60,113 nucleotides of DNA from Candidatus Gastranaerophilales bacterium (lineage in GTDB: Bacteria > Cyanobacteriota > Vampirovibrionia > Gastranaerophilales > JAILCC01), in assembly GCA_028696075.1 (NCBI GenBank), contig JAQVHS010000012.1, positions 1 through 60,113 of the forward strand, written 5' to 3'. Position 1 is the stretch's first letter. Every line of letters starts with the position of its first letter. Of the stretch, positions 1 through 60,113 are shown piece after piece. A model generated the notes under the pieces. The model made no database searches. It was given only the letters and a program-made list of their open reading frames with translations, and was not told the DNA's origin. Made by a program: the position numbers and the translations under genes.

Positions 1-12
1 GGGGAGTGCTTT

Positions 13-39
13 TTGAATGAGGTATATCATTCAATTTTT
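13..39 (+). terminator. weak terminator-like hairpin
   Basis: The 8-bp inverted repeat TTGAATGA/TCATTCAA (13-20 and 27-34) has a 6-nt loop and is followed by five T. It is AT-rich, so the hairpin would be weak. No complete gene lies upstream in the window; a short open frame from base 1 runs through it to a TAG at 103-105. Confidence 0.3.
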
Positions 40-87
40 AGGGAAAGAGAGAGAAATGGGCTAGAAAAACAAAATTTTCAACGCTCA

Positions 88-124
88 AAAATGGCTAATC
101 GATAGGTTAGCCATTTTGTTTTGT
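88..124 (+). terminator. intrinsic terminator
   Basis: An 11-bp perfect stem (88-98 with 107-117) can be lengthened to 13 bp by a wobble pair and one GC pair, leaving a GATA loop. A T-rich tail follows. It ends a transcript entering from the left of the window and lies just before the duplicated XRE block that begins at 127. The flanking A and T tracts could allow it to work in both directions. Confidence 0.7.
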
Positions 125-218
125 TATTTTTGTATATTTTCATCTTTCATAAAAGTATCTTATTCTTGCAAAAAATAATTGTCAATAACCCATACAATAA
201 AGATATTAAAGGATATTA

Positions 219-235
219 AAACTATCGGATAGTTT
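219..235. promoter_or_regulatory. palindromic operator upstream of XRE copy 1
   Basis: AAACTATC-G-GATAGTTT is a perfect 8-bp inverted repeat around a central G. It is preceded by a tandem GATATTAAA motif (203-220) and lies 33 bp before the XRE start. The same 17 bases occur before the second XRE copy. Small XRE regulators commonly bind such symmetric sites next to their own promoter, so autoregulation is the natural inference. Confidence 0.6.
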
Positions 236-268
236 GTAATTTGCAGAAACAAATTCCAAAATTTTGGT

Positions 269-502
269 ATGGGTAAAAAGACATTCAAATTAGACAAAGT
301 ACTATGCAGAAAATTCGGGGAACGTATCAGATTCTTGCGTAATTCTCATAATTTAAAACAAGATGAGCTGGCTTTTAAGGCTCAAATTTCACCGAGTTAT
401 TTAAGCGCAATTGAAAGAGGTATCTCTGATACCACGATTTCGACAGCTAAAAGATTGGCAAAAGCTTTCAATATTAATTTAAACGATTTGTTTGATTTTT
501 AA
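269..502 (+). CDS. XRE-family HTH regulator, copy 1
   Basis: This 77-aa protein is a single Cro/C1-type helix-turn-helix domain (about residues 12-75). The motif core QDELAFKAQISPSYLSAIE (residues 32-50) contains the recognition helix, and the C-terminus NLNDLFDF is typical of the family. It has no sensor or catalytic domain, and in size resembles SinR-like or restriction-modification C proteins, but no restriction or toxin gene is nearby. It differs from the protein at 3366-3599 at only two residues (N25G and A38T). No clear Shine-Dalgarno precedes the ATG in either copy. A palindrome at 219-235 is the probable binding site, and the two copies would be expected to recognise the same operator. 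Confidence 0.85.
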   Translation: MGKKTFKLDKVLCRKFGERIRFLRNSHNLKQDELAFKAQISPSYLSAIERGISDTTISTAKRLAKAFNINLNDLFDF

Positions 503-675
503 TCTTTATCCAAAAGCTCTTTAACCTTCTTGATATCGTCTTTCATAAGGCGCATAGGTGAGCCTTCTTTGTCTGATTGGTAGCGAAGAAGGTAGGCAGG
601 GTGAAATATCGGCATCATTTTGGCACCGAACGGTCCGTCGAAAAACTCGCCTCTGATTGAGGTTATACCTTTTTG
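499..675 (-). pseudogene. 3' fragment of uracil-DNA glycosylase gene
   Basis: The minus strand encodes about 58 residues matching the C-terminus of the intact glycosylase at 3600-4214, from GITSIRGEFF through IFHPAYLLRYQ to KKVKELLDKD and a stop. The last residues differ from the intact gene (FLSR) because of a small indel. The N-terminal two thirds, including the catalytic GEAPG motif and all Fe-S cysteines, are missing, and a TGA lies five codons upstream of the homology. It is a non-functional by-product of the block duplication. Its stop overlaps the XRE stop region. Confidence 0.9.
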
Positions 676-684
676 AAAAATTCA

Positions 685-837
685 ATGTCATCAATGGGAA
701 AAGAAAATTCGCCAATGACAATACTATTTCAAACTAGAAATTCTGATAATATATTAGATGTTTTTAAAGTAAATAGCACGAGAATACCTTTAAAAATAAA
801 TCTTAGAAATTTACTGCAGAATATTGAAAAAGCTTAA
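685..837 (+). CDS. 50-aa orphan ORF or gene remnant
   Basis: An ATG at 685 opens a 50-codon frame that starts MSSMGKENSPMTILFQTRN and ends LRNLLQNIEKA. It begins directly after the point where the duplicated block ends (675) and has no clear ribosome binding site. It may be the surviving 3' part of a gene into which copy 1 was inserted. It ends tail to tail with the minus-strand gene at 834-1154, overlapping by 4 bases. No family is recognised. Confidence 0.35.
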   Translation: MSSMGKENSPMTILFQTRNSDNILDVFKVNSTRIPLKINLRNLLQNIEKA

Positions 838-1154
838 GAGTTAAGGTATTTTTCGTTGGCTTCCTTGTTAATAAAATAATTTGACCATTTACGAGTGGCT
901 TCGGAAAAAGTAAAAAAGCCAAGTCCTAAGCAAGCACCTAGAAATCCAATTGCTAACATTAGAGGTTTATTTTTCATCAAAGGTTGTTTTGTTATCTCTG
1001 TATACCCAACCAAAGATGCTGTAATACCAATTGCAGAAGCTGTTAATATAGCTGACGGATAAAGCTTCATACTTGGAACATTGCTGTCTTTTTTGTTTTT
1101 CAAGGAAGAAAAACTTAACTCGTTAGTTGCAGTTCGTATAGATTGAATTTTCAT
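834..1154 (-). CDS. small two-TM membrane protein
   Basis: This 106-aa protein has a polar N-terminus (MKIQSIRTATNELSFSS), two predicted membrane helices (about residues 32-52 and 66-84), and a basic C-terminal tail (ATRKWSNYFINKEANEKYL). It lies 24 bp downstream of the 578-aa membrane protein on the same strand, with an AAGGAGG-type site before its ATG, so the two probably form an operon. Its hairpin-then-basic-tail layout resembles one repeat unit of that larger protein. It has no signal peptide or lipobox. Function unknown; the family is probably lineage-specific. Confidence 0.7.
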   Translation of the reverse strand: MKIQSIRTATNELSFSSLKNKKDSNVPSMKLYPSAILTASAIGITASLVGYTEITKQPLMKNKPLMLAIGFLGACLGLGFFTFSEATRKWSNYFINKEANEKYLNS

Positions 1155-1178
1155 TAAACCTCCTTTTGGTTATATAGA

Positions 1179-2915
1179 TTAAGATATCACTTGCTTTTTA
1201 AAGATATTGTCTATTATCTTTTGAATATTAGCTTTTTCTACCTGTTCATAATTCACAAAATGCCGATAGTCGTCAAGATTTCTAATTGCCATCATATTTG
1301 CAACTCTTGAAGCTTTTTTCTGTTCTTTTGTTACGTAAATTTCAAGCAGCACAGAGGGAATCATACCACAAAGTGCGCTGAACAGAGGAATAAATATAAA
1401 TCTGGAAAAATCTGTTTTTTTAAGGCTTTCAATTGTTTTATATTTCCCATCCATTATGGGCTTATAGGCAATAATCATCCCTAAAATAATTCCCAAAGAT
1501 TTAAACAATCTTCCGAAAGTATTTTGTGCCACTTCTCCTACAGCCTCTACACTTTCGGCATATTTTTGGGACATATCATCAACCTCGTTAAAAGCCTTAA
1601 ATGTATTTAGCTGCAGAGATTTCGCTTTATTTATTTGTTCTTGAGATAAATTTAATTTTGAAACAGCTTTATTTCTTTTTTTATTTTCTCGGGCTTCGGT
1701 TTTTAAATATTGTTGATACTCTTTGTTGTCTTTAATTGTTTGCAACAAAAATTTGAAGATATTAGGCTTCTTTTCCGGGGCTAATTTTACATCCTGTATA
1801 TTTTTAATTTTCTCATCATCAATGTAAGCAAAGTTATTTATATCTTTAGCGAGTTCTTGTTTTACTTTAAACCGTCCTATTCGAGAGCCCTGTTTTTGCA
1901 GCATTGTAAAGTAGGATTGAAATAATATTGAAGGTAATAATGTTGTTATAAGAAATGCTGCGGGTCTTATTATATTTCCGTATTTTAGGTTATCAATTTT
2001 GCATAATTTTAGAACCTTATTTGTTAATAAACCTCCAACGATACCACTTCCTGTTAATAAAACGGTTGATATATTTGTCAGCATCTCAATATTTTCCGCA
2101 TAATCTTGTGAGGCAATATCTATTTTATTGACCAATTTTGCAAGTAATTGTTTATCCTTCTTAGCTTCGAGAATTTCATCGTTAATTAATGGTTTAGCAA
2201 ATTTTTCTTGGTTTTGATTAAGTTGCTTTTCAAATTCATTTTTTTCTTTTTGGTATAATTTTCTCTCTTTTAACAGGTTATTTATTGTTTTAAAAAAATC
2301 AAAGGGGTTTTTTTGTATATTTGCTTTGTTTATATTTTTCAAATCATTTTCATCAAGCTGTATATTTTTTGAAATTTCCAAGGCTTTTTGCAATTGCTCT
2401 TCCGATAAATTTGCAAAATGAGCAGGATTATCCAATTCTTTTCTCATTGCTTCAAACCTGCCTTGCCTTGAGGCTCCTATTTGGGCTTTTGCAGTCAGCG
2501 AAACAAAAGGGATTGAGGCAAGCCCTGCAATAACCCCTCCCATAATTCCGATTAGTTCAGCCGAATAATTTTTGGATATTTTATTAAAAAAGCTGTTAAT
2601 TTTATTAGATTTTGTGAATAGTATTCCGGCTATAGCCATTATCCCTACATATATCATACTTTGTATATGACCTCCGGCAATATCTGTAGCAATTTCTACA
2701 TCCTCTGCTTTTGTTTGAGAATATTCATCCATAATGTCAATTGCATTGAGAAGAATTTTACCTTTTTGAGAAGCCTCAAGTTTTTCTTTTTCATTCAACG
2801 GATTGCTTTGCAAATACTGTTGACGTTTGGCTTCTTCCCGGTCAATTTTATTTTTCCAATGCAGATATTCCGGTTCGTACTTTTTATAATTGCCGTAATT
2901 CTTAAAAATTTCCAT
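1179..2915 (-). CDS. membrane protein with three internal repeats
   Basis: This 578-aa protein consists of three diverged units of about 190 aa. Each has an acidic amphipathic helix with a DxxSQxYAExVE-like core (about 60-77, 265-277, 446-458), two hydrophobic segments, then a basic motif around a Ser-Arg pair: QIGASRQGRF (145-154), KQGSRIGRF (341-349) and EQKKASRVAN (531-540). The spacing between these Ser-Arg pairs is 195 and 192 residues. Charged helical linkers (207-227, 386-407) also match each other. It has about six membrane segments and no signal peptide. The gene lies between the two XRE blocks, on the opposite strand, upstream of the 106-aa membrane gene. No known family is recognised; a scaffold, channel or membrane-shaping role would be guesswork. 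Confidence 0.75.
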   Translation of the reverse strand: MEIFKNYGNYKKYEPEYLHWKNKIDREEAKRQQYLQSNPLNEKEKLEASQKGKILLNAIDIMDEYSQTKAEDVEIATDIAGGHIQSMIYVGIMAIAGILFTKSNKINSFFNKISKNYSAELIGIMGGVIAGLASIPFVSLTAKAQIGASRQGRFEAMRKELDNPAHFANLSEEQLQKALEISKNIQLDENDLKNINKANIQKNPFDFFKTINNLLKERKLYQKEKNEFEKQLNQNQEKFAKPLINDEILEAKKDKQLLAKLVNKIDIASQDYAENIEMLTNISTVLLTGSGIVGGLLTNKVLKLCKIDNLKYGNIIRPAAFLITTLLPSILFQSYFTMLQKQGSRIGRFKVKQELAKDINNFAYIDDEKIKNIQDVKLAPEKKPNIFKFLLQTIKDNKEYQQYLKTEARENKKRNKAVSKLNLSQEQINKAKSLQLNTFKAFNEVDDMSQKYAESVEAVGEVAQNTFGRLFKSLGIILGMIIAYKPIMDGKYKTIESLKKTDFSRFIFIPLFSALCGMIPSVLLEIYVTKEQKKASRVANMMAIRNLDDYRHFVNYEQVEKANIQKIIDNIFKKQVIS

Positions 2916-3085
2916 ATTGTTGCCTAATTAGCCTGTTCCATATAATTGAATGCCGATTTTTGTACACTTTTTTGTGCAATTGTTTTGTCATTAATTAAAA
3001 TATTATTACTTCATAATAATATATTTATAAATGTCATAAATATATTTATTTGTTAGGAAGTATCAATAATAATTATTGTTGTTTA

Positions 3086-3247
3086 TTATGATAATAATTG
3101 CTTGAGTTTTTGTTGTATTTGTCGGGCTACATAGCTGCAGCCGTCTATAACTTCATCTTTTTCTTCGCTGTATTTCAAGGCAGCACATAAAACTTCTCCC
3201 GTCAAAATTGCTTCCAATAAAATTTTTTGTATATTTTCATCTTTCAT
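3086..3247 (-). CDS. small 53-aa protein, divergent from XRE
   Basis: A 53-codon ORF runs from an ATG at 3247 (MKDENIQKILLEAILTGEV) to QQKLKQLLS and a TAA. It is charged and helical with two cysteines. It is transcribed away from XRE copy 2, with the shared operator region between them. Copy 1 of the block keeps only its first eight codons, so the duplication broke inside this gene. It does not look like a known toxin or antitoxin, although a short ORF divergent from an XRE gene is a common arrangement. The AT-rich stretch 2916-3085 beyond it holds only short AT inverted repeats and the expected promoter region of the 578-aa gene. Confidence 0.5.
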   Translation of the reverse strand: MKDENIQKILLEAILTGEVLCAALKYSEEKDEVIDGCSYVARQIQQKLKQLLS

Positions 3248-3315
3248 AAAAGCATCTTATTCTTATAAAAAATAATTGTCAATAATTCATATAATAAAGA
3301 TATTAAAGGATATTA

Positions 3316-3332
3316 AAACTATCGGATAGTTT
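3316..3332. promoter_or_regulatory. palindromic operator upstream of XRE copy 2
   Basis: The same 17-bp palindrome as at 219-235 (AAACTATC-G-GATAGTTT) lies 33 bp before the second XRE gene and 69 bp before the start of the divergent 53-aa gene. A TATAAT at 3290-3295 lies upstream. The position suits control of both divergent genes by the XRE protein. Confidence 0.6.
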
Positions 3333-3365
3333 GTAATTTACAGAAACAAATCCCATAATTTTAAT

Positions 3366-3599
3366 ATGGGTAAAAAGACGTTCAAATTAGACAAAGTACT
3401 ATGCAGGAAATTCGGGGAACGTATCAGATTCTTGCGTGGTTCTCATAATTTAAAACAAGATGAACTTGCTTTTAAAACGCAAATTTCACCGAGTTATTTA
3501 AGCGCAATTGAAAGAGGTATCTCTGATACCACGATTTCGACAGCTAAAAGACTGGCAAAAGCTTTCAATATTAATTTAAATGATTTGTTTGATTTTTAA
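3366..3599 (+). CDS. XRE-family HTH regulator, copy 2
   Basis: This 77-aa single-domain Cro/C1-type regulator is identical to the copy at 269-502 except for Gly25 and Thr38. The recognition helix (residues 42-50) is unchanged, so both proteins should bind the same DNA. The gene is divergent from the 53-aa gene at 3086-3247 and converges on the uracil-DNA glycosylase gene, whose stop codon directly abuts its own. This appears to be the parental copy. Autoregulation through the palindrome at 3316-3332 is likely. The target beyond its own promoter is unknown. Confidence 0.88.
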   Translation: MGKKTFKLDKVLCRKFGERIRFLRGSHNLKQDELAFKTQISPSYLSAIERGISDTTISTAKRLAKAFNINLNDLFDF

Positions 3600-4214
3600 T
3601 TATCGTGACAAAAATTCTTTAACCTTCTTGATATCGTCTTTCATAAGGCGCATTGGTGAGCCTTCTTTATCTGATTGGTAGCGAAGAAGGTAGGCAGGGT
3701 GAAATATCGGCATCATTTTGGCGCCGAACGGTCCGTCGAAAAACTCGCCTCTAATCGAGGTTATACCTTTTTTGACATCAAGCATTGACTGCACTGCGGT
3801 AGCTCCGCATAAAAGTATAATTTCAGGCTTAATAAGACTTATTTGGGCATCAAGATAACCCTTGCAAAGCTCTTTTTCCTCATTCGTCGGCACCCTGTTT
3901 TCAGGAGGTCGGCATTTTACCGTATTGCAGATATAAACATCGTTTGCTCTTGTGATACCTTCATTTGCAAGAAGCCTTTCAAGCAATTGTCCCGAACGAC
4001 CCACAAAAGGCAAACCCCTCTCATCCTCATTTTTCCCCGGAGCTTCGCCTATTATCATAAGTTTTGCACTAGGGTTTCCGTCTGAAAAGACAACATTGGT
4101 TCTCGTTTTATGAAGACCGCAAGCCTTGCATTGTGAGCAAATTTCTTTGACCTCGTTAAGGATTTTTACTTTTTTCTTTGGGGTTAAATTATCTGTATTA
4201 ATATCGGTAAGCAT
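3600..4214 (-). CDS. family 4 uracil-DNA glycosylase
   Basis: This 204-aa enzyme removes uracil from DNA produced by cytosine deamination or dUMP incorporation, starting base-excision repair. Visible features are the motif GEAPG (56-60) followed by LPFVGRSGQLL, the C-terminal HPAYLLR (172-178) at the active site, and four cysteines with family 4 spacing, C29-x2-C32 and C101-x15-C117, which should hold a [4Fe-4S] cluster. The length fits the family. Its ATG overlaps the stop of the upstream thymidine phosphorylase gene by one base, indicating translational coupling. A 3' fragment of the gene is duplicated at 499-675. Confidence 0.93.
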   Translation of the reverse strand: MLTDINTDNLTPKKKVKILNEVKEICSQCKACGLHKTRTNVVFSDGNPSAKLMIIGEAPGKNEDERGLPFVGRSGQLLERLLANEGITRANDVYICNTVKCRPPENRVPTNEEKELCKGYLDAQISLIKPEIILLCGATAVQSMLDVKKGITSIRGEFFDGPFGAKMMPIFHPAYLLRYQSDKEGSPMRLMKDDIKKVKEFLSR

Positions 4215-5518
4215 TATTCTATCACCTTGTAAATCAGCGGTTCTTTGGCAGTTTGCACATCTGATATTACAAAAGCCTGTTCAAACAACTCTTCTGCCTG
4301 AATTAACTTTTCCATAGCATTTGCGTGTATGGTAAATAGGATTTCGCCTTCTTTCACAAACTCACCGACCTTTTTATTAAGTACCACTCCGACTGCATAG
4401 TCTATAGCATCAGTTTTTTTATCCCTGCCTGCGCCTAAAATCTTGCAGCCCAAGGCTATTTCATAGGCTTTTATAGTATTTATAAAACCTTCTTTTTTAG
4501 CCTTGATTTCTTTGATTATCGATGCTCGCGGAAGTTTTGAGTAATCTTCTGTACATTCGCTGCAGCCGTGTTGTTCTTGTATAAGTTCTTTGAATTTTGC
4601 CAAAGCACTGCCGTTTGCTATGCTTTCAAGCATTTTTGCTTTAGCTTCTTCTTTTGTTTGAAATACTTTAGAATTTACAAGCAAAATACTTCCAAGCTCT
4701 AAAGTCAATTCCACCAAATCCGCAGGCCCTTTACCTTTTAAAACTTCTATAGATTCAATGACTTCAAGCGCGTTGCCGATATTATGTCCCAAAGGCTCCT
4801 CCATAGAGGTTATTACAGCTGTTATTGAACGGTTTAATTTTTTTGCAATATCAACCATAATTACGGAAAGCTTTTCGGCTTCTTCTTTTGTCTTTAAAAA
4901 AGCGCCGTCGCCGTATTTGACATCAAGTACAATCACATTTGCGCCTGAAGCTATTTTTTTTGAAACAACGCTTGAGGCAATGAGCGGCAGGCAATCTACC
5001 GTTGAAGTTACATCCCTGAGCTCGTATAATTTTTTGTCGGCATAAGCAAGTTCACCTGTCTGGGAGGCTATAGCGCAGCCTGTTTTTTTTACCTGTGCGG
5101 TAAATTCTTCCATCGACAAATCGGTTTTAAAGCCTTCTATGGATTCGAGTTTATCAATGGTGCCGCCCGTATGCCCCAGTCCTCTGCCGGAAAGCTTTGC
5201 TATCTCGCCGCCGCAGGCTGCTATTAAAGGAATTAAAATCAGAGTGATTTTATCGCCTACCCCGCCTGTGGAATGCTTATCGAGTATGTAGTTTGAAATA
5301 TGACTGAGGTCAAGTGTTTTGCTTGTATTAACTATAAGTTCCGTTAAAATAGCGGTTTCTTCAATGTCCATCCCTTGAAAATACACTGCCATAAGCCAGG
5401 CGCTAAGCTGGTAATCAGGAATTTCGCCCGAAACGATACCGTTTACTATGTATTCAAGCTCTTGTCTTGTGTGGGCTTTGCCCTGTTTTTTCTTTGTTAT
5501 TAAATCTACGGTTCTCAT
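4214..5518 (-). CDS. deoA: pyrimidine-nucleoside (thymidine) phosphorylase
   Basis: This 434-aa enzyme reversibly cleaves thymidine, and possibly uridine, with phosphate to give the base and (deoxy)ribose-1-phosphate. It carries the phosphate loop KHSTGGVGDK (81-90) and the family signature SGRGLGHTGGTIDKLE (110-125). The N-terminal helical domain and C-terminal alpha/beta extension give the usual length for DeoA or Pdp. Sequence alone does not separate thymidine-specific DeoA from the broader Pdp type, so the symbol is tentative. It forms a two-gene unit with the uracil-DNA glycosylase, overlapping by one base. Confidence 0.92.
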   Translation of the reverse strand: MRTVDLITKKKQGKAHTRQELEYIVNGIVSGEIPDYQLSAWLMAVYFQGMDIEETAILTELIVNTSKTLDLSHISNYILDKHSTGGVGDKITLILIPLIAACGGEIAKLSGRGLGHTGGTIDKLESIEGFKTDLSMEEFTAQVKKTGCAIASQTGELAYADKKLYELRDVTSTVDCLPLIASSVVSKKIASGANVIVLDVKYGDGAFLKTKEEAEKLSVIMVDIAKKLNRSITAVITSMEEPLGHNIGNALEVIESIEVLKGKGPADLVELTLELGSILLVNSKVFQTKEEAKAKMLESIANGSALAKFKELIQEQHGCSECTEDYSKLPRASIIKEIKAKKEGFINTIKAYEIALGCKILGAGRDKKTDAIDYAVGVVLNKKVGEFVKEGEILFTIHANAMEKLIQAEELFEQAFVISDVQTAKEPLIYKVIE

Positions 5519-5641
5519 TAATATTATCCCCTCAAAACTCTATTTTACATACCTTTTTGCTTTTAGTCAAAGTTTATTCAATGTAACAATTTTTTGATTT
5601 TGTAAGTATAAACTATCAAAAGAAAGTTTTTTGGTTGTTTT

Positions 5642-6904
5642 ATGCAGAAGTTAGGGAAACAAGGCAGCGCGATGTTTATAAATTCTCTTTGCCGCAATCA
5701 AAGCCAAACATCTTTCAGGGCAGGACATACCTCTTTATTTTCTGATTATGACAAAACCTTTTTTCAGGCAAGTCAAAATGCTGTGAAAAATATCCGCAAC
5801 CCTGAAAATGCTTCTCAAATTGAGGATGCAAAGTATAATTTTGGGATATTTAACGATTTCTTATCGAAGATACGTCCAAAATTCACCTTTACTTTAACAA
5901 GCGGTAGAAATCTGCCCGAATTTCAAAACAACGTATTTACTTTTGAGCAAAACGGAATAGCTCACCCTTTGCCTGACAGGTTTGTGAGCAGAGACGGCGG
6001 TGATAACTTTGCTCTGGTGCCTGAAGCCGCCGCTATTATAGATAAATTTAAAAAGCTAAACCCAAACCCTGATGAATACAGTAATTTCGTTCATAAATCA
6101 AGGCTTTATCTTCCTGATACTATTACTTATCAAAAAAGAGAGGCGGCAAAAGCTTTTAACTGGAAGTATGAAGCACTTAAGCACAGAATAAAGCGTTTTT
6201 GCGAGCACAAAACCGGCAATGAGCTTGTGTATGCACCTACCAATAACAGCTCTGATTATAACTTTAAAATCACCTACCGGGATGCAGGGCGTCCCAAAAA
6301 TTATGTTGTTAAAGAGGACGACGGGAAGTTGTTTATAGGATTGAAGGCGCAAACTCCCGAGATTGCAAATGCTCTTGCGCAAAATCTTAACAAACATCGT
6401 GCAAATAATGAACTGGGTGATTTTATAACGGAAGTGGACGGCAGAAGACTTAAAATTAAGCCGAATGTACAACCTGTTTATTCGAAGTTGTCTGACCCTT
6501 TGGCTGCGCTTAAAAAAGCTATAGAGTCGGATGATTTGATTATTGTATCAGGTGATAGCAGTAATGATGTAGAAATGCTTAATTTGAAAAATTATATAAA
6601 AGGAAATATAACAAGAGAAAAAATTAAAAATACACCCGTAGTTAGCATAATAGTGGACAATGGAAGCGGCGGTAACGGCGAGGCTTTAGAGAGTTTAAAA
6701 AGAACCCTGCCGTCATTTAATGACGATGGAATGCTGCGCTATATTTATGTAAGCAGAAATGGCGGTGATGTTGCTACCCTTACGGATGCCGTTAAATTGG
6801 CAATAAAATCTTATGCAAGAGAAAATCCCAAGTACGCAAAAGCTTTATCGGAAAAAATTTCATATGAATTTGCACGGGAATTAGGCGTAAATAGTACAAA
6901 ATAA
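5642..6904 (+). CDS. HAD-superfamily phosphatase-like protein
   Basis: This 420-aa protein has HAD motifs of the sucrose-phosphatase/Cof type: the nucleophile motif SDYDKT (34-39, Asp35 and Asp37), the motif II region TLTSGRN (84-90) and motif IV SGDSSNDVEML (303-313). The long insert between motifs II and IV is a C2-type cap that would set substrate choice. The N-terminal 25 residues contain a short QTSFRAG motif resembling those in other lineage-specific proteins here. The ATG at 5642 has no good ribosome binding site; an ATG at 5672 follows AAGG at suitable distance and may be the true start. Substrate unknown, probably a sugar phosphate. Confidence 0.75.
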   Translation: MQKLGKQGSAMFINSLCRNQSQTSFRAGHTSLFSDYDKTFFQASQNAVKNIRNPENASQIEDAKYNFGIFNDFLSKIRPKFTFTLTSGRNLPEFQNNVFTFEQNGIAHPLPDRFVSRDGGDNFALVPEAAAIIDKFKKLNPNPDEYSNFVHKSRLYLPDTITYQKREAAKAFNWKYEALKHRIKRFCEHKTGNELVYAPTNNSSDYNFKITYRDAGRPKNYVVKEDDGKLFIGLKAQTPEIANALAQNLNKHRANNELGDFITEVDGRRLKIKPNVQPVYSKLSDPLAALKKAIESDDLIIVSGDSSNDVEMLNLKNYIKGNITREKIKNTPVVSIIVDNGSGGNGEALESLKRTLPSFNDDGMLRYIYVSRNGGDVATLTDAVKLAIKSYARENPKYAKALSEKISYEFARELGVNSTK

Positions 6905-6916
6905 AAAGATACGTTT

Positions 6917-6946
6917 TTGACTTATACCTCATTGAGAAGCTATAAT
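6917..6946 (+). promoter_or_regulatory. sigma-70 type promoter for PfkB-anmK
   Basis: TTGACT (6917-6922) and a consensus TATAAT (6941-6946) are separated by 18 bp. The predicted start near 6953 gives a leader of about 25 nt before the ATG at 6978, with GGAGTG as ribosome binding site. It would drive the kinase pair. Confidence 0.75.
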
Positions 6947-6977
6947 TTTTCTAAGCTTAATTAGTTTGGAGTGAAAA

Positions 6978-8012
6978 ATGTTTGATGTAGTAACCTTTGG
7001 AAGTGCAACAATTGATACATTTGTTGAGAGCAATGATGCGCACATAGTTTCTGTTCGCAGTATAGAAAGACAGGCGGAATTATATTGTCTGCCTTATGGA
7101 GCAAAAATACAGATTGACAAACAGTCTTTTGATGTAGGCGGCGGCGGTGTTAATACGGCAGTTTGTCTTGCAACGCTGGGATTAAACACTGCCACTGTGA
7201 TAAAAATAGGTACAGGCGCAAATTCAGTTAGCGTACGGGAAAGATTAAAACATCATAATATAAGCGAAAATCTTATTGTTGCTACAGGGGAAGAAAAAAC
7301 CGGTTTTTCAATAATATTGACGAGCTTTGAAGGGGATAGAACGGTTTTGGCTTACAGAGGCGCTAACTCGGATTTGATGATTTCTGATATTAATCTTGAA
7401 GAGCTAAAAAAAACAAAATGGATTTATTGTGCGCCTGTTAGTTCTGTTAAAGACAATATAGTAGAATTTGTTGCGGAATTTTGTTTGAAAAATAATATTA
7501 AATTGGCTTATAACTTGGGCAGTAAGGCGCTTGATAAGACCTTGGACGAGCTTGCCTCTACCTTAAGAGCGGTTAGCGTATTAACTTTGAACGTTCAGGA
7601 AGCAACAAAAGTTACCAAAATAGAACAACGCTACCAAAAATATAAGCACTCACCTATTAATGATTACGTTAAAGAAATGCTTAAAGCCTTTAAGGTCTAC
7701 GTACAAGATGTAGTGGTTATCACAGACGGTAAAAAAGGTGCTTATGCTTATGACGGTGAAAAATTCTATTATATCGAAAACTTCCCGAGCAAAAGGGTTA
7801 GCACGCTGGGTGCAGGGGATTGTTTTGCAAGTACTTTTTGCGCTTGTTATATTGAGCTTGAAAAAAGTATAGGCGATTCACTTGAACTGGCATCAATTAA
7901 CTCTGCTTATGTAGTTACCCAATACGGCGCTCAGTCAGGTTTGTTGACTATGGATGAGCTTATGAAGAAGAAGGAAGAAAACCCCGAGTATGAAACAGAA
8001 ATTGTCAAATAA
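6978..8012 (+). CDS. PfkB/ribokinase-family sugar kinase
   Basis: This 344-aa kinase has the PfkB N-terminal glycine-rich substrate loop GGGGVNTA (54-61) and the C-terminal signature TLGAGDCFA (276-284), in which Asp281 is the catalytic base and GAG forms the anion hole. It phosphorylates a sugar or nucleoside from ATP; the substrate cannot be read from sequence. It is expressed from a strong promoter at 6917-6946. Its 3' end overlaps anmK by 23 bases, so the two are coupled, consistent with sugar or amino-sugar salvage. Confidence 0.88.
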   Translation: MFDVVTFGSATIDTFVESNDAHIVSVRSIERQAELYCLPYGAKIQIDKQSFDVGGGGVNTAVCLATLGLNTATVIKIGTGANSVSVRERLKHHNISENLIVATGEEKTGFSIILTSFEGDRTVLAYRGANSDLMISDINLEELKKTKWIYCAPVSSVKDNIVEFVAEFCLKNNIKLAYNLGSKALDKTLDELASTLRAVSVLTLNVQEATKVTKIEQRYQKYKHSPINDYVKEMLKAFKVYVQDVVVITDGKKGAYAYDGEKFYYIENFPSKRVSTLGAGDCFASTFCACYIELEKSIGDSLELASINSAYVVTQYGAQSGLLTMDELMKKKEENPEYETEIVK

Positions 8013-9153
8013 CCCCAAAGAAATGCTTGTTATCGGGTTGATGTCAGGAACAAGCGTTGACGGTATTGACGCAGGTTTAGTGAGGATAAGACCTGATTTT
8101 ACTTTTGAATTTATTGACGGGATTGTATATGAATATTCTCCCTTGATGATAGAGCGGATTTTTGAACTTTTTGAAAAACATGTCAGTATTAAGCACCTTT
8201 GCCAGACAAATTTTTTAATTGGCGAATATTTTGCACAGGCGGTTTTGGCTTTGTGCGAAAAAACAGGGATTTCAACATCTGATATCGATTTAATAGGCTC
8301 CCATGGGCAGACTGTTTATCATTATCCGTTTGATAAAAAATTTGAACATTATTCTCTAAAAAGTACCCTGCAAATAGGCGAGTCTTCTGTTATTGCCCAA
8401 AAAACGGGAATTTTAACTGTAAGTGATTTCAGGACAAAAGACATAGCCGCAGGCGGAGATGGCGCTCCTTTAGTGCCGTATTTCGATGAAATATTTTTCA
8501 AAAAAGACGGTTTAAACAGTGCTATTCAAAATATAGGTGGTATTTCAAACGTTACTATGGTTGGTGAAAATATTGATACAATGGCTTTTGACACCGGACC
8601 GGGGAATATGATAATTGATTATTGTGCGAAGAAATTTTTCGGTGTTCCTTATGATAAAGACGGTAAAATAGCAAAATCAGGGAAAGTTGATGAAGATTGG
8701 CTTGCTTTGCTTATGCAAAACGGATATTTTAAGCTTTCACCGCCAAAAACCACAGGCAGAGAGCTTTTTGGCTTGCAATTTATTGAACGGTTTTTGAACT
8801 CCAATCCTCCGTCTGATGCAAGAGATGTTATGGCTACAGTTACGGCTTTTACCGCAAAAACCATTGCCAATGCTTACAAAGATTTTATTTTGCCCAATAA
8901 TAAAATCGACCGTGTTATCTTAGGCGGAGGAGGAGCTTATAACTCAACTATAATAAAGATGTTAGCCTCTGAATTTGATAATAAAATTCCTATTATGACA
9001 CATGAGGACTTTGGGATTTCAAATAAATTCAAAGAAGTTATAGCATTTGCATTTCTTGCTTATGCCGCTTACTTTGACATGGCAAATAACGTTAAGTCTG
9101 CAACAGGCGCCAAGTCTGATGTCATTATGGGAAAATTCACCAAACCTTATTAA
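7990..9153 (+). CDS. anmK: anhydro-N-acetylmuramic acid kinase
   Basis: This 387-aa enzyme converts 1,6-anhydro-MurNAc, released by peptidoglycan turnover, to MurNAc-6-phosphate with ATP. It shows the family signatures GLMSGTSVDGIDAGL (16-30), GSHGQTVYHYP, IGGISNVT and FDTGPGNMIIDY, with full usual length. The ATG at 7990 lies within the preceding kinase gene and follows AAGAAGG; an internal ATG at 8023 (MLVIGLMSG) is an alternative start. It points to cell-wall recycling in an organism with peptidoglycan. It converges with tsaD, overlapping by 4 bases at the 3' ends. Confidence 0.95.
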   Translation: MKQKLSNNPKEMLVIGLMSGTSVDGIDAGLVRIRPDFTFEFIDGIVYEYSPLMIERIFELFEKHVSIKHLCQTNFLIGEYFAQAVLALCEKTGISTSDIDLIGSHGQTVYHYPFDKKFEHYSLKSTLQIGESSVIAQKTGILTVSDFRTKDIAAGGDGAPLVPYFDEIFFKKDGLNSAIQNIGGISNVTMVGENIDTMAFDTGPGNMIIDYCAKKFFGVPYDKDGKIAKSGKVDEDWLALLMQNGYFKLSPPKTTGRELFGLQFIERFLNSNPPSDARDVMATVTAFTAKTIANAYKDFILPNNKIDRVILGGGGAYNSTIIKMLASEFDNKIPIMTHEDFGISNKFKEVIAFAFLAYAAYFDMANNVKSATGAKSDVIMGKFTKPY

Positions 9154-10205
9154 GCTCTTGAAAAAACTTCTACCGTCAAATCCGTATACACATCAGACAA
9201 AAAGTAAGCGCAGCTTGCTATCATAGCGGCATTGTCTGTACAGAACTGCATCTGTGGTGCAAAAGTATTGTAGCCTTCATCTTTTAGCGCTGACATTTTT
9301 TTTCTCAGTTCTGAATTTGCCGCTACTCCGCCGGCTATCGCTATGGTTTCATATCCGTATTTGTCTGCGCATGCCTTGGTTTTTTCCACCAAATATTCGC
9401 ATACCGTTTTTTGAAAACTTGCCGCTATATCTTCTACAGGCATGGGGGTGTTATCTTTTTCGCATTGGTTTTTTAAATTTTGGATTAGTTTGAGCATGTG
9501 GGTTTTAATCCCGCTAAAGCTGAAATCAAATTCCCCGACTTTTGGTTTTGGGATTTTATAAGCGTCAGGATTGCCCGTTTGCGCCAGTTTATCGAGATTG
9601 ATACCGCCGGGATAGGGAATGCCCAGCAGTCTTGCTACTTTGTCGTATGCCTCTCCTATGGCGTCATCAAGCGTTTCGCCTACAATTTCCTGTTCATCAA
9701 AAGACGAGATTTTAATAATTTGAGTATGCCCGCCGCTTACTAAAAGACAGATAAAAGGCGGTTCTAAATCCGAATTTAAGTAATTTGCACAAACATGCCC
9801 TTTTAAATGATTAACTCCGATGAAAGGTTTATCGTAAACAAGGCTTAATGTCTTAGCGGCATTAGCCCCTACCAAAAGACAGCCGACAAGCCCCGGACCC
9901 ATTGTCGAAGCAAACGCATCTATGTTATGTCCTGTCAGACCGCTTTGGGTAAAAGTTTCTTCAATTACGGCATTGATGGCTTTTAAATGTTCTCTTGAGG
10001 CAACTTCAGGTACTACTCCGCCGTATTGTTTATGTATAGGAATTTGAGAAGCGATGACGTTTGCCAGAACTTCTCTGCCGTCTTTTACAATGGAGCATGC
10101 CGTTTCATCACAGCTGCTTTCTATCGCAAAAATTATTATACTGTTATTTTCGTCAGGGATTAATACTTCTTTTTCACTAAAAGGTGTTTTTAAAACTTTT
10201 GGCAT
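9150..10205 (-). CDS. tsaD: tRNA t6A37 threonylcarbamoyltransferase TsaD
   Basis: This 351-aa protein transfers threonylcarbamoyl to A37 of tRNAs that read ANN codons, working with TsaB and TsaE, neither of which is in this window. It has the ATPase-fold motifs ESSCDETACSIV (29-40), GGVVPEVASREH (62-73), the metal-binding HLKGH (His133 and His137), LLVSGGHTQI and a C-terminal TDNAAMIA motif with the metal-binding Asp. The length is normal with a short N-terminal extension of about 20 residues. A terminator at 10252-10290 separates it from the upstream gene. Confidence 0.96.
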   Translation of the reverse strand: MPKVLKTPFSEKEVLIPDENNSIIIFAIESSCDETACSIVKDGREVLANVIASQIPIHKQYGGVVPEVASREHLKAINAVIEETFTQSGLTGHNIDAFASTMGPGLVGCLLVGANAAKTLSLVYDKPFIGVNHLKGHVCANYLNSDLEPPFICLLVSGGHTQIIKISSFDEQEIVGETLDDAIGEAYDKVARLLGIPYPGGINLDKLAQTGNPDAYKIPKPKVGEFDFSFSGIKTHMLKLIQNLKNQCEKDNTPMPVEDIAASFQKTVCEYLVEKTKACADKYGYETIAIAGGVAANSELRKKMSALKDEGYNTFAPQMQFCTDNAAMIASCAYFLSDVYTDLTVEVFSRA

Positions 10206-10251
10206 ATCTTATAACCTTATCCTTATAAGATATTAGCACGAATAATCTGAA

Positions 10252-10290
10252 CAAAAAAAAAGAGGCCTTTTAGATGCCCCTTTTTTTTTA
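10252..10290 (-). terminator. intrinsic terminator, likely bidirectional
   Basis: The hairpin has AGAGGC and GCCCCT arms with one mismatch, flanked by runs of nine A and nine T. Read on the minus strand it ends the 125-aa coiled-coil gene at 10302 and insulates tsaD. The A/T flanks are symmetric, so it would also act on plus-strand transcripts. Confidence 0.7.
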
Positions 10291-10301
10291 AGCTTTAATT
10301 A

Positions 10302-10679
10302 TTATCTACCGCCACCGCCGAAGGCTGTTTCAATATTCTTATCTAAGGTTTTCTGCATATTTTCTCTGCGCTGTTGAGCCATCTTCAATTCATTCTGCAG
10401 TTTGTTCAATTCCATATCAAGGACTTTATCCATTGCTTGAATAATTTTTTCTTGCTGTTCTAACATTTGTAATTGAGCATTGATAGCGTTACTTCTGGGG
10501 TCATTACCTGACATACTGCCGTTTGCCTGGAAGTAAGTGGATTTTTGGCTAGCTAAAAAGATACTCTTCATGGACAGCATTTGTCTTTGGTCAGATTTAG
10601 CGTTGATACGAGCCTGTAAATCATGCTCCATCGCTACCATCATCAAAAGTATTATGTTTGGACCTGCTATCGCGCCCAT
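10302..10679 (-). CDS. coiled-coil protein with hydrophobic N-terminus
   Basis: This 125-aa protein starts with a short hydrophobic stretch (GPNIILLMMVAME, residues 6-18) and continues as Gln-, Met- and Lys-rich helix with heptad spacing from about residue 60 to 118, ending in a flexible FGGGGR tail. It lacks cysteines and a cleavage motif. The gene has a good AAGGAG site and its own terminator, so it is monocistronic and probably well expressed. No family is recognised. The layout is reminiscent of small helical surface or secretion-system subunits, but that is only a resemblance. Confidence 0.7.
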   Translation of the reverse strand: MGAIAGPNIILLMMVAMEHDLQARINAKSDQRQMLSMKSIFLASQKSTYFQANGSMSGNDPRSNAINAQLQMLEQQEKIIQAMDKVLDMELNKLQNELKMAQQRRENMQKTLDKNIETAFGGGGR

Positions 10680-10726
10680 CGGCTTGCTCCTTTAAGCTAA
10701 CGTAAAATGTTTTATTAGTCTTCTTA

Positions 10727-10795
10727 CTAAAATAAAAACATTCTGTTTTTAATAATTGCCATGTCTAATCCTTGTGTAGTCATGTTTTGAGGCAT
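10727..10795 (-). CDS. tiny 22-codon ORF upstream of the coiled-coil gene
   Basis: The frame starts MPQNMTTQGLDMAIIKN and ends FLF. It lies between apt and the coiled-coil gene, 47 bp before the latter, on the same strand. It might be a leader peptide or a remnant, but there is no convincing ribosome binding site and it may be chance. The rest of 10680-10920 is AT-rich and shows nothing else. Confidence 0.2.
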   Translation of the reverse strand: MPQNMTTQGLDMAIIKNRMFLF

Positions 10796-10920
10796 ATTAA
10801 ATAAAAAATGAAAGAATAATATTTTTAAATATATTTAAACCCCTTAAAATAAAGGGATATGGGTAGTCAACATTTTGTTGTCTAGTTGGTTTAAAAGATG
10901 TTAAGATATGTAAATATTTT

Positions 10921-11442
10921 CTAATATTTAATCATGGAGATAATATTTACTTTGTTATCAAATTTTTCTCTTGCTTTTAAATCTTGCAGCTCCATAACAA
11001 AAGCAGAAGCGACAATTTGAGCTTCCGATCTTTCTATAAGTTCCATTGAAGCGCCTAATGTGCCGCCTGTTGCAAGTAAATCATCCATGATTATAACTTT
11101 ACTGCCTTTTTTCAAAGCATCGGCATGGATTTCCAGTTTGTCGCTGCCGTATTCCAGTGTATATTCAGCAGAATGTACTTTGGCAGGAAGTTTGCCGGGT
11201 TTTCTTATTAAGACCAGCCCTTTTCCCATAAGATAAGCAATAGGAGCGCCCAGGAAAAACCCCCTCGATTCTATAGTTGCTATGTAGTCAAAATCCATAT
11301 CTTTAAATTGCTCTGTGAAAAAATCAACAATTTGTTTAAATGCCAAAGTATCTTTTATAGCTGTTGTTATGTCTTTGAACAAAATTCCTTTTTTGGGAAA
11401 GTCCGGGATTGAACGTATTTTACTTTTTACATATTCTGTCAT
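10921..11442 (-). CDS. apt: adenine phosphoribosyltransferase
   Basis: This 173-aa cytosolic salvage enzyme makes AMP from adenine and PRPP. The PRPP loop VIIMDDLLATGGTLG (116-130) contains the paired acidic residues Asp120 and Asp121. ESRGFFLGAPIAY (58-70) and the flexible-loop region RKPGKLPAKVHSAEY (80-94) are typical of Apt. The size is standard. It is divergent from the NfeD-like gene, with 82 bp between them holding both promoters. Confidence 0.95.
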   Translation of the reverse strand: MTEYVKSKIRSIPDFPKKGILFKDITTAIKDTLAFKQIVDFFTEQFKDMDFDYIATIESRGFFLGAPIAYLMGKGLVLIRKPGKLPAKVHSAEYTLEYGSDKLEIHADALKKGSKVIIMDDLLATGGTLGASMELIERSEAQIVASAFVMELQDLKAREKFDNKVNIISMIKY

Positions 11443-11524
11443 TCTTAACTCCTGATATTAGCTGGTCAAAATTTTAATCCAATGTTATTATAAAATAATG
11501 ATACAGTAAAGGAAAGAATAAAGA

Positions 11525-11944
11525 ATGGAACTTTGGTTAGTTTGGCTTATATCTGGTATTGTGCTTGTTATATTGGAAATTTTCACCCCGACACTTTTTT
11601 TGTTAAGCATTGCTTTTGCATGTTTTATCGTTGCATTTTTAAGTTGGCTTGAATTTTCACTGCTATGGCAGGCAATAGTATTCGCTATATTGGCAGTTTT
11701 ATTGATAAAATTTATAAGACCGCTTTTTATATCAAAAGTAAAAGATGATACAAATACCAATATATATAATGATAAAGAAGCTACTGTGATAGAGCAGGTA
11801 GATAATGCCCAATTAAAAGGCAGAATAAAAGTTTTTGATGAAGAATGGGCGGCAAAGTCTGTCGATGACTCGGTTATCGAATCAGGCAGTGTCGTTATAA
11901 TTGAAAAAATAGAATCAATGAGTGCTATTGTAAGAAAGAAATAA
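11525..11944 (+). CDS. NfeD-like membrane protein (short form)
   Basis: This 139-aa protein has two or three membrane helices in its first 70 residues and a C-terminal beta-rich domain (about 78-139, EATVIEQVDNAQLKGRIKV onward), which fits the OB-fold of NfeD. It is the short NfeD type without a serine-protease domain. It sits 17 bp before an SPFH/stomatin-like gene, the classical pairing in which NfeD partners a flotillin or stomatin homologue at the membrane. Confidence 0.85.
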   Translation: MELWLVWLISGIVLVILEIFTPTLFLLSIAFACFIVAFLSWLEFSLLWQAIVFAILAVLLIKFIRPLFISKVKDDTNTNIYNDKEATVIEQVDNAQLKGRIKVFDEEWAAKSVDDSVIESGSVVIIEKIESMSAIVRKK

Positions 11945-11961
11945 TTAAAAAGGAGAAAGTA

Positions 11962-12936
11962 ATGTCTTTATTTATTATTGTTTTGATTTCAGCTGCTGTA
12001 ATTTTTGTACTTACCAGCGTAAAAATTGTCCAACAGGCTGAAGTTATTATTGTTGAGCGTTGGGGGTCTTATAACCGTACAATGCAGCATGGGTTAAATA
12101 TTCTAATTCCTTTTATGGAATTACCCAGAGGAATTCACTATAAAATATCCAGAATGCTTGTTGGCGGCGGCACTATTAATATGCTTGAATTAAAGGACAG
12201 AATTGACCTTAGAGAATCTGTTTATGATTTTCCAAGACAGAATGTAATTACAAAAGATAACGTTACTATAGGTATTAATGCGCTTTTATACTACCAAATT
12301 ATTGACCCTAAAAGCGCTGTTTATGAAATTGCAAATCTCCCTGATGCTATAGAAAAATTAACCCAAACAACTTTGAGAAATATAATAGGCTCTATGGATT
12401 TAGACGAAACACTAATTTCAAGAGATATTATTAATGCAAAACTCAGAACCTCGTTAGATGAAGCTACAAGCAAGTGGGGCGTGAAGGTTAACAGAGTTGA
12501 GCTTCAGGATATAGTTCCGCCAAAAGAAATTCAGGCGGCAATGGAAAAACAAATGAAAGCCGAACGTGACAGAAGAGCGACAATCCTTGAAGCTGAAGGG
12601 TTAAAACGCTCGAAAGTACTGGAAGCAGAGGGATTTAAAGAAGCTGAAATTAATAAGGCCGAAGGTGAAAAAAGAGCCGCAATTTTGACTGCGGAAGGTG
12701 AAGCGGAAGCAAGAATTAAAGTAGCCCAGGCAGAAGCCGAGGCAATCAGACTTGTTATAGAGGCGCTTAAAGATAACGGCGACCCCGATAAATATCTTAT
12801 TGCCGTTAGATACATAGAAGCGCTTAAAGAAATGGTTAGTGGTGAAAGCAACAAAATTGTTTATATGCCGTATGAAGCAACAGGTGTTTTAAGTTCTCTT
12901 GACAGTATTAAACAAATGTTTACAAATTCTAAATAA
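11962..12936 (+). CDS. SPFH/Band 7 stomatin-like protein (QmcA type)
   Basis: This 324-aa protein has an N-terminal membrane helix (about 3-22), an SPFH domain (about 25-200, with RGIHYKISRMLVGG and DNVTIGINALLYYQIIDP), and a C-terminal coiled coil made of repeated EAEG-type units (190-265). The family oligomerises at the membrane and influences membrane protein turnover or domain organisation. A clear AAAAGGAGAAAG site precedes the ATG. It forms an operon with the NfeD-like gene and ends at a strong terminator. Confidence 0.92.
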   Translation: MSLFIIVLISAAVIFVLTSVKIVQQAEVIIVERWGSYNRTMQHGLNILIPFMELPRGIHYKISRMLVGGGTINMLELKDRIDLRESVYDFPRQNVITKDNVTIGINALLYYQIIDPKSAVYEIANLPDAIEKLTQTTLRNIIGSMDLDETLISRDIINAKLRTSLDEATSKWGVKVNRVELQDIVPPKEIQAAMEKQMKAERDRRATILEAEGLKRSKVLEAEGFKEAEINKAEGEKRAAILTAEGEAEARIKVAQAEAEAIRLVIEALKDNGDPDKYLIAVRYIEALKEMVSGESNKIVYMPYEATGVLSSLDSIKQMFTNSK

Positions 12937-12940
12937 TTTA

Positions 12941-12968
12941 AAAGCCTCCTTTTAAGGAGGCTTTTTTT
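12941..12968. terminator. strong bidirectional terminator
   Basis: The stem AAAGCCTCCTT / AAGGAGGCTTT (12941-12951 and 12954-12964) is perfect and followed by a T run. It lies between the SPFH gene and the convergent 112-aa gene, whose stop lies within its right edge, so it can serve both. Confidence 0.85.
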
Positions 12969-13305
12969 ATAATTTAATTTTCTTTAGGAGCGGACCTATA
13001 AGAGGAATTTTATGTCTGAGCAAGAATGCCGTTACGGCGACAGCGCCGCCTATTAAAAACATTTCCAATTTACTGCGTTTTTCAACAGCTCTGTTAACAG
13101 CGCCGTATGTATCCACACTTGGAGGTGTTGCTAACCTTGTTCCGCCAAGGAAGTTAGTGTTATAGCCGTAATTGCCATAACCTGCACCCATAGCATTTCC
13201 TACATAATAAGGGCTGAGAGGATTATTTAAATTTTCCTGCAACAGTTGGTTATTGAAGATTGCTGAATTTGGTTGAAATAAATTGCTACCCATGCTTTTA
13301 TCCAT
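12967..13305 (-). CDS. tail-anchored Gly/Asn/Tyr-rich protein
   Basis: This 112-aa protein has a low-complexity, Asn-, Gly- and Tyr-rich N-terminal half (for example AMGAGYGNYGYNTNFLGG, about 38-55) and a single C-terminal hydrophobic helix (about 82-98) followed by a basic tail KKIKL. That is the layout of a tail-anchored membrane protein. It converges with the SPFH gene and shares its terminator. No family is recognised; the N-terminal composition resembles other lineage-specific proteins in the window. Confidence 0.65.
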   Translation of the reverse strand: MDKSMGSNLFQPNSAIFNNQLLQENLNNPLSPYYVGNAMGAGYGNYGYNTNFLGGTRLATPPSVDTYGAVNRAVEKRSKLEMFLIGGAVAVTAFLLRHKIPLIGPLLKKIKL

Positions 13306-13370
13306 CCTTTTCCTTGTATATATATAAAAAATTTTTGTTAAAAAAAATTGCCTTTATGAAAATATTTGGC

Positions 13371-13399
13371 TTGTAAAAAAAATTAAAACGTTTTATGAT
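13371..13399 (+). promoter_or_regulatory. promoter for the methyltransferase gene
   Basis: TTGTAA (13371-13376) and TATGAT (13394-13399) are separated by 17 bp, placing the start near 13406. The ATG is at 13423 with AAGGGG before it. Confidence 0.55.
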
Positions 13400-13422
13400 T
13401 GTGCGGTAACTAAGGGGTTTTT

Positions 13423-14160
13423 ATGGCAGAAAGACATTTAATAGAAAGCAGATTTAAGAAAGGTTTTGCTACTTATGAAGATAGTGCTTTCGTTCAGGCA
13501 CGTATGGCAAGATTACTTACTGATATGTTGAAAAATCATCAATCTGATTTTGATAAAATAATGGAAATCGGTTCGGGGACGGGGCTTTTAACCAAAGAGA
13601 TTGTTAATAATTTTAACTTCAAAGAATTTATTGCTAATGATTTAATAGCGGACTGCGAGGAGCATGTTAGAAAAATCAGCGACGAAATATTATTTTTTTA
13701 CGAAGATGCACAGAATTTTAACATCAATAAAAAGTTTGATTTAATTATGTCTAATGCTACTTTTCAGTGGTTTGACGACTTGGCTGAAACATTGAGAAGT
13801 TTTCATATTTGTCTAAAAAACAGCGGATATTTAGCATTTTCCACTTTTGGGGTTGCTAATTTTAAGGAAATTAAAGATACATTGGGTTTGTCTTTAAACT
13901 ATAAGCCAAAGGACGAAATATGCAGTATATTGTCGGAGAACTTTGATATTCTTGATACTATGGAATGGGAAGAAAAGCTTGAGTTTAAAGAGGTGCTTGA
14001 CGTTCTCAAATATATTAAACAAATTGGCACTAATTCTTTAATAAAAGGATTGTGGACTAAATCAAAGCTTGAAAAATTTGTTAAGGATTATGAAAACTTA
14101 GATACAAAAGGGATATTTTTAACTTATAACCCTATTTTGATTGTGGCACGTAAAAAATAA
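13423..14160 (+). CDS. bioC: SAM-dependent methyltransferase, BioC-like
   Basis: This 245-aa class I methyltransferase has motif I IMEIGSGTGLLTKEI (46-60) and the downstream LIMSNATFQWFDDL, which matches the BioC family, as does the N-terminal RFKKGFATYEDSAFVQARMA (10-29). BioC methylates malonyl-ACP to begin pimeloyl synthesis for biotin. No other bio gene is in the window, so the specific role rests on family resemblance; a related SAM methyltransferase is the alternative. It converges with the TPR gene with one base between stop codons. Confidence 0.75.
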   Translation: MAERHLIESRFKKGFATYEDSAFVQARMARLLTDMLKNHQSDFDKIMEIGSGTGLLTKEIVNNFNFKEFIANDLIADCEEHVRKISDEILFFYEDAQNFNINKKFDLIMSNATFQWFDDLAETLRSFHICLKNSGYLAFSTFGVANFKEIKDTLGLSLNYKPKDEICSILSENFDILDTMEWEEKLEFKEVLDVLKYIKQIGTNSLIKGLWTKSKLEKFVKDYENLDTKGIFLTYNPILIVARKK

Positions 14161-14161
14161 T

Positions 14162-15775
14162 TTATTCAAACAGGTCGTTTAATCTTTCGGTAATTTCCTG
14201 CGCATCAAGCTCGTTGGTTATTTTATTTATATCAAGCGCAACCTGATAGAGTCTTGCCGCTTCAATTTTATCCCCTCTTACAACCATTGCTCTTCCAAGA
14301 TTATAATAAGCAAGGGCATAGTTCGGGTTGGAAGCGACAGCCAGCTCAAAACAATCAATAGCATCTTTCACCTTGCCTAAATTGTCTAAATACAGTACGC
14401 CAAGGTTATTATAAGCGATGTCATAGTTATTGTCGTATGCTATAGCAAGCTCGTATTCTTTGATAGCTTCGTCGATTTCATCCCTGCCCCAGAGCAGATA
14501 ACCCAGATTACAGTGTATTCTTGAGTTTTCAGGATAAAGTTCAAGCGCAAGATTATAAACCACCTTGGCGTTATCGTAATCACCTTTGTCGTAGAATGCG
14601 CTTCCAAGGCTTATGTAAGTATCAATATCATTAGGATTTAATTGGTATGCACTTTGATATGCGCTTATTGCCGCATCATAATTTTTAACCGATTCATGAA
14701 GAACATAACCTAAAGTCTGAGATACAACACTTGTCCAGTCTTTGCTGGGGTTTAAATTTATAGCATAGTGGTAATATTTTATGGATTCATCAATTTCACC
14801 TTTTAAATAAAGAATATTAGCAATATGACTGTATAAGACGGGGTTACGCGGTTGTATTCTGATAAGTTTTTTATAACTTTGAACCGCTTTGTCATAATCT
14901 CCTATTTCTTCGTACAGCTGGCACATGGATTGATATGCCGGAATATTTATGGGGTCTATCCAAATCGCCATCCTGTATTCGTTTATGGCTTCTTCATATT
15001 TGCCTATTGATTTGTATACATCTCCTAACAAAATGTATAAAGGAATCCAACCCGGCGCTTCCTCTATTTTTTCCTGATACAATTCTATTGCTTTATCTTT
15101 TGTGCCTGTTTCTTCAAAATACCAGCCTTTTGTATATATAGGTAAGAATTCTATCATATTTTTGATTTTTGTAAATATATTGTGTAGTACAAAAGAATCA
15201 AACGGTATTCCTAATACAGCCAATGTTTTTCTCCACCAAATTTTTAAACTGTTTTTTAAGGAAGGCGGATTTATAATACTAAGAACATCAGCCAGAAGAA
15301 AATTTATTTTCGAGGTTCTCAGTTTCTCATAGTGTAAAGCCGTATAGGCATTTTTGATGCATTCTTGCATATTATCTTTTTTATAAAAGGTTTTTGCTGC
15401 CATAAAATACGCATCGGCATAAGTCGGGCTGTAATTAATCGCATAGTTAAAATGAGAAAGCGCCTTGTCCAACTCGCCTTTGCACAGGAAAGCCAGCCCC
15501 ATTTTATAGTGAATTACATCGGCATCGGTATTCGATTCTAATGCTCTTTGGTATTCTGTAATAGCTTCATCGGCGTACTGTTTTATGTTGTAAATATCCT
15601 GGTGCTTCTCAATGTATAAATCCCCTAATTTTATATGGAGTTTTGAATTGGTAGGGTCTTCATTCAGTGCATTTTTACAGATATTTATAGCATTGGTGAT
15701 GTCTCCTTTTTTTTCAAGAGAAATGATTTCATTTTCTATTTCTTTTATTTTATTATCTTGTTTTTCACCAAGCAT
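14162..15775 (-). CDS. large tetratricopeptide-repeat protein
   Basis: This 537-aa protein is almost entirely TPR units of 34 residues, with cores such as AYDNNYDIAYNNLGVLYLD and ASNPNYALAYYNLGRAMVV. About 12 units are visible in two blocks, residues 13-165 and 220-525, separated by a less regular hydrophobic segment (about 170-215, with LAVLGIPFDSFVLHN). It has no signal peptide and is probably a cytoplasmic or membrane-associated protein-interaction scaffold. Its partners are unknown. It is not in an evident operon. Confidence 0.88.
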   Translation of the reverse strand: MLGEKQDNKIKEIENEIISLEKKGDITNAINICKNALNEDPTNSKLHIKLGDLYIEKHQDIYNIKQYADEAITEYQRALESNTDADVIHYKMGLAFLCKGELDKALSHFNYAINYSPTYADAYFMAAKTFYKKDNMQECIKNAYTALHYEKLRTSKINFLLADVLSIINPPSLKNSLKIWWRKTLAVLGIPFDSFVLHNIFTKIKNMIEFLPIYTKGWYFEETGTKDKAIELYQEKIEEAPGWIPLYILLGDVYKSIGKYEEAINEYRMAIWIDPINIPAYQSMCQLYEEIGDYDKAVQSYKKLIRIQPRNPVLYSHIANILYLKGEIDESIKYYHYAINLNPSKDWTSVVSQTLGYVLHESVKNYDAAISAYQSAYQLNPNDIDTYISLGSAFYDKGDYDNAKVVYNLALELYPENSRIHCNLGYLLWGRDEIDEAIKEYELAIAYDNNYDIAYNNLGVLYLDNLGKVKDAIDCFELAVASNPNYALAYYNLGRAMVVRGDKIEAARLYQVALDINKITNELDAQEITERLNDLFE

Positions 15776-15861
15776 TTTTATTCCAATACACTTTATACTA
15801 CTCTTATTATAATATTAATAAGGAAAAATTTGAATTAAATATTGCGTTCTTGTTGCAAAGT

Positions 15862-17517
15862 TTAACCTAAGAGCAGTTTTTTTACCTCATTGCGTTTAAT
15901 TTTTCTTGTAGCGGTTCTTGGCATAGGAGCATCTGCCGTTATAATATTAACAGGTCTTTTGTAAGCGGCAAGCCTTTGGGAAAGTTTCTTTACTTCGGCT
16001 TTTATAATATTTTCAAGTTCCTGCTCATTTTGTGCGCTTTCCGCTATTTCCTGCTTAGGTAGTATTGCAACGCATACGTCTTCCGTACTGTTTTTTTGTC
16101 CGCCCGTGCGTCTGCCGCCAAATACGCAAACTTCTTCAAACATAGGTGATTTTTCAAGTACAGATTCTACTTCTTCAGGGAATACTTTTTTACCGCCGCT
16201 TAATACAATCATGCTTTTTATTCTGCCTGTGATAAAGACAAAACCTTCTTTGTCTATTTTGGCGATATCACCGGTTTTTAACCAGCCGTCTTCGGTAAAT
16301 ACTTCTTTCGTCAGTTCAGGCTGATTATAATAACCCTTCATTACATTATCGCCTTTTACAAGCAATTCTCCTGTTTCAGGGTCTGTTTTTACTTTTACGT
16401 TAGGTAGAGCCCTGCCTACTGAGCGGAATTTGCTTACTGATGCTCTTTCTGTTGCCACAACAGGACTTGCTTCAGATAGCCCGTAACCTTGGTACACAAG
16501 CATACCTATTCTTTTAAAGAAAATACCTACATCTAAGTCTAATGGCGCACCGCCTGCAATACAGCCTTTGAATTTGCCGCCGAACTTGTCATGTATTTTT
16601 TTGAATAACAATTTTCTTGTCCATAAAGGAAGATAATCCGCTATGCTGTAGAAGAATTTAAACATAGCCTTTCTCACGGGCGAGAGTTGATTGACCTCTG
16701 TTTCTATGCCGGTTTTAAGCAGCTTTAAAAAAGCAGGTACCACAATCATAAATGTAACTTTTTTATCTCTGATAATTGAGAATAAATCTTTTGGTTTCAA
16801 ACTTTTTGAATAGTAAATAGATGTTCCCCAATTTAAGAATGACAAGAACCCTACAGTTAATTCAAATAAGTGATTCATAGGTAAAATAGAAAGCAGCTGG
16901 TCATTTTCACCAAAATCAAAACACTTACTGATGGAGTCAATTTGAGCTAAAACATTTTTAAAAGAAATTTCTACCCCTTTAGGGCTTCCTGTTGTTCCCG
17001 ACGTATAAATAATAAGAGCGGTTTTATTGGGCGCTCTGTGCCGCCATTTGCCTTCAGTGTTATTTTCAATATTATACATAGATGCGTATTCTGTCATTGC
17101 GCTGCTGCCGTCCAGCACAATTATATCTTCTATTGATGGTATTTCTTTTTTCAGTTCAACAGCTGTTTCCAGAAAAGCGTTTGAAACAAGGAGTAATTTA
17201 GGCTGACAATCGGCAAGAATTGATTGCAATTCATAAATAGTAAGTTTTATATCAAGAGGAACTACTGTTGCACCGGCCAAGACAGAGGCAAAGAGTGTTG
17301 CGCCCCATTCAGGCATGGATTCCGATAAAATTGCAACCTTATCGCCTTTGTTGATACCTATTTTAATTAAATGATTGGCAAGTCTTCTTGATAAAATCCC
17401 AAGGCCTCTGAAAGTAAGCTCTTTCCAGCCCAAATGTGATTTCATTCCTAACGCTATACGGTTTTCAAAGTCATCTGTTTTGTTTTCCATCAATAATAAA
17501 AGATTTTTGTGGTACAT
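15862..17517 (-). CDS. AMP-forming acyl-CoA synthetase-like enzyme
   Basis: This 551-aa member of the ANL superfamily activates a carboxylate, most likely a fatty acid, to an acyl-adenylate and then a thioester. It has the P-loop IIYTSGTTGSPKGVEIS (169-185), YQGYGLSEASPV with the adenine-binding Tyr-Gly, GWLKTGDIAKID, and the hinge motif GRIKSMIVLSGGKKVFPEEVE. The C-terminal lysine region PRTATRKIKRNEV holds the catalytic Lys candidate. It resembles FadD or long-chain acyl-CoA synthetases more than acetyl-CoA synthetase. It is monocistronic. Confidence 0.88.
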   Translation of the reverse strand: MYHKNLLLLMENKTDDFENRIALGMKSHLGWKELTFRGLGILSRRLANHLIKIGINKGDKVAILSESMPEWGATLFASVLAGATVVPLDIKLTIYELQSILADCQPKLLLVSNAFLETAVELKKEIPSIEDIIVLDGSSAMTEYASMYNIENNTEGKWRHRAPNKTALIIYTSGTTGSPKGVEISFKNVLAQIDSISKCFDFGENDQLLSILPMNHLFELTVGFLSFLNWGTSIYYSKSLKPKDLFSIIRDKKVTFMIVVPAFLKLLKTGIETEVNQLSPVRKAMFKFFYSIADYLPLWTRKLLFKKIHDKFGGKFKGCIAGGAPLDLDVGIFFKRIGMLVYQGYGLSEASPVVATERASVSKFRSVGRALPNVKVKTDPETGELLVKGDNVMKGYYNQPELTKEVFTEDGWLKTGDIAKIDKEGFVFITGRIKSMIVLSGGKKVFPEEVESVLEKSPMFEEVCVFGGRRTGGQKNSTEDVCVAILPKQEIAESAQNEQELENIIKAEVKKLSQRLAAYKRPVNIITADAPMPRTATRKIKRNEVKKLLLG

Positions 17518-17600
17518 AATTTCCTCTCATGCATAATCTGACTATTTCGTTTATTATATAATAATTATTAAATAATGGAAATCAGGTTAATATTATTTGC

Positions 17601-17630
17601 TTTTCAAAAAATAAAAAGTACTGTTATAAT
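17601..17630 (+). promoter_or_regulatory. extended -10 promoter for the response regulator
   Basis: A consensus TATAAT (17625-17630) is preceded by TG one base upstream (TGTTATAAT), with TTTTCA (17601-17606) at 18-bp spacing. The start would be about 17637, 22 nt before the ATG. It would also drive the pentapeptide-repeat gene. Confidence 0.65.
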
Positions 17631-17658
17631 ATGAGGTAAATAAATTTTAGGAAAAAGC

Positions 17659-18294
17659 ATGGTAGACTCACTTGCAAAAATTTTAGTAGTAGATGATCAT
17701 CCTAAGTATCTGGCAGATACTTTGCCAATGTACGGCTATGAAGTACAGGTTGCTTATGACGGTATTCAGGCTGTGCAAATGTTAACTAATTCCAACCAGC
17801 ATTTTGATTTGGTTGTTTTGGATGTCATGATGCCGAACATGGATGGTTTTGAGGTTTTAAAGGTTATCAGAAGTAAAGAATATCTTGAAGAATTACCTGT
17901 AATTATGCTGACTGCGGTTGACGCAGAGCAAAAACAGGTTTCGGGTTTGAAATTCGGGGCTGATGATTATATTGTTAAGCCGTTTTCTTTACCTAATTTT
18001 CTTGCCAGAATTGAAGCAATTTTAAGACGCTCTAAAATCAAAGAAAAGAGAAAGTCCGATAAGGCTTTGGATTTGGCATTTTCTACCGATGAACCCGTTG
18101 CGCCCCTTACAACAAGGGAAAAAGAGGTTCTTGAATTAGTGGCAAAAGGTGCAAACAACATGGATATTTCCAAAAAGTTGTTTATAAGAGAAGTTACGGT
18201 AAAAACTCATATGAATAATATCTTTAAAAAATTAAATGTTTCAAACCGTACCCAGGCTATTTTGCTTGCTATGCAAATGAATATTATTAAATAA
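17659..18294 (+). CDS. response regulator, REC plus LuxR-type HTH
   Basis: This 211-aa protein has a receiver domain with the full acidic pocket (Asp12, Asp13), phospho-acceptor Asp55 in LDVMMPNMDG, Thr85 and Lys107 in KPFS, and a C-terminal NarL/LuxR helix-turn-helix (about 145-207, LTTREKEVLELVAKG onward). It should bind DNA when phosphorylated. No kinase is adjacent; the orphan kinase at 38177 lies 20 kb away. It has a good promoter and lies 11 bp before a pentapeptide-repeat gene, so the two are probably co-transcribed. Confidence 0.93.
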   Translation: MVDSLAKILVVDDHPKYLADTLPMYGYEVQVAYDGIQAVQMLTNSNQHFDLVVLDVMMPNMDGFEVLKVIRSKEYLEELPVIMLTAVDAEQKQVSGLKFGADDYIVKPFSLPNFLARIEAILRRSKIKEKRKSDKALDLAFSTDEPVAPLTTREKEVLELVAKGANNMDISKKLFIREVTVKTHMNNIFKKLNVSNRTQAILLAMQMNIIK

Positions 18295-18305
18295 GGATTT
18301 GGTTT

Positions 18306-18827
18306 ATGACAGAAAATATTATTGAGTTATTAAAACAAGGTAAATTTGATGAATTTAACGCAGAAATTAAAAACAATGTTGAAGATTTAACCGAAAGCGA
18401 TTTATCGGGCATGGAATTGTCAGGAGTTTCTTTTTACGGGCATGATTTATCCGGGTCTGATTTTTCTGAAACTACGCTTGATAATGTTAACTTTGAAGGG
18501 ACAGACCTATCAAGCGCAACTTTTGCACGGGCACACCTTACTACTGTTGCATTCAACGGCGCTGTTTTAAACGGTACCAAGTTTAATAACGCTCAAATTT
18601 ATTCCTGTGATTTTACAGATGCTGATATGAGCGGAGCTGATTTTTCCGAATCTGATTTAAGTGATAGCGATTTAAGTCTGTCGCTGAATTTGAACAAGTG
18701 TACTTTTGATAAATTTACTATTTGGCCTGATGCCGATAACTTACCGTCTGATTTTGATACGGATTATCAGGATGATTTAGCTTCTCTTAATGAAGATGAC
18801 GATTACAATAATAATGAAGACTACTAG
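18306..18827 (+). CDS. pentapeptide-repeat protein
   Basis: This 173-aa protein has about 20 consecutive A(D/N)LXX-type pentapeptides (residues 28-140, for example GSDFSETTLDNVNFEGTDLS), which fold as a right-handed quadrilateral beta helix. An acidic C-terminal tail (DDLASLNEDDDYNNNED) follows. It is probably cytoplasmic. Some such proteins mimic DNA and bind gyrase, but most have unknown roles. It lies directly downstream of the response regulator and overlaps the convergent 123-aa gene by 4 bases. Confidence 0.88.
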   Translation: MTENIIELLKQGKFDEFNAEIKNNVEDLTESDLSGMELSGVSFYGHDLSGSDFSETTLDNVNFEGTDLSSATFARAHLTTVAFNGAVLNGTKFNNAQIYSCDFTDADMSGADFSESDLSDSDLSLSLNLNKCTFDKFTIWPDADNLPSDFDTDYQDDLASLNEDDDYNNNEDY

Positions 18828-19195
18828 TTAATTACTTGTGTTTCGTCGTTCATTTTCATAAATACTTGCAATAGCTCCATAGGATTGCTTATAGCGTAAG
18901 TGGGAATTTCTTTTTTTACTATTTTGCCGTCTATATTTCTCGGGGTTGCTTTTATTTTTAATATCGGCACAAACGAAGGTGCAAGCCCCAAGCCCTCTTT
19001 GCAGATTTTTTTGGAAACGGATAAATCTATGATACTGTTTGGGGTTACCCTGTCAAATGCATCTTTGTACTTTTTAATAGCAAGTACTGAATTAATTGTA
19101 CCTGACCTGAAACAATTTTTTTCCATATCTTCGGTTTTGGGGATTGTTCTCACTCTGCCAAAAGACTGTTGGTGGTTAATATTTTGTAATTTCAT
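18824..19195 (-). CDS. lineage-specific protein, unknown function
   Basis: This 123-aa protein starts MKLQNINHQQSFGRVRTIPK and has a globular-looking basic middle with no signal peptide or membrane helix. The QSFGRV near the N-terminus fits the short aromatic motif seen in several other unrelated proteins in the window. It has two cysteines (28 and 65). A TACTCC-type ribosome binding site complement is clear upstream (AGGAGTAATGTT). No family is recognised. It is convergent with the pentapeptide-repeat gene. Confidence 0.65.
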   Translation of the reverse strand: MKLQNINHQQSFGRVRTIPKTEDMEKNCFRSGTINSVLAIKKYKDAFDRVTPNSIIDLSVSKKICKEGLGLAPSFVPILKIKATPRNIDGKIVKKEIPTYAISNPMELLQVFMKMNDETQVIN

Positions 19196-19266
19196 AACAT
19201 TACTCCTGATTACTAAGCTGATTATACAATTATTTCTATTAAGTCTGTAAAAAAATAATTTGCCGG

Positions 19267-20721
19267 TTATATCTTTAATACATCTTCATAAAGCCAGATA
19301 TACTTTTGCGCACTTAGATTCCAGCTGAAGTCTTGTTCCATATCCCTTCGAACAAGTTCTTGCCAGGCTTTTTTGTCTTTAAATACATCACAAGCCCACT
19401 TTATGGTATCTAAAAGCCCGTTGGCGTCATAATTCCAAAATTTAAACCCTGTACCCTCTTGAGTTTCATTGTTATAATTTTGAACAGTATCAACAAGCCC
19501 GCCTGTTTCACGCACAATCGGAACAGTGCCAAAAGCCATCGCTATAAGCTGGCTTATTCCGCAAGGTTCAAAACGGCTCGGCATTAAAAACATATCGGCT
19601 CCCGAATAAATATATTCTGCTTCTGTGGCGTTATAACCTATAAAATCTCTTATGTTACGGCTATTTAGTCCCAAATGTCTGAACATATCTTCATACCATC
19701 CTTCGCCCGAACCTAATACTATCATTTGTGCATTCATTTGTTTGAATTCATGCGCAATAGCTGCAATTAAGTCTAATCCCTTTTGGTTTACGAGGCGTGA
19801 TACTATACCTATAAGCGGAATACTTTCGTTCACTTCCAGTCCGTATTTTTTTTGCAATTCAAGTTTGCATTTTAATTTGCCAGATAAATCATCTTTGCTG
19901 TAATTTGCAAAGATTTTCTTATCTGTCGCCGGATTCCACTCATTGTAGTCTATGCCGTTTAAAATACCGCAGGTTTTATATTTTTCATCATATAAAACCT
20001 GTTCTAACCCTTCGCCGTATTCGCCCCTTTGGATTTCAAACGCATAAGTCGGTGATACGGTTGTGATTTTGTCTGCAAACTTTAAAGCTCCCTTCATCAT
20101 ATTTACTTCCTTGCAGCATTCAAGCATATCAAAACGCCATGCCCAATCAGCAGGAAATCCGATAAAGTCTACAATATCTTTTGAATAACGCCCTTGATAA
20201 GCAAGGTTGTGTATCGTGAATATAGATTTCATACCGCCATGGAAGCCCGAATATTTAAAACTTTCTTTGAGATGCATGGGTATTGTAGCCGTATGCCAGT
20301 CGTTGCAGTGTATTATGTCTGCTTTAAAATCCATCAGCATTGTGAATTCAAGCACAGCCTTTGAAAAAACAGCATAGCGTTCATGCTCAAACCTGTTAGA
20401 AACCCACTGCGGGTAAATGTAGTTGAAATTTCCGAAGTAGCCGTCATTTGCCAAAAAGTATATTTCAACATCGCTATTCGGCAGCTTGCCTTTCATAACG
20501 CCGAATCCGATATCGCTGCTGCCCATCTGTACTGTCAATGGCGGAAAATTCACGTATTCAATTCCGTATTTTTGATAATCTATGCAGCCGTATGCGGGCA
20601 TTACCACTTTGATTTCATGCCCGAGGTTTTTAATGTACTTAGGCAGGCTTCCCGCCACATCCGCTAATCCGCCTACTTTTGCAAACGGAGATACTTCTGC
20701 CGAAACAAATAAAATATTCAT
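19267..20721 (-). CDS. glgA: glycogen synthase
   Basis: This 484-aa GT5 enzyme extends alpha-1,4-glucan from ADP-glucose. It has the KVGGLADV motif (15-22) that binds the donor, HCNDWHTATIP, the GIVSRLVNQKGLD start of the second Rossmann domain, and the PSRFEPCGISQLIAM motif with the catalytic Glu pair region. The length is normal. It shows that the organism stores glycogen; the ADP-glucose pyrophosphorylase is not in the window. It lies 13 bp after queD on the same strand. Confidence 0.96.
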   Translation of the reverse strand: MNILFVSAEVSPFAKVGGLADVAGSLPKYIKNLGHEIKVVMPAYGCIDYQKYGIEYVNFPPLTVQMGSSDIGFGVMKGKLPNSDVEIYFLANDGYFGNFNYIYPQWVSNRFEHERYAVFSKAVLEFTMLMDFKADIIHCNDWHTATIPMHLKESFKYSGFHGGMKSIFTIHNLAYQGRYSKDIVDFIGFPADWAWRFDMLECCKEVNMMKGALKFADKITTVSPTYAFEIQRGEYGEGLEQVLYDEKYKTCGILNGIDYNEWNPATDKKIFANYSKDDLSGKLKCKLELQKKYGLEVNESIPLIGIVSRLVNQKGLDLIAAIAHEFKQMNAQMIVLGSGEGWYEDMFRHLGLNSRNIRDFIGYNATEAEYIYSGADMFLMPSRFEPCGISQLIAMAFGTVPIVRETGGLVDTVQNYNNETQEGTGFKFWNYDANGLLDTIKWACDVFKDKKAWQELVRRDMEQDFSWNLSAQKYIWLYEDVLKI

Positions 20722-20734
20722 TATCTATCCTTTT

Positions 20735-21094
20735 CTATTCTTCAAAATACGAGGCACAGGCTCTTTCTGTTTCCCATACGGAAACTTTTGTGATGGTATA
20801 AAAATTTTCTTTTAATCTGTAATATATAACCCTTGCTATTCTTTCACTGCTTGGGCTTTTGTCTTTAAATTCTTCAAGCTCGTTCAGGTCTTTGTGGTCA
20901 AATTCTGCCAGAGTTTCTTTTAACGCTTTTTTTAACACTTTGAAATCTATCAAGATACCTGATTTATCAAGATTTTCACCTTGAGCGTAAACTTCTACTT
21001 TCCAATTATGCCCATGTTGTCTTTCGCATTCTCCCTCGTAGTTTAGAAGGTGATGCGCAGCAGAGAAATGGTCTTCTATTTTTATTTCAAACAT
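20735..21094 (-). CDS. queD: 6-carboxytetrahydropterin synthase
   Basis: This 119-aa QueD/PTPS-family enzyme converts 7,8-dihydroneopterin triphosphate to 6-carboxy-tetrahydropterin in queuosine synthesis. The zinc histidines appear in SAAHHLLNY (His14 or His15) and ERQHGHNW (His27 and His29), with catalytic Cys23 just before them and a downstream EFDHKDLNE motif. The length fits QueD. No other queuosine gene is nearby. It shares a short minus-strand run with the pilin-like gene and glgA. Confidence 0.92.
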   Translation of the reverse strand: MFEIKIEDHFSAAHHLLNYEGECERQHGHNWKVEVYAQGENLDKSGILIDFKVLKKALKETLAEFDHKDLNELEEFKDKSPSSERIARVIYYRLKENFYTITKVSVWETERACASYFEE

Positions 21095-21105
21095 ATTATC
21101 TCCTT

Positions 21106-21837
21106 TTAGTAATAATTAATACGCCAGCCGTCTTCAACAATCCTGCCCGTACATGTAAGGCTATGATTTGCACCGCCTCTCTCGCAGGTTCCTGCTGCTT
21201 GCCAATGACCGTTTATATTATCAAATTTTCCGCCCATGGGATACAAATATGCAGGATAATTATCCAGTATTATAAACCCAAAAACATCTCTGCCGTAGGT
21301 ATTAGGTCCTCTAGCGCCGTCCAGGTCAACTATGAATGTGCCGCAGCCTTTGGCAAATTTTTGATATTTTATGGCATTCTCATTTGTTGCAACTAACGTT
21401 TGGCAGTTGGTACCATAAGAAGTTATAGAATAAGTTTTGCCTTTTACGTCCATAAACTTGTAGCTGTTTTCGGCGTTAAAATCTACAGTGCCTATGTTTG
21501 TTTTTGGATTTTTTGACCAGCAATCACCCGCTGCACCGGAACATTCTTTGACCGTTTTATAAACTTTCGCCAGCCCGTTTCCTGCAACAAGCGGATTATT
21601 AGCAAAAAGATTTGTGGCGGATAATTTTCCACTTGCGCCGTCTTTTAATGCAAATGCCGCGAACGCTTTGTTCCCCTCATTCATAACATCTCTTACGCCT
21701 GAGAGGTAAATTTGTTTTTCATAAGTAAGAAGAAGAGAAGGCAAAGTCAGTACCATAAGTATTCCAAGTACGGTAAGGGCGAGCAAAACTTCTGCCAATG
21801 AATAAGCGTTAGAAATATTTTTCATAAAATCATCCAT
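21106..21837 (-). CDS. type IV pilin-like protein
   Basis: This 243-aa protein has a prepilin-type N-terminus: a short leader MDDFMKNISNA, then YSLAEVLLALTVLGILMVLT, with Glu at +5 and a hydrophobic helix (13-33). The predicted peptidase site has Ala, not the usual Gly, at -1. The C-terminal globular domain is Gly/Asn-rich and has six cysteines that could form disulfides (CSGAAGDC, CQTL, CGTF, CERGG, LTCTG). It lies 120 bp from the divergent pilT, fitting a minor pilin or pseudopilin. A TATAAT upstream may be its promoter. Confidence 0.82.
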   Translation of the reverse strand: MDDFMKNISNAYSLAEVLLALTVLGILMVLTLPSLLLTYEKQIYLSGVRDVMNEGNKAFAAFALKDGASGKLSATNLFANNPLVAGNGLAKVYKTVKECSGAAGDCWSKNPKTNIGTVDFNAENSYKFMDVKGKTYSITSYGTNCQTLVATNENAIKYQKFAKGCGTFIVDLDGARGPNTYGRDVFGFIILDNYPAYLYPMGGKFDNINGHWQAAGTCERGGANHSLTCTGRIVEDGWRINYY

Positions 21838-21957
21838 TGAATGTAATCATTATAATGGATTATACAGTAAAATTAAATAAAGCTTAACATATTTTTAATT
21901 TTAATTTTATTTGTTAATATTGTAATTGAATAAAAATCAAGGAGAGCATTTCTTTAG

Positions 21958-23031
21958 ATGGTTATTGATGAGTTGTTGGAATTAGTAATTGATAATAATG
22001 CAAGCGATTTGCATTTGTCAGTGGGTTTACCGCCTATAATAAGGGTACATGGAGAATTATTAAAAACGGAATTGCCTGATTTAACGGCACAAGATGTAGA
22101 ACAGTTGGTTTTTTCTATGTTAACTGCAGAGCAAAGACGTTACCTGGAACAGCATTTGGAACTTGATTGCAGCTATGGGATATTCGGCTTGGGCAGATTC
22201 AGGGTGAATATTTACAAAGAAAGAGGTACCTACGCGGCAGCATTAAGAACCGTAGCTTCTGTTACACCTACTATAGAACAACTGGGGCTGCCTACAATTG
22301 TGAAAGACTTAACGAGAAAGCCAAGAGGCCTGATTCTTGTAACAGGTCCTACCGGAAGCGGTAAATCTACAACCCTGGCGGCAATGATTGATTCCATTAA
22401 TACCAGCCATGCCTGCCATATTCTTACAATTGAAGATCCTATAGAATTTGTGCATAATTCCAAAAAGGCTTTAGTCCACCAAAGAGAGCTCGGCGCTGAT
22501 ACAAAAACGTTTGCAAATGCCCTGAGAGCCTCATTAAGAGAAGACCCTGACGTTATACTAATCGGTGAAATGAGAGATTTGGAAACTATCCAGCTGGCTA
22601 TAACGGCGGCTGAAACAGGACACCTTGTGTTCGGAACTCTGCATACTTCAAGCGCTATTCAAACAATAGACAGAATTGTAGACGCTTTTCCTCCAGGGCA
22701 GCAGCAGCAAATCAGAGTTCAATTATCAACAAGCTTGGTAGCGGTGCTTGCTCAGACACTTTTACCTAAAAGAACGCCTGAAGGCAGGCAGGATGGCAGG
22801 ATTTTGGCTCAGGAAATTATGATTGTTACTCCCGCTATTGCCAACCTCATAAGAGAAAGCAAAACTATCCAAATGTACAGTTCCATTCAAACAGGAGCGC
22901 AACATGGTATGATTACTTTAGAAGCTTCGTTGAAGAATTTGTACGACAGAAAATTGATTGCCTACGAAGATGCTATGATGGTAACTTCAAGACCCGATGA
23001 TTTAGCTAAGCTGCTTGGGTACAATACGTAA
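21958..23031 (+). CDS. pilT: pilus retraction ATPase PilT
   Basis: This 357-aa hexameric ATPase depolymerises type IV pili at the inner membrane. It has Walker A TGPTGSGKSTTL (129-140), the Asp-box region TIEDPIEFVH, Walker B ASLREDPDVILIGEMRD with catalytic Glu, and the His box GHLVFGTLHTSSA. The PilT-specific C-terminal region (RILAQEIMIVTPAIANLIRE) is present. AAGGAGAG precedes the ATG. It starts an operon with the PilM-PilN-like and PilO-like genes. Confidence 0.95.
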   Translation: MVIDELLELVIDNNASDLHLSVGLPPIIRVHGELLKTELPDLTAQDVEQLVFSMLTAEQRRYLEQHLELDCSYGIFGLGRFRVNIYKERGTYAAALRTVASVTPTIEQLGLPTIVKDLTRKPRGLILVTGPTGSGKSTTLAAMIDSINTSHACHILTIEDPIEFVHNSKKALVHQRELGADTKTFANALRASLREDPDVILIGEMRDLETIQLAITAAETGHLVFGTLHTSSAIQTIDRIVDAFPPGQQQQIRVQLSTSLVAVLAQTLLPKRTPEGRQDGRILAQEIMIVTPAIANLIRESKTIQMYSSIQTGAQHGMITLEASLKNLYDRKLIAYEDAMMVTSRPDDLAKLLGYNT

Positions 23032-23045
23032 TGGATTAAAAACTT

Positions 23046-24785
23046 ATGGATTTTGATATAAAACAAATATTGGATAATTTGCAGCATAAGAAGAAATTGG
23101 TTTCGATTAATATTTCTCCTAAATCTGTTGTTGAAATTGCTGAAATTGAAAAACAAACTCATAAAATTATTAATTATACAAGCGTTCCGATTCAATACAA
23201 CAGCTTTTCCAAGCAAATAGAAAATTTTGCCGACTTTGAATCCGCTCTAAAAAAAGCTTTTTTAGAGCTGGGTTTCAGCCTTAATTCTTCCGTATATTTA
23301 TCCATTCCTACTGTAATTACCAGCCATCAGGTATTTCCGGCTTCTTTGGAAGATGACTCTATTAAACTTTCTTTAACCGCAGAGGTTGAAAAAAACTACA
23401 TATTTAAGAAGTATGACCCTTCCATAAGCTATTATAGAATTCCTACCGAAAATCCTGACAATGCTTTTTTATGTTATACGGCTATTCAGTCGGAACAATT
23501 GGCACAAATAGTCAGTGTTCTTGAAGGAGTGGGTATAAAAATACTTGCTGTTGATTCGAATTATTCTTCGATGCTGCGCGGTATTATAGCAAGTAATAAA
23601 ATAGAACGTTTGATTGTAGATGAGAACAGAAAATGGAATGTTGTTTTAATAACTCCAAATAGCTACAATATTCTTGCTATGTCAGGTTCTAATCTTATTG
23701 AAATCTTTGAAGAGCCTCTTGCTGTCAAATCTTTTAATGAAGATGAAGTTTATCAGGTTATTGCAGATTCTCTTAATCTTTCTTTAGTGAATTATCCCGC
23801 GGACCAAATGGTTATAGTGAGCCAGTCTGATGATGTTTCAGCTGAAATTCTTATGTCTTCTGTCAACTCCGACGTTGTTATGTCTTATATAGAAGATAAC
23901 AAATTTACAAAGAAACCGATTGTTGAAGTAGGATTTAATGTTGTACAATCAAAAGCTCAAAAAATTTCACCCGAAATAGTAGGTATATCATTATGGGCGG
24001 AGCATCCTGATTCTTTCAGGTTTAATTTTGTTGATACCGTAGTAGAGTTGAGTACCGATTCTATTCTTATTAACATAATGGGAAGAGATGTAGAACTTAC
24101 CTCCAAGCTGCTTGAAACTATTTCGATTATTCTTGTAGTTTTAATAGTTTTATTTGTAGGTGTTTTATACGGACTCGGTTATATGCTTGAAAGCGCCCAA
24201 AATAAAGCATATGAAGATGTAGTGGAAAAAGTCGGAATTATAGAAAAATCCTTAGAAAATAAGCCTCAGGCAAGAGGTATAAGTCTTGAGGAATTTTTGC
24301 AAAATACTTATACTAATAATAAAGATATGTCAAAATCCTATAACGCTATAGGGGAAGAAATCCCGGCAATGCTATGGATTGAAGAGTTCGAAATGGGTGA
24401 TTCTTTGGCTCTTTATATGAAAGGGTCAGCTTATACAATGGATGATGTTTTGAATTACTATGACAGTTTAAAGCGTCTCGGAAGATTTAACGATTTAAAG
24501 ATAAGTTCGCTAAAAGTGGCGGATACTACCTATAACACCCAGGATTATTCCGTTTCACCGCAGGTGGAAAAAGTTTATGAATTTGTCTTGGGGCAGCCTG
24601 TTTATTCATTATTTAACGCAGTGCCGGCTGCAGCCGGCACTGCTCAAACTCAAGCAGGCACTGACCCTAATGCGGCTGATATTTCCGGCTCTAAAAAGGT
24701 TAATCCTGCTAAGCCGGCCCCTGCACCTTCAGACTCAGAATTGCCGCCTCCGCCGACAACATTACCTAAACAGGATACTAACTAA
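23046..24785 (+). CDS. PilM-PilN-like fusion protein
   Basis: This 579-aa protein appears to join two type IV pilus assembly proteins. Residues 1-345 resemble the actin-like PilM fold (KLVSINISPKSVVEIAEIE start, then VYLSIPTVITSHQVFP and a second half from ERLIVDENRKWNVVLI), although the nucleotide-binding loops look degenerate. A single membrane helix (356-380) and a coiled-coil then ferredoxin-like region (385-515) match PilN topology. A Pro/Ala/Thr-rich tail (525-579) follows. Normally PilM is cytoplasmic and binds the N-terminal peptide of separate PilN; here they would be one chain. It overlaps the PilO-like gene by one base and is downstream of pilT. Confidence 0.7.
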   Translation: MDFDIKQILDNLQHKKKLVSINISPKSVVEIAEIEKQTHKIINYTSVPIQYNSFSKQIENFADFESALKKAFLELGFSLNSSVYLSIPTVITSHQVFPASLEDDSIKLSLTAEVEKNYIFKKYDPSISYYRIPTENPDNAFLCYTAIQSEQLAQIVSVLEGVGIKILAVDSNYSSMLRGIIASNKIERLIVDENRKWNVVLITPNSYNILAMSGSNLIEIFEEPLAVKSFNEDEVYQVIADSLNLSLVNYPADQMVIVSQSDDVSAEILMSSVNSDVVMSYIEDNKFTKKPIVEVGFNVVQSKAQKISPEIVGISLWAEHPDSFRFNFVDTVVELSTDSILINIMGRDVELTSKLLETISIILVVLIVLFVGVLYGLGYMLESAQNKAYEDVVEKVGIIEKSLENKPQARGISLEEFLQNTYTNNKDMSKSYNAIGEEIPAMLWIEEFEMGDSLALYMKGSAYTMDDVLNYYDSLKRLGRFNDLKISSLKVADTTYNTQDYSVSPQVEKVYEFVLGQPVYSLFNAVPAAAGTAQTQAGTDPNAADISGSKKVNPAKPAPAPSDSELPPPPTTLPKQDTN

Positions 24786-25372
24786 TGGAAATAATTAATT
24801 TTCTTACATCTGCTAAAAATATTAAATCAATGGTTATTATTATAATGGCAATTATAATTGTGGTATATTCTTCAATTTTGCTTGTTGTGCCTAAATGGCG
24901 TGATTTTATTGATTTGCTTGAAAAAACCAAAGAATCCGAAGTTCAGCTTGAGAGCTATCAACAAAAACTTGATGCAAAAAGAAGAGAAGAAAAACTTGTG
25001 GAAAAAAAGACGGAGACTGTTCCTGTAGAAGTATATAAATCACCGTTAAGTAATTTACCCGTAGAAAGCTCTTCTATAGATTTAGTTACCAATGTAATCA
25101 GTATGCTTGAAAAGAACAATAATAATATAATAAATATTTCTTATACCCCTAATCCTGCTGCTGTTAACGAGATGACGGTGCCTGTCAGCGTAGGGGTTGT
25201 TGAATTGAAATTAAAGCTTGATTCCACTTATGTTTCTTTAAAGAATTTTTTAACAACACTTTATTCATATAATTATCTATGTTCTGTAAAGGCTATGCGA
25301 ATAGTTCCGTTTCAGGATAATAAAAATATGCTTGATGTTGATATAATAATTTGGGTATATGTAATGAAATAA
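24785..25372 (+). CDS. PilO-like pilus assembly protein
   Basis: This 195-aa protein has one N-terminal membrane helix (about 15-34), a coiled coil (38-75, EVQLESYQQKLDAKRREEKL), and a C-terminal alpha/beta domain of about 95 residues. That is the topology of PilO, which pairs with PilN to form the alignment ring linking inner-membrane motor and secretin. Sequence identity is too low to call by motif; size, topology and position after the PilM-PilN-like gene (one-base overlap) support it. No secretin gene follows. Confidence 0.65.
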   Translation: MEIINFLTSAKNIKSMVIIIMAIIIVVYSSILLVVPKWRDFIDLLEKTKESEVQLESYQQKLDAKRREEKLVEKKTETVPVEVYKSPLSNLPVESSSIDLVTNVISMLEKNNNNIINISYTPNPAAVNEMTVPVSVGVVELKLKLDSTYVSLKNFLTTLYSYNYLCSVKAMRIVPFQDNKNMLDVDIIIWVYVMK

Positions 25373-25382
25373 TGGGAATTTT

Positions 25383-26720
25383 ATGAAAATAATAATAAGC
25401 GGAGCAAATGAAACAAGTTATTTGTTGGCCGCTGCTCTCCAGGATAAAAATGATGTTACCGTAATTGATGATAATGATGAACTTCGTCAGGAGTTTGACA
25501 ATCTTGATATTACTTTTATTGAGGGTAACGGCGCTAACCTTCAGGTTTTAGAGATGGCAGGGGTAAAAAGCGCAAAATTATTTATCGCATGCGGTAAAAC
25601 GGATGAAGCTAATATAGTAGCAGCATGGACTGCCAAAAAAGTTTCAGGGATTATAACAGTTGCGTTTGTGAGTAAGTTTGAGTATTTTAAAAGTTTTAAT
25701 TCTAAAAATAACGGCTCATACCTTGAAGAAATAGGGATTGATTATGTTATTTGGCCGGAAGAGCTTTTGGTACAAGAGATTTTTAGAATAATAACCGTAC
25801 CTGAAGCGATAGATGTGGAATATTTTGAGGGCGGTAAGGCAAGGCTTTTTGAATATCGTATAAAAAAAGATACCCCTATTATTAACAAAGAGCTAAAAAA
25901 TTGTTCATTCCCCGAAGATACTATCATTGTCGGCATAACAAGAGATGAAGAGCTGTTTATTCCCGACGGTGCTACTAAGCTGTTATTGAATGATAAAGCT
26001 ATTTTTATGGGAACGGAACATGCATTAAATATCCTTTCAAGAAATTATTTCTTTGATAAGCAAAGCAGGGTAGATTCCGTTGCAATCATAGGCGGCGGCA
26101 ACGTAGGCTTTATGCTTGCGCAAAAACTTGAGAGCGTAGGCATCAGGACAAAAATTATAGAGAGGGATTTTGAAAGATGTGAGATTTTATCTGAAAAATT
26201 GCAAAATACTTTGGTTTTGCATGCAGACGGTACCGATATTAAGCTTTTGGCGGAGGAAGTAGCGGAGAGTGCCGTGGTGGTTAACGTTACCAATAATGAT
26301 GAGAAGAATCTGCTATGTTCGTTAATTACAAAACAACTTGGTGTAAAAAGAATAATAACAAGAGTAGGCAACGAAAATATAATTGCGCTTTTTGAAAAAG
26401 TCGGGGTTGATGTTGCGCTTTCTCCTAAGGCTGCTACCTTAGATGAGATAAAAAATAAAATTGTTGATAAATCTACTCACATTATTGCTACTGTAGAGCA
26501 GGGAAAAGCGGAAATTCTTGAGCTTGAAGTGTCAGAGAAAATAGAAGATAAACTTGTCAAAGATATTCATTTTCCTACGAGGGCTATTATTGGTATTATC
26601 AAGAGGGGAAAACGTATTATTATCCCCAAAGGTGATACGATGCTCAGAGAAGGAGACAGTATGATTATATTTACAAAATCAGACAGTGTATTGAAAATAA
26701 AAGAATTTATTAAACGATGA
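25383..26720 (+). CDS. trkA: Trk potassium uptake regulatory subunit TrkA
   Basis: This 445-aa peripheral protein gates the TrkH channel in response to nucleotides. It has two RCK units, each a Rossmann fold plus TrkA-C domain: the first starts MKIIISGANETSYLLAAAL with a slightly unusual glycine motif, and the second VAIIGGGNVGFMLAQKL (about 222-238) has a regular one. The doubled layout and length match TrkA. Its stop overlaps the trkH start by 4 bases (ATGA). Confidence 0.93.
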   Translation: MKIIISGANETSYLLAAALQDKNDVTVIDDNDELRQEFDNLDITFIEGNGANLQVLEMAGVKSAKLFIACGKTDEANIVAAWTAKKVSGIITVAFVSKFEYFKSFNSKNNGSYLEEIGIDYVIWPEELLVQEIFRIITVPEAIDVEYFEGGKARLFEYRIKKDTPIINKELKNCSFPEDTIIVGITRDEELFIPDGATKLLLNDKAIFMGTEHALNILSRNYFFDKQSRVDSVAIIGGGNVGFMLAQKLESVGIRTKIIERDFERCEILSEKLQNTLVLHADGTDIKLLAEEVAESAVVVNVTNNDEKNLLCSLITKQLGVKRIITRVGNENIIALFEKVGVDVALSPKAATLDEIKNKIVDKSTHIIATVEQGKAEILELEVSEKIEDKLVKDIHFPTRAIIGIIKRGKRIIIPKGDTMLREGDSMIIFTKSDSVLKIKEFIKR

Positions 26721-28189
26721 GACCCGATTATATATTATCAGCTTTAGCAATAGTTTTGACAGGGTTTGGGTTATTAGCGCTTACCCCAATTTTGGTTGCA
26801 TTGTATTATTGTGATTATTCTTCTATCCTTCCTTTTATTTCAGCTTCTATTGTTTCAATAGTAACAGGCAGGTTTTTTGCAGCTATATCGGGTGCAAGGA
26901 ACAATTTTAACGACTTAAATAAAAAAGAAGCGCTTTTAATTGTATCTTTGACCTGGGTAATGGTTTCCTGTATAGCCGCTATACCTTATCTGTTTTACGG
27001 ATTTTCTCTTATCAATGCCTTATTTGAGGCAGTGTCAGGGATTACCACCACAGGTGCTACAATTCTGACCAATTTTTCATATCCCAAAACAGTGTTCTTT
27101 TGGCGAGCAATGAGCCAATGGCTTGGCGGTATGGGTATTATAATCTTGTTTATAGCTGTTTTACCGCAATTTGCGGTAGCAGGACGGCAAATGTTCTTTG
27201 CAGAAGTTCCCGGTCCTACGGAAGAAAAAATTACTCCGAGAATAAGACAAACAGCAAGTTTGTTATGGATGGTCTATGCTATTCTAACCGTTGCGGAGAT
27301 AATTTGTTTGAAAATAGCCGGTATGCCATGGTTTGACAGTATTTGTAATTCACTTGCAACTATTTCCGCAGGCGGGTTTTCCCCCAACCCTTCGAGTATA
27401 ATGGGGTATAATAATAATGAGGTTATTTGGGTTATTACATTTTTTATGTTTTTGTCGGGCTGTAACTTTGCTTTGCAGTACAGAGTGTTTTTTCAAGGTC
27501 AGTTTAAGGCTTTGATAACCAATGAAGAGTTCAAATTTTATACTAAAATCTTTTTGGTCTTTTCGTGCTTTTTAGCTTTTACGCTCATGTATCACAATCA
27601 TTTCGGTTTTAGTGATGCGATAAGAGATGCAATGTTTCAGATTATATCAATTATTACTTCAACAGGATTTGCATCGGCTGATTTTGATTTATGGGCAAAT
27701 GCTTCAAAAGTATTGATTTTTGCAATGATGTTTATAGGGGGCAGTGCAGGCAGCGCAGGCGGCGGTATAAAAGTTGTGAGGGTTTTAATTATTATAAAAT
27801 ACTTAATAAGAGAAATTACCCAGATTCTTCACCCGAGAGCGGTATTGCCTTTGAAAATAGGCAATATGGTAATCCCTGCGGATGTTTTAAGACAGATTGT
27901 CGGTTTCGTTATGTTTTATTTTGTAATTTTTATTTTATCATCGGGGATTACATCCATGATTGAGGAAAATATTGTCCTGGGTGTAACAGGCAGTGCCGCC
28001 ACGATAGGCAATATTGGTCCAGGATTTATGGGTATAGGTCCTATGCAGAGTTTTAACGGTTTGCATGTTGTTACAAAAATTATATATATATGTAACATGC
28101 TGGTAGGAAGACTTGAATTAATTCCGTTTCTTGCTATGCTTCATGTAGATTTTTGGAAGATTAAATTTGAGGGCAAGAATAATGCTTAA
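26717..28189 (+). CDS. trkH: Trk potassium transporter TrkH
   Basis: This 490-aa membrane protein is the ion-conducting subunit, with four M1-P-M2-like repeats and about ten membrane helices. Pore-loop segments are visible in VSGITTTGATIL (about 110-121), NSLATISAGGFSPNPSS, ISIITSTGFASADF and GSAATIGNIGPG, each with the expected selectivity Gly. It is translationally coupled to trkA. The 3' end overlaps kdsA. The pair imports potassium, driven by the proton gradient or sodium. Confidence 0.95.
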   Translation: MRPDYILSALAIVLTGFGLLALTPILVALYYCDYSSILPFISASIVSIVTGRFFAAISGARNNFNDLNKKEALLIVSLTWVMVSCIAAIPYLFYGFSLINALFEAVSGITTTGATILTNFSYPKTVFFWRAMSQWLGGMGIIILFIAVLPQFAVAGRQMFFAEVPGPTEEKITPRIRQTASLLWMVYAILTVAEIICLKIAGMPWFDSICNSLATISAGGFSPNPSSIMGYNNNEVIWVITFFMFLSGCNFALQYRVFFQGQFKALITNEEFKFYTKIFLVFSCFLAFTLMYHNHFGFSDAIRDAMFQIISIITSTGFASADFDLWANASKVLIFAMMFIGGSAGSAGGGIKVVRVLIIIKYLIREITQILHPRAVLPLKIGNMVIPADVLRQIVGFVMFYFVIFILSSGITSMIEENIVLGVTGSAATIGNIGPGFMGIGPMQSFNGLHVVTKIIYICNMLVGRLELIPFLAMLHVDFWKIKFEGKNNA

Positions 28190-29006
28190 TAAAGTTAAAA
28201 TTAATGATAATGTAGTATTCGGCAATGACAAACTTGTTATTATAGCAGGTCCCTGTGCAATGGAAGAGGATGTTTCAATTACCCTTAAAACAGCGGAAGA
28301 GTTAAAAAAAATCACGCAGGAACTTGATATTCCTTTTGTGTTTAAATCTTCGTTTGATAAAGCAAACCGCAGTTCCATAGATTCTTACAGAGGGATAGGC
28401 CTTGAAAAAGGTTTGGAATTGCTTGCAAAAGTAAAACAAGAATTTGGCGTTCCTGTTTTGACTGATATACATAGCGTAGAGCAGGCATCTTTAGCGGCAG
28501 AAGCTGCAGATATACTGCAAATTCCGGCGTTTCTTTGCCGCCAGACAGACTTATTGGTAGCAGCTGCTAAGACAGGCAGGGTTGTTAATATCAAAAAGGG
28601 TCAATTTTTGGCCCCTTCTCAAATGAAAAACAGCATTAAAAAAGTAACCCAGTCGGGAAATGACAAAATCCTTTTGACAGAAAGAGGTTCTACTTTCGGC
28701 TACGGTAATCTGGTTGTTGATATGAGGGCAATACCAATAATGCGCGGGCTTGGCTATCCGGTTGTCTTTGATGCCACGCACAGTGTGCAGCTTCCCGGCG
28801 GTAACGATGTAAGTACAGGTGGCGAGAGACAATTTGTACCGACATTGGCAAAAGCTGCAGTTGCAGCAGGGGCTGATGCTTTGTTTTTTGAAGTCCATCC
28901 TGACCCTGACAATGCTCCTTGCGATGGACCTAATATGATACCTATAAGTCAGGCAAGAGAACTGTTTACGACCTGTAAAGATATTTTTAATTTGATTAGA
29001 AATTGA
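28182..29006 (+). CDS. kdsA: 3-deoxy-8-phosphooctulonate synthase
   Basis: This 274-aa enzyme condenses PEP with arabinose-5-phosphate to give KDO-8-phosphate, precursor of the LPS inner core. It has IIAGPCAMEE, the KdsA-specific FKSSFDKANRSS, PAFLCRQTDLLVAA and DATHSVQLPGG. I chose the ATG at 28182, which follows GAGG at good spacing and overlaps trkH by 8 bases; an in-frame TTG at 28167 would add five residues. Whether it is metal-dependent is not clear by eye. It is strong evidence for a diderm envelope. No other LPS gene lies near. Confidence 0.95.
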   Translation: MLNKVKINDNVVFGNDKLVIIAGPCAMEEDVSITLKTAEELKKITQELDIPFVFKSSFDKANRSSIDSYRGIGLEKGLELLAKVKQEFGVPVLTDIHSVEQASLAAEAADILQIPAFLCRQTDLLVAAAKTGRVVNIKKGQFLAPSQMKNSIKKVTQSGNDKILLTERGSTFGYGNLVVDMRAIPIMRGLGYPVVFDATHSVQLPGGNDVSTGGERQFVPTLAKAAVAAGADALFFEVHPDPDNAPCDGPNMIPISQARELFTTCKDIFNLIRN

Positions 29007-29020
29007 ATGTAATATATAAT
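28992..29020 (+). promoter_or_regulatory. sigma-70 promoter for the TRL-like gene
   Basis: TTGATT (28992-28997) and consensus TATAAT (29015-29020) are 17 bp apart. The -35 overlaps the end of kdsA. The start near 29027 gives a short leader with GGAGGT before the ATG at 29051. Confidence 0.75.
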
Positions 29021-29050
29021 AGCTTTTGTATATTTTAACGGAGGTTATAA

Positions 29051-29365
29051 ATGAAAAAGTTATTAGCTACATTAGTGTTTGGAACGGTCCTTTCTATGAC
29101 TATGGCGTTGAATGCCAATGCAGAAGGTGTAATAGGCTTGATTTTCAAAGAAGCAACAGAAGCGGGCGGCGGAGCAAGCCCTATTGTTGCAACAAAAGTT
29201 GGCTCTGCTACCGCTAAAAGTTATTTTGGAATAGTTGCTCTCGGTGATGCAAGTATTACCGCTGCTATGAAAGACGGCAAAATCAGAAGCCTGTCTCACT
29301 ATGATATTGAAACATTAAATATTTTAGGCTTTAAAAAAGTAACAACAAAAGCTTACGGTCAATAA
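29051..29365 (+). CDS. TRL-like family secreted protein
   Basis: This 104-aa protein has a signal peptide (MKKLLATLVFGTVLSMTMALNANA, cleavage after about residue 24) and a mature part matching the TRL-like family pattern: GSATAKSYFGIVALGDASITAAMKDGKI, a SLSHYDIETLNILGF core and a terminal TTKAYGQ. It lacks a lipobox, although many relatives are lipoproteins. It should be periplasmic. The family's function is unknown. A strong promoter, GGAGGT site and terminator make it a well-expressed single gene. Confidence 0.8.
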   Translation: MKKLLATLVFGTVLSMTMALNANAEGVIGLIFKEATEAGGGASPIVATKVGSATAKSYFGIVALGDASITAAMKDGKIRSLSHYDIETLNILGFKKVTTKAYGQ

Positions 29366-29381
29366 ATATTTAACAATTAGT

Positions 29382-29419
29382 AAAAAGGGGACTGCAAATT
29401 TTTGCAGCCTCTTTTTTTG
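29382..29419 (+). terminator. intrinsic terminator after the TRL-like gene
   Basis: The stem CTGCAAA/TTTGCAG (29392-29398 and 29401-29407) is extended by AGGGG and CCTCT arms across a small mismatch, and followed by seven T. Confidence 0.8.
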
Positions 29420-29426
29420 TAAGCGT

Positions 29427-29457
29427 TTGACATTTTATTATGTGTGTAGTTTATTAT
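29427..29457 (+). promoter_or_regulatory. promoter of rpsL-rpsG
   Basis: A perfect TTGACA -35 (29427-29432) lies directly after the preceding terminator. TATTAT (29452-29457) is 19 bp downstream, with TTTATT at 17 bp as the alternative -10. The leader to the rpsL start would be about 75 nt. Confidence 0.55.
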
Positions 29458-29540
29458 AAGCTATATGCAGGTGTATTGCCGGCATGATTTCAAACGAAAC
29501 TCAACTTATAAAGACGCATAAATGGCATAAGGAGGTACAT

Positions 29541-29921
29541 GTGCCTACATTAAATCAATTAGTTCGCAAAGAAAGAACAGAAATCAAGAAAAAAACAAAA
29601 TCACCCGCTTTGGCAAATTGTCCTCAAAGAAGAGGGGTTTGTACAAGAGTTTATACAACTACACCTAAAAAGCCTAATTCAGCGCTTAGAAAAGTAGCAA
29701 GAATCAGATTAACAAACGGGTTTGAAGTTTCTTCATACATCCCCGGAGTTGGTCATAACCTTCAAGAACACTCCGTTGTGTTAATCAGAGGCGGCAGGGT
29801 AAAGGACTTGCCGGGTGTAAGATATCATATTATCAGAGGTACTTTGGATACTTCAGGTGTTGCTAATAGAGCGCAAGCCAGAAGTAAATACGGTGCTAAG
29901 AAAGAAAAAGCTAAGAAGTAA
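29541..29921 (+). CDS. rpsL: 30S ribosomal protein S12
   Basis: This 126-aa protein forms part of the decoding centre. I chose the GTG at 29541, five bases after a strong AAGGAGG (29529-29535); it gives the conserved start [14 protein letters not shown]. An upstream in-frame ATG at 29484 would add 19 unconserved residues. [15 protein letters not shown] contains the Lys residues (42/43 in E. coli numbering) linked to streptomycin resistance and carries the common sensitive-type PKKPNS form. [11 protein letters not shown] and the basic C-terminus are normal. It heads a two-gene operon with rpsG. Confidence 0.97.
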
Positions 29922-29940
29922 TTAATAAAGGACAGATAAA

Positions 29941-30411
29941 ATGCCAAGAAGAAGCAAACCAGCAAAAAGAATACCTCTGCCTGATCCGGTTTATAACAGC
30001 AAAGACGTAGCTAAGTTTATAAACAGACTTGTTCGCAGAGGCAAAAAAAGCGTAGCTGAAAAGATTTTCTATTCAACTATGGATAAAGTACAAGAAAAAA
30101 CAAAAGAAAACCCCGTAGAAATTTTTGAAAAAGCAATCAAAAACGTAACCCCTCTTTTGCAGGTAAAAGCCCGTAGAATTGGCGGTTCCACTTATCAGGT
30201 TCCTATTGAAGTAAGACCGGAATTAGGTGTTGCTCTGGGTTCTACCTGGATTATTGAAACTGCAAAAAAACGCTCAGGTCGCTCTATGATAGAGAAACTC
30301 ACAAACGAAATTCTTGATGCATCAAACAATACAGGCGCATCAGTAAAGAAAAAAGAAGACACGCATAAAATGGCAGAAGCTAACAAAGCTTTCGCTCATT
30401 ACAGATATTAA
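29941..30411 (+). CDS. rpsG: 30S ribosomal protein S7
   Basis: This 156-aa protein nucleates folding of the 16S rRNA 3' major domain and lies at the E site. It starts MPRRSKPAKR, contains KFINRLVRRGKKSVAE and QVKARRIGGSTYQVPIEVRP, and ends in AFAHYRY, all typical. It is 19 bp after rpsL. In most bacteria fusA and tufA follow; here a terminator and an opposite-strand gene follow at once. Confidence 0.97.
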   Translation: MPRRSKPAKRIPLPDPVYNSKDVAKFINRLVRRGKKSVAEKIFYSTMDKVQEKTKENPVEIFEKAIKNVTPLLQVKARRIGGSTYQVPIEVRPELGVALGSTWIIETAKKRSGRSMIEKLTNEILDASNNTGASVKKKEDTHKMAEANKAFAHYRY

Positions 30412-30433
30412 ACAAAGACTATAATTTGTTTTT

Positions 30434-30459
30434 AAAGCTGCTGTTAAGCAGCTTTTTTT
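30434..30459 (+). terminator. intrinsic terminator after rpsG
   Basis: The perfect 9-bp stem AAAGCTGCT/AGCAGCTTT has loop GTTA and seven or so T after it. It also fits the end of the convergent minus-strand gene at 30458. Confidence 0.85.
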
Positions 30460-31180
30460 ATAATATTTTTTTGATTTGTTCTATATTAAATTTAACGATT
30501 TCAACCAGCGCATGGAGCATCAAGGCGCTTATGTGGACATCTTCCCTCCATTGGTAATAGCCGCAGCTTTTGGGCAGTAGTATTAGAGGATTAGTCGGAA
30601 ATTCACGGCAAATTTGCGGACGATTTGCATAATCCGTGCATAGGTTATCTTCGCCAAGTTTTGGGCAGTAATAAAAATAAATCTTTTCTCCCTCTTTTAA
30701 TTCCTTTTTAAGGTGATTAACGAACTCAGGATAAGCTTCTCTTGCCTTCTTTTCGGTTTTGTAAGGAAGAAATATGCTTGTGAATTGTGTAGCAAAATTG
30801 TCGTTATTCCGGGCTTTTTCCTGCAGTTCTTGAGGCGAAAATTCACTGCATGCCAGCTTGCAGCAGGTGGCACATTTAGAGCAGGAATAATTTTGTTTAT
30901 GTGCTTCGATTTGCTGTATTCTTTGGCAAATATCACGTGAAATTTCATTCTCCAGCTTATCCAGGCATTTAAGCTGCCACTCTTTTAAGGCGCAGTTTTG
31001 CGCTAAAACCTGCCGTGGAGAAAATTCTTTATTCTTTAATGTACAGGGGTTAGCGCAGCTGTTGCACAAGTCCTCATCTTTTAGCAGGTTTAACTGCCTG
31101 TTGATTTCTTCGTCAGCTTTCCAGAATAATTCCCTGTAAATACTTATGGTATTCATTTTGTCTTGTTCAAATTCATCCAT
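30458..31180 (-). CDS. YkgJ-type CxxCxxCC metal-cluster protein
   Basis: This 240-aa cytoplasmic protein has the YkgJ-family cysteine arrangement: CSKCATCCKLACSEFSPQE (about 99-117) and the later CPKLGEDNLCTDYANRPQICREFP, with the typical RPxxCREFP ending. An extra cysteine set CNSCANPC lies near the N-terminus (about 39-46). The family binds zinc or an Fe-S cluster; its function is unknown. It converges with rpsG and shares its terminator. Confidence 0.82.
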   Translation of the reverse strand: MDEFEQDKMNTISIYRELFWKADEEINRQLNLLKDEDLCNSCANPCTLKNKEFSPRQVLAQNCALKEWQLKCLDKLENEISRDICQRIQQIEAHKQNYSCSKCATCCKLACSEFSPQELQEKARNNDNFATQFTSIFLPYKTEKKAREAYPEFVNHLKKELKEGEKIYFYYCPKLGEDNLCTDYANRPQICREFPTNPLILLPKSCGYYQWREDVHISALMLHALVEIVKFNIEQIKKIL

Positions 31181-31263
31181 ACCAACATGATACTTTTAAA
31201 TAAAAATATTAACAAGAAAGATAATATGCAACTCTTAACCCCTTCACCGCTTAAATCCCTTAA

Positions 31264-31319
31264 GCTTAATCCTAACTTCTCAGCTGCTCAACTTCCCAGC
31301 TGCCTAGCTTCCTAGCTTC
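31264..31319. repeat. tandem octamer repeat
   Basis: Seven consecutive 8-bp units follow the pattern (C/T)(C/T)A(A/G)CT(T/G)C on the plus strand, from a diverged first unit GCTTAATC through CTAACTTC, TCAGCTGC, TCAACTTC and CCAGCTGC to two identical CTAGCTTC. The array ends three bases before the glnA stop codon and lies between glnA and the YkgJ gene, both on the minus strand. The alternation of AGCTGC and AACTTC units suggests an older 16-bp unit. Confidence 0.75.
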
Positions 31320-31322
31320 CTC

Positions 31323-32684
31323 CTAGTATCTTGCCAGATATCTATCCAGTTCCCACCCCGAAACATACGTGCTGAAAGAATCCCATTCCCTGCGCTTTGC
31401 GCTGATAAATTCATTATAAATATGTTCACCCAACGCTAAACGTACAATTGTACTGCGCTCCATAATGTCCAGCGCTTCATTAAGGCTGGAGGGAAGAGAA
31501 TTAATTTTGTATCTTTTTCTTTCTTTAAACGAAAGTTTATAAATATTGCTGTCCACAGCTTCGGGCGGTGTGAGTTTTTTCTTTATACCATCCATTACGG
31601 CTGTTAAAATGGCCGCAAAAGCAAGGTAGGGGTTGCAGCTCGGATCAGGCGAGCGCAATTCTATTCTTGTTTCCTCATCTTTTTTTGCAAGTACTCTTAC
31701 TAATGCGCTTCTGTTTTCTAAAGACCATGCAAGATAAACAGGCGCTTCATACCCCGGGACAAGCCTTTTATAGCTGTTTACGGTAGGGTTTGCTATTGCT
31801 GTTACCGCCCTTATATGTTTTAAAATCCCGCCGATTGCATGGAAAGTTATATCGCTTAAATGGTTGGGTTTGTCTTCATCAAAAAAAGCATTTTTGCCTT
31901 TGTTATACAAGGAAATATTACAGTGCATTCCGGAGCCGTTAATACCGACCAGCGGTTTTGGCATAAAGGTTGCATGCAACCCGTTTTTATCTGCTATAGC
32001 TTTTACCGCCATTTTAAAAGTCGCAAGGTTATCTGCCGTAGTCAGGGCGTCTGCGTGTTTAAAACCTATTTCATGCTGTCCTCTTGCTACTTCATGGTGG
32101 CTGGTTTCAATTTCAAACCCCATGGTTTCAAGCCCGTCAACGATTTTAGTCCGAATTTCTTCCCCTTTATCGTCAGGACCCGCATCATAGTAGCCTGCAA
32201 AATCATTGGTTATTGTTGTAGCCATACCGTTTTCGTCTTTTTTAAAGAGGAAAAATTCAGCCTCGGGACCCACTTGCATCTCAAAGCCCCATTCTTTCGC
32301 CTCTGCTATAACTCTTTTTAAGTTTGCTCTCGGACAGCCTTCAAAAGGTGTAGCGTCTGCGTTATAGATGTCGCAGATAAGGCGTGCCGCATTCCCTGTT
32401 TCTTTAGAGAGCCAGGGAAGAAGCGTAAAAGTTTTTTTGTCGGGGTAAAGGTACATATCAGCTGTTTCTATGCTCCTGAAACCTTTAATGGAAGAGCCGT
32501 CGAGTATCATTTCGTTGTTTAAGAGTTTATCAATTTGACTTACCTGTACGGAAAGATTTTTCACCTGTCCGTTCAAGTCTGTAAATTGCAGTTTGATTAC
32601 TTTTACATTGTTATCTTTTACTATTTTTTTTATTTCATTATCGCTTAATTCTACACTGTGTGCAGGTACAAAATTTGATTTCAT
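31323..32684 (-). CDS. glnA: glutamine synthetase, type I
   Basis: This 453-aa enzyme makes glutamine from glutamate, ammonia and ATP. It shows the N-terminal LQFTDLNGQVKNL, the DGSSIKGF active-site loop, GPEAEFFLF metal ligands, NGSGMHCNISLY and the C-terminal RIELRSPDPSCNPYLAFA. The NIYKLSFKERKR region lacks the NLYDLPPEE adenylylation site, so it is GSI-alpha-like, probably controlled by feedback and not by adenylylation. I chose the ATG at 32684 after AAGGAG; a frame open further upstream adds 19 unlikely residues. Confidence 0.95.
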   Translation of the reverse strand: MKSNFVPAHSVELSDNEIKKIVKDNNVKVIKLQFTDLNGQVKNLSVQVSQIDKLLNNEMILDGSSIKGFRSIETADMYLYPDKKTFTLLPWLSKETGNAARLICDIYNADATPFEGCPRANLKRVIAEAKEWGFEMQVGPEAEFFLFKKDENGMATTITNDFAGYYDAGPDDKGEEIRTKIVDGLETMGFEIETSHHEVARGQHEIGFKHADALTTADNLATFKMAVKAIADKNGLHATFMPKPLVGINGSGMHCNISLYNKGKNAFFDEDKPNHLSDITFHAIGGILKHIRAVTAIANPTVNSYKRLVPGYEAPVYLAWSLENRSALVRVLAKKDEETRIELRSPDPSCNPYLAFAAILTAVMDGIKKKLTPPEAVDSNIYKLSFKERKRYKINSLPSSLNEALDIMERSTIVRLALGEHIYNEFISAKRREWDSFSTYVSGWELDRYLARY

Positions 32685-32821
32685 AACTTTCTCCTTGCAG
32701 CTAATGTAACAATTAAAGCAAGAATTTATTGAAAAAGTCAATAAAACAGTGCTGAATTTGCCGAAAATATACTTTTATCCCGGGAAAAAGCTAATATGTC
32801 ATATTTTTATAAGAAAAAACA

Positions 32822-33445
32822 TTATGCCTTAAAGTAAGGATTATTCTTTTTTTCATGTTTTATAGAGCTTGCACAGCCATGCCCCGGATAAAGCTTTATA
32901 TCATCACCAAGCGGGTAAATTTTGTTTTTTATGGAATCTTCAAGCTGATAGTAATCTCCGCCGTAAAGGTCTGTTCTGCCGACGCACTCGAAAAATATTG
33001 TATCACCGCAAAACAAAGCATCTTCAACCAAATAACATACTCCGCCTTTGGTGTGTCCGGGGGTGTGAACAGCTTTGATAGTTAAATTGCCCAACCTGAA
33101 TTCTGCACCGTCTTCAAAAAAAGTAATGTCTTCAGGCGGTTCATATTCAGGCATGCCAAACATTTTCAGGCTTTCTTTAAAGGCGGTCATGATTATTCCG
33201 TCATCTTTGTGCATATAAATCGGAATACCGAGATTTCTTTGCAGTTCTTCATCACCTGCAGTGTGGTCCATATGAGCATGTGTATTAAGAATGTATTTTA
33301 AATTGCAGCCTAATTCTTTAACGGCAGCCATTGTCATCTTATAATCCCCTCCTGCGTCAATAAGGGCTGCATCTTTTGTGGTCTCGTCCATCACTATGTA
33401 GTTATTTACCTGAAATACTCCCATATTTAAAGTTTTTATAATCAT
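32822..33445 (-). CDS. metallo-beta-lactamase-fold hydrolase
   Basis: This 207-aa protein has the zinc motif THAHMDHTAG (55-64: His56, His58, Asp60, His61), the later VHTPGHTKGG and FCGDTIFFECVGRTDL, and a terminal LYPGHG histidine. This is the glyoxalase II-like YcbL group, cytosolic thioester or related hydrolases. The substrate is not determined. It is transcribed divergently from dxr, 79 bp apart. Confidence 0.9.
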   Translation of the reverse strand: MIIKTLNMGVFQVNNYIVMDETTKDAALIDAGGDYKMTMAAVKELGCNLKYILNTHAHMDHTAGDEELQRNLGIPIYMHKDDGIIMTAFKESLKMFGMPEYEPPEDITFFEDGAEFRLGNLTIKAVHTPGHTKGGVCYLVEDALFCGDTIFFECVGRTDLYGGDYYQLEDSIKNKIYPLGDDIKLYPGHGCASSIKHEKKNNPYFKA

Positions 33446-33472
33446 TTAGCGTTCCTTTTTCTAAGTCTTTAT

Positions 33473-33499
33473 TTGTATTAGTTTTTATTCTACTATAAA
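33473..33499 (+). promoter_or_regulatory. probable promoter of the dxr-ftsZ operon
   Basis: TTGTAT (33473-33478) and TATAAA (33494-33499) are 15 bp apart, a short spacer that makes the call tentative. The dxr ATG is at 33525 with a TGGAG site before it. Confidence 0.4.
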
Positions 33500-33524
33500 A
33501 GTGTGTGGAGTTTAGAAATTTAAA

Positions 33525-34685
33525 ATGAAAAAGAAGATAGCAATTTTAGGTTCATCAGGTTCAATAGGTACACAAGCTCTTGAAGTTATAGAAAAGCTCG
33601 GGGATTTGTTTGAGGTAACAGCGCTTGCTGTTAACACACAGGTAGCGCTGTTGGAAGAGCAGATTAAGAGGTTTACCCCTGCTGTTGTGAGTGTAAGCTC
33701 TCCTGAGTCCGCTAATGAGCTTGCTCAAAAGTATAAGAATACAGAAGTGCTTCATGGAAATGAAGGGCTTGCAAAAATAGCAAAAGAGGCTGATTATGAT
33801 ACGATTTTGGTTTGTGTAACAGGCATAGACGGGCTTATCCCTACTCTTGAAGCTGTTAAAAGAGGTAAAACCGTAGCCCTTGCCAATAAAGAAACGCTTG
33901 TAAGCGCAGGTGATATAGTGATGGAAGCGGTTGCCGGATATAATGCACAAATTATCCCGGTAGACAGCGAACACAGCGCTATTTTTCAATGTACGCAGGA
34001 GCAAAATCATGTCAAAAAATTGATTATTACGGCATCGGGCGGACCTTTTCTGAATAAATCGGTTGAAGAAACCAAAAGTGCAACCAGAGCCCAAACTTTG
34101 GCACATCCCCGCTGGAATATGGGGGCCAAAATTACTGTTGATTCTGCGACTTTAATGAACAAGGGGTTAGAGGTTATAGAAGCCCATCACTTATTTAACA
34201 AATCCTATGATGATATTGAAGTTGTTATTCATCCGCAAAGCATCATTCATAGTGCAGTAGAGTTTTCGGACGGAAGTGTTCTGGCGCAGATGGGCGTGCC
34301 CAGTATGCATATCCCTATCCAATACGCTCTTACGTATCCGCAACGTGTTGAAGGGATTAAGACATCCTCTTTAAACTTAATTGATATAGCAAAATTAGAG
34401 TTTTTTGCGCCTGATTTTGAGAAGTTCCCTGCGCTTAAACTTGCTTATGAAGCGGGTAAACAGGGCGGAACAGCCCCTGCCGTTATAAATGCGGCTAATG
34501 AAACCGCGGTTTATGCTTATTTAAGGGATGAAATAAAATTGGGTGATATAATAAGTATTACAAAATCAGTCCTTGATAATACTGATTTTATAGGATTTCC
34601 TTCGTTTGAAGAAATACTGGAGGCGGATAAACTTGCCCGTTATGAGGCAGAGCAGGTAATCTTAAAATTGAAAAGCCATGTATAA
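33525..34685 (+). CDS. dxr: 1-deoxy-D-xylulose 5-phosphate reductoisomerase
   Basis: This 386-aa enzyme is the second step of the MEP isoprenoid pathway, using NADPH and a divalent metal. It has the NADPH loop GSSGSIGTQALEVIE (9-23), ALANKETLVSAG, the metal site VDSEHSAIFQC (Asp and Glu) and SATLMNKGLEVIEAHHLF. The length is normal. It overlaps the following DUF881 gene by 8 bases and appears to lead the operon that ends with ftsZ. Confidence 0.97.
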   Translation: MKKKIAILGSSGSIGTQALEVIEKLGDLFEVTALAVNTQVALLEEQIKRFTPAVVSVSSPESANELAQKYKNTEVLHGNEGLAKIAKEADYDTILVCVTGIDGLIPTLEAVKRGKTVALANKETLVSAGDIVMEAVAGYNAQIIPVDSEHSAIFQCTQEQNHVKKLIITASGGPFLNKSVEETKSATRAQTLAHPRWNMGAKITVDSATLMNKGLEVIEAHHLFNKSYDDIEVVIHPQSIIHSAVEFSDGSVLAQMGVPSMHIPIQYALTYPQRVEGIKTSSLNLIDIAKLEFFAPDFEKFPALKLAYEAGKQGGTAPAVINAANETAVYAYLRDEIKLGDIISITKSVLDNTDFIGFPSFEEILEADKLARYEAEQVILKLKSHV

Positions 34686-35382
34686 AACCGATGATAATAT
34701 TACAATCTTTAACGTATTTAAAAAGCTTGAGCCTTTTGCTTCTTCAAAAAAGCTTTTTGCCGGTTTGCTTTTTATAATTCTCTTAGCCGTAATTTTTGCC
34801 GTTATAAGCTTAATTTATCTGGAGAAAACATCTTCAAACAAGATTTTAGTTGCAAGACAAGGCGCCTTAAATAATCAAATAGTTGCCTTTGAAAATAAAA
34901 ATAAAATTTTGGAGCTTGAGATTATTCTTTTAAAGAAAGAGCTTTATTCGCTTTTAAGAGAAAAAGAACAGAGAAAGATAAATAAAATAGCGCCTTTGCT
35001 TGGTATTGAAAAAGTTAAAGGGGAAGGATTAACAATAATGTTGGCGGATTCTGACCAAACTTATGAAGATAATACATCATCGCAGTATATAGTACATGAC
35101 ATAGATTTGTTAAAAATTGTAAATTTTTTATGGGCGAACGGAGCGGAAGCTATTTCAATAAATAATGAGAGAATAGTTAATTCAAGCCGTATTTCCTGTA
35201 TAGGGAGTACTGTTTTGGTCAATCAAAAGCCGCTTGTCCCGCCATTTACAAATAAAGCAGCCGGTAAAGCTTTAAACCCCGAAGGAATAAAAAATGATGC
35301 ACTTATGCTATCATTTAGTATAAGAGGATTAAAGGTGAAGGTTTCGGATAAGCAGCCTGTAGAAATTGCTCCCGGAACTTAA
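34678..35382 (+). CDS. DUF881 (YlxW-like) membrane protein
   Basis: This 234-aa protein has an N-terminal membrane helix (about 23-45), a coiled coil (55-105, ENKNKILELEIILLKKELYS) and an extracytoplasmic DUF881 domain with the family core GEGLTIMLADSD, then IVHDIDLLKIVNFLWANGAEAISINNERI and GSTVLVNQKPLVPPFT. Relatives lie next to division genes in Firmicutes and Actinobacteria. Here it is followed by a DUF1290 gene and ftsZ, which supports a division-linked role. Molecular function is unknown. Confidence 0.88.
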   Translation: MYKTDDNITIFNVFKKLEPFASSKKLFAGLLFIILLAVIFAVISLIYLEKTSSNKILVARQGALNNQIVAFENKNKILELEIILLKKELYSLLREKEQRKINKIAPLLGIEKVKGEGLTIMLADSDQTYEDNTSSQYIVHDIDLLKIVNFLWANGAEAISINNERIVNSSRISCIGSTVLVNQKPLVPPFTNKAAGKALNPEGIKNDALMLSFSIRGLKVKVSDKQPVEIAPGT

Positions 35383-35395
35383 GAAGCGGAGAATA

Positions 35396-35758
35396 ATGTT
35401 TAAATCGATAACAGCAGGGATTTTAATAGGGGTTATAATAGGTTTTTTAAGCCCTTTAAATATATCTTTGATAGACCCTAAAGCATTGATGATAGTGGTT
35501 TTAGTGTGTCTTGATGTTTTGATTGCAAGCTCAAATGCAAAGTTATTGCAACAATTTAACTATTTGCTCTTTACTAATGAATTTATTTTGAATACTATTA
35601 TATCATTAGGGATAGTTTATCTTGCTAATATAATGAGTTTGGATTTATTTTCGGTCATAATGTTGGTTTTAATACTAAAGATATTCTATAATCTTAATAG
35701 GTTGATAAAAACCGTTGTATTGAACAATCAGTGTAGTAGTGAAAAAGGGGTTAGCTAA
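35396..35758 (+). CDS. DUF1290 (Sbp-like) small membrane protein
   Basis: This 120-aa protein has three or four membrane helices and matches the small basic protein family: GILIGVIIGFLSPLNI near the start, a central VVLVCLDVLIASSNAKL (in place of the family's ALDxxxGGxRA) and a terminal ILKIFYNLNRLIK. The ATG at 35396 follows GCGGAG; a TTG at 35366 in the same frame would overlap the DUF881 gene. In Bacillus the same pair (ylxW-sbp) precedes ftsA-ftsZ. It directly abuts ftsZ. Confidence 0.85.
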   Translation: MFKSITAGILIGVIIGFLSPLNISLIDPKALMIVVLVCLDVLIASSNAKLLQQFNYLLFTNEFILNTIISLGIVYLANIMSLDLFSVIMLVLILKIFYNLNRLIKTVVLNNQCSSEKGVS

Positions 35759-36853
35759 GTGAGTAATAACTTTGGACCATCAAATTTTGAGGAGTCGGAA
35801 CATATGGCAAGTCAAGCAAAGATTAAAGTTATAGGTGTTGGCGGCGGCGGCGGCAATGCTGTTAACCGGATGATATCGCAAGGGTTAGGCGGAGTTGAAT
35901 TTTGGGCAATGAATACTGATGCTCAGGTTTTAGGAACTTCATCAGCCCAAAACACGGTACAATTAGGCGCTAAATTAACAAACGGTCTTGGTGCTGGCGG
36001 AAGACCTCAGGTTGGTGAAAAAGCTGCCGATGAAAGCAGAGACCAGATTATGGCTGCTATTGACGGCGCTGATATGGTTTTTGTTACCGCAGGCATGGGT
36101 GGTGGAACAGGCACAGGCGCTACTCCTATTATTGCTCAAATAGCAAAAGAATTAGGCGCTTTGACTATCGGTGTTGTAACAAAACCGTTCAACTTTGAAG
36201 GCAAACTGAAAATGACACAGGCAATGCAAGGGTTGGAAAAACTTCAAGAGAATGTTGATTCTCTTATTACAATTCCTAATAACAAATTGCTTTCGGTCGT
36301 GGATAAAAAAGCAGGTTTCAGAGAAGCGTTTTATGTGGTTGATGAAATTCTTGCACGAGGTGTTCAAGGTATTTCTGATATTATTACAATCCCCGGCTTA
36401 ATAAATATTGACTTTGCAGATGTAAGAGCGGTTATGGCTTCTTCAGGTTCTGCAATTATGGGTATAGGCAGAGGCAACGGCGAAGGAAGAGCTATTGAAG
36501 CAGCAAGATCAGCAATCAATTCTCCGATTCTTGAAACTTCTATCCATGGTGCAAGCGGTGTTATTATTAATGTAACAGGCGGAGCCGACATGACTTTACA
36601 TGAAATTCATGAAGCAGCAGCTATTATCAATGAAACGGTGCTGGATAACGCTAATATCATATTTGGTGCGGTTCACGATGATAAAATTCAGGGCGATTTA
36701 CAAATTACTGTTATTGCAACAGGCTTTGAATTGGATCTTAAAGAAAATACTCCTAAACCTATTGATACTTCAGCTATTTTTAATACTGCTTCCGTCAAGA
36801 AAAAGGACCCAAGTCCGCTTGATATTCCGGATTTTTTAAAGAAACCAATATAG
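35759..36853 (+). CDS. ftsZ: cell division protein FtsZ
   Basis: This 364-aa tubulin-like GTPase forms the division ring. It has [15 protein letters not shown] (24-38), the tubulin signature [10 protein letters not shown] (114-123), the T7 loop [11 protein letters not shown] and a C-terminal peptide [11 protein letters not shown] that should bind membrane anchors. The GTG at 35759 abuts the upstream stop and follows AAGGGG; an ATG at 35804 after GAGGAG is an alternative. There is no ftsA beside it, as in cyanobacteria. A strong terminator follows. Confidence 0.98.
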
Positions 36854-36865
36854 CAATAAACATTG

Positions 36866-36891
36866 AAAGGCTCTAAACAGAGCCTTTTTTT
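36866..36891 (+). terminator. intrinsic terminator after ftsZ
   Basis: The perfect 9-bp stem AAAGGCTCT/AGAGCCTTT has loop AAAC and is followed by seven T in total. The convergent response-regulator gene ends 3 bp beyond it. Confidence 0.88.
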
Positions 36892-36893
36892 AT

Positions 36894-38177
36894 TTATCCG
36901 AGTATTTTTTCTATCCATGAAAAAAGGTTTACAAGTTCATATGGCTTAGGTAAATATACGTCTGCCCCGCAGCCTAAAATTTTTTCTTTATCATGCTTTG
37001 TGTCAGTGAAAATTATTTTGATATTTTTCAGGCTGTTTGCTTTTATTTTTCTGCAAAGTTCAATAGCATTGTCATCGCCGTCTATTATTATTAATTTAGC
37101 CGGAATGCTTAAAATATATTCAACAGGGCAGTTAAAGCCGCAAATGACAGGATTATAGCCCTGTATTTTTAATGTTGTGTCAAGCAGGTATGCTAAGTCT
37201 TTATCCTGCTCAAATATTAATATGGTTTTATTATCTATATTTTCAAGCTCTTTTTCACTGCTTATTAACGGTCTGTCTATAATTTTTGATGAGCCTATAA
37301 GTGTTTTGGCAAGTTTTTGCATTTTATCCACGCTTAAGAGCGCATCTTCCACGTCTATATAGTTTTTTAACTCTGAATTGATGATACCTATGCTTGTTGT
37401 CATAATAGGGATTTTGCAGCCTGCTTTATTATCGCCTTGAAGCAGAATATACCCTCTTTCATTGTCGGTTGCGCTGTAAAATTTTTGGGCAATTATATCA
37501 AAAGTAAAGTTCAGATAGTCTGCAAGTTTTTCTGCTTTGTACGAAGAGGTTATTATGATGAAATCATTTTCCTTTAAATGCCCCACAAAGTCCTCTGCTT
37601 CGATTGTTGCGTTTAAAATTGCACTGTAAGTTTGCAATAGCTTTGATGCCGGTATTTCCCCGTAGATTTCCCTGTATGCATTTATATTATCTATATCAAT
37701 ATATAAAACCGCCCATTTATCATCGGATTGCATCGCTCGTTTTAAAAACTTTACGGTAGAATCGTGAGTCGGGAGCTTGGTTAAAAACGAAGAATTTTCT
37801 TCGTCCTTTCTTCTTAAATGAGCTGCTATCCTGGCGGTCAGCTCGTTTAGGTCAATAGGTTCGCTTAAAAAATCATCCGCACCGTTTTGAAGCGCTTCAA
37901 TTTTATCGTTAGCGAAGCTTGATTTTGATAAAAGTACTATAACGGGTCTGTTTTTAGAATTTTTTTGTCTTATTTCACGGCATAAGTTGCCAAAATCCTC
38001 CTGCACACTTTCTGAAATTAAAATCATTTCCGCCTGAGTTTCTTCAAGATTTAGCATTAAGTCTTTTTTATCAGCTGCACAAATTACGTTTACAAGAATT
38101 TTGTTCTCGATATTTTTTTTGTATTTTATCGGGATTTCCAGCCTTTTATCGTAAATGATTACTACATTTCTGTGCAT
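36894..38177 (-). CDS. REC-GGDEF-like-REC regulator, degenerate
   Basis: This 427-aa protein has an N-terminal receiver-like domain (about 5-122) in which the usual phospho-Asp position reads LISES, so it is probably not phosphorylated. The middle GGDEF fold (about 130-295, starting FLTKLPTHDSTVKFL with the metal-site LYIDIDN) has LKENDF where the catalytic GGDEF should be, so cyclic-di-GMP synthesis is unlikely. The C-terminal receiver (about 318-427) keeps LIIIDGDDN and LPKPYE. It shares one base with the upstream kinase gene and is probably its partner. Confidence 0.85.
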   Translation of the reverse strand: MHRNVVIIYDKRLEIPIKYKKNIENKILVNVICAADKKDLMLNLEETQAEMILISESVQEDFGNLCREIRQKNSKNRPVIVLLSKSSFANDKIEALQNGADDFLSEPIDLNELTARIAAHLRRKDEENSSFLTKLPTHDSTVKFLKRAMQSDDKWAVLYIDIDNINAYREIYGEIPASKLLQTYSAILNATIEAEDFVGHLKENDFIIITSSYKAEKLADYLNFTFDIIAQKFYSATDNERGYILLQGDNKAGCKIPIMTTSIGIINSELKNYIDVEDALLSVDKMQKLAKTLIGSSKIIDRPLISSEKELENIDNKTILIFEQDKDLAYLLDTTLKIQGYNPVICGFNCPVEYILSIPAKLIIIDGDDNAIELCRKIKANSLKNIKIIFTDTKHDKEKILGCGADVYLPKPYELVNLFSWIEKILG

Positions 38178-39139
38178 TATTTTTCTCCCGTAATTTTGCT
38201 TTCCATTTGAGTTTCAAAGTTTATTGACGGAAGTTCAATGCTTATAATAGTTTTATTTCCGACGCTTTGTGCGGTGATTTTGCCGTTGAGGTTTTCGACA
38301 AGATTTTTTGTTATAAAAAGCCCCAGCCCGCTGCCTTCAACCTGTCTTGTGAGCGGGTTATCTATTCTTGAAAACTTGTTAAAAATCTTTTCCAGACAGT
38401 CTTGGGGAATTTCCACCCCTTCGTCAATTATTTCTATTAAGATACAATTATTTTTAAAGGCTGCTTTGATTTCAATTTTAGAATCAGGATAAGAATATTT
38501 TGCGGCGTTATCAAGCAGGTTTAGCATTATTTGCTCAAGCATATCGCTATCCGCCCAAATATCAGGCAAATTATACTGTATTTCGGACGAAAAAGTCCTG
38601 TTAGGATATTTTTTTTCTACCGAAAGAATAAGCGTGGAGATAAATTCCTGAAAGTTTATTGCCTTTAATATCATTTTTTGTCTTTTTGAAGACAGATTTG
38701 TAATAGCAAGCAGGTTTTCTATTAGTCTGGTAAGCCTTTTTGTCTGGTTAATAATAATTGTGAGGAATTTTTCCCGCTGCTCTTTTGTAAGCGCATCAGA
38801 CGAGTGCAGCATAGTATCGGCAAACCCTTTTATGCTCGTTAAGGGCGTCCTCAATTCATGGCTTACGGTTGATACAAAGTCCAGATGGGCTTGATTTAGG
38901 CTGCTTTCACAAGTGCAGATATAAAAAACATTGCCCTCGGCATCTATTTTTTGCGTATTTAAAAATAAATTCTCATCGATGAATGCCTGATTAATTTCAT
39001 CAAGCGTTTTTGCATTAATATTTTTTTGTTTTAGTAGTGTTGAAAATTTTTCATTATAAAAAATCATTTCTGCTTGTGAGTCAAAAACGCAAACAGGAAT
39101 GCTGATTTCGCTAAGAATTGTCTTGTAAAAGTTATCCAT
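38177..39139 (-). CDS. sensor histidine kinase
   Basis: This 320-aa kinase has a PAS-like sensor region (about 8-75, SIPVCVFDSQAEMIFYNEKF), a HisKA domain with phospho-acceptor His94 in FVSTVSHELRTPLTSIKG, and an HATPase domain with the N box LLDNAAKYS, G1 box DEGVEIP and G2 box GSGLGLFI. It has no membrane helix, so it senses a cytoplasmic signal. It is coupled by one base to the degenerate REC-GGDEF-REC gene. Confidence 0.92.
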   Translation of the reverse strand: MDNFYKTILSEISIPVCVFDSQAEMIFYNEKFSTLLKQKNINAKTLDEINQAFIDENLFLNTQKIDAEGNVFYICTCESSLNQAHLDFVSTVSHELRTPLTSIKGFADTMLHSSDALTKEQREKFLTIIINQTKRLTRLIENLLAITNLSSKRQKMILKAINFQEFISTLILSVEKKYPNRTFSSEIQYNLPDIWADSDMLEQIMLNLLDNAAKYSYPDSKIEIKAAFKNNCILIEIIDEGVEIPQDCLEKIFNKFSRIDNPLTRQVEGSGLGLFITKNLVENLNGKITAQSVGNKTIISIELPSINFETQMESKITGEK

Positions 39140-39179
39140 GGTTTTATTATAACAACAATTCAGGCAGACATTGTCATAC

Positions 39180-40013
39180 TTAATTATATTTTAACAAATT
39201 GCAGTTTTCGTCTCTTGTGCGCTCTTCATTTTTATAAATAGAAGTTCTTGCAATGACTTCGTCAAAGTCGACTAAATGTCCGTCAAAGTCAGGACCGTCA
39301 ACACAAGCAAACTTTGTTTCTCCGCCGACGGTAAGCCTGCATGCTCCGCACATGCCTGTGCCGTCAACCATAATCGGATTCATACTTACTATAGTTTTAA
39401 TTTTTTTATCTTTTGTTAAATCGCAAACAGCTTTCATCATAGGCATAGGACCTACAGCTATAACTTCATCAATTTGTTCTTTATTCATTAACTCTTCAAC
39501 AACCTGAGTTACAAATCCTTCTCTGCCTAAAGAGCCGTCATTTGTTGTGATAAATAATTCATTTGCTGCGGATTTCATTTTATCTTCCCAAAAGATTAAT
39601 TCTTTTGTTCTTGCGCCCATAACCATATAAACCTTGTTACCGGCGTCTTTAAAAGATTTTGCTATAAGGTAGCATGGCGCTGCGCCGTATCCGCCTGCAA
39701 CGCAAATTACCGTGCCGACTTTTTCCGTGTGGGTAGGTACACCGAGAGGTCCTACGAGGTCATAAATTTCTTCGCCTTCGTTTATTTGTGCAAGTTTTTT
39801 CGTAGAAAAACCCACGGCCATATATACAATAGTCAAAAGCCCTTTTTCTTTATCAACATCAGCAATTGTAAGTGGAACTCTTTCTCCGTTTTTATCCGCT
39901 CTGAAGATAATAAATTGTCCTGCTTTTGCATTTCGTACGATAAAAGGTGCTTCTACCCGAATTTCGTATTGGTTAGGACAAAGTTCTTTTTTTGATACTA
40001 TTTTGTAACCCAT
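39180..40013 (-). CDS. ferredoxin:NADP+ oxidoreductase subunit NfnA-like
   Basis: This 277-aa flavoprotein has an FAD-binding beta barrel (1-95, with VPLTIADVDKEKG), an NAD-binding domain (VGTVICVAGGYGAAPCYLIA), and a C-terminal [2Fe-2S] site GTGMCGACRLTVGGETKFACVDGP, followed by FDGHLVDFDE. This matches NfnA/SudB and the dihydroorotate dehydrogenase electron-transfer relatives. NfnA pairs with a GltD-like NfnB to bifurcate electrons among NADH, ferredoxin and NADPH; NfnB is not next to it. It fits anaerobic redox metabolism. Confidence 0.88.
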   Translation of the reverse strand: MGYKIVSKKELCPNQYEIRVEAPFIVRNAKAGQFIIFRADKNGERVPLTIADVDKEKGLLTIVYMAVGFSTKKLAQINEGEEIYDLVGPLGVPTHTEKVGTVICVAGGYGAAPCYLIAKSFKDAGNKVYMVMGARTKELIFWEDKMKSAANELFITTNDGSLGREGFVTQVVEELMNKEQIDEVIAVGPMPMMKAVCDLTKDKKIKTIVSMNPIMVDGTGMCGACRLTVGGETKFACVDGPDFDGHLVDFDEVIARTSIYKNEERTRDENCNLLKYN

Positions 40014-40187
40014 TTTTGCCTCTATATTTCATTTTACGCTAAAAGTATATTATAAAAACAATTAATAGGCAAAAAGTTTATAACGGACAAAACTTAATAA
40101 AGTAATGTTAATAGAATAATACATATATACTGGCAAAGAATATTTTGTTTATACTTAAAATAGTTGTAACAAATAAGGATTACAAGC

Positions 40188-40580
40188 ATGGATAATTTTC
40201 ACAGAAACCAAAACAACAAGGACATTAATTTCAATGGTTTACAAAGTATTTATAAGGCTGTTTCAAGAAAAACCGCTGCATTAGCAGCCGCACTTGGTAT
40301 AACTGCAGGCGGAACAGGTTGTGCAGTAAGACATATAGATGTTTGTCTGCCTCCGCCAAGACCGGTTGTTGTTGCTCCTCCTGTAGTCGTTGCACCGCCT
40401 CGTATTGTTCTTCAACCCCCTGTTGTAGTACAACCTCCGGTTGTTGTCGCGCCTCCTGTCCTCGTAGTACCGGTACCGCCTCGTCCTGTATATATCAGAC
40501 CTCCCAGACCTCATTATGTACCGAATTACAGACCTGCCCCAAGACCTCCTGCTCATATGAGACCATTTCCGCACAGATAA
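40188..40580 (+). CDS. Pro/Val-rich repeat protein
   Basis: This 130-aa protein has an N-terminal region with DINFNGLQSIYKA (13-25), a hydrophobic Ala-rich segment ending GGTGC (32-45), and then a tail of VVVAPP and VVVQPP units (58-98) and Pro/His/Arg-rich sequence. Cys45 could be a lipoprotein Cys, but GTGC is a poor lipobox and the segment starts 30 residues in. It could be an extended envelope-spanning or surface protein. Ribosome binding site AAGGAT is weak. No family is recognised. Confidence 0.65.
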   Translation: MDNFHRNQNNKDINFNGLQSIYKAVSRKTAALAAALGITAGGTGCAVRHIDVCLPPPRPVVVAPPVVVAPPRIVLQPPVVVQPPVVVAPPVLVVPVPPRPVYIRPPRPHYVPNYRPAPRPPAHMRPFPHR

Positions 40581-41066
40581 TTAAAGCTTGTAACTTCGTA
40601 CCTCTTGTACCCCTGTTTCACCGACTTTTTTATCGTCAAGGTTGTAGATGTTGCTTACGAATTTTTTAGTCGGGCTGCCGTCTGTATATAACCACAGATA
40701 CTTCTTGCTGTTGCCCGGTGTTAAAGGTTCTTTTACTTTGATTTCAATATTTTCAATGAAGAAATCTTTAATTTTCATTATGTATTCTATCCCTTTAAAC
40801 TCTTCTTTTTTAACCAGATTGCTTTTTCTGTCGTAATAAAAAGTAAAGCTTTTTATGCAATCATTGTTTTTGCAAGATAGCCAAAAGGTAATACAAAAAT
40901 CGATTTTTATCCCTTCGCCTAAACGATTTTCAACCTCTTTTTTTAACGGTTTGTGTGCAAAACAGCGAAAATAGTTGATAGTGTGAGCATCTTTTGTATC
41001 ATATTTATACCCGCAGCAAACATGAGCTACCCTAGGCAAGGGAGCTTTTTTCCATTTTTTGTTCAT
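40581..41066 (-). CDS. uncharacterised Cys-containing protein
   Basis: This 161-aa soluble basic protein has cysteines in HVCCGYKYD (15-23), YFRCFAH and FWLSCKNNDC, which could bind a metal in its first half. The C-terminal half looks beta-rich (IEIKVKEPLTPGNSKKYLWLY). It has no signal peptide and no recognised family. It is convergent with the Pro/Val-rich gene, directly abutting its stop. Confidence 0.6.
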   Translation of the reverse strand: MNKKWKKAPLPRVAHVCCGYKYDTKDAHTINYFRCFAHKPLKKEVENRLGEGIKIDFCITFWLSCKNNDCIKSFTFYYDRKSNLVKKEEFKGIEYIMKIKDFFIENIEIKVKEPLTPGNSKKYLWLYTDGSPTKKFVSNIYNLDDKKVGETGVQEVRSYKL

Positions 41067-41213
41067 GATTTTTTAAGTCTCTTTTTACATATCCCGAAAT
41101 TAAATTAGCATATTACAAAAAAATTCCAAAATTTCATAACAGAATATGAAGAAGTTTTTATTTAGCTTAATTTCAGATATAATCTTATTAAACAGAGAAT
41201 TAACGAGGGATTT

Positions 41214-42707
41214 ATGACAAAGTTAGATACAAGCGCTTTCGGAAAGAATGATATCAGAGGCATATACGGACAAAATGTTACTGTTGAAGTATTTTACTAT
41301 GCAGGCAAAGGATATGCCAAATATGTCGCACAAAAGTTGAATAAAGAAGCTAAAGATGTATGGCTTTCTGTATCAAGAGATGCCCGCTTGCATTCATTGG
41401 AGCTTGTAAAAGCTTTGATAAAAGGTATTACATCGGTTGGTGCAAACGTAATAGATATAGGGCTTGTACCTACTCCGTTAGGGTATTTTTCAGAGGTTAT
41501 AGATTATGAAATTAACGATAAACATATAGAAATCGACGGTGCGTTGATTGTTACGGCGAGCCATAACCCTTCCGAATATAACGGTTTAAAGATGACTTTG
41601 AACAGGCAGTCTTTGAACGAAAAAGATATTAAAGACGTCAAACAATTTGCCCAAAAAGCTTATGGCGCTAAGGAAAAATCTTATTATCAAATAGGAGAGG
41701 TGTTAACCTATAACTTAATTAATACTTATCTTGAAAAACAATTAAAACATTTTACTAAATTCGGTAAAGGCATTAAAGTCGTTGTAGACAGCGCTAATGC
41801 TACAGGCGGTATAGTAGCTCCCGACTTGTACAGAGAGCTGGGCTGCGAGGTGGTTGAACTTTATTCGGAACCTGACGGCAATTTCCCCAATCATCATCCA
41901 AACCCTTCCGATGAAAAAACGCTCGATGACATAAAGGCGAAAATTAAAGAAACAGGCGCTGATTTTGGTATAGCGTTTGATGGCGATGCTGACAGAATAG
42001 GTGTTGTAGATGATACAGGGTATTCTATCCCGGGAGACCAGTTGCTTTTGATTTTTGCTCTGGATGTTTTAAAAGAGCTTAAAGGCAGGGGCGAAAAGCC
42101 TAAAATTATATCAGAGGTTAAATGTTCACAGGTTCTGTTTGATATGATTAACGCAAATGGCGGCGAAGCTATTATGTGGAAAACGGGACATGGTTATATT
42201 AAGTCTAAAATGAAGGAAGAGCGGGCTATTTTAGCCGGTGAGATGAGCGGGCATATTTTCTTTAAGGATAGATATTACGGTTTTGACGATGCTATTTATG
42301 CAGGCTGCAGGGTCATTGAAATTGTTGCTAAAAACAAGTTGAATAACCCTGAATTTAAGCTGTCAGGTCTTATAAAGTCCCTGCCTCAGGTGCATACAAC
42401 AAGAGAAGTGAGATATCCTTGTAAAAATGAGAATAAAAAACCTGTTTTGGCCGATTTAACCGGGCTGATTGAAGAAACTCCGAATTTATTCGGTTCCGAG
42501 ATTAAATCCATCATAGATATAGACGGGTTGAGGATAATATTTGAAGGCGGATTTGCTATGATAAGACAAAGCAACACAGAGCCTGTATTTACATTGCGTT
42601 TTGAATCAAATGATAAAGAAAAAGCTCTAATGTATCAATCCGCTATGATTGAGGCATTGGATAGTATTGTAAAAAAATATAATCATCATGAAGAAATAGG
42701 AGTTTAA
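41214..42707 (+). CDS. phosphomannomutase/phosphoglucomutase
   Basis: This 497-aa alpha-D-phosphohexomutase interconverts hexose 1- and 6-phosphates. It has the phosphoserine motif TASHNPSEYNGLK (Ser116), the metal loop FDGDADRIG, the sugar loop GEMSGHIFF and the phosphate loop RQSNTEPVFTLRFE. The slight length excess over bacterial PMM/PGM (about 460) is in the last domains. It feeds GDP-mannose or glucose-1-phosphate, hence glycan and glycogen synthesis. A TATAAT at 41178-41183 marks a probable promoter. It starts a plus-strand run ending with mnmG. Confidence 0.93.
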   Translation: MTKLDTSAFGKNDIRGIYGQNVTVEVFYYAGKGYAKYVAQKLNKEAKDVWLSVSRDARLHSLELVKALIKGITSVGANVIDIGLVPTPLGYFSEVIDYEINDKHIEIDGALIVTASHNPSEYNGLKMTLNRQSLNEKDIKDVKQFAQKAYGAKEKSYYQIGEVLTYNLINTYLEKQLKHFTKFGKGIKVVVDSANATGGIVAPDLYRELGCEVVELYSEPDGNFPNHHPNPSDEKTLDDIKAKIKETGADFGIAFDGDADRIGVVDDTGYSIPGDQLLLIFALDVLKELKGRGEKPKIISEVKCSQVLFDMINANGGEAIMWKTGHGYIKSKMKEERAILAGEMSGHIFFKDRYYGFDDAIYAGCRVIEIVAKNKLNNPEFKLSGLIKSLPQVHTTREVRYPCKNENKKPVLADLTGLIEETPNLFGSEIKSIIDIDGLRIIFEGGFAMIRQSNTEPVFTLRFESNDKEKALMYQSAMIEALDSIVKKYNHHEEIGV

Positions 42708-42709
42708 AT

Positions 42710-43693
42710 ATGGAGAAAAAATACCTTGCAATATCTATATTAGCGGTGTGCGTATTGTGTTTAGTTTTAGGGCTGGCAAAGCCGAGACCGTTTAAAACCG
42801 CTGATACCGGTCTATCTGCAATTCAAGCTCCCTCTCGTATTGCTTTGATAAATCTGGAAGGTCCTATAAGTTCAACTGTTTCAACAACTTTCTTCCCTGA
42901 ATTATATTCAGCTACAAATGTTTTGGACTCCGTAAACAAAGCGGCGAAAGATAAAACAGTAAAAGGCGTGATTTTAAGAATAAATTCACCCGGCGGCACA
43001 GTATCGGCATCTCAGGATATTTATGATGCTGTTTTGCGTTTACGCAAGGAAAAGCCCGTTGTCGTTTCAATAGCTGATGTAGCAGCGAGCGGCGGTTATT
43101 ATGTTGCTTCTGCGGCGGACAGAATAGTTGCGCAGGAAGGTTCTATGACAGGCAGTATCGGTGTTATTTTCAGTTTTATTGATGCCGCTGATTTAACCAG
43201 AAAAATCGGGCTTACCGATAATACCGTTAAAAGCGGCAGGTTTAAAGACGCAGGCTCATTCTACAGACGAATGACCACAGATGAAAAATCTTTATTCCAA
43301 ACAACTATTTATGATGCTTATGACCAGTTTATTGATGCTATAGACAAAGGCAGAATACAAAGAAAAGATACTTATAAAGCTGAAAAGACAACCCTTACAT
43401 TGGATACATTGAAACAATATGCAGACGGCAGAATTTTTCTGGGTTCTCAGGCAAAAAAAATAGGCTTTGTTGACAGTTTAGGCGGTCAGTACGAGGCAGA
43501 AAATCTTGCCAAAAATCTTGTACAGGAAAAGTTTAATATAAAAACAGAACTGCCTGTTGTTCCTTACAATAAAGATTCAAGCTTTAAATCCCTGTTAATG
43601 GGTATTGAATCTAAGTTTAATCATAACCCTATCTCATCTATGCTGCCCTTTAGCGTAAAGTACGCAAAGCAACCCCTGTTGTTATGGGAGTAA
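42710..43693 (+). CDS. sppA: signal peptide peptidase SppA (short form)
   Basis: This 327-aa membrane-anchored serine protease degrades released signal peptides. After an N-terminal helix (5-22) it shows NSPGGTVSASQDIYDA, the nucleophile Ser127 in DVAASGGYY, and the general base Lys179 in SGRFKDAG. The 52-residue spacing equals that of the short Gram-positive type. It is the single-domain form (E. coli has a doubled 67-kDa form). It lies 2 bp after the mutase gene. Confidence 0.95.
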   Translation: MEKKYLAISILAVCVLCLVLGLAKPRPFKTADTGLSAIQAPSRIALINLEGPISSTVSTTFFPELYSATNVLDSVNKAAKDKTVKGVILRINSPGGTVSASQDIYDAVLRLRKEKPVVVSIADVAASGGYYVASAADRIVAQEGSMTGSIGVIFSFIDAADLTRKIGLTDNTVKSGRFKDAGSFYRRMTTDEKSLFQTTIYDAYDQFIDAIDKGRIQRKDTYKAEKTTLTLDTLKQYADGRIFLGSQAKKIGFVDSLGGQYEAENLAKNLVQEKFNIKTELPVVPYNKDSSFKSLLMGIESKFNHNPISSMLPFSVKYAKQPLLLWE

Positions 43694-43696
43694 ATT

Positions 43697-44254
43697 ATGA
43701 ACGAGTTTTTTGAAAAATTTTATGATATTTTGTTTGCCCCTTCAAAAGTTTTTGAAAGCATATCCTACGACAAACCTTATAAAATGCCGCTTTTAGTCGT
43801 CCTTTTAACTTCAAGCGTGGTTTTTTTAACAAATATAAAGGTAACCTTTACCCCTTTTGAGCTTTTGGGGCTGACGGGTTCTTGGCTGAGCGCCGTAATA
43901 TATTGGCTTTTCTTTTGTTTATTTGTAAATTTATGCGCACAAATGTTCAACCTTAAGAGCAATTATTCCAAGCTGCTGACGCTCAGCGCTCTTGCTACCG
44001 TACCTTGGCTGTTTTTAGCTCCTTTAAAACTTTTGAAAGCATTTAGCCCGCTTTCTTCCGAGATAGCTGTATTTTTTATTCTGATAGTTTGGGTTTGGAC
44101 AGTAGTGTTGCAGGTTGTAGCTATTTCAAGGGCTTATGATATACCCAGCAAAAATGCTATCGGCATTATAATTATCCCTTTTTTGGGGTTTGTGGTTTAT
44201 ACGGTATGGATTTTTGACTTCTTTCTTAAGATTGCACAAATATCTACACTTTAA
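43697..44254 (+). CDS. Yip1-family membrane protein
   Basis: This 185-aa protein has five predicted membrane helices. The N-terminal FFEKFYDILFAPSKVFESI is the usual Yip1-domain start, in which an amphipathic segment precedes the first helix, and AISRAYDIPSKNAIGIIIIPFLG is the typical ending. Bacterial Yip1 proteins have unknown roles, perhaps in envelope biogenesis. It lies 3 bp after sppA. Confidence 0.78.
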   Translation: MNEFFEKFYDILFAPSKVFESISYDKPYKMPLLVVLLTSSVVFLTNIKVTFTPFELLGLTGSWLSAVIYWLFFCLFVNLCAQMFNLKSNYSKLLTLSALATVPWLFLAPLKLLKAFSPLSSEIAVFFILIVWVWTVVLQVVAISRAYDIPSKNAIGIIIIPFLGFVVYTVWIFDFFLKIAQISTL

Positions 44255-44293
44255 ACTTTTGCAATTATATCAATATAAAGTTACAATAGGGTT

Positions 44294-44923
44294 ATGAGAG
44301 TTAGATTTTTTGTTTATATATTAATGTTATTGCTTTTTGTCCAAAACCACCTAATGGCGGAAGAGATAAATTTTATCCCTGCAGCAGCAGGTTTATCAAA
44401 GCTTACGGTTTTACGTTCCGCTCCGATGCTCTATCGGCCTAATAAACTTTTTACAGGACAGGATGCTGTTTTTAAAGTAAAAGCGGCGCCCGATTCTTTT
44501 GTAGTATTGGTGCTTGATTATGAGTTTGAACCTCAGTCTGTCGCATATGAGTCAAAAACCAATGCAGCAGGGTTATGTACATTTAGAATACCAATGAACG
44601 TGGCTAAAGAATATGTCGGTAGAACTGTAAAAGTAGAGGCTATGGTTTGGAAAAATGAAGATAAGAGCGATATAGTCAAGGCGCAGCCACTTGATTCTAC
44701 CGGTAATACTGCTGCTTCCGCGAGAATTGTTATATCCGACGGCGGGGCAAAGGGTGTCGTATTCAGCCCGTCAAGAGGCTTGAATGAATATATAATTAAT
44801 AGTGATTACGATGAGGATAGTAATTTTGATTTGTCTAAAAATAAAATTTATAATGACTCTACTCCCGCTTATGTGAAAAATATGAGAGATGCGCAAGATA
44901 ATGTCAAACAAAAAACACCTTAA
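44294..44923 (+). CDS. secreted beta-rich protein, unknown
   Basis: This 209-aa protein has a signal peptide (MRVRFFVYILMLLLFVQNHLMA, cut near residue 22) and a mature domain of alternating hydrophobic strands (residues 45-110, LFTGQDAVFKVKAAPDSFV and TFRIPMNVAKEYVGRTVKV), suggesting an Ig-like sandwich. An acidic, Asn-rich tail follows. It overlaps the DUF4127 gene by 35 bases, so the two are coupled. No family is recognised. Confidence 0.72.
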   Translation: MRVRFFVYILMLLLFVQNHLMAEEINFIPAAAGLSKLTVLRSAPMLYRPNKLFTGQDAVFKVKAAPDSFVVLVLDYEFEPQSVAYESKTNAAGLCTFRIPMNVAKEYVGRTVKVEAMVWKNEDKSDIVKAQPLDSTGNTAASARIVISDGGAKGVVFSPSRGLNEYIINSDYDEDSNFDLSKNKIYNDSTPAYVKNMRDAQDNVKQKTP

Positions 44924-46367
44924 AATACTCATAATCCCGCTGGATGACAGGCCTGTCAGCTATGATTTGCCCAAAAATACCGCTTCTTTTATTCGGGGGA
45001 CAGAAATTTTTATTCCGCCAAAGTCGATGTTAGGCTCTTTAACTAAAACAGCGGATACAGATGCGATTTTAAATTGGATAAAAGACACTATTGATAACAA
45101 TCAGATTGATGTTATTCTGCTAAGCCTTGATACCATTGCTTACGGAGGGTTAATTCCTTCAAGAAGAATTGTGCTGGGCTTTGATGAAATAAAATCAAGA
45201 ATAGACAAATGTACCTCGATTTTTGAAAACCTTGCGTATACCCCTAAGGTTTATGCCTTTTCAAGCATTATGAGAATTTCCAATAATAATATAAACGAAG
45301 AGGAAAAAACTTACTGGGATAAGTACGGTGAAAAGATATTTAAGTACTCATATTTAACCCATAAAATGGTTTCTGATTATGACCATATTATAGAGAATGA
45401 GCTGGTAGAACTTGCGCAGACTATTCCGTTTGAGGTTGTTGAAGATTATCTCAATACAAGAAAACGTAATTTTGAAATAAATCTATATTACCTTGAACTT
45501 GCTCAGAAAAGTTTGTTTGATTATTTGGTTTTTTCACAGGATGATACGGCACAATATGGCTTTAATGTTGAAGAAAAAGACCTTTTAAATAAACAAATAC
45601 AATCCTATAATTTGCAAAATGTGCAGATTAAAACAGGTGCGGACGAAATTATAACCGCTCTTTTGTCAAGGGCTGTTGTGGAATTTTACGGTAAAGAAAA
45701 AATTAAAATTTGCCCTGTGTTTTTTAACGAAGAGGCAAAGAAAATTATTTCAAGGTACGAGGATATAGACATAGAAACCTCGGTTAAATCGCAAATTGAA
45801 ATTTGCGGCGGCAAAGCCGTTTGTGAAAATTATGATTTAACACTGGTTGTCAACGCCCCCGGCAAAATTCAGGATGATATTTGTCTTGGAATTTTAGAGG
45901 ATACGCTTGAGCATAATCAGGCGGATTTATTGGCGGGGTATCTTGCCGGTAACGCTAATAAAACAATGATAGCCGACATAAAAAACGCCAACGGTGCGGA
46001 TAATTATTTGATTGACAAGTTATTTGGGCTTGGTCATATTGATTTGTACGGTTACAGCGCCTGGAATACTACAGGCAATACTTTAGGCAGTTTGATTGCG
46101 ATGGGTATTGTAAGATTTTTGGCAGAAAAGATTGATTTATTTGACAGAGAAAAATTTGACGAAATGATGATAACAAGATTTCTTGATGATTGGGCATATC
46201 AGGCAAATGTCAGGGCGATTATAAGACAAGAAAACAACCCTGATGCCGTGGACGGGGAAATGCTGCCTTTTGAGCAACGGCTTGCTTCATTTTTAAATTT
46301 TAATAAAAAAGTTTCTTACTCTTTTCCATGGAACAGGATTTTTGAGATTGAAGTCGTATTAGATTAG
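44889..46367 (+). CDS. DUF4127 family protein
   Basis: This 492-aa cytoplasmic protein matches DUF4127: LIIPLDDRPVSYDLP (14-28), VILLSLDTIAYGGLIPSRR (75-93), LVFSQDDTAQYGFN and ADLLAGYLAGNANKTMI, then YSAWNTTGNTLGSLIA. The conserved Asp pairs and the AYGG(L) turn suggest an enzyme, possibly acting on a sugar, but no activity is established. The start is either the ATG at 44889 or that at 44901 (MSNKKHLK). The gene overlaps the secreted-protein gene. Confidence 0.82.
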   Translation: MRKIMSNKKHLKILIIPLDDRPVSYDLPKNTASFIRGTEIFIPPKSMLGSLTKTADTDAILNWIKDTIDNNQIDVILLSLDTIAYGGLIPSRRIVLGFDEIKSRIDKCTSIFENLAYTPKVYAFSSIMRISNNNINEEEKTYWDKYGEKIFKYSYLTHKMVSDYDHIIENELVELAQTIPFEVVEDYLNTRKRNFEINLYYLELAQKSLFDYLVFSQDDTAQYGFNVEEKDLLNKQIQSYNLQNVQIKTGADEIITALLSRAVVEFYGKEKIKICPVFFNEEAKKIISRYEDIDIETSVKSQIEICGGKAVCENYDLTLVVNAPGKIQDDICLGILEDTLEHNQADLLAGYLAGNANKTMIADIKNANGADNYLIDKLFGLGHIDLYGYSAWNTTGNTLGSLIAMGIVRFLAEKIDLFDREKFDEMMITRFLDDWAYQANVRAIIRQENNPDAVDGEMLPFEQRLASFLNFNKKVSYSFPWNRIFEIEVVLD

Positions 46368-46431
46368 TAGTACAATTTCTAAAAGTTTGCTTTTGTTATA
46401 AAATAAAATATGTACATTATACGGGAATAAA

Positions 46432-47259
46432 ATGTTAAAAGATATTTTTATAACAGCGTTCCAACTATCTAAAAAATATATGAACTTAATGCAGCCGTTT
46501 TTGTTATTTTTAATCATTTTGCTGCTTTTTATGGGCAATGTTGCTGCTGCAAAATCAGGCATAGTAAACAATATTATTTTGATGATATTGTTTTTCTTTT
46601 TGGTTGTTGTATTTATGGCAGGGTGGTCAAATGCTTTTAAAGCCGCCATAGAATATGACAAAATCAACGAGCTTAAAACACCTGAAGAAAGAGAATATAT
46701 CCCGCCTTTGTTTCTGGGTGATTTTGCGGAAGGAGTCGGGAAATATTTTTTTAAATTTGCCGGGGCCGGAGTATTCTATATGATTTTAGCTCTGATATTT
46801 GCGCTAGGTATGTATTATATTGCGACTAATATGATAGGTATCCCCGAAGCTTTTTCAAAAGTAAATTTATCTCAGATAACGCATTCTGAAGCTGCATTTA
46901 AAACTTTTTTCTTCAGCCTTAGCGATGCAGACAGGCTCAGATTGGCGAAGATAAATTTATTAGGGTTTATAGCAGCAGGGCTGTTTTCTTATTTAACTAT
47001 GCTTATTCCGGTATCACTCGTAATGGGCAGGAAGAATTTTTTTGCGGATATACTCACAAGTATTAAATTACTGTTTAAAAAATTCTTTGTTTCTTTGAAT
47101 TTATTTTTGTTCTTCAACATCTTGCTTTTTTCCGCTTCCGTGATTAACGCAGCAGGCGCTAATAATGTAATTTTGTCTATTATAGGCTTGTTGTTATTTT
47201 GTTTTATTAATTTGTATTATTTTATGACATTATTTATATATTATGAAAAAGCAAGATAA
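46432..47259 (+). CDS. polytopic membrane protein, unknown
   Basis: This 275-aa protein has about six membrane helices and short loops (for example PFLLFLIILLLFMGNVAAA near the start and a very hydrophobic C-terminal 60 residues). The middle loop EYIPPLFLGDFAEGVGKYF is the most polar part. The layout resembles families of bacterial integral membrane proteins of the DUF4013 type, but this is only topology. It overlaps miaA by 17 bases and is in the plus-strand run. Confidence 0.65.
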   Translation: MLKDIFITAFQLSKKYMNLMQPFLLFLIILLLFMGNVAAAKSGIVNNIILMILFFFLVVVFMAGWSNAFKAAIEYDKINELKTPEEREYIPPLFLGDFAEGVGKYFFKFAGAGVFYMILALIFALGMYYIATNMIGIPEAFSKVNLSQITHSEAAFKTFFFSLSDADRLRLAKINLLGFIAAGLFSYLTMLIPVSLVMGRKNFFADILTSIKLLFKKFFVSLNLFLFFNILLFSASVINAAGANNVILSIIGLLLFCFINLYYFMTLFIYYEKAR

Positions 47260-48172
47260 TATTATAGCAATAACAGGACCTACCGCATCAGGCAAGACAG
47301 ACCTCGCTGCCAGGCTGGCACAGGATTTTGATACGGAGATTATATCCGCTGATTCGCGTTTGGTTTTTCGGGAATTTAATATAGGAGTTGCAAAGCCCTC
47401 ACAAGAAGAACTTGCTTTAGTTAAGCATCATCTTGTGGATGTTGTTTCACCTCTTGAGGATTTTAGCGTAAGTGATTTTAAAAATTTGGCAAATAAAGTT
47501 ATTGAAAAATTGTTTGAGCAAAATAAAACCCCTATTGTAGCAGGCGGTACAGGATTTTATATAAAAAGCCTGCTTGAAGGACTTGATATACCAAAAGTCC
47601 CTGCAGACGAAGGTTTCAGAGCAGAGATGAGAACTTTGGCAAAAGATCACGGCAATGAATATCTATACAGAATACTTATTGAAAAAGACCCCGCTATGGC
47701 ACAGAAACTCCATTATAACGATATTTTTAGGGTTATCAGGGCATTAGAAGTTATAAAATCGTTAAACATTCCCATGAGCGAAGCCCAAAAACTTAACAAA
47801 CCTGACTTTAACGTGATTTACATAGGGCTTGATGCAAAAGACAGAGCGTTCTTATACGACAGGGTCAATAAAAGGGTTGACTTAATGGTAGAGCAGGGGC
47901 TGTTTGAAGAAGTTGAATTTTTGGTAAAAAAATACGGCGAAACTGTTTCTTTATTAAAAACTTTGGGGTATAAAGAAGTTATAGACTATTTTAATAACCG
48001 TTTGACTAAAGAAGAGGCTGTAGAGCTAATCAAAAAAAACACCAGAAATTTTGCGAAGAGGCAGCTTACCTGGTTTAGGACAAACAAAAATATTAACTGG
48101 TTTTATATTGATGAAAATGATAATAAAAATTTGACGCAGAAGGTAAGAGAAAAATGTTTAAGTATGATGTAA
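47243..48172 (+). CDS. miaA: tRNA dimethylallyltransferase MiaA
   Basis: This 309-aa enzyme adds dimethylallyl to A37 of tRNAs that read UNN codons. It has the P-loop ITGPTASGKTDLAARLA (10-26), SADSRLVFREFNIGVAKP, GGTGFYIKSLLEGL and YIGLDAKDR, and the C-terminal TRNFAKRQLTWFR. It uses the dimethylallyl diphosphate made by the MEP pathway (dxr is also in the window). It overlaps mnmG by 19 bases, coupling two tRNA-modification genes. Confidence 0.96.
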   Translation: MKKQDNIIAITGPTASGKTDLAARLAQDFDTEIISADSRLVFREFNIGVAKPSQEELALVKHHLVDVVSPLEDFSVSDFKNLANKVIEKLFEQNKTPIVAGGTGFYIKSLLEGLDIPKVPADEGFRAEMRTLAKDHGNEYLYRILIEKDPAMAQKLHYNDIFRVIRALEVIKSLNIPMSEAQKLNKPDFNVIYIGLDAKDRAFLYDRVNKRVDLMVEQGLFEEVEFLVKKYGETVSLLKTLGYKEVIDYFNNRLTKEEAVELIKKNTRNFAKRQLTWFRTNKNINWFYIDENDNKNLTQKVREKCLSMM

Positions 48173-50019
48173 TAGTAGTAGGCGGCGGGCATGCAGGATG
48201 TGAAGCTGCATTGGCTGCTGCAAAATACGGACTGAAAGTCCTTTTAACTTCTATAAATCTTACCAATATAGCTCTTATGCCATGTAACCCTGCTATAGGC
48301 GGACCTTCAAAATCAAACATAGTTAGGGAAATTGATGCTTTAGGCGGAGTTATGGGGCTGGCTGCCGATGCTACTTATCTTCAGATGAAGACCTTAAACT
48401 CAAGCAAAGGTCCTGCAATCAGGGCTTTAAGAGCGCAATCGGACAAAAAAGAATATATGCACTATTTTAGAAACCTGCTCGAAAGCTATGAGAATATTGA
48501 TATTAAACAGTGCATGATAGTTGAAATTATGGTAAAAAACGGCGCTGTTACGGGCGCTAAAGACGAGCTTGGGATAGAATATCTTGCTCCTGTGGTGATT
48601 TTGACAACGGGGACTTCTCTTGAAGGCAAAATCCATATAGGGCTGAAGTCTTTTCAAGCAGGCAGGTTGGGTGAATTTCCTGCCCATGGTCTTTCAGACA
48701 ACTTAAGAGCTTTGGGGTTGGATTTAGGCAAATTTAAAACAGGCACCCCTGCCAGAGTTGATGCTCGTACGATTAATTTTGACGGGCTTGATGTTCACTA
48801 TGGTGATAAAGAGTTGTCCTTCTTTTCTTTCGAGCCAAACCGTCCTATCCGCCCACAATATCCTTGTTATCTGACACGAACTACAAAAAAAACCCACGAT
48901 ATTATAATGGCAAACCTTGATAAATCACCTATGTACACCGGACGTATTCAGGGAAAAGGTCCCAGATACTGCCCTTCTATAGAGGACAAAGTTGTCCGTT
49001 TTGCAGATAAAGAATCGCATCACATTTTTATAGAACCGGAAGGGGAAAATACTTACGAAACCTACGTACAAGGATTTTCAAGCAGCTTGCCTTTTGACGT
49101 TCAGATACAAATGCTGCAATCTCTGCCGGGGCTTGAAAATGTAAAAGTGATGAAGCCTGCTTATGCTGTTGAGTACGATTATGTACCTGCACTACAGCTT
49201 GAACATTCTTTGATGACTAAAAAAATAAAAGGGCTGTTTTGCGCAGGTCAAATTAACGGTACAAGCGGATATGAAGAAGCCGCAGGACAAGGGCTTTTGG
49301 CTGCTATTAATGCGGCATTATTTCTTGATGAAAAAGCGCCTCTGGTGCTGCCTCGCAACTCCTCTTATATAGGCACTCTTATTGATGATTTGGTTACAAA
49401 AGAAATGGATGAGCCTTATCGTATGTTGCCGTCAAGAAGCGAATACAGGCTTATTTTAAGGCAGGATAACGCAGACCAAAGACTGACCAAAATCGGCTAT
49501 AACATAGGTTTGATATCGGAAGAGCGGTATTTGCGTTTCAAAGCCAAGCTTGAAATGATAGAACAGGAAAAATTACGTTTGCAGGAGCTGAAAATCTCTG
49601 CAACCAATGAAAATAACGGGATTTTAGCCAAGTATAATACTCAAATAGAGCGTGGTATAAGAGTTGCAGAACTTTTAAAGCGACCTAATGTAGATTATTC
49701 CGTCATCAAGGAATTGGATGAAACCACAAGAGTTTTGAACTTGCCTAAAGAAGTTGAAGAGCAGGTGGAAATCCAGATAAAATATGACGGTTATATCAAA
49801 CGTCAAAATATCCAGGTGGAGCAGGCGTCCAAACTGGAAAATGTGAAGCTTCCGCAGGATATTGATTTTCAGGGTATCAAACATATTTCTCAGGAAACAA
49901 AGGACAAGCTGACAAAAGTCCGCCCGAAAACGCTTGCTCAAGCCGCCAGAATAGGCGGAATTAAACCTTCTGACGTGTCAGTTTTGATGGTGCTTTTGGA
50001 AACTAACAGATTGAAGTAG
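48154..50019 (+). CDS. mnmG: tRNA uridine carboxymethylaminomethyl enzyme MnmG
   Basis: This 621-aa FAD protein works with MnmE to modify wobble U34. It has the dinucleotide motif VVGGGHAGCEAALAAAK (8-24), MPCNPAIGGPSKSN, the GTPARVDARTI segment and the C-terminal RPKTLAQAARIGGIKPSDVS. The length and C-terminal tRNA-binding region are normal. MnmE is not in the window. It ends the long plus-strand run that began at 41214. Confidence 0.97.
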   Translation: MFKYDVIVVGGGHAGCEAALAAAKYGLKVLLTSINLTNIALMPCNPAIGGPSKSNIVREIDALGGVMGLAADATYLQMKTLNSSKGPAIRALRAQSDKKEYMHYFRNLLESYENIDIKQCMIVEIMVKNGAVTGAKDELGIEYLAPVVILTTGTSLEGKIHIGLKSFQAGRLGEFPAHGLSDNLRALGLDLGKFKTGTPARVDARTINFDGLDVHYGDKELSFFSFEPNRPIRPQYPCYLTRTTKKTHDIIMANLDKSPMYTGRIQGKGPRYCPSIEDKVVRFADKESHHIFIEPEGENTYETYVQGFSSSLPFDVQIQMLQSLPGLENVKVMKPAYAVEYDYVPALQLEHSLMTKKIKGLFCAGQINGTSGYEEAAGQGLLAAINAALFLDEKAPLVLPRNSSYIGTLIDDLVTKEMDEPYRMLPSRSEYRLILRQDNADQRLTKIGYNIGLISEERYLRFKAKLEMIEQEKLRLQELKISATNENNGILAKYNTQIERGIRVAELLKRPNVDYSVIKELDETTRVLNLPKEVEEQVEIQIKYDGYIKRQNIQVEQASKLENVKLPQDIDFQGIKHISQETKDKLTKVRPKTLAQAARIGGIKPSDVSVLMVLLETNRLK

Positions 50020-50033
50020 CACAAAAAAATAAT

Positions 50034-50279
50034 TTATTTGCTTAATAAATCTGCGACTACTCTTAATCGTTCTGTTTCAAAAGCTTTACTGTCTACTTTT
50101 AAATTGGGATTTTTCAAACGAGCTATACATAAAATATTATCATAGCATTCTCTTTGTGTTATAGAGCTTAAATTTCCAACCATTTTGCGATAAGTCTGTT
50201 CTAAAAATTTTCGAGAATAACCATTTATTAGTTGTTCTTGCCCGGCAAATTTTTGATTAGATATAGCTAAAACTTTCAT
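50034..50279 (-). CDS. small uncharacterised protein
   Basis: This 81-aa helical, charged protein has a start MKVLAISNQKFAGQEQLINGY, two cysteines, and a basic C-terminus. It has a GGAGATTAAT ribosome binding site before the ATG. It is convergent with mnmG and followed by no clear terminator. The segment QKFAGQEQLI carries a Phe-x-Gly near the N-terminus, similar to other lineage-specific proteins in the window. No family is recognised. Confidence 0.55.
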   Translation of the reverse strand: MKVLAISNQKFAGQEQLINGYSRKFLEQTYRKMVGNLSSITQRECYDNILCIARLKNPNLKVDSKAFETERLRVVADLLSK

Positions 50280-50363
50280 TGATTAATCTCCGTAAATTAC
50301 CACTATGCTATGTTAGCATAAAAATCTTACAGGATTACAAATATTTACAAAAAATAAAAGAGA

Positions 50364-50390
50364 AGAGCCGAAAATTTAATTTTCGGCTCT
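50364..50390 (-). terminator. terminator of ppdK
   Basis: A 13-bp perfect inverted repeat AGAGCCGAAAATT/AATTTTCGGCTCT lies about 120 bp beyond the ppdK stop on the minus strand, followed in that direction by a T-rich tract. The size of the stem makes it a strong hairpin. Confidence 0.75.
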
Positions 50391-50439
50391 CTTTGGTTTT
50401 TAGTCTTGAATTTTGCTTCATTCGGGCATCTTGCTCATT

Positions 50440-50492
50440 TCGCTTCGCTGCAATTCGCATTGCCCTCATTACTTCGGCGTTCGCTTCGCTCA
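50440..50492. repeat. short TCGCTTCGCT repeats
   Basis: TCGCTTCGCT occurs twice (50440-50449 and 50481-50490) between ppdK and its terminator, with a small hairpin GCAAT/ATTGC between them. The reverse complement, extended to 12 bases (TGAGCGAAGCGA), occurs again at 59820-59831 in the tRNA-linked region. No gene is seen in 50280-50508. Confidence 0.45.
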
Positions 50493-50508
50493 GCCTTGTC
50501 AAAATCCG

Positions 50509-53175
50509 CTAGTGATGACAAACAGCTTTAGAGTCTTTATCTTCTAAAACAGCTTGAGCAGCAGCTAATCTTGCTACGGGAACTCTGAATGGTGAGCAGC
50601 TTACATAGTTTAAGCCGATTCTGTGGCAGAATTTCACTGATTCAGGGTCGCCGCCGTGTTCGCCGCAAATACCTCTCTTTAGGTTTGGTCTTACAGGCAA
50701 CGCTTTTTCCAAAGCGATTTGCATAAGCTGACCGACACCTTCTTGGTCAAGAGTTTCAAACGGGTTAGCAGGAAGAATTTTTTGTTCAACATAGTTGTTC
50801 AAGAATTTACCTTCCGCATCATCACGGCTGTAGCCAAATGTCATTTGAGTTAAGTCATTTGTACCGAAGCTGAAGAACTCTGCATATTCTGCAACTTGAT
50901 CAGCAGTTAAGGCAGCTCTTGGGATTTCAATCATTGTACCGAATTGATAATCAACGTTGATACCTTTTTCTTCCATAACTTGTTTAGCTACGCGCTCAAG
51001 CACTGTTCTTGCTTCTTTTAACTCGTTTACGTGTCCTATAAGAGGAATCATAATTTCAGGTTTAACATTTAGCCCTTCTTTTTTAAGGTCGCAAGCAGCT
51101 TCAAAGATAGCTCTTACTTGCATTTCATTAATTTCAGGGTAAGTTAAGCCTAAACGACATCCTCTTAAGCCCATCATTGGGTTGGATTCGCTTAAACCTT
51201 CAACGATGTTAAGCATATCTTCTTTTGCTTTATAGTCTTGACCTGTGGCTTTTAGAGTAGCAACTTCAGCTATTAATTCTTCTTTTGAAGGTAAGAATTC
51301 GTGAAGCGGCGGGTCTAATAAACGGATAGTCATTGGTAGTTCGCCTAACGCTTTGAACATAGCGTAGAAATCAGAATATTGCATAGGAAGTAATTTGTCC
51401 AAAGCATCTTTTCTAGCTTCAGCAGTACCTGCAATAATCATTTTTTGTACCCATGGAAGTCTGTCGGGGTCCATAAACATATGCTCTGTTCTGCAAAGTC
51501 CGACACCTTTAGCTCCAAGCTCAAGCGCTTTTTTAACGTCAGTAGGAGTATCAGCGTTAGCTCTTACTAGAAGTTGTTTTGTTTCATCAACCCAGTTGAA
51601 TAATATTTCAAAGTTTTCATCCATTTTAGGGTCAATTGTGGTGATTGAACCGGCATAAACTTCACCTTCGCCTGCATCCATAGAGATTATATCTTCTTTT
51701 TTGTATACAGTACCGTCAGAAGTTGTTAAAGTTTGGTTTTTAAGGTCGATTTTCAAGTCTTCGCAACCTGCAACGCAAGCTTTACCCATACCTTTAGCAA
51801 CAACAGCAGCGTGAGAAGTCATACCGCCTCTAAGCGTTAATACACCCTGAGCGGCAATCATACCGTGAATGTCATCAGGGCAAGTTTCAATTCTTACCAA
51901 AATAACTTTTTCACCGGCAGTACCTCTGTCAGCAGCTTCTTGCGTATCAAATATGATTTTACCTACAGCAGCACCCGGGGAAGCAGCTAAACCTTTTGCA
52001 ATAAGTTTTGCATTCTTTTTAGCGGCAGGGTCGAAACTTGGTAACATTAATTGGTACAATTGAGCAGGGTCAACTAATTGGATTGCTCTTTCTTTTGAAA
52101 TTGTACCTTCTTTAGCCATTTCAACGGCAATTCTAACCGCAGCAGCAGCTGTTCTTTTACCGTTTCTTGTTTGAAGAATGTATAATTTACCTCTTTCGAT
52201 TGTAAATTCCATATCTTGAACATCTTTGTAATGGTTTTCAAGTTTTTTTGCTATATCAACATATTGTTCATAAAGAGCAGGCATTTCTTGAGAAAGTTCT
52301 GCAATTTGTTTAGGGGTTCTGATACCGGCAACAACGTCTTCACCTTGAGCGTTAGTTAAGTATTCGCCGTAGAATTTGTTTTCACCTGTAGATGGGTTTC
52401 TTGTGAAAGAAACACCTGTAGCAGAATCGTTACCCATATTACCGAATACCATTGTTTGAACGTTTACGGCTGTACCGTATCTGTGGTCAATTTTGTAGTG
52501 GTTTCTGTAAGCAACCGCACGAGGAATGTTCCAAGAACTGAATACTGCTTCGATAGCTGCTTGTAATTGTTCGTAAGGATCTTGAGGGAATTCTTTTCCT
52601 GTTTCCGCTTTAATTAATTCTTTGTAAGCGGGGATAAGAGATTTTAAACCGTCAATGCTTACTTCTGTATCAAGTTTAACACCTTCTTTAGCTTTTACTT
52701 CGTCAAGAATTTCTTCAAATTTTTCTCTTTCGATTTCCCATGCAACGGAGCCAAACATCGTTAAGAAACGACGATAACTGTCGTATACAAATCTTTCGTT
52801 ATTAGTAAGGTTTAATAAACCTACTAATGTACGATCATTTAAACCCAGGTTTAAAATCGTTTCCATCATACCGGGCATTGATAATCTTGCGCCTGAACGT
52901 ACGGAAACAAGCAGTGGATTAGTTTCATCACCGAATTTTTTACCTGTTTGTCGTTCAACCTCAGCCAAAGCCGCTTTTACGTCATCCATAAGACCTGCAG
53001 GCATTTGATTACCGTTGTCAATGTATTCCATACAAGTTTCTGTAGTGATAGTAAGTCCCGGAGGTACAGGCAGACCTGCGTTTGTCATCTCGGCAAGATT
53101 AGCACCTTTACCGCCAAGAAGATTTTTCATGGTGGCATTGCCTTCTCTAAATAACCATACTCGTTTGTTTGTCAT
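50509..53175 (-). CDS. ppdK: pyruvate, phosphate dikinase
   Basis: This 888-aa enzyme interconverts pyruvate, ATP and phosphate with PEP, AMP and diphosphate, acting in glycolysis or gluconeogenesis in many anaerobes. It has the N-terminal ATP-grasp domain (GGKGANLAEMTNAGLPVPPG), the phospho-His domain LTLRGGMTSHAAVVAKGMG with catalytic His, and a C-terminal PEP/pyruvate barrel ending GICGEHGGDPESVKFC. The full length is normal. AGGAGATC precedes the ATG. It is monocistronic. Confidence 0.97.
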   Translation of the reverse strand: MTNKRVWLFREGNATMKNLLGGKGANLAEMTNAGLPVPPGLTITTETCMEYIDNGNQMPAGLMDDVKAALAEVERQTGKKFGDETNPLLVSVRSGARLSMPGMMETILNLGLNDRTLVGLLNLTNNERFVYDSYRRFLTMFGSVAWEIEREKFEEILDEVKAKEGVKLDTEVSIDGLKSLIPAYKELIKAETGKEFPQDPYEQLQAAIEAVFSSWNIPRAVAYRNHYKIDHRYGTAVNVQTMVFGNMGNDSATGVSFTRNPSTGENKFYGEYLTNAQGEDVVAGIRTPKQIAELSQEMPALYEQYVDIAKKLENHYKDVQDMEFTIERGKLYILQTRNGKRTAAAAVRIAVEMAKEGTISKERAIQLVDPAQLYQLMLPSFDPAAKKNAKLIAKGLAASPGAAVGKIIFDTQEAADRGTAGEKVILVRIETCPDDIHGMIAAQGVLTLRGGMTSHAAVVAKGMGKACVAGCEDLKIDLKNQTLTTSDGTVYKKEDIISMDAGEGEVYAGSITTIDPKMDENFEILFNWVDETKQLLVRANADTPTDVKKALELGAKGVGLCRTEHMFMDPDRLPWVQKMIIAGTAEARKDALDKLLPMQYSDFYAMFKALGELPMTIRLLDPPLHEFLPSKEELIAEVATLKATGQDYKAKEDMLNIVEGLSESNPMMGLRGCRLGLTYPEINEMQVRAIFEAACDLKKEGLNVKPEIMIPLIGHVNELKEARTVLERVAKQVMEEKGINVDYQFGTMIEIPRAALTADQVAEYAEFFSFGTNDLTQMTFGYSRDDAEGKFLNNYVEQKILPANPFETLDQEGVGQLMQIALEKALPVRPNLKRGICGEHGGDPESVKFCHRIGLNYVSCSPFRVPVARLAAAQAVLEDKDSKAVCHH

Positions 53176-53274
53176 AAATTTGATCTCCTATTTATCTAAC
53201 AATGAATTAATTTTATGGTAATAAACAAGAGTTTTATATCACAAACATACTTATATTACAAATCTTTTTTAGGT

Positions 53275-53631
53275 TTATTTTGACAAATTAATCAATGCTC
53301 TCAAGGATTTTGCGGTATTTAAAAATTCTTCTTCTTTATTGTGAGAGATAGTTTCATCGATAATTTTTAATAATTCTGTTTTATCCTCAAGCGCTAAAAG
53401 TCCGTTAACTGTTGTCATTGCTACTTTTGTACTCAAATCATGAACCCCTTTGCCCTGTTTTGTTAAAAGGATTCTCAGAGCATCACAGCTGTTTCTTCTA
53501 ATGAGCGCTTTTGCGGTTTCTGTTCTTATTTCTTCTTTTGCACTGTTTGTACCAACGTCTTCTAAAACAGCAACGGCATTCATATCATCATGCCTGCCCA
53601 ATGCTTCAATAATTTTTAATGCATTTTTCAT
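53275..53631 (-). CDS. HEAT-repeat-like small protein
   Basis: This 118-aa all-helical protein shows the pattern of HEAT-like repeats: NALKIIEALGRHDDMNAVAVLEDVG, then IRTETAKALIRRNSCDALRILL and STKVAMTTVNGLLALEDKTELL, each a helix pair of about 35 residues. It has no signal peptide. It lies 8 bp downstream of the 153-aa gene at 53640, so the two are co-transcribed. Role unknown, probably protein binding. Confidence 0.65.
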   Translation of the reverse strand: MKNALKIIEALGRHDDMNAVAVLEDVGTNSAKEEIRTETAKALIRRNSCDALRILLTKQGKGVHDLSTKVAMTTVNGLLALEDKTELLKIIDETISHNKEEEFLNTAKSLRALINLSK

Positions 53632-53639
53632 ATTACACC

Positions 53640-54101
53640 TTACGCTTTCAATTCTTCTTCAAGTAACCCGCGAAGTTCATAAGTCGGCATTTTTACGTAT
53701 TTTCTTACGTCTTTGTCCAACGTTAATAAAGAAATCTCTTTGCCTATGGAGTGCATTGCATCGGTTAATGTTATTGAATTTAGTGTATTGTAGCCTTCTT
53801 TTACTTTACCTGCAAAAGATATTACGGGTTGGAACATTTCTCTTGTTTTGTTTCTTGCTATTTCCATTCCTGCGTTAAATCTTTGGGTAAATTCAGCTAT
53901 CTTTTTCATCACAAAATTAGTTGAATTTTCTTCTTTAAGTGAAGAGTTTTGGAACATATCAGCATTTAATGCTGATTTAAAAGATATTTTGAACGGGTTA
54001 TTGCTGAAAGCCGGCTGTTGTGCATTTTGCGTCTGTTGCTGGTTTGTTTCTTGTGTTTTAAAAAAATTGACTTTGATAGATGGAAAAGTAATCTTGTTCA
54101 T
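53640..54101 (-). CDS. lineage-specific protein, unknown function
   Basis: This 153-aa protein has a Gln/Asn-rich N-terminus containing two short aromatic motifs, IKVNFFKTQ (9-17) and FKISFKSALNADMF (37-50), followed by a helical basic body. No membrane helix or signal peptide is seen. The second motif resembles those in the proteins at 5642, 18824 and 40188. It is transcribed with the HEAT-like gene. No family is recognised. Confidence 0.6.
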   Translation of the reverse strand: MNKITFPSIKVNFFKTQETNQQQTQNAQQPAFSNNPFKISFKSALNADMFQNSSLKEENSTNFVMKKIAEFTQRFNAGMEIARNKTREMFQPVISFAGKVKEGYNTLNSITLTDAMHSIGKEISLLTLDKDVRKYVKMPTYELRGLLEEELKA

Positions 54102-54174
54102 TGGATTTCTAGCCTTTCATATTAGTAAGCGTATATAAATGAAATCTACCATATATATTTTTTTACAAAATCAT

Positions 54175-55962
54175 TCAAATGCTGTAGATTTCCATTTGGC
54201 ATTTTTGACAATTAAATATCAACTTGTACTTTTGTTTTTTCTCATCGATTAAGGACCAATTCAGTTTATTGGAGCCGCATTTGCCGAGGTGTGATTTAAG
54301 ACAAAATTTTGTTGTCATTAGTTTTTTGTCCTTTATTGCCGAAGTTGATTCAAGAGCTTTTTCAACAATAGTGCAGCCATGTTTTAGGTAGAAATTTTCT
54401 GCGTATTTGTTGTGGATATTTGCGCTATAGTCGAGTTCTTCTATAGGGTAATTTTTTGCATTATCAACTCTTGCTTCACCCTTTGGTGTATTATTTCCTA
54501 TCCTAAGGTTTTGCAGGGCAGCAAATAATTCCCTTCTTATTTCATTTAGTGTGTTTATGGAAATAAACGGAATCTCTTTTAAATTTATAGTTACCTCTGT
54601 TATTTCGAAAATGCCGCCCCCTGATTTTGAAAGTTGTTTTTTTATATTATTTAATGCGCCTTCTTCTTTTTGCGCTTTTTCAAATTCTTGTTGAATTTGA
54701 ACGTCAACCGTATTTGTTCCGTCAGTGATTTTTAAAATCAAGCCGTCCTCAACGGTTATTTGAGCAGGTATTTTCCTTGTTGTTGAGGAATTTTTAAGAG
54801 CTTTTTCAAACTTAATATCAAAGTTCCTGTATATAATAGTACCAGGCTCAATACCGCTAATATTTTGGACGGTAATGATATTTTCCTTAACGTTATTGAT
54901 TAGCGTGCCTTTAAGTTCTTTATCTTTGGTAAAAAAGCATACACCGTCACCGTTTGAAAGGGTTTTATCGGTTTTTACCGTAAATTTGTCTTTTTCTATT
55001 TTTACTACCGTACCTATTTTTTCGCCCAGTGCCTTAGGTGTGTCCTGGTTGATGAGATTCTTTTCTCTTTTGAATAAAAAATATTTGGTGAAACCTCTGT
55101 TAAAACTTTTATTTAAATCAGGTTCAAAGTCAAAATTTACAATACCGTCAGAGCTTTTTAAATATTCTGAACTTTCAAAAATATAATCCAGTTTTTTTCT
55201 GTAGTATGCGACAACATTCTTAACATAAGGTTCATCTTTCATCCTGCCTTCTATTTTTAGCGAAGTTACCCCTGCATCAAGCAGTTCAAGAAGGTTATCA
55301 GAGAGATTAAAATCCTTTAATGAGAGAAGATATTTATCCTTAATTAAAATATTGGAATTTTCGTCAAGCAGGGTATATGTTTTTCGGCAAGGTTGGGCGC
55401 ATTCTCCCCTGTTTGCGCTTCGTCCCCCATTGGCGCAGCTCATATAGCATTGTCCGCTGTATGATACGCACAATGCTCCGTGAATGAAATATTCCAACTC
55501 AATGTCTGTTTTCGATGAGATTTCTTTTATCTGCTCCAGCGAAAATTCTCTCGGGAGTACAACTCTTTTTATCCCCGTATCTTGAAGAAACAGGATTTTT
55601 TCAAGGCTATCGTTGTTCATTTGAGTGCTTGCATGGAGCGAGATAGGAGGCAGGTCAATTTCTAAAAGCCCAATGTCCTGAATAATAATTGCATCAGCAC
55701 CTATGTCGTATAGTTTATAAATCAGCTTTTGAGCTTCGGGGATTTCTTTATCAGTAAGAATAGTGTTTAGCGTTATATAAATTTTTGCGCTATATTGGTG
55801 GGCATAGCTGATGAGTTCTTCTATTTCCCGGATGGAATTGCCTGCTTTTGAGCGGGCGCCGAATTTTTCCGCACCGATATAGACGGCATCCGCACCAAAA
55901 TTTATAGCGCTTTTGGCTATTTGGGCATCTTTTGCGGGGGCTAAAAGTTCAATTTTTTTCAT
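54175..55962 (-). CDS. peptidase U32-family protein (RlhA-like)
   Basis: This 595-aa protein starts with the U32 barrel (LLAPAKDAQIAKSAINFGADAVYIG) and has the U32 signature EYFIHGALCVSYSGQCYMS followed by the cysteine cluster CANGGRSANRGECAQPC. Further domains carry beta-barrel segments and two late cysteines (CQKCQ). These features match the large U32 proteins; E. coli RlhA of this group is needed for 23S rRNA hydroxylation, so protease activity should not be assumed. It overlaps serB by 4 bases. Confidence 0.88.
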   Translation of the reverse strand: MKKIELLAPAKDAQIAKSAINFGADAVYIGAEKFGARSKAGNSIREIEELISYAHQYSAKIYITLNTILTDKEIPEAQKLIYKLYDIGADAIIIQDIGLLEIDLPPISLHASTQMNNDSLEKILFLQDTGIKRVVLPREFSLEQIKEISSKTDIELEYFIHGALCVSYSGQCYMSCANGGRSANRGECAQPCRKTYTLLDENSNILIKDKYLLSLKDFNLSDNLLELLDAGVTSLKIEGRMKDEPYVKNVVAYYRKKLDYIFESSEYLKSSDGIVNFDFEPDLNKSFNRGFTKYFLFKREKNLINQDTPKALGEKIGTVVKIEKDKFTVKTDKTLSNGDGVCFFTKDKELKGTLINNVKENIITVQNISGIEPGTIIYRNFDIKFEKALKNSSTTRKIPAQITVEDGLILKITDGTNTVDVQIQQEFEKAQKEEGALNNIKKQLSKSGGGIFEITEVTINLKEIPFISINTLNEIRRELFAALQNLRIGNNTPKGEARVDNAKNYPIEELDYSANIHNKYAENFYLKHGCTIVEKALESTSAIKDKKLMTTKFCLKSHLGKCGSNKLNWSLIDEKKQKYKLIFNCQKCQMEIYSI

Positions 55963-56585
55963 AGTTTTATGTGATTAAGTATATTCAGAAGATTTTTATC
56001 GTCCACAATTACGTTTGCTGCCTTTTTTAGCGTGTCTTTAGCGCAAAAAGCCACTTTTGTACCTGCGTATTTAAACATGCTCAAATCATTTGCGCCATCA
56101 CCTACGGTCATTGTATCTTCTGTTGAAATATTTAATATGGTTTGTATTTTTTGCAGCATAATGCCTTTTGAATTTCCGGCGCACATTTCACCGTAAACAA
56201 GCCCCGTCAGATATCCGTTTTTTTCATGAAGAATATTACAGAAACCCTCGTCAAATCCAAGATGTTCTTTGGCAGGGATAAGAGCGTTGGCGAAACCTCC
56301 GCTAAAGCAGATGACTTTTATATTGTTGGATTTCAATTCTTTTATAAGTTCTTTTGCCCCTTTTATATATGGAAAATTCGAGCAGATTTCATTAACGTGT
56401 TTTACTTCCATTCCTTTTAAATAAGACACTCTTTGAGTTAAACTTTCAAAAAAATCAAGTTCCCCATTCATGGCTTTTTCGGTTATGGTTTTCATTTTTT
56501 CTTTTATATCAGCATCTTGAGCTATATATTCCAACGTTTCACCGTCCATAAGTGTAGAGTCAAAGTCAAAAACCGCCAGTTTCAT
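55959..56585 (-). CDS. serB: phosphoserine phosphatase-like HAD enzyme
   Basis: This 208-aa HAD protein has the nucleophile motif VFDFDSTLMDGE (5-16, Asp7 and Asp9), motif II CFSGGF and motif III/IV TVGDGANDLSMFKYAG, the SerB pattern in which residues GANDLSMF hold magnesium. It should release serine from phosphoserine, the last step of serine synthesis. The small cap domain fits SerB. It overlaps motB by one base and the U32 gene by 4 bases. Related phosphatases with other substrates are possible. Confidence 0.85.
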   Translation of the reverse strand: MKLAVFDFDSTLMDGETLEYIAQDADIKEKMKTITEKAMNGELDFFESLTQRVSYLKGMEVKHVNEICSNFPYIKGAKELIKELKSNNIKVICFSGGFANALIPAKEHLGFDEGFCNILHEKNGYLTGLVYGEMCAGNSKGIMLQKIQTILNISTEDTMTVGDGANDLSMFKYAGTKVAFCAKDTLKKAANVIVDDKNLLNILNHIKL

Positions 56586-57592
56586 TAATGTCTCTCCAAT
56601 TTGCTACGCTCTTGCTGTGTGTTTTTTTCAAACTTTTTAATAGCTTCTTTTACGGATTGATTTTGAGATTTGTTGTATTCATCAAGGATAATTATACTAT
56701 CTTCCCCGCCTTGGGATTCTTGCATAAGTTCTTTAGCCGCATCGCTTAAGTCGTTTCCCTTGGGATTTTTTACTTTTATTTGGGCATTTTGAAGAGAGAT
56801 GGTTTGTTCTCCAAACGGTTCGTTCTTAGCAAGTTTATTTCTTAATATTACTATTTCAACTCTGCGGTTTTTATTTCTTCCTGCTAAAGTAGAATTTGGC
56901 GCAATGGGTTTCGTATCGGCATAACCTGTTACTGATATAAGATTGGGTTTGGTTTTAGTCTTATCTATTAAATATCTTCCGACACTTGCTGCACGAGCGG
57001 AAGACAACTCCCAGTTAGACGGATAAATTCCGCTTTGTAACGGTAAATTATCTGTATGCCCTTCTATTCTTACAAGGTGATTTTTGAATTTTGAGTTAAT
57101 TTCAGCGCCTATTTTTTCCAAGGTTTTAAACGATTCGGGATTAAGTTCTGCCGATGCGGAGTTAAAATACATTGTTGTTTTTAACCTGATTACAAGCCCC
57201 CTGTCTGTTATCTCTGTTTCTACGCCGCTGATATCACCTTCATTAAGTGCTTTATCCAATTCTCCTTTGATTTTTTCCATGGAAGATTGTTCATATTTTT
57301 GGCTTATGTATTCAAGCAACGGCGGTACCATAGAATCATTTTCCGCTTGTCCTGAAATATTTAAAATTTGTTGCCCGCTATTGTCTAAAATGCTCATATT
57401 TCCTTTCATTATAGTGGGGCCTGAAAAAGCTTGTCTTATGGATTCTTCCAGTTTTGCATATTCGGCTATATCAATTTGTGATAACGCATAAAGAACTACA
57501 AAAGTTGCAAACAAAAGTGTCATAAAATCAGCATATGACACCAGCCACCTTTCTAAATTAACATGTTCTTCCGCTTTTTTTTTCTTCGCCAT
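56585..57592 (-). CDS. motB: MotB-type stator protein with OmpA domain
   Basis: This 335-aa protein has one membrane helix (about 20-40, LVSYADFMTLLFATFVVLYALS) with the essential proton-path Asp22, a linker region, and a C-terminal peptidoglycan-binding OmpA-like domain (about 130-255, RIEGHTDNLPLQSGIYPSNWELSSARA). The tail is long and charged. It pairs with MotA, 3 bp upstream. A stator may drive a flagellum or another rotating machine; no other flagellar gene is in the window. Confidence 0.9.
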   Translation of the reverse strand: MAKKKKAEEHVNLERWLVSYADFMTLLFATFVVLYALSQIDIAEYAKLEESIRQAFSGPTIMKGNMSILDNSGQQILNISGQAENDSMVPPLLEYISQKYEQSSMEKIKGELDKALNEGDISGVETEITDRGLVIRLKTTMYFNSASAELNPESFKTLEKIGAEINSKFKNHLVRIEGHTDNLPLQSGIYPSNWELSSARAASVGRYLIDKTKTKPNLISVTGYADTKPIAPNSTLAGRNKNRRVEIVILRNKLAKNEPFGEQTISLQNAQIKVKNPKGNDLSDAAKELMQESQGGEDSIIILDEYNKSQNQSVKEAIKKFEKNTQQERSKLERH

Positions 57593-57595
57593 TTT

Positions 57596-58354
57596 CTATG
57601 CTTCTTTTTCGTTCTCCAGTAAAAATGCTTTTAATTTTCTTTCGATAAGAGCAGGGCTTTCGCCTGCTTGTATTGATAAAATACCTTCAATAATAATTTG
57701 TTTGGCTAAAAATTCTTCTTTTGCTTTATATTGAATTCTTGTACTCATAGGAATAGCAATAAGATTTGCAAACCCTACGCCATAAACAGTTGCAACAAAC
57801 GCTACAGCAATACCCGCCCCAAGTTTTGACGGATCTGAAAGGTTTTGCATTACCTGAATTAACCCCAGCACTGCACCTATAATACCAATAGTAGGAGAGT
57901 AACCTCCTGCTCCTTCCCATACTTTTGATGCAGCATGAATTTCTTCTTCCATTTGTCCCATTTTGGTTTCCAATAAATCTCTTACTAAGCTCGGATCAGC
58001 TCCGTCACTGACAGCTTCAAGCCCCATTTTCATAAGTATATCTTCTGCATTTCTTGCATCTTTTTCCAGAGCTATAACCCCTTCTTTTCTGGCTTTTTGT
58101 GCATATACTATTATTTCTTGAATAACGTCGGAAGGATTAACCTTTGGATTGAAAAAACTTTTTTTGAAATATATCATAGAATCTTTTAAAATTTTGGTAG
58201 GAAAGCTTAATACCACAGCACCCGCAGTACCTCCAAATACGATAAATGCTGCTGTTACTTGCAGCAATTGCCCTATATTACCGCCTTCAAGCGCCTGCCC
58301 TATAAGAATACATACCGTCCCCAGTAATATACCTACTATGGTTCCTATATCCAT
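57596..58354 (-). CDS. motA: MotA-type stator protein
   Basis: This 252-aa protein has four membrane helices and the MotA core ASKVWEGAGGYSPTIGIIGAVLGLIQVM (about 141-168) with the conserved Pro of helix 3, and the long cytoplasmic loop (70-140) that contacts the rotor. The final membrane helix region AVAFVATVYGVGFANLIAIP is typical. With MotB it forms an ion-driven stator unit. It leads the operon motA-motB-serB-U32. Confidence 0.92.
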   Translation of the reverse strand: MDIGTIVGILLGTVCILIGQALEGGNIGQLLQVTAAFIVFGGTAGAVVLSFPTKILKDSMIYFKKSFFNPKVNPSDVIQEIIVYAQKARKEGVIALEKDARNAEDILMKMGLEAVSDGADPSLVRDLLETKMGQMEEEIHAASKVWEGAGGYSPTIGIIGAVLGLIQVMQNLSDPSKLGAGIAVAFVATVYGVGFANLIAIPMSTRIQYKAKEEFLAKQIIIEGILSIQAGESPALIERKLKAFLLENEKEA

Positions 58355-58462
58355 AAATTCTCCAATATATTAATATAATAGCTATCTAAGCTAATTTTAT
58401 ACACTGGAGATGAAAAAGTAATCATTCAATCGCTGTATAATATTTAATTGATTAAGCGCTGC

Positions 58463-58502
58463 AAAAAATACGTTTGCCGTATTAACCGCAAACGTATTTT
58501 TT
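58463..58502 (-). terminator. intrinsic terminator with 15-bp stem
   Basis: The perfect arms AAAAAATACGTTTGC (58463-58477) and GCAAACGTATTTTTT (58488-58502) flank a 10-nt loop. It lies 17 bp beyond the stop of the minus-strand 58-aa gene and would also act as a terminator on the plus strand. Confidence 0.8.
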
Positions 58503-58518
58503 AATATTTTTTTATTGA

Positions 58519-58695
58519 TTAATTATGTTGTTTCATTAACCCATAGTATTTTTTATTGGGATTTGTCGATGCCAGGAAGTTTAACACGCCCTGCAGACCT
58601 ACTTTTGTTAAATCAACATCTTTTTCATGCTCGTCTTCTTTTTTTACATCAACGTCTAACGTTGCTATAAAACTGTAAAATTTGCTGCTTAACAT
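58519..58695 (-). CDS. small acidic/helical 58-aa protein
   Basis: A 58-codon frame, start MLSSKFYSFIATLDVDVKK and end KYYGLMKQHN, has a good ribosome binding site (GAGG eight bases before ATG) and is followed by a strong terminator, so it looks like a real gene. The middle is acidic and basic (KKEDEHEKDVD). It has no signal or membrane helix. Function unknown. It lies between rubrerythrin and motA on the same strand. Confidence 0.65.
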   Translation of the reverse strand: MLSSKFYSFIATLDVDVKKEDEHEKDVDLTKVGLQGVLNFLASTNPNKKYYGLMKQHN

Positions 58696-58760
58696 ACTTT
58701 GTACCTCACGCCTTCACCACACATTAATAAAAACAATTTGTCGAAAAAAATTGCCTGGCG

Positions 58761-59300
58761 CTAGATACATTCGCATCTTACAAAGAAATATGCCTGAGGA
58801 TGAGCGCATAAAGGACATTTTACGGGTGCATTTTTGCTTTCATATCCAAACCCGCATTTTCCGCACTCCCAAATTACATCATTATCCCTTGAGAATACTT
58901 TATGGTTATCTATATCGGCTAATAGTTTTCTGTATCTTGCATCGTGATGTTTTTCGACATTTCTTACATTTTTGAAATGATCTGCTATTTCCACAAAACC
59001 TTCCTCGATAGCATCATGTTCATACCTTACATACATATCTGTCCATTCATAATGCTCACCGGCTGCAGCGTCTTGAAGATTTGTATGTGTACGGGGAATT
59101 GCTCCGTCATGTAAAAACTTGAACCAGATTTTTCCGTGTTCTTGTTCATTATTGGCGGTATCTGAAAATATTTTTGCGATTTGGGAATAGCCTTCTTGTT
59201 CGGCTTTTTTGGCATAAAAAGTATATTTATTTCTAGCCATAGACTCAGCAGCAAAAGCTGCCAGCAAGTTCTGCTCTGTCTTGCTTCCTTTTAGTTCCAT
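58761..59300 (-). CDS. rubrerythrin
   Basis: This 179-aa protein reduces hydrogen peroxide in anaerobes. It has a di-iron four-helix domain (residues 1-140, with [25 protein letters not shown] and [10 protein letters not shown] giving the Glu and His ligands) and a C-terminal rubredoxin-like domain with CGKCGFGY and [11 protein letters not shown]. The length is normal. It lies 37 bp after the rubredoxin gene, and the two form a peroxide-defence pair. Confidence 0.95.
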
Positions 59301-59337
59301 GATACAAAGTTCCTCCCAAGATAGTTAAAATAAGGAT

Positions 59338-59475
59338 TTATGATTCTTCAAATTGATCTTTTCCTGCGCCGCAAAGCGGGCATGTCCAGTCATCTGCTAA
59401 ATCTTCAAAAGCAATGTTATCATTCTCTGCAGGGTCATAAACGTACCCGCACAAAATACAAGTATATTTTTTCAT
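59338..59475 (-). CDS. rubredoxin (45 aa)
   Basis: This small ORF encodes [19 protein letters not shown] and a second site [12 protein letters not shown], the two Cys-x2-Cys pairs that hold one iron, with the usual aromatic Trp and Phe. It should pass electrons to rubrerythrin, whose gene follows at 37 bp on the same strand. A GGAGAAAT ribosome binding site is clear. At 45 aa it is shorter than the common 52-54 aa type, with a shortened loop between the sites. Confidence 0.92.
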
Positions 59476-59565
59476 AAATTTCTCCTTATCACCATCAACT
59501 TTATTATATTATTGTGTTTATTTAAATCCGTCAATTGTTTTGCAACAGGCTAATTTAAAAAATAT

Positions 59566-59593
59566 TTGCAGTTTTTGGTTTTTATGTTATTTT
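59566..59593 (+). promoter_or_regulatory. promoter of the tRNA-Ser gene
   Basis: TTGCAG (59566-59571) and TATTTT (59588-59593) are 16 bp apart, with TG one base before the -10. The tRNA begins about 14 bases beyond. Confidence 0.5.
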
Positions 59594-59606
59594 GTTGTAA
59601 TGGTAC

Positions 59607-59696
59607 GGAGAAGTGGCCGAGTGGCTGAAGGCGGCTTCCTGCTAAGAAGTTGTGTGGGGATAACTTGCACCGAGGGTTCGAATCCCTCCTTCTCCG
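59607..59696 (+). tRNA. tRNA-Ser (anticodon GCT)
   Basis: A 90-nt gene folds as a class II tRNA: acceptor stem GGAGAAG/CTTCTCC, D arm GCC/GGC, anticodon stem GCTTC/GAAGT around the loop CTGCTAA with anticodon GCT, a long variable arm, and T arm GAGGG-TTCGAAT-CCCTC. The discriminator is G, as for serine tRNAs. CCA is not encoded. It reads AGC and AGU. Its 3' end is duplicated at 59852-59867. Confidence 0.96.
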
Positions 59697-59880
59697 TTTT
59701 CCCTTTGAAAATTTAACAATAAATTGGAGGATTCGAACCCGAGCAGAGGGTTTGAGCACTACGACAAACAAGCAATCTTGGATTGCGTAGTTTGACGGAT
59801 GCAGCCAATTAGTTTGAGTTGAGCGAAGCGATTACTCAAACAATGTGCCTGCCTCCTTCTCCGTTTTCTTTTGAAAAAAC
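59685..59880 (+). repeat. duplication of the tRNA-Ser 3' end bounding 140 bp
   Basis: The last 12 bases of the tRNA and its flank (CCTCCTTCTCCGTTTTC, from 59685) recur at 59852, followed in both by a TTTGAAAA run. Between the copies is a compact structured stretch: an inverted T-arm-like sequence GGATTCGAACCC at 59729-59740, the nested hairpin GCAATC-ttg-GATTGC (about 59772-59786) inside CAAAC/GTTTG, and the 8-bp hairpin GTTTGAGT/ACTCAAAC (59812-59841). No gene is seen in 59697-59870. It looks like tRNA-derived or att-like DNA. Confidence 0.6.
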
Positions 59881-60113
59881 AATAATATGCGCCCGTAGCC
59901 CGGTTGGCTTGTTGTACCTTTTACGAAGTAAAAGTTCAACGAAATATAGATACCGCTCTATCCAGCTGAGGTGAAAGGATTGAAAAAACAATAATATGCG
60001 CCCGTAGCCCGGTTGGCTTGTTGAATCTTTTACGAAGTAAAAGTTCAACGAAATATAGCTACCGCTCTATCCAACTGAGGGGAAAGGATTGAAAAAACAA
60101 TAATATGCGCCCG
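59871..60113. repeat. tandem 109-bp tRNA-like repeat
   Basis: The unit starts TTGAAAAAACAATAATATGC and recurs at 59871, 59980 and about 60089, so at least two full copies and one partial copy reach the window end. Each has GCGCCCGTAG at its left and, on the minus strand, CTCAGCTGGATAGAGCGG (CTCAGTTGG in copy 2), a typical tRNA D-arm. A hairpin CTTTTAC-GAA-GTAAAAG lies in the middle. It does not make a normal anticodon or T arm. Confidence 0.8.

Follow-up and report, generated by a model that had tools for sequence, protein, structure and literature searches.

A single open reading frame of a Candidatus Gastranaerophilales genome, located at 23046-24785 on the plus strand, encodes a real fusion of PilM, a membrane helix and PilN. 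Taken as a whole, the locus is best explained, with good confidence on our part, as a GspL-like PilM-PilN fusion belonging to a second filament system and standing beside a PilT from a lost type IVa pilus (T4aP). The window, which is the whole stretch of 60,113 nucleotides that was analysed, is one contig of a 1.84-Mb genome in 21 contigs. An earlier note, made from the letters alone, had read the product as a PilM-like region followed by a single membrane helix, a PilN-type domain and a Pro-rich tail, with pilT upstream and a PilO-like gene next, and both this layout and these neighbours were recovered, as shown in Table 1.

Table 1. Coordinates of the fusion gene, its parts and its neighbours in the window.
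Feature	Position	Strand	Description
pilMN fusion gene	23046..24785	+	579 aa, contig JAQVHS010000012.1; ORF limits exact
PilM-like actin-fold domain	23046..23999	+	Residues 1-318; hhalign, Foldseek; ATP-loop residues lost
Retained PilN N-terminal (INLL-type) motif RFNFVD	24018..24035	+	Residues 325-330, directly past the fusion joint
Single transmembrane helix	24111..24179	+	Residues 356-378; hydropathy and model helix 353-410
PilN-type coiled coil and periplasmic ferredoxin-like domain	24180..24596	+	Residues 379-517; hhalign, 3jc8, PF05137
Pro-rich disordered C-terminal tail	24597..24782	+	Residues 518-579; pLDDT about 30-40; aligns poorly among relatives
pilT, PilT-family retraction ATPase	21958..23031	+	357 aa; TIGR01420 488 bits, cut-off 319
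pilO-like (GspM-like) gene	24785..25372	+	195 aa; ATG shares 1 nt with the pilMN stop

The Kyte-Doolittle profile of the protein contains one hydrophobic helix at about 355-379, peaking at 3.05 at residue 359, and no second 19-residue window above 1.6 was obtained beyond this region, while the tail carries 11 Pro within the final 59 residues. The gap between the end of pilT and the start of pilMN is 14 nt. Adjoining pilT in divergent orientation on the minus strand, 21106-21837 encodes a 243-aa protein with a prepilin-type N-terminus (N_methyl E 0.004), the only prepilin-type ORF from a motif scan of the window.

The pilMN protein alone gave no PilM or PilN match in Pfam and NCBIfam scans, which included TIGR01175, PF11104 and PF05137, and no match to PDB sequences with phmmer, so that homologues were needed to settle the fusion claim. 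The alignment used for this contains 29 members, namely the window protein and 28 relatives from the order. Compared by hhalign, its profile matched stand-alone PilM of the phylum over residues 5-189 (E 3.5e-12) and stand-alone PilN over residues 350-517 (E 9.8e-13), with PilO against PilM as the negative profile-profile control giving E 0.27; the PilM alignment leaves residues 190-320 of the PilM domain uncovered. Searched against the PDB, the same profile found PilN of M. xanthus (3jc8, E 1.8e-7). The family models proposed in the earlier note were negative for the window protein and gave matches among its relatives, with PF05137 (PilN) present in 26 of 29 (E up to 1; best 3.9e-10) and TIGR01175 (PilM) in four of 29 (best E 1.1e-10, under the cut-off). 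The AlphaFold model has a mean pLDDT of 77, about 80-96 across residues 21-320, and a pTM of 0.57. When this model was submitted to Foldseek, the first nine PDB matches were all PilM, the best being the P. aeruginosa PilM:PilN(1-12) complex 5eou (5eou_B, E 6.6e-18), with T. thermophilus PilM 2ych at E 3.1e-15; the PilM structures were followed by FtsA and the GspL cytoplasmic domain (GspL/EpsL 1yf5, E 3e-8). The TM-scores of the model against PilM are moderate, ranging from 0.54 to 0.66 by target. The fusion claimed in the earlier note is thus borne out by profile-profile comparison, family models in relatives, the PDB profile match and Foldseek, and a PilM-like fold is indeed present in the N-terminal part, within the region 1-345 in which that note had placed it.

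The position of the joint was located by comparison with unfused proteins. In twelve stand-alone PilNs of the phylum, an I-N close to the N-terminus (within INLL, INLI or INFL), one Trp and one Gly are invariant, and the residues N7, W116 and G149 among these correspond to N327, W444 and G460 of the fusion, the first being kept in 27 of 29 fusions and the other two in all 29. The motif xNFL at 326-329 forms a conserved island of 2.9-3.9 bits amid columns of about 1-2.3 bits. In a joint alignment of the fusions with concatenated stand-alone PilM and PilN, this motif aligns with the PilN start MKTININLIG, and the last PilM stretch (IGLA...) runs into the INLL motif within about 15 residues, indicating that the PilM C-terminus is joined to the PilN N-terminus; the joint is constant in position across relatives. 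The PilN docking motif, now internal, is probably docked in cis in the PilM groove.

A homologue of the fusion was found in 182 of the 192 genomes of the order, covering 40 of its 45 genera, and nearly always as one copy per genome in an open frame without stops, so the fusion is not due to chance. A search of genome contigs for related loci obtained two close relatives only, and the family also includes a Candidatus Gastranaerophilales MAG obtained from horse faeces, so that the gut is most likely the habitat of the present organism, a non-photosynthetic relative of cyanobacteria. The order-wide search gave no fusion match in the f4 drafts G025, G029 and G031 (80-89% complete) and in the f1 draft G003. 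The genome being a draft in 21 contigs, one may ask if a broken or mis-assembled gene pair had lost its stop codon in metagenome assembly, but with nearly always one open frame and a constant joint over so many genomes and genera, this is hardly conceivable and was rejected. In all 29 loci, pilMN is directly followed by a gene whose product has 183-247 aa and a membrane helix at its N-terminus; 20 of these products match PF04350 (PilO) and six match GspM_XpsM. The model of the PilO-like protein matched 3jc8_Oa (1.8e-6), P. aeruginosa PilO 2rjz (1.3e-5) and also structures of Amuc_1100 in Foldseek. The pair pilMN-pilO (29/29) is the constant unit elsewhere in the order, and pilT adjoins it in family f1 only (3 of 30 loci).

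The degenerate nucleotide-binding loops described in the earlier note were observed in all 29 fusions. In the first loop, N, S or A stands in place of Asp, and L, V or I occupies the Lys position, while the second loop is without D-x-G and the Gly-rich third loop without glycines. Of the 13 stand-alone PilMs sampled from the phylum, 12 have likewise lost the Lys, suggesting that some of the degeneration is independent of fusion, but in all 13 loop one retains an acidic residue and loop three a Gly. Lys-26 of T. thermophilus PilM is important for ATP binding (PMC6325625). Judged from the loop residues, the fused PilM domain is likely to be independent of ATP, as had been supposed, although the loss of the Lys is shared with most stand-alone PilMs.

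The secretin, PilB and PilC are absent from the window, as stated in the earlier note, and all three were found elsewhere in the genome, which holds one secretin, one PilB, two PilC-like proteins, two PilT-like proteins and one PilD. The type IVa pilus machine parts PilB, PilC, PilD, PilT, PilMNO and secretin are therefore all present. No separate pilM or pilN, which would have spoken against the fusion, was found in the genome with PF11104 and PF05137, and the profile of the relatives detected one locus only, the fusion itself. A cluster of lipoprotein, secretin, PilB and PilC-like genes is located on contig C8, whereas the second PilC-like gene is on C2, the second PilT-like gene on C6 and the prepilin peptidase on C4. 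The labelling of PilB, PilC and secretin as T4aP or T2SS is uncertain because their scores are under the equivalog cut-offs. For the C8 secretin, GspD and PilQ score alike, the platform protein scores higher with GspF (317 bits) than with PilC (259 bits), and the ATPase scores higher with PilB than with GspE, so the HMM scores do not decide between a T4aP variant and a T2SS. The lipoprotein-like protein ahead of the C8 secretin (L071:7165-7941) has 259 aa and the lipobox VSC, and its place suggests PilP or GspC; it gave no family match and no GspC match. The second PilC/GspF-like protein (L072:6655-7737, contig C2) has 360 aa, and no further pilus gene was recognised next to it. On contig C6, flagellar rod/hook-like genes, named by eye (L073:9097-10888), lie about 3 kb from the second PilT-like gene, so that some flagellar components may have been retained in this genome.

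The assignment to a second filament system was obtained from comparison with related families. Stand-alone-sized PilM was found in all 14 tested genomes of families f3, f4 and f5, and not in the two f7 genomes tested. Six such loci were read, and they contain pilM, pilN, two small membrane-type genes in the place of pilO/pilP, and a secretin. Reading both loci in four genomes (G007, G011, G012 and G016) showed that each carries the unfused operon as well as the fusion. About 2.0 of the 2.7 Mb of G016 were surveyed, revealing pilMNOPQ (L126), pilB-pilT-pilC (L177) and pilMN-pilO (L132), together with a second lipoprotein-secretin-ATPase-platform cluster (L234). The ATPase of the window's genome shares 50.5% identity with the L234 copy and 36.5% with the canonical G016 copy, and its platform protein 46% and 30%, respectively, whereas the pilT of the window shares 68% with the pilT of the canonical G016 pilB-pilT-pilC cluster, suggesting that the genome has lost its T4aP except for pilT. 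It is most likely that the lineage kept a second, GspL-type filament system, of which the fusion is a part, and retained pilT from the lost one. We infer the link of the fusion to the C8 cluster from the genome having no other cluster of this kind and from their co-occurrence in G016, rather than from gene adjacency. The designation "type IV pilus operon" in the earlier note is too strong, as the adjacency of pilT is confined to family f1 and the second system is distinct from the canonical T4aP. In G016, a Tad-type pilus cluster with a CpaF-like ATPase, two TadB/C-like genes and a secretin, all named by eye (L223:8213-15655), is present in addition to the two other type IV filament systems.

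These comparisons also bear on whether the protein could be the PilMN of an ordinary retractable T4aP, its genes merely scattered and no second system present. Such a reading agrees with pilT adjoining the fusion in family f1, with PilN and PilO rather than GspL and GspM models being the main Pfam matches, with PDB best scores that place the ATPase with PilB/PilF and the secretin with PilQ, and with the lipobox in the sequence of the PilP-like protein. We consider it quite improbable, since every tested f3-f5 genome has a stand-alone-sized PilM, four genomes hold both sets, and the canonical pilB and pilC of G016 are far less similar to those of the present genome than is its pilT. The protein might alternatively be a true GspL of a divergent T2SS, with GspM as its neighbour and a periplasmic pseudopilus secreting proteins. 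The gene order lipoprotein-secretin-ATPase-platform and an L-M pair are in line with this, as are the higher GspF score of the platform protein, the GspM_XpsM matches among the PilO relatives, and a GspM-like gene in G332 whose neighbours encode a PilM-like protein of 472 aa and a PilB/GspE-like ATPase, the latter being closest to that of the present genome in a small comparison (42.6% identity). However, GspL models (NCBIfam, Pfam T2SSL/GspL_C) are absent from the matches of the window protein and from those listed for the 29 relatives, most of the neighbouring proteins match PilO, the C8 lipoprotein is without a GspC match, and the genome has two PilT-family genes, a T2SS not being known to have a retraction ATPase; a true GspL is thus unlikely in our view.

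For the GspL-like fusion in a second filament system, the following mechanism is proposed. The PilM-type actin-fold half, with its nucleotide-binding residues lost, would be cytoplasmic, and the periplasmic PilN domain would pair with its putative partner, the PilO/GspM-like product of the next gene. Through the fusion, the periplasmic PilN-PilO ring would be connected with both the extension ATPase (PilB, contig C8) and the PilC/GspF-like platform protein, and this ring in turn may be linked to the secretin via the PilP-like lipoprotein. The second system would be organised like a T2SS, having lipoprotein, secretin, ATPase and platform in one cluster and the fusion and the PilO gene in another, and in f1 the PilT inherited from the lost T4aP probably acts on it.

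Family f8, whose genomes are mostly 4-9 Mb, also has fusions; these are about 580-700 aa long, and their PilM is recognisable. In G258 of this family, the fusion is located inside a pilB-pilT-pilC ... pilMN-pilO cluster, and the pilB shares 58% identity with its canonical counterpart in G016. The f8 fusions nest among stand-alone T4aP PilMs in the PilM tree and in the PilM + PilN tree, for which reason a class-wide single fusion was dropped, and the fusions of the order's kind form one side of a branch in the PilM tree (support 100/98). A single origin of all fusions was not rejected by the AU test with PilM only (p 0.113) and was rejected with PilM + PilN (p 0.024, with the caveats of long branches and odd composition), which favours two origins. 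On these sequence trees, the f8 fusion within the T4aP operon probably arose independently. In f8, L101:2564-4639, L103:1711-3744 and L104:1534-3597 have a third, C-terminal thioredoxin domain with a WCxPC-type motif, periplasmic by topology (PF00085 E 4e-16 and 7e-20), and a literature search for a PilM-PilN-thioredoxin triple fusion returned nothing clearly relevant. PilM_2 matches were also seen within 487-669-aa frames at an apparent pilus locus of small-genome phylum members (f41; L143, L144). A wider history, in which two independent fusions occurred in one class, the first in a second GspL-type system kept by gut lineages after T4aP loss, with f1 recruiting the orphaned PilT, and the other in the T4aP operon of another lineage, some with a periplasmic thioredoxin, is offered as a tentative possibility that we stop short of favouring.

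The fusion architecture itself is already known from GspL, Clostridioides difficile PilMN and Akkermansia Amuc_1101. GspL (EpsL, PulL, OutL) likewise combines in a single chain a cytoplasmic actin fold of PilM type, a membrane helix and a ferredoxin-like domain in the periplasm, and is paired with GspM, and EpsL structures are among the Foldseek matches of pilMN; in contrast to GspL, the pilMN profiles match PilM and PilN, the INLL-type motif is kept and the genome has PilT-family ATPases. PilMN is regarded as the GspL orthologue (PMC4471445; PMC3815138). PilM and PilN are also fused in C. difficile, in a type IV pilus system that likewise has PilO (PMC6916266; PMC6143707), although that system, likened here by description, is a monoderm T4aP with one pil cluster, whereas a secretin and seemingly a second system are present here. 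The Amuc_1101 family of Akkermansia (NF045709), whose model describes a PilM-like pilus protein over 608 positions, is from another phylum; it was matched by three of 29 relatives (best E 6.2e-7), and the relatives remain far under its cut-off of 650 bits, with f8 and f9 fusions scoring 102 and 27 bits. By its number, Amuc_1101 is presumably the neighbour of the PilO-like Amuc_1100, for which a role in host signalling has been reported. The best structural matches of the N-terminal half, 5eou and 2ych, are naturally stand-alone, ATP-binding PilMs, unlike pilMN with its degenerate loops, and the annotation of the 5eou chain names both PilM and PilN for a single molecule.

Previous work on type IV pili in this group listed pilA, B, C, D and T and not M and N (PMC5877343), which fits the failure of the standard models on this protein, and a literature search returned no paper that mentions PilM alongside Gastranaerophilales. 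As the PilM/PilN protein of this genome is invisible to current family models, such gut bacteria are likely scored as being without an assembly platform. What makes the fusion interesting is the conservation of its docking motif, the loss of its ATP site and a history that involves two systems. For the role of PilM-PilN docking and of PilM ATP binding in filament assembly, relatives with fused and unfused sets in one genome provide a natural comparison, and the order-wide covalent join and the lost ATP-loop residues suggest that neither PilM exchange nor a nucleotide cycle is needed there.
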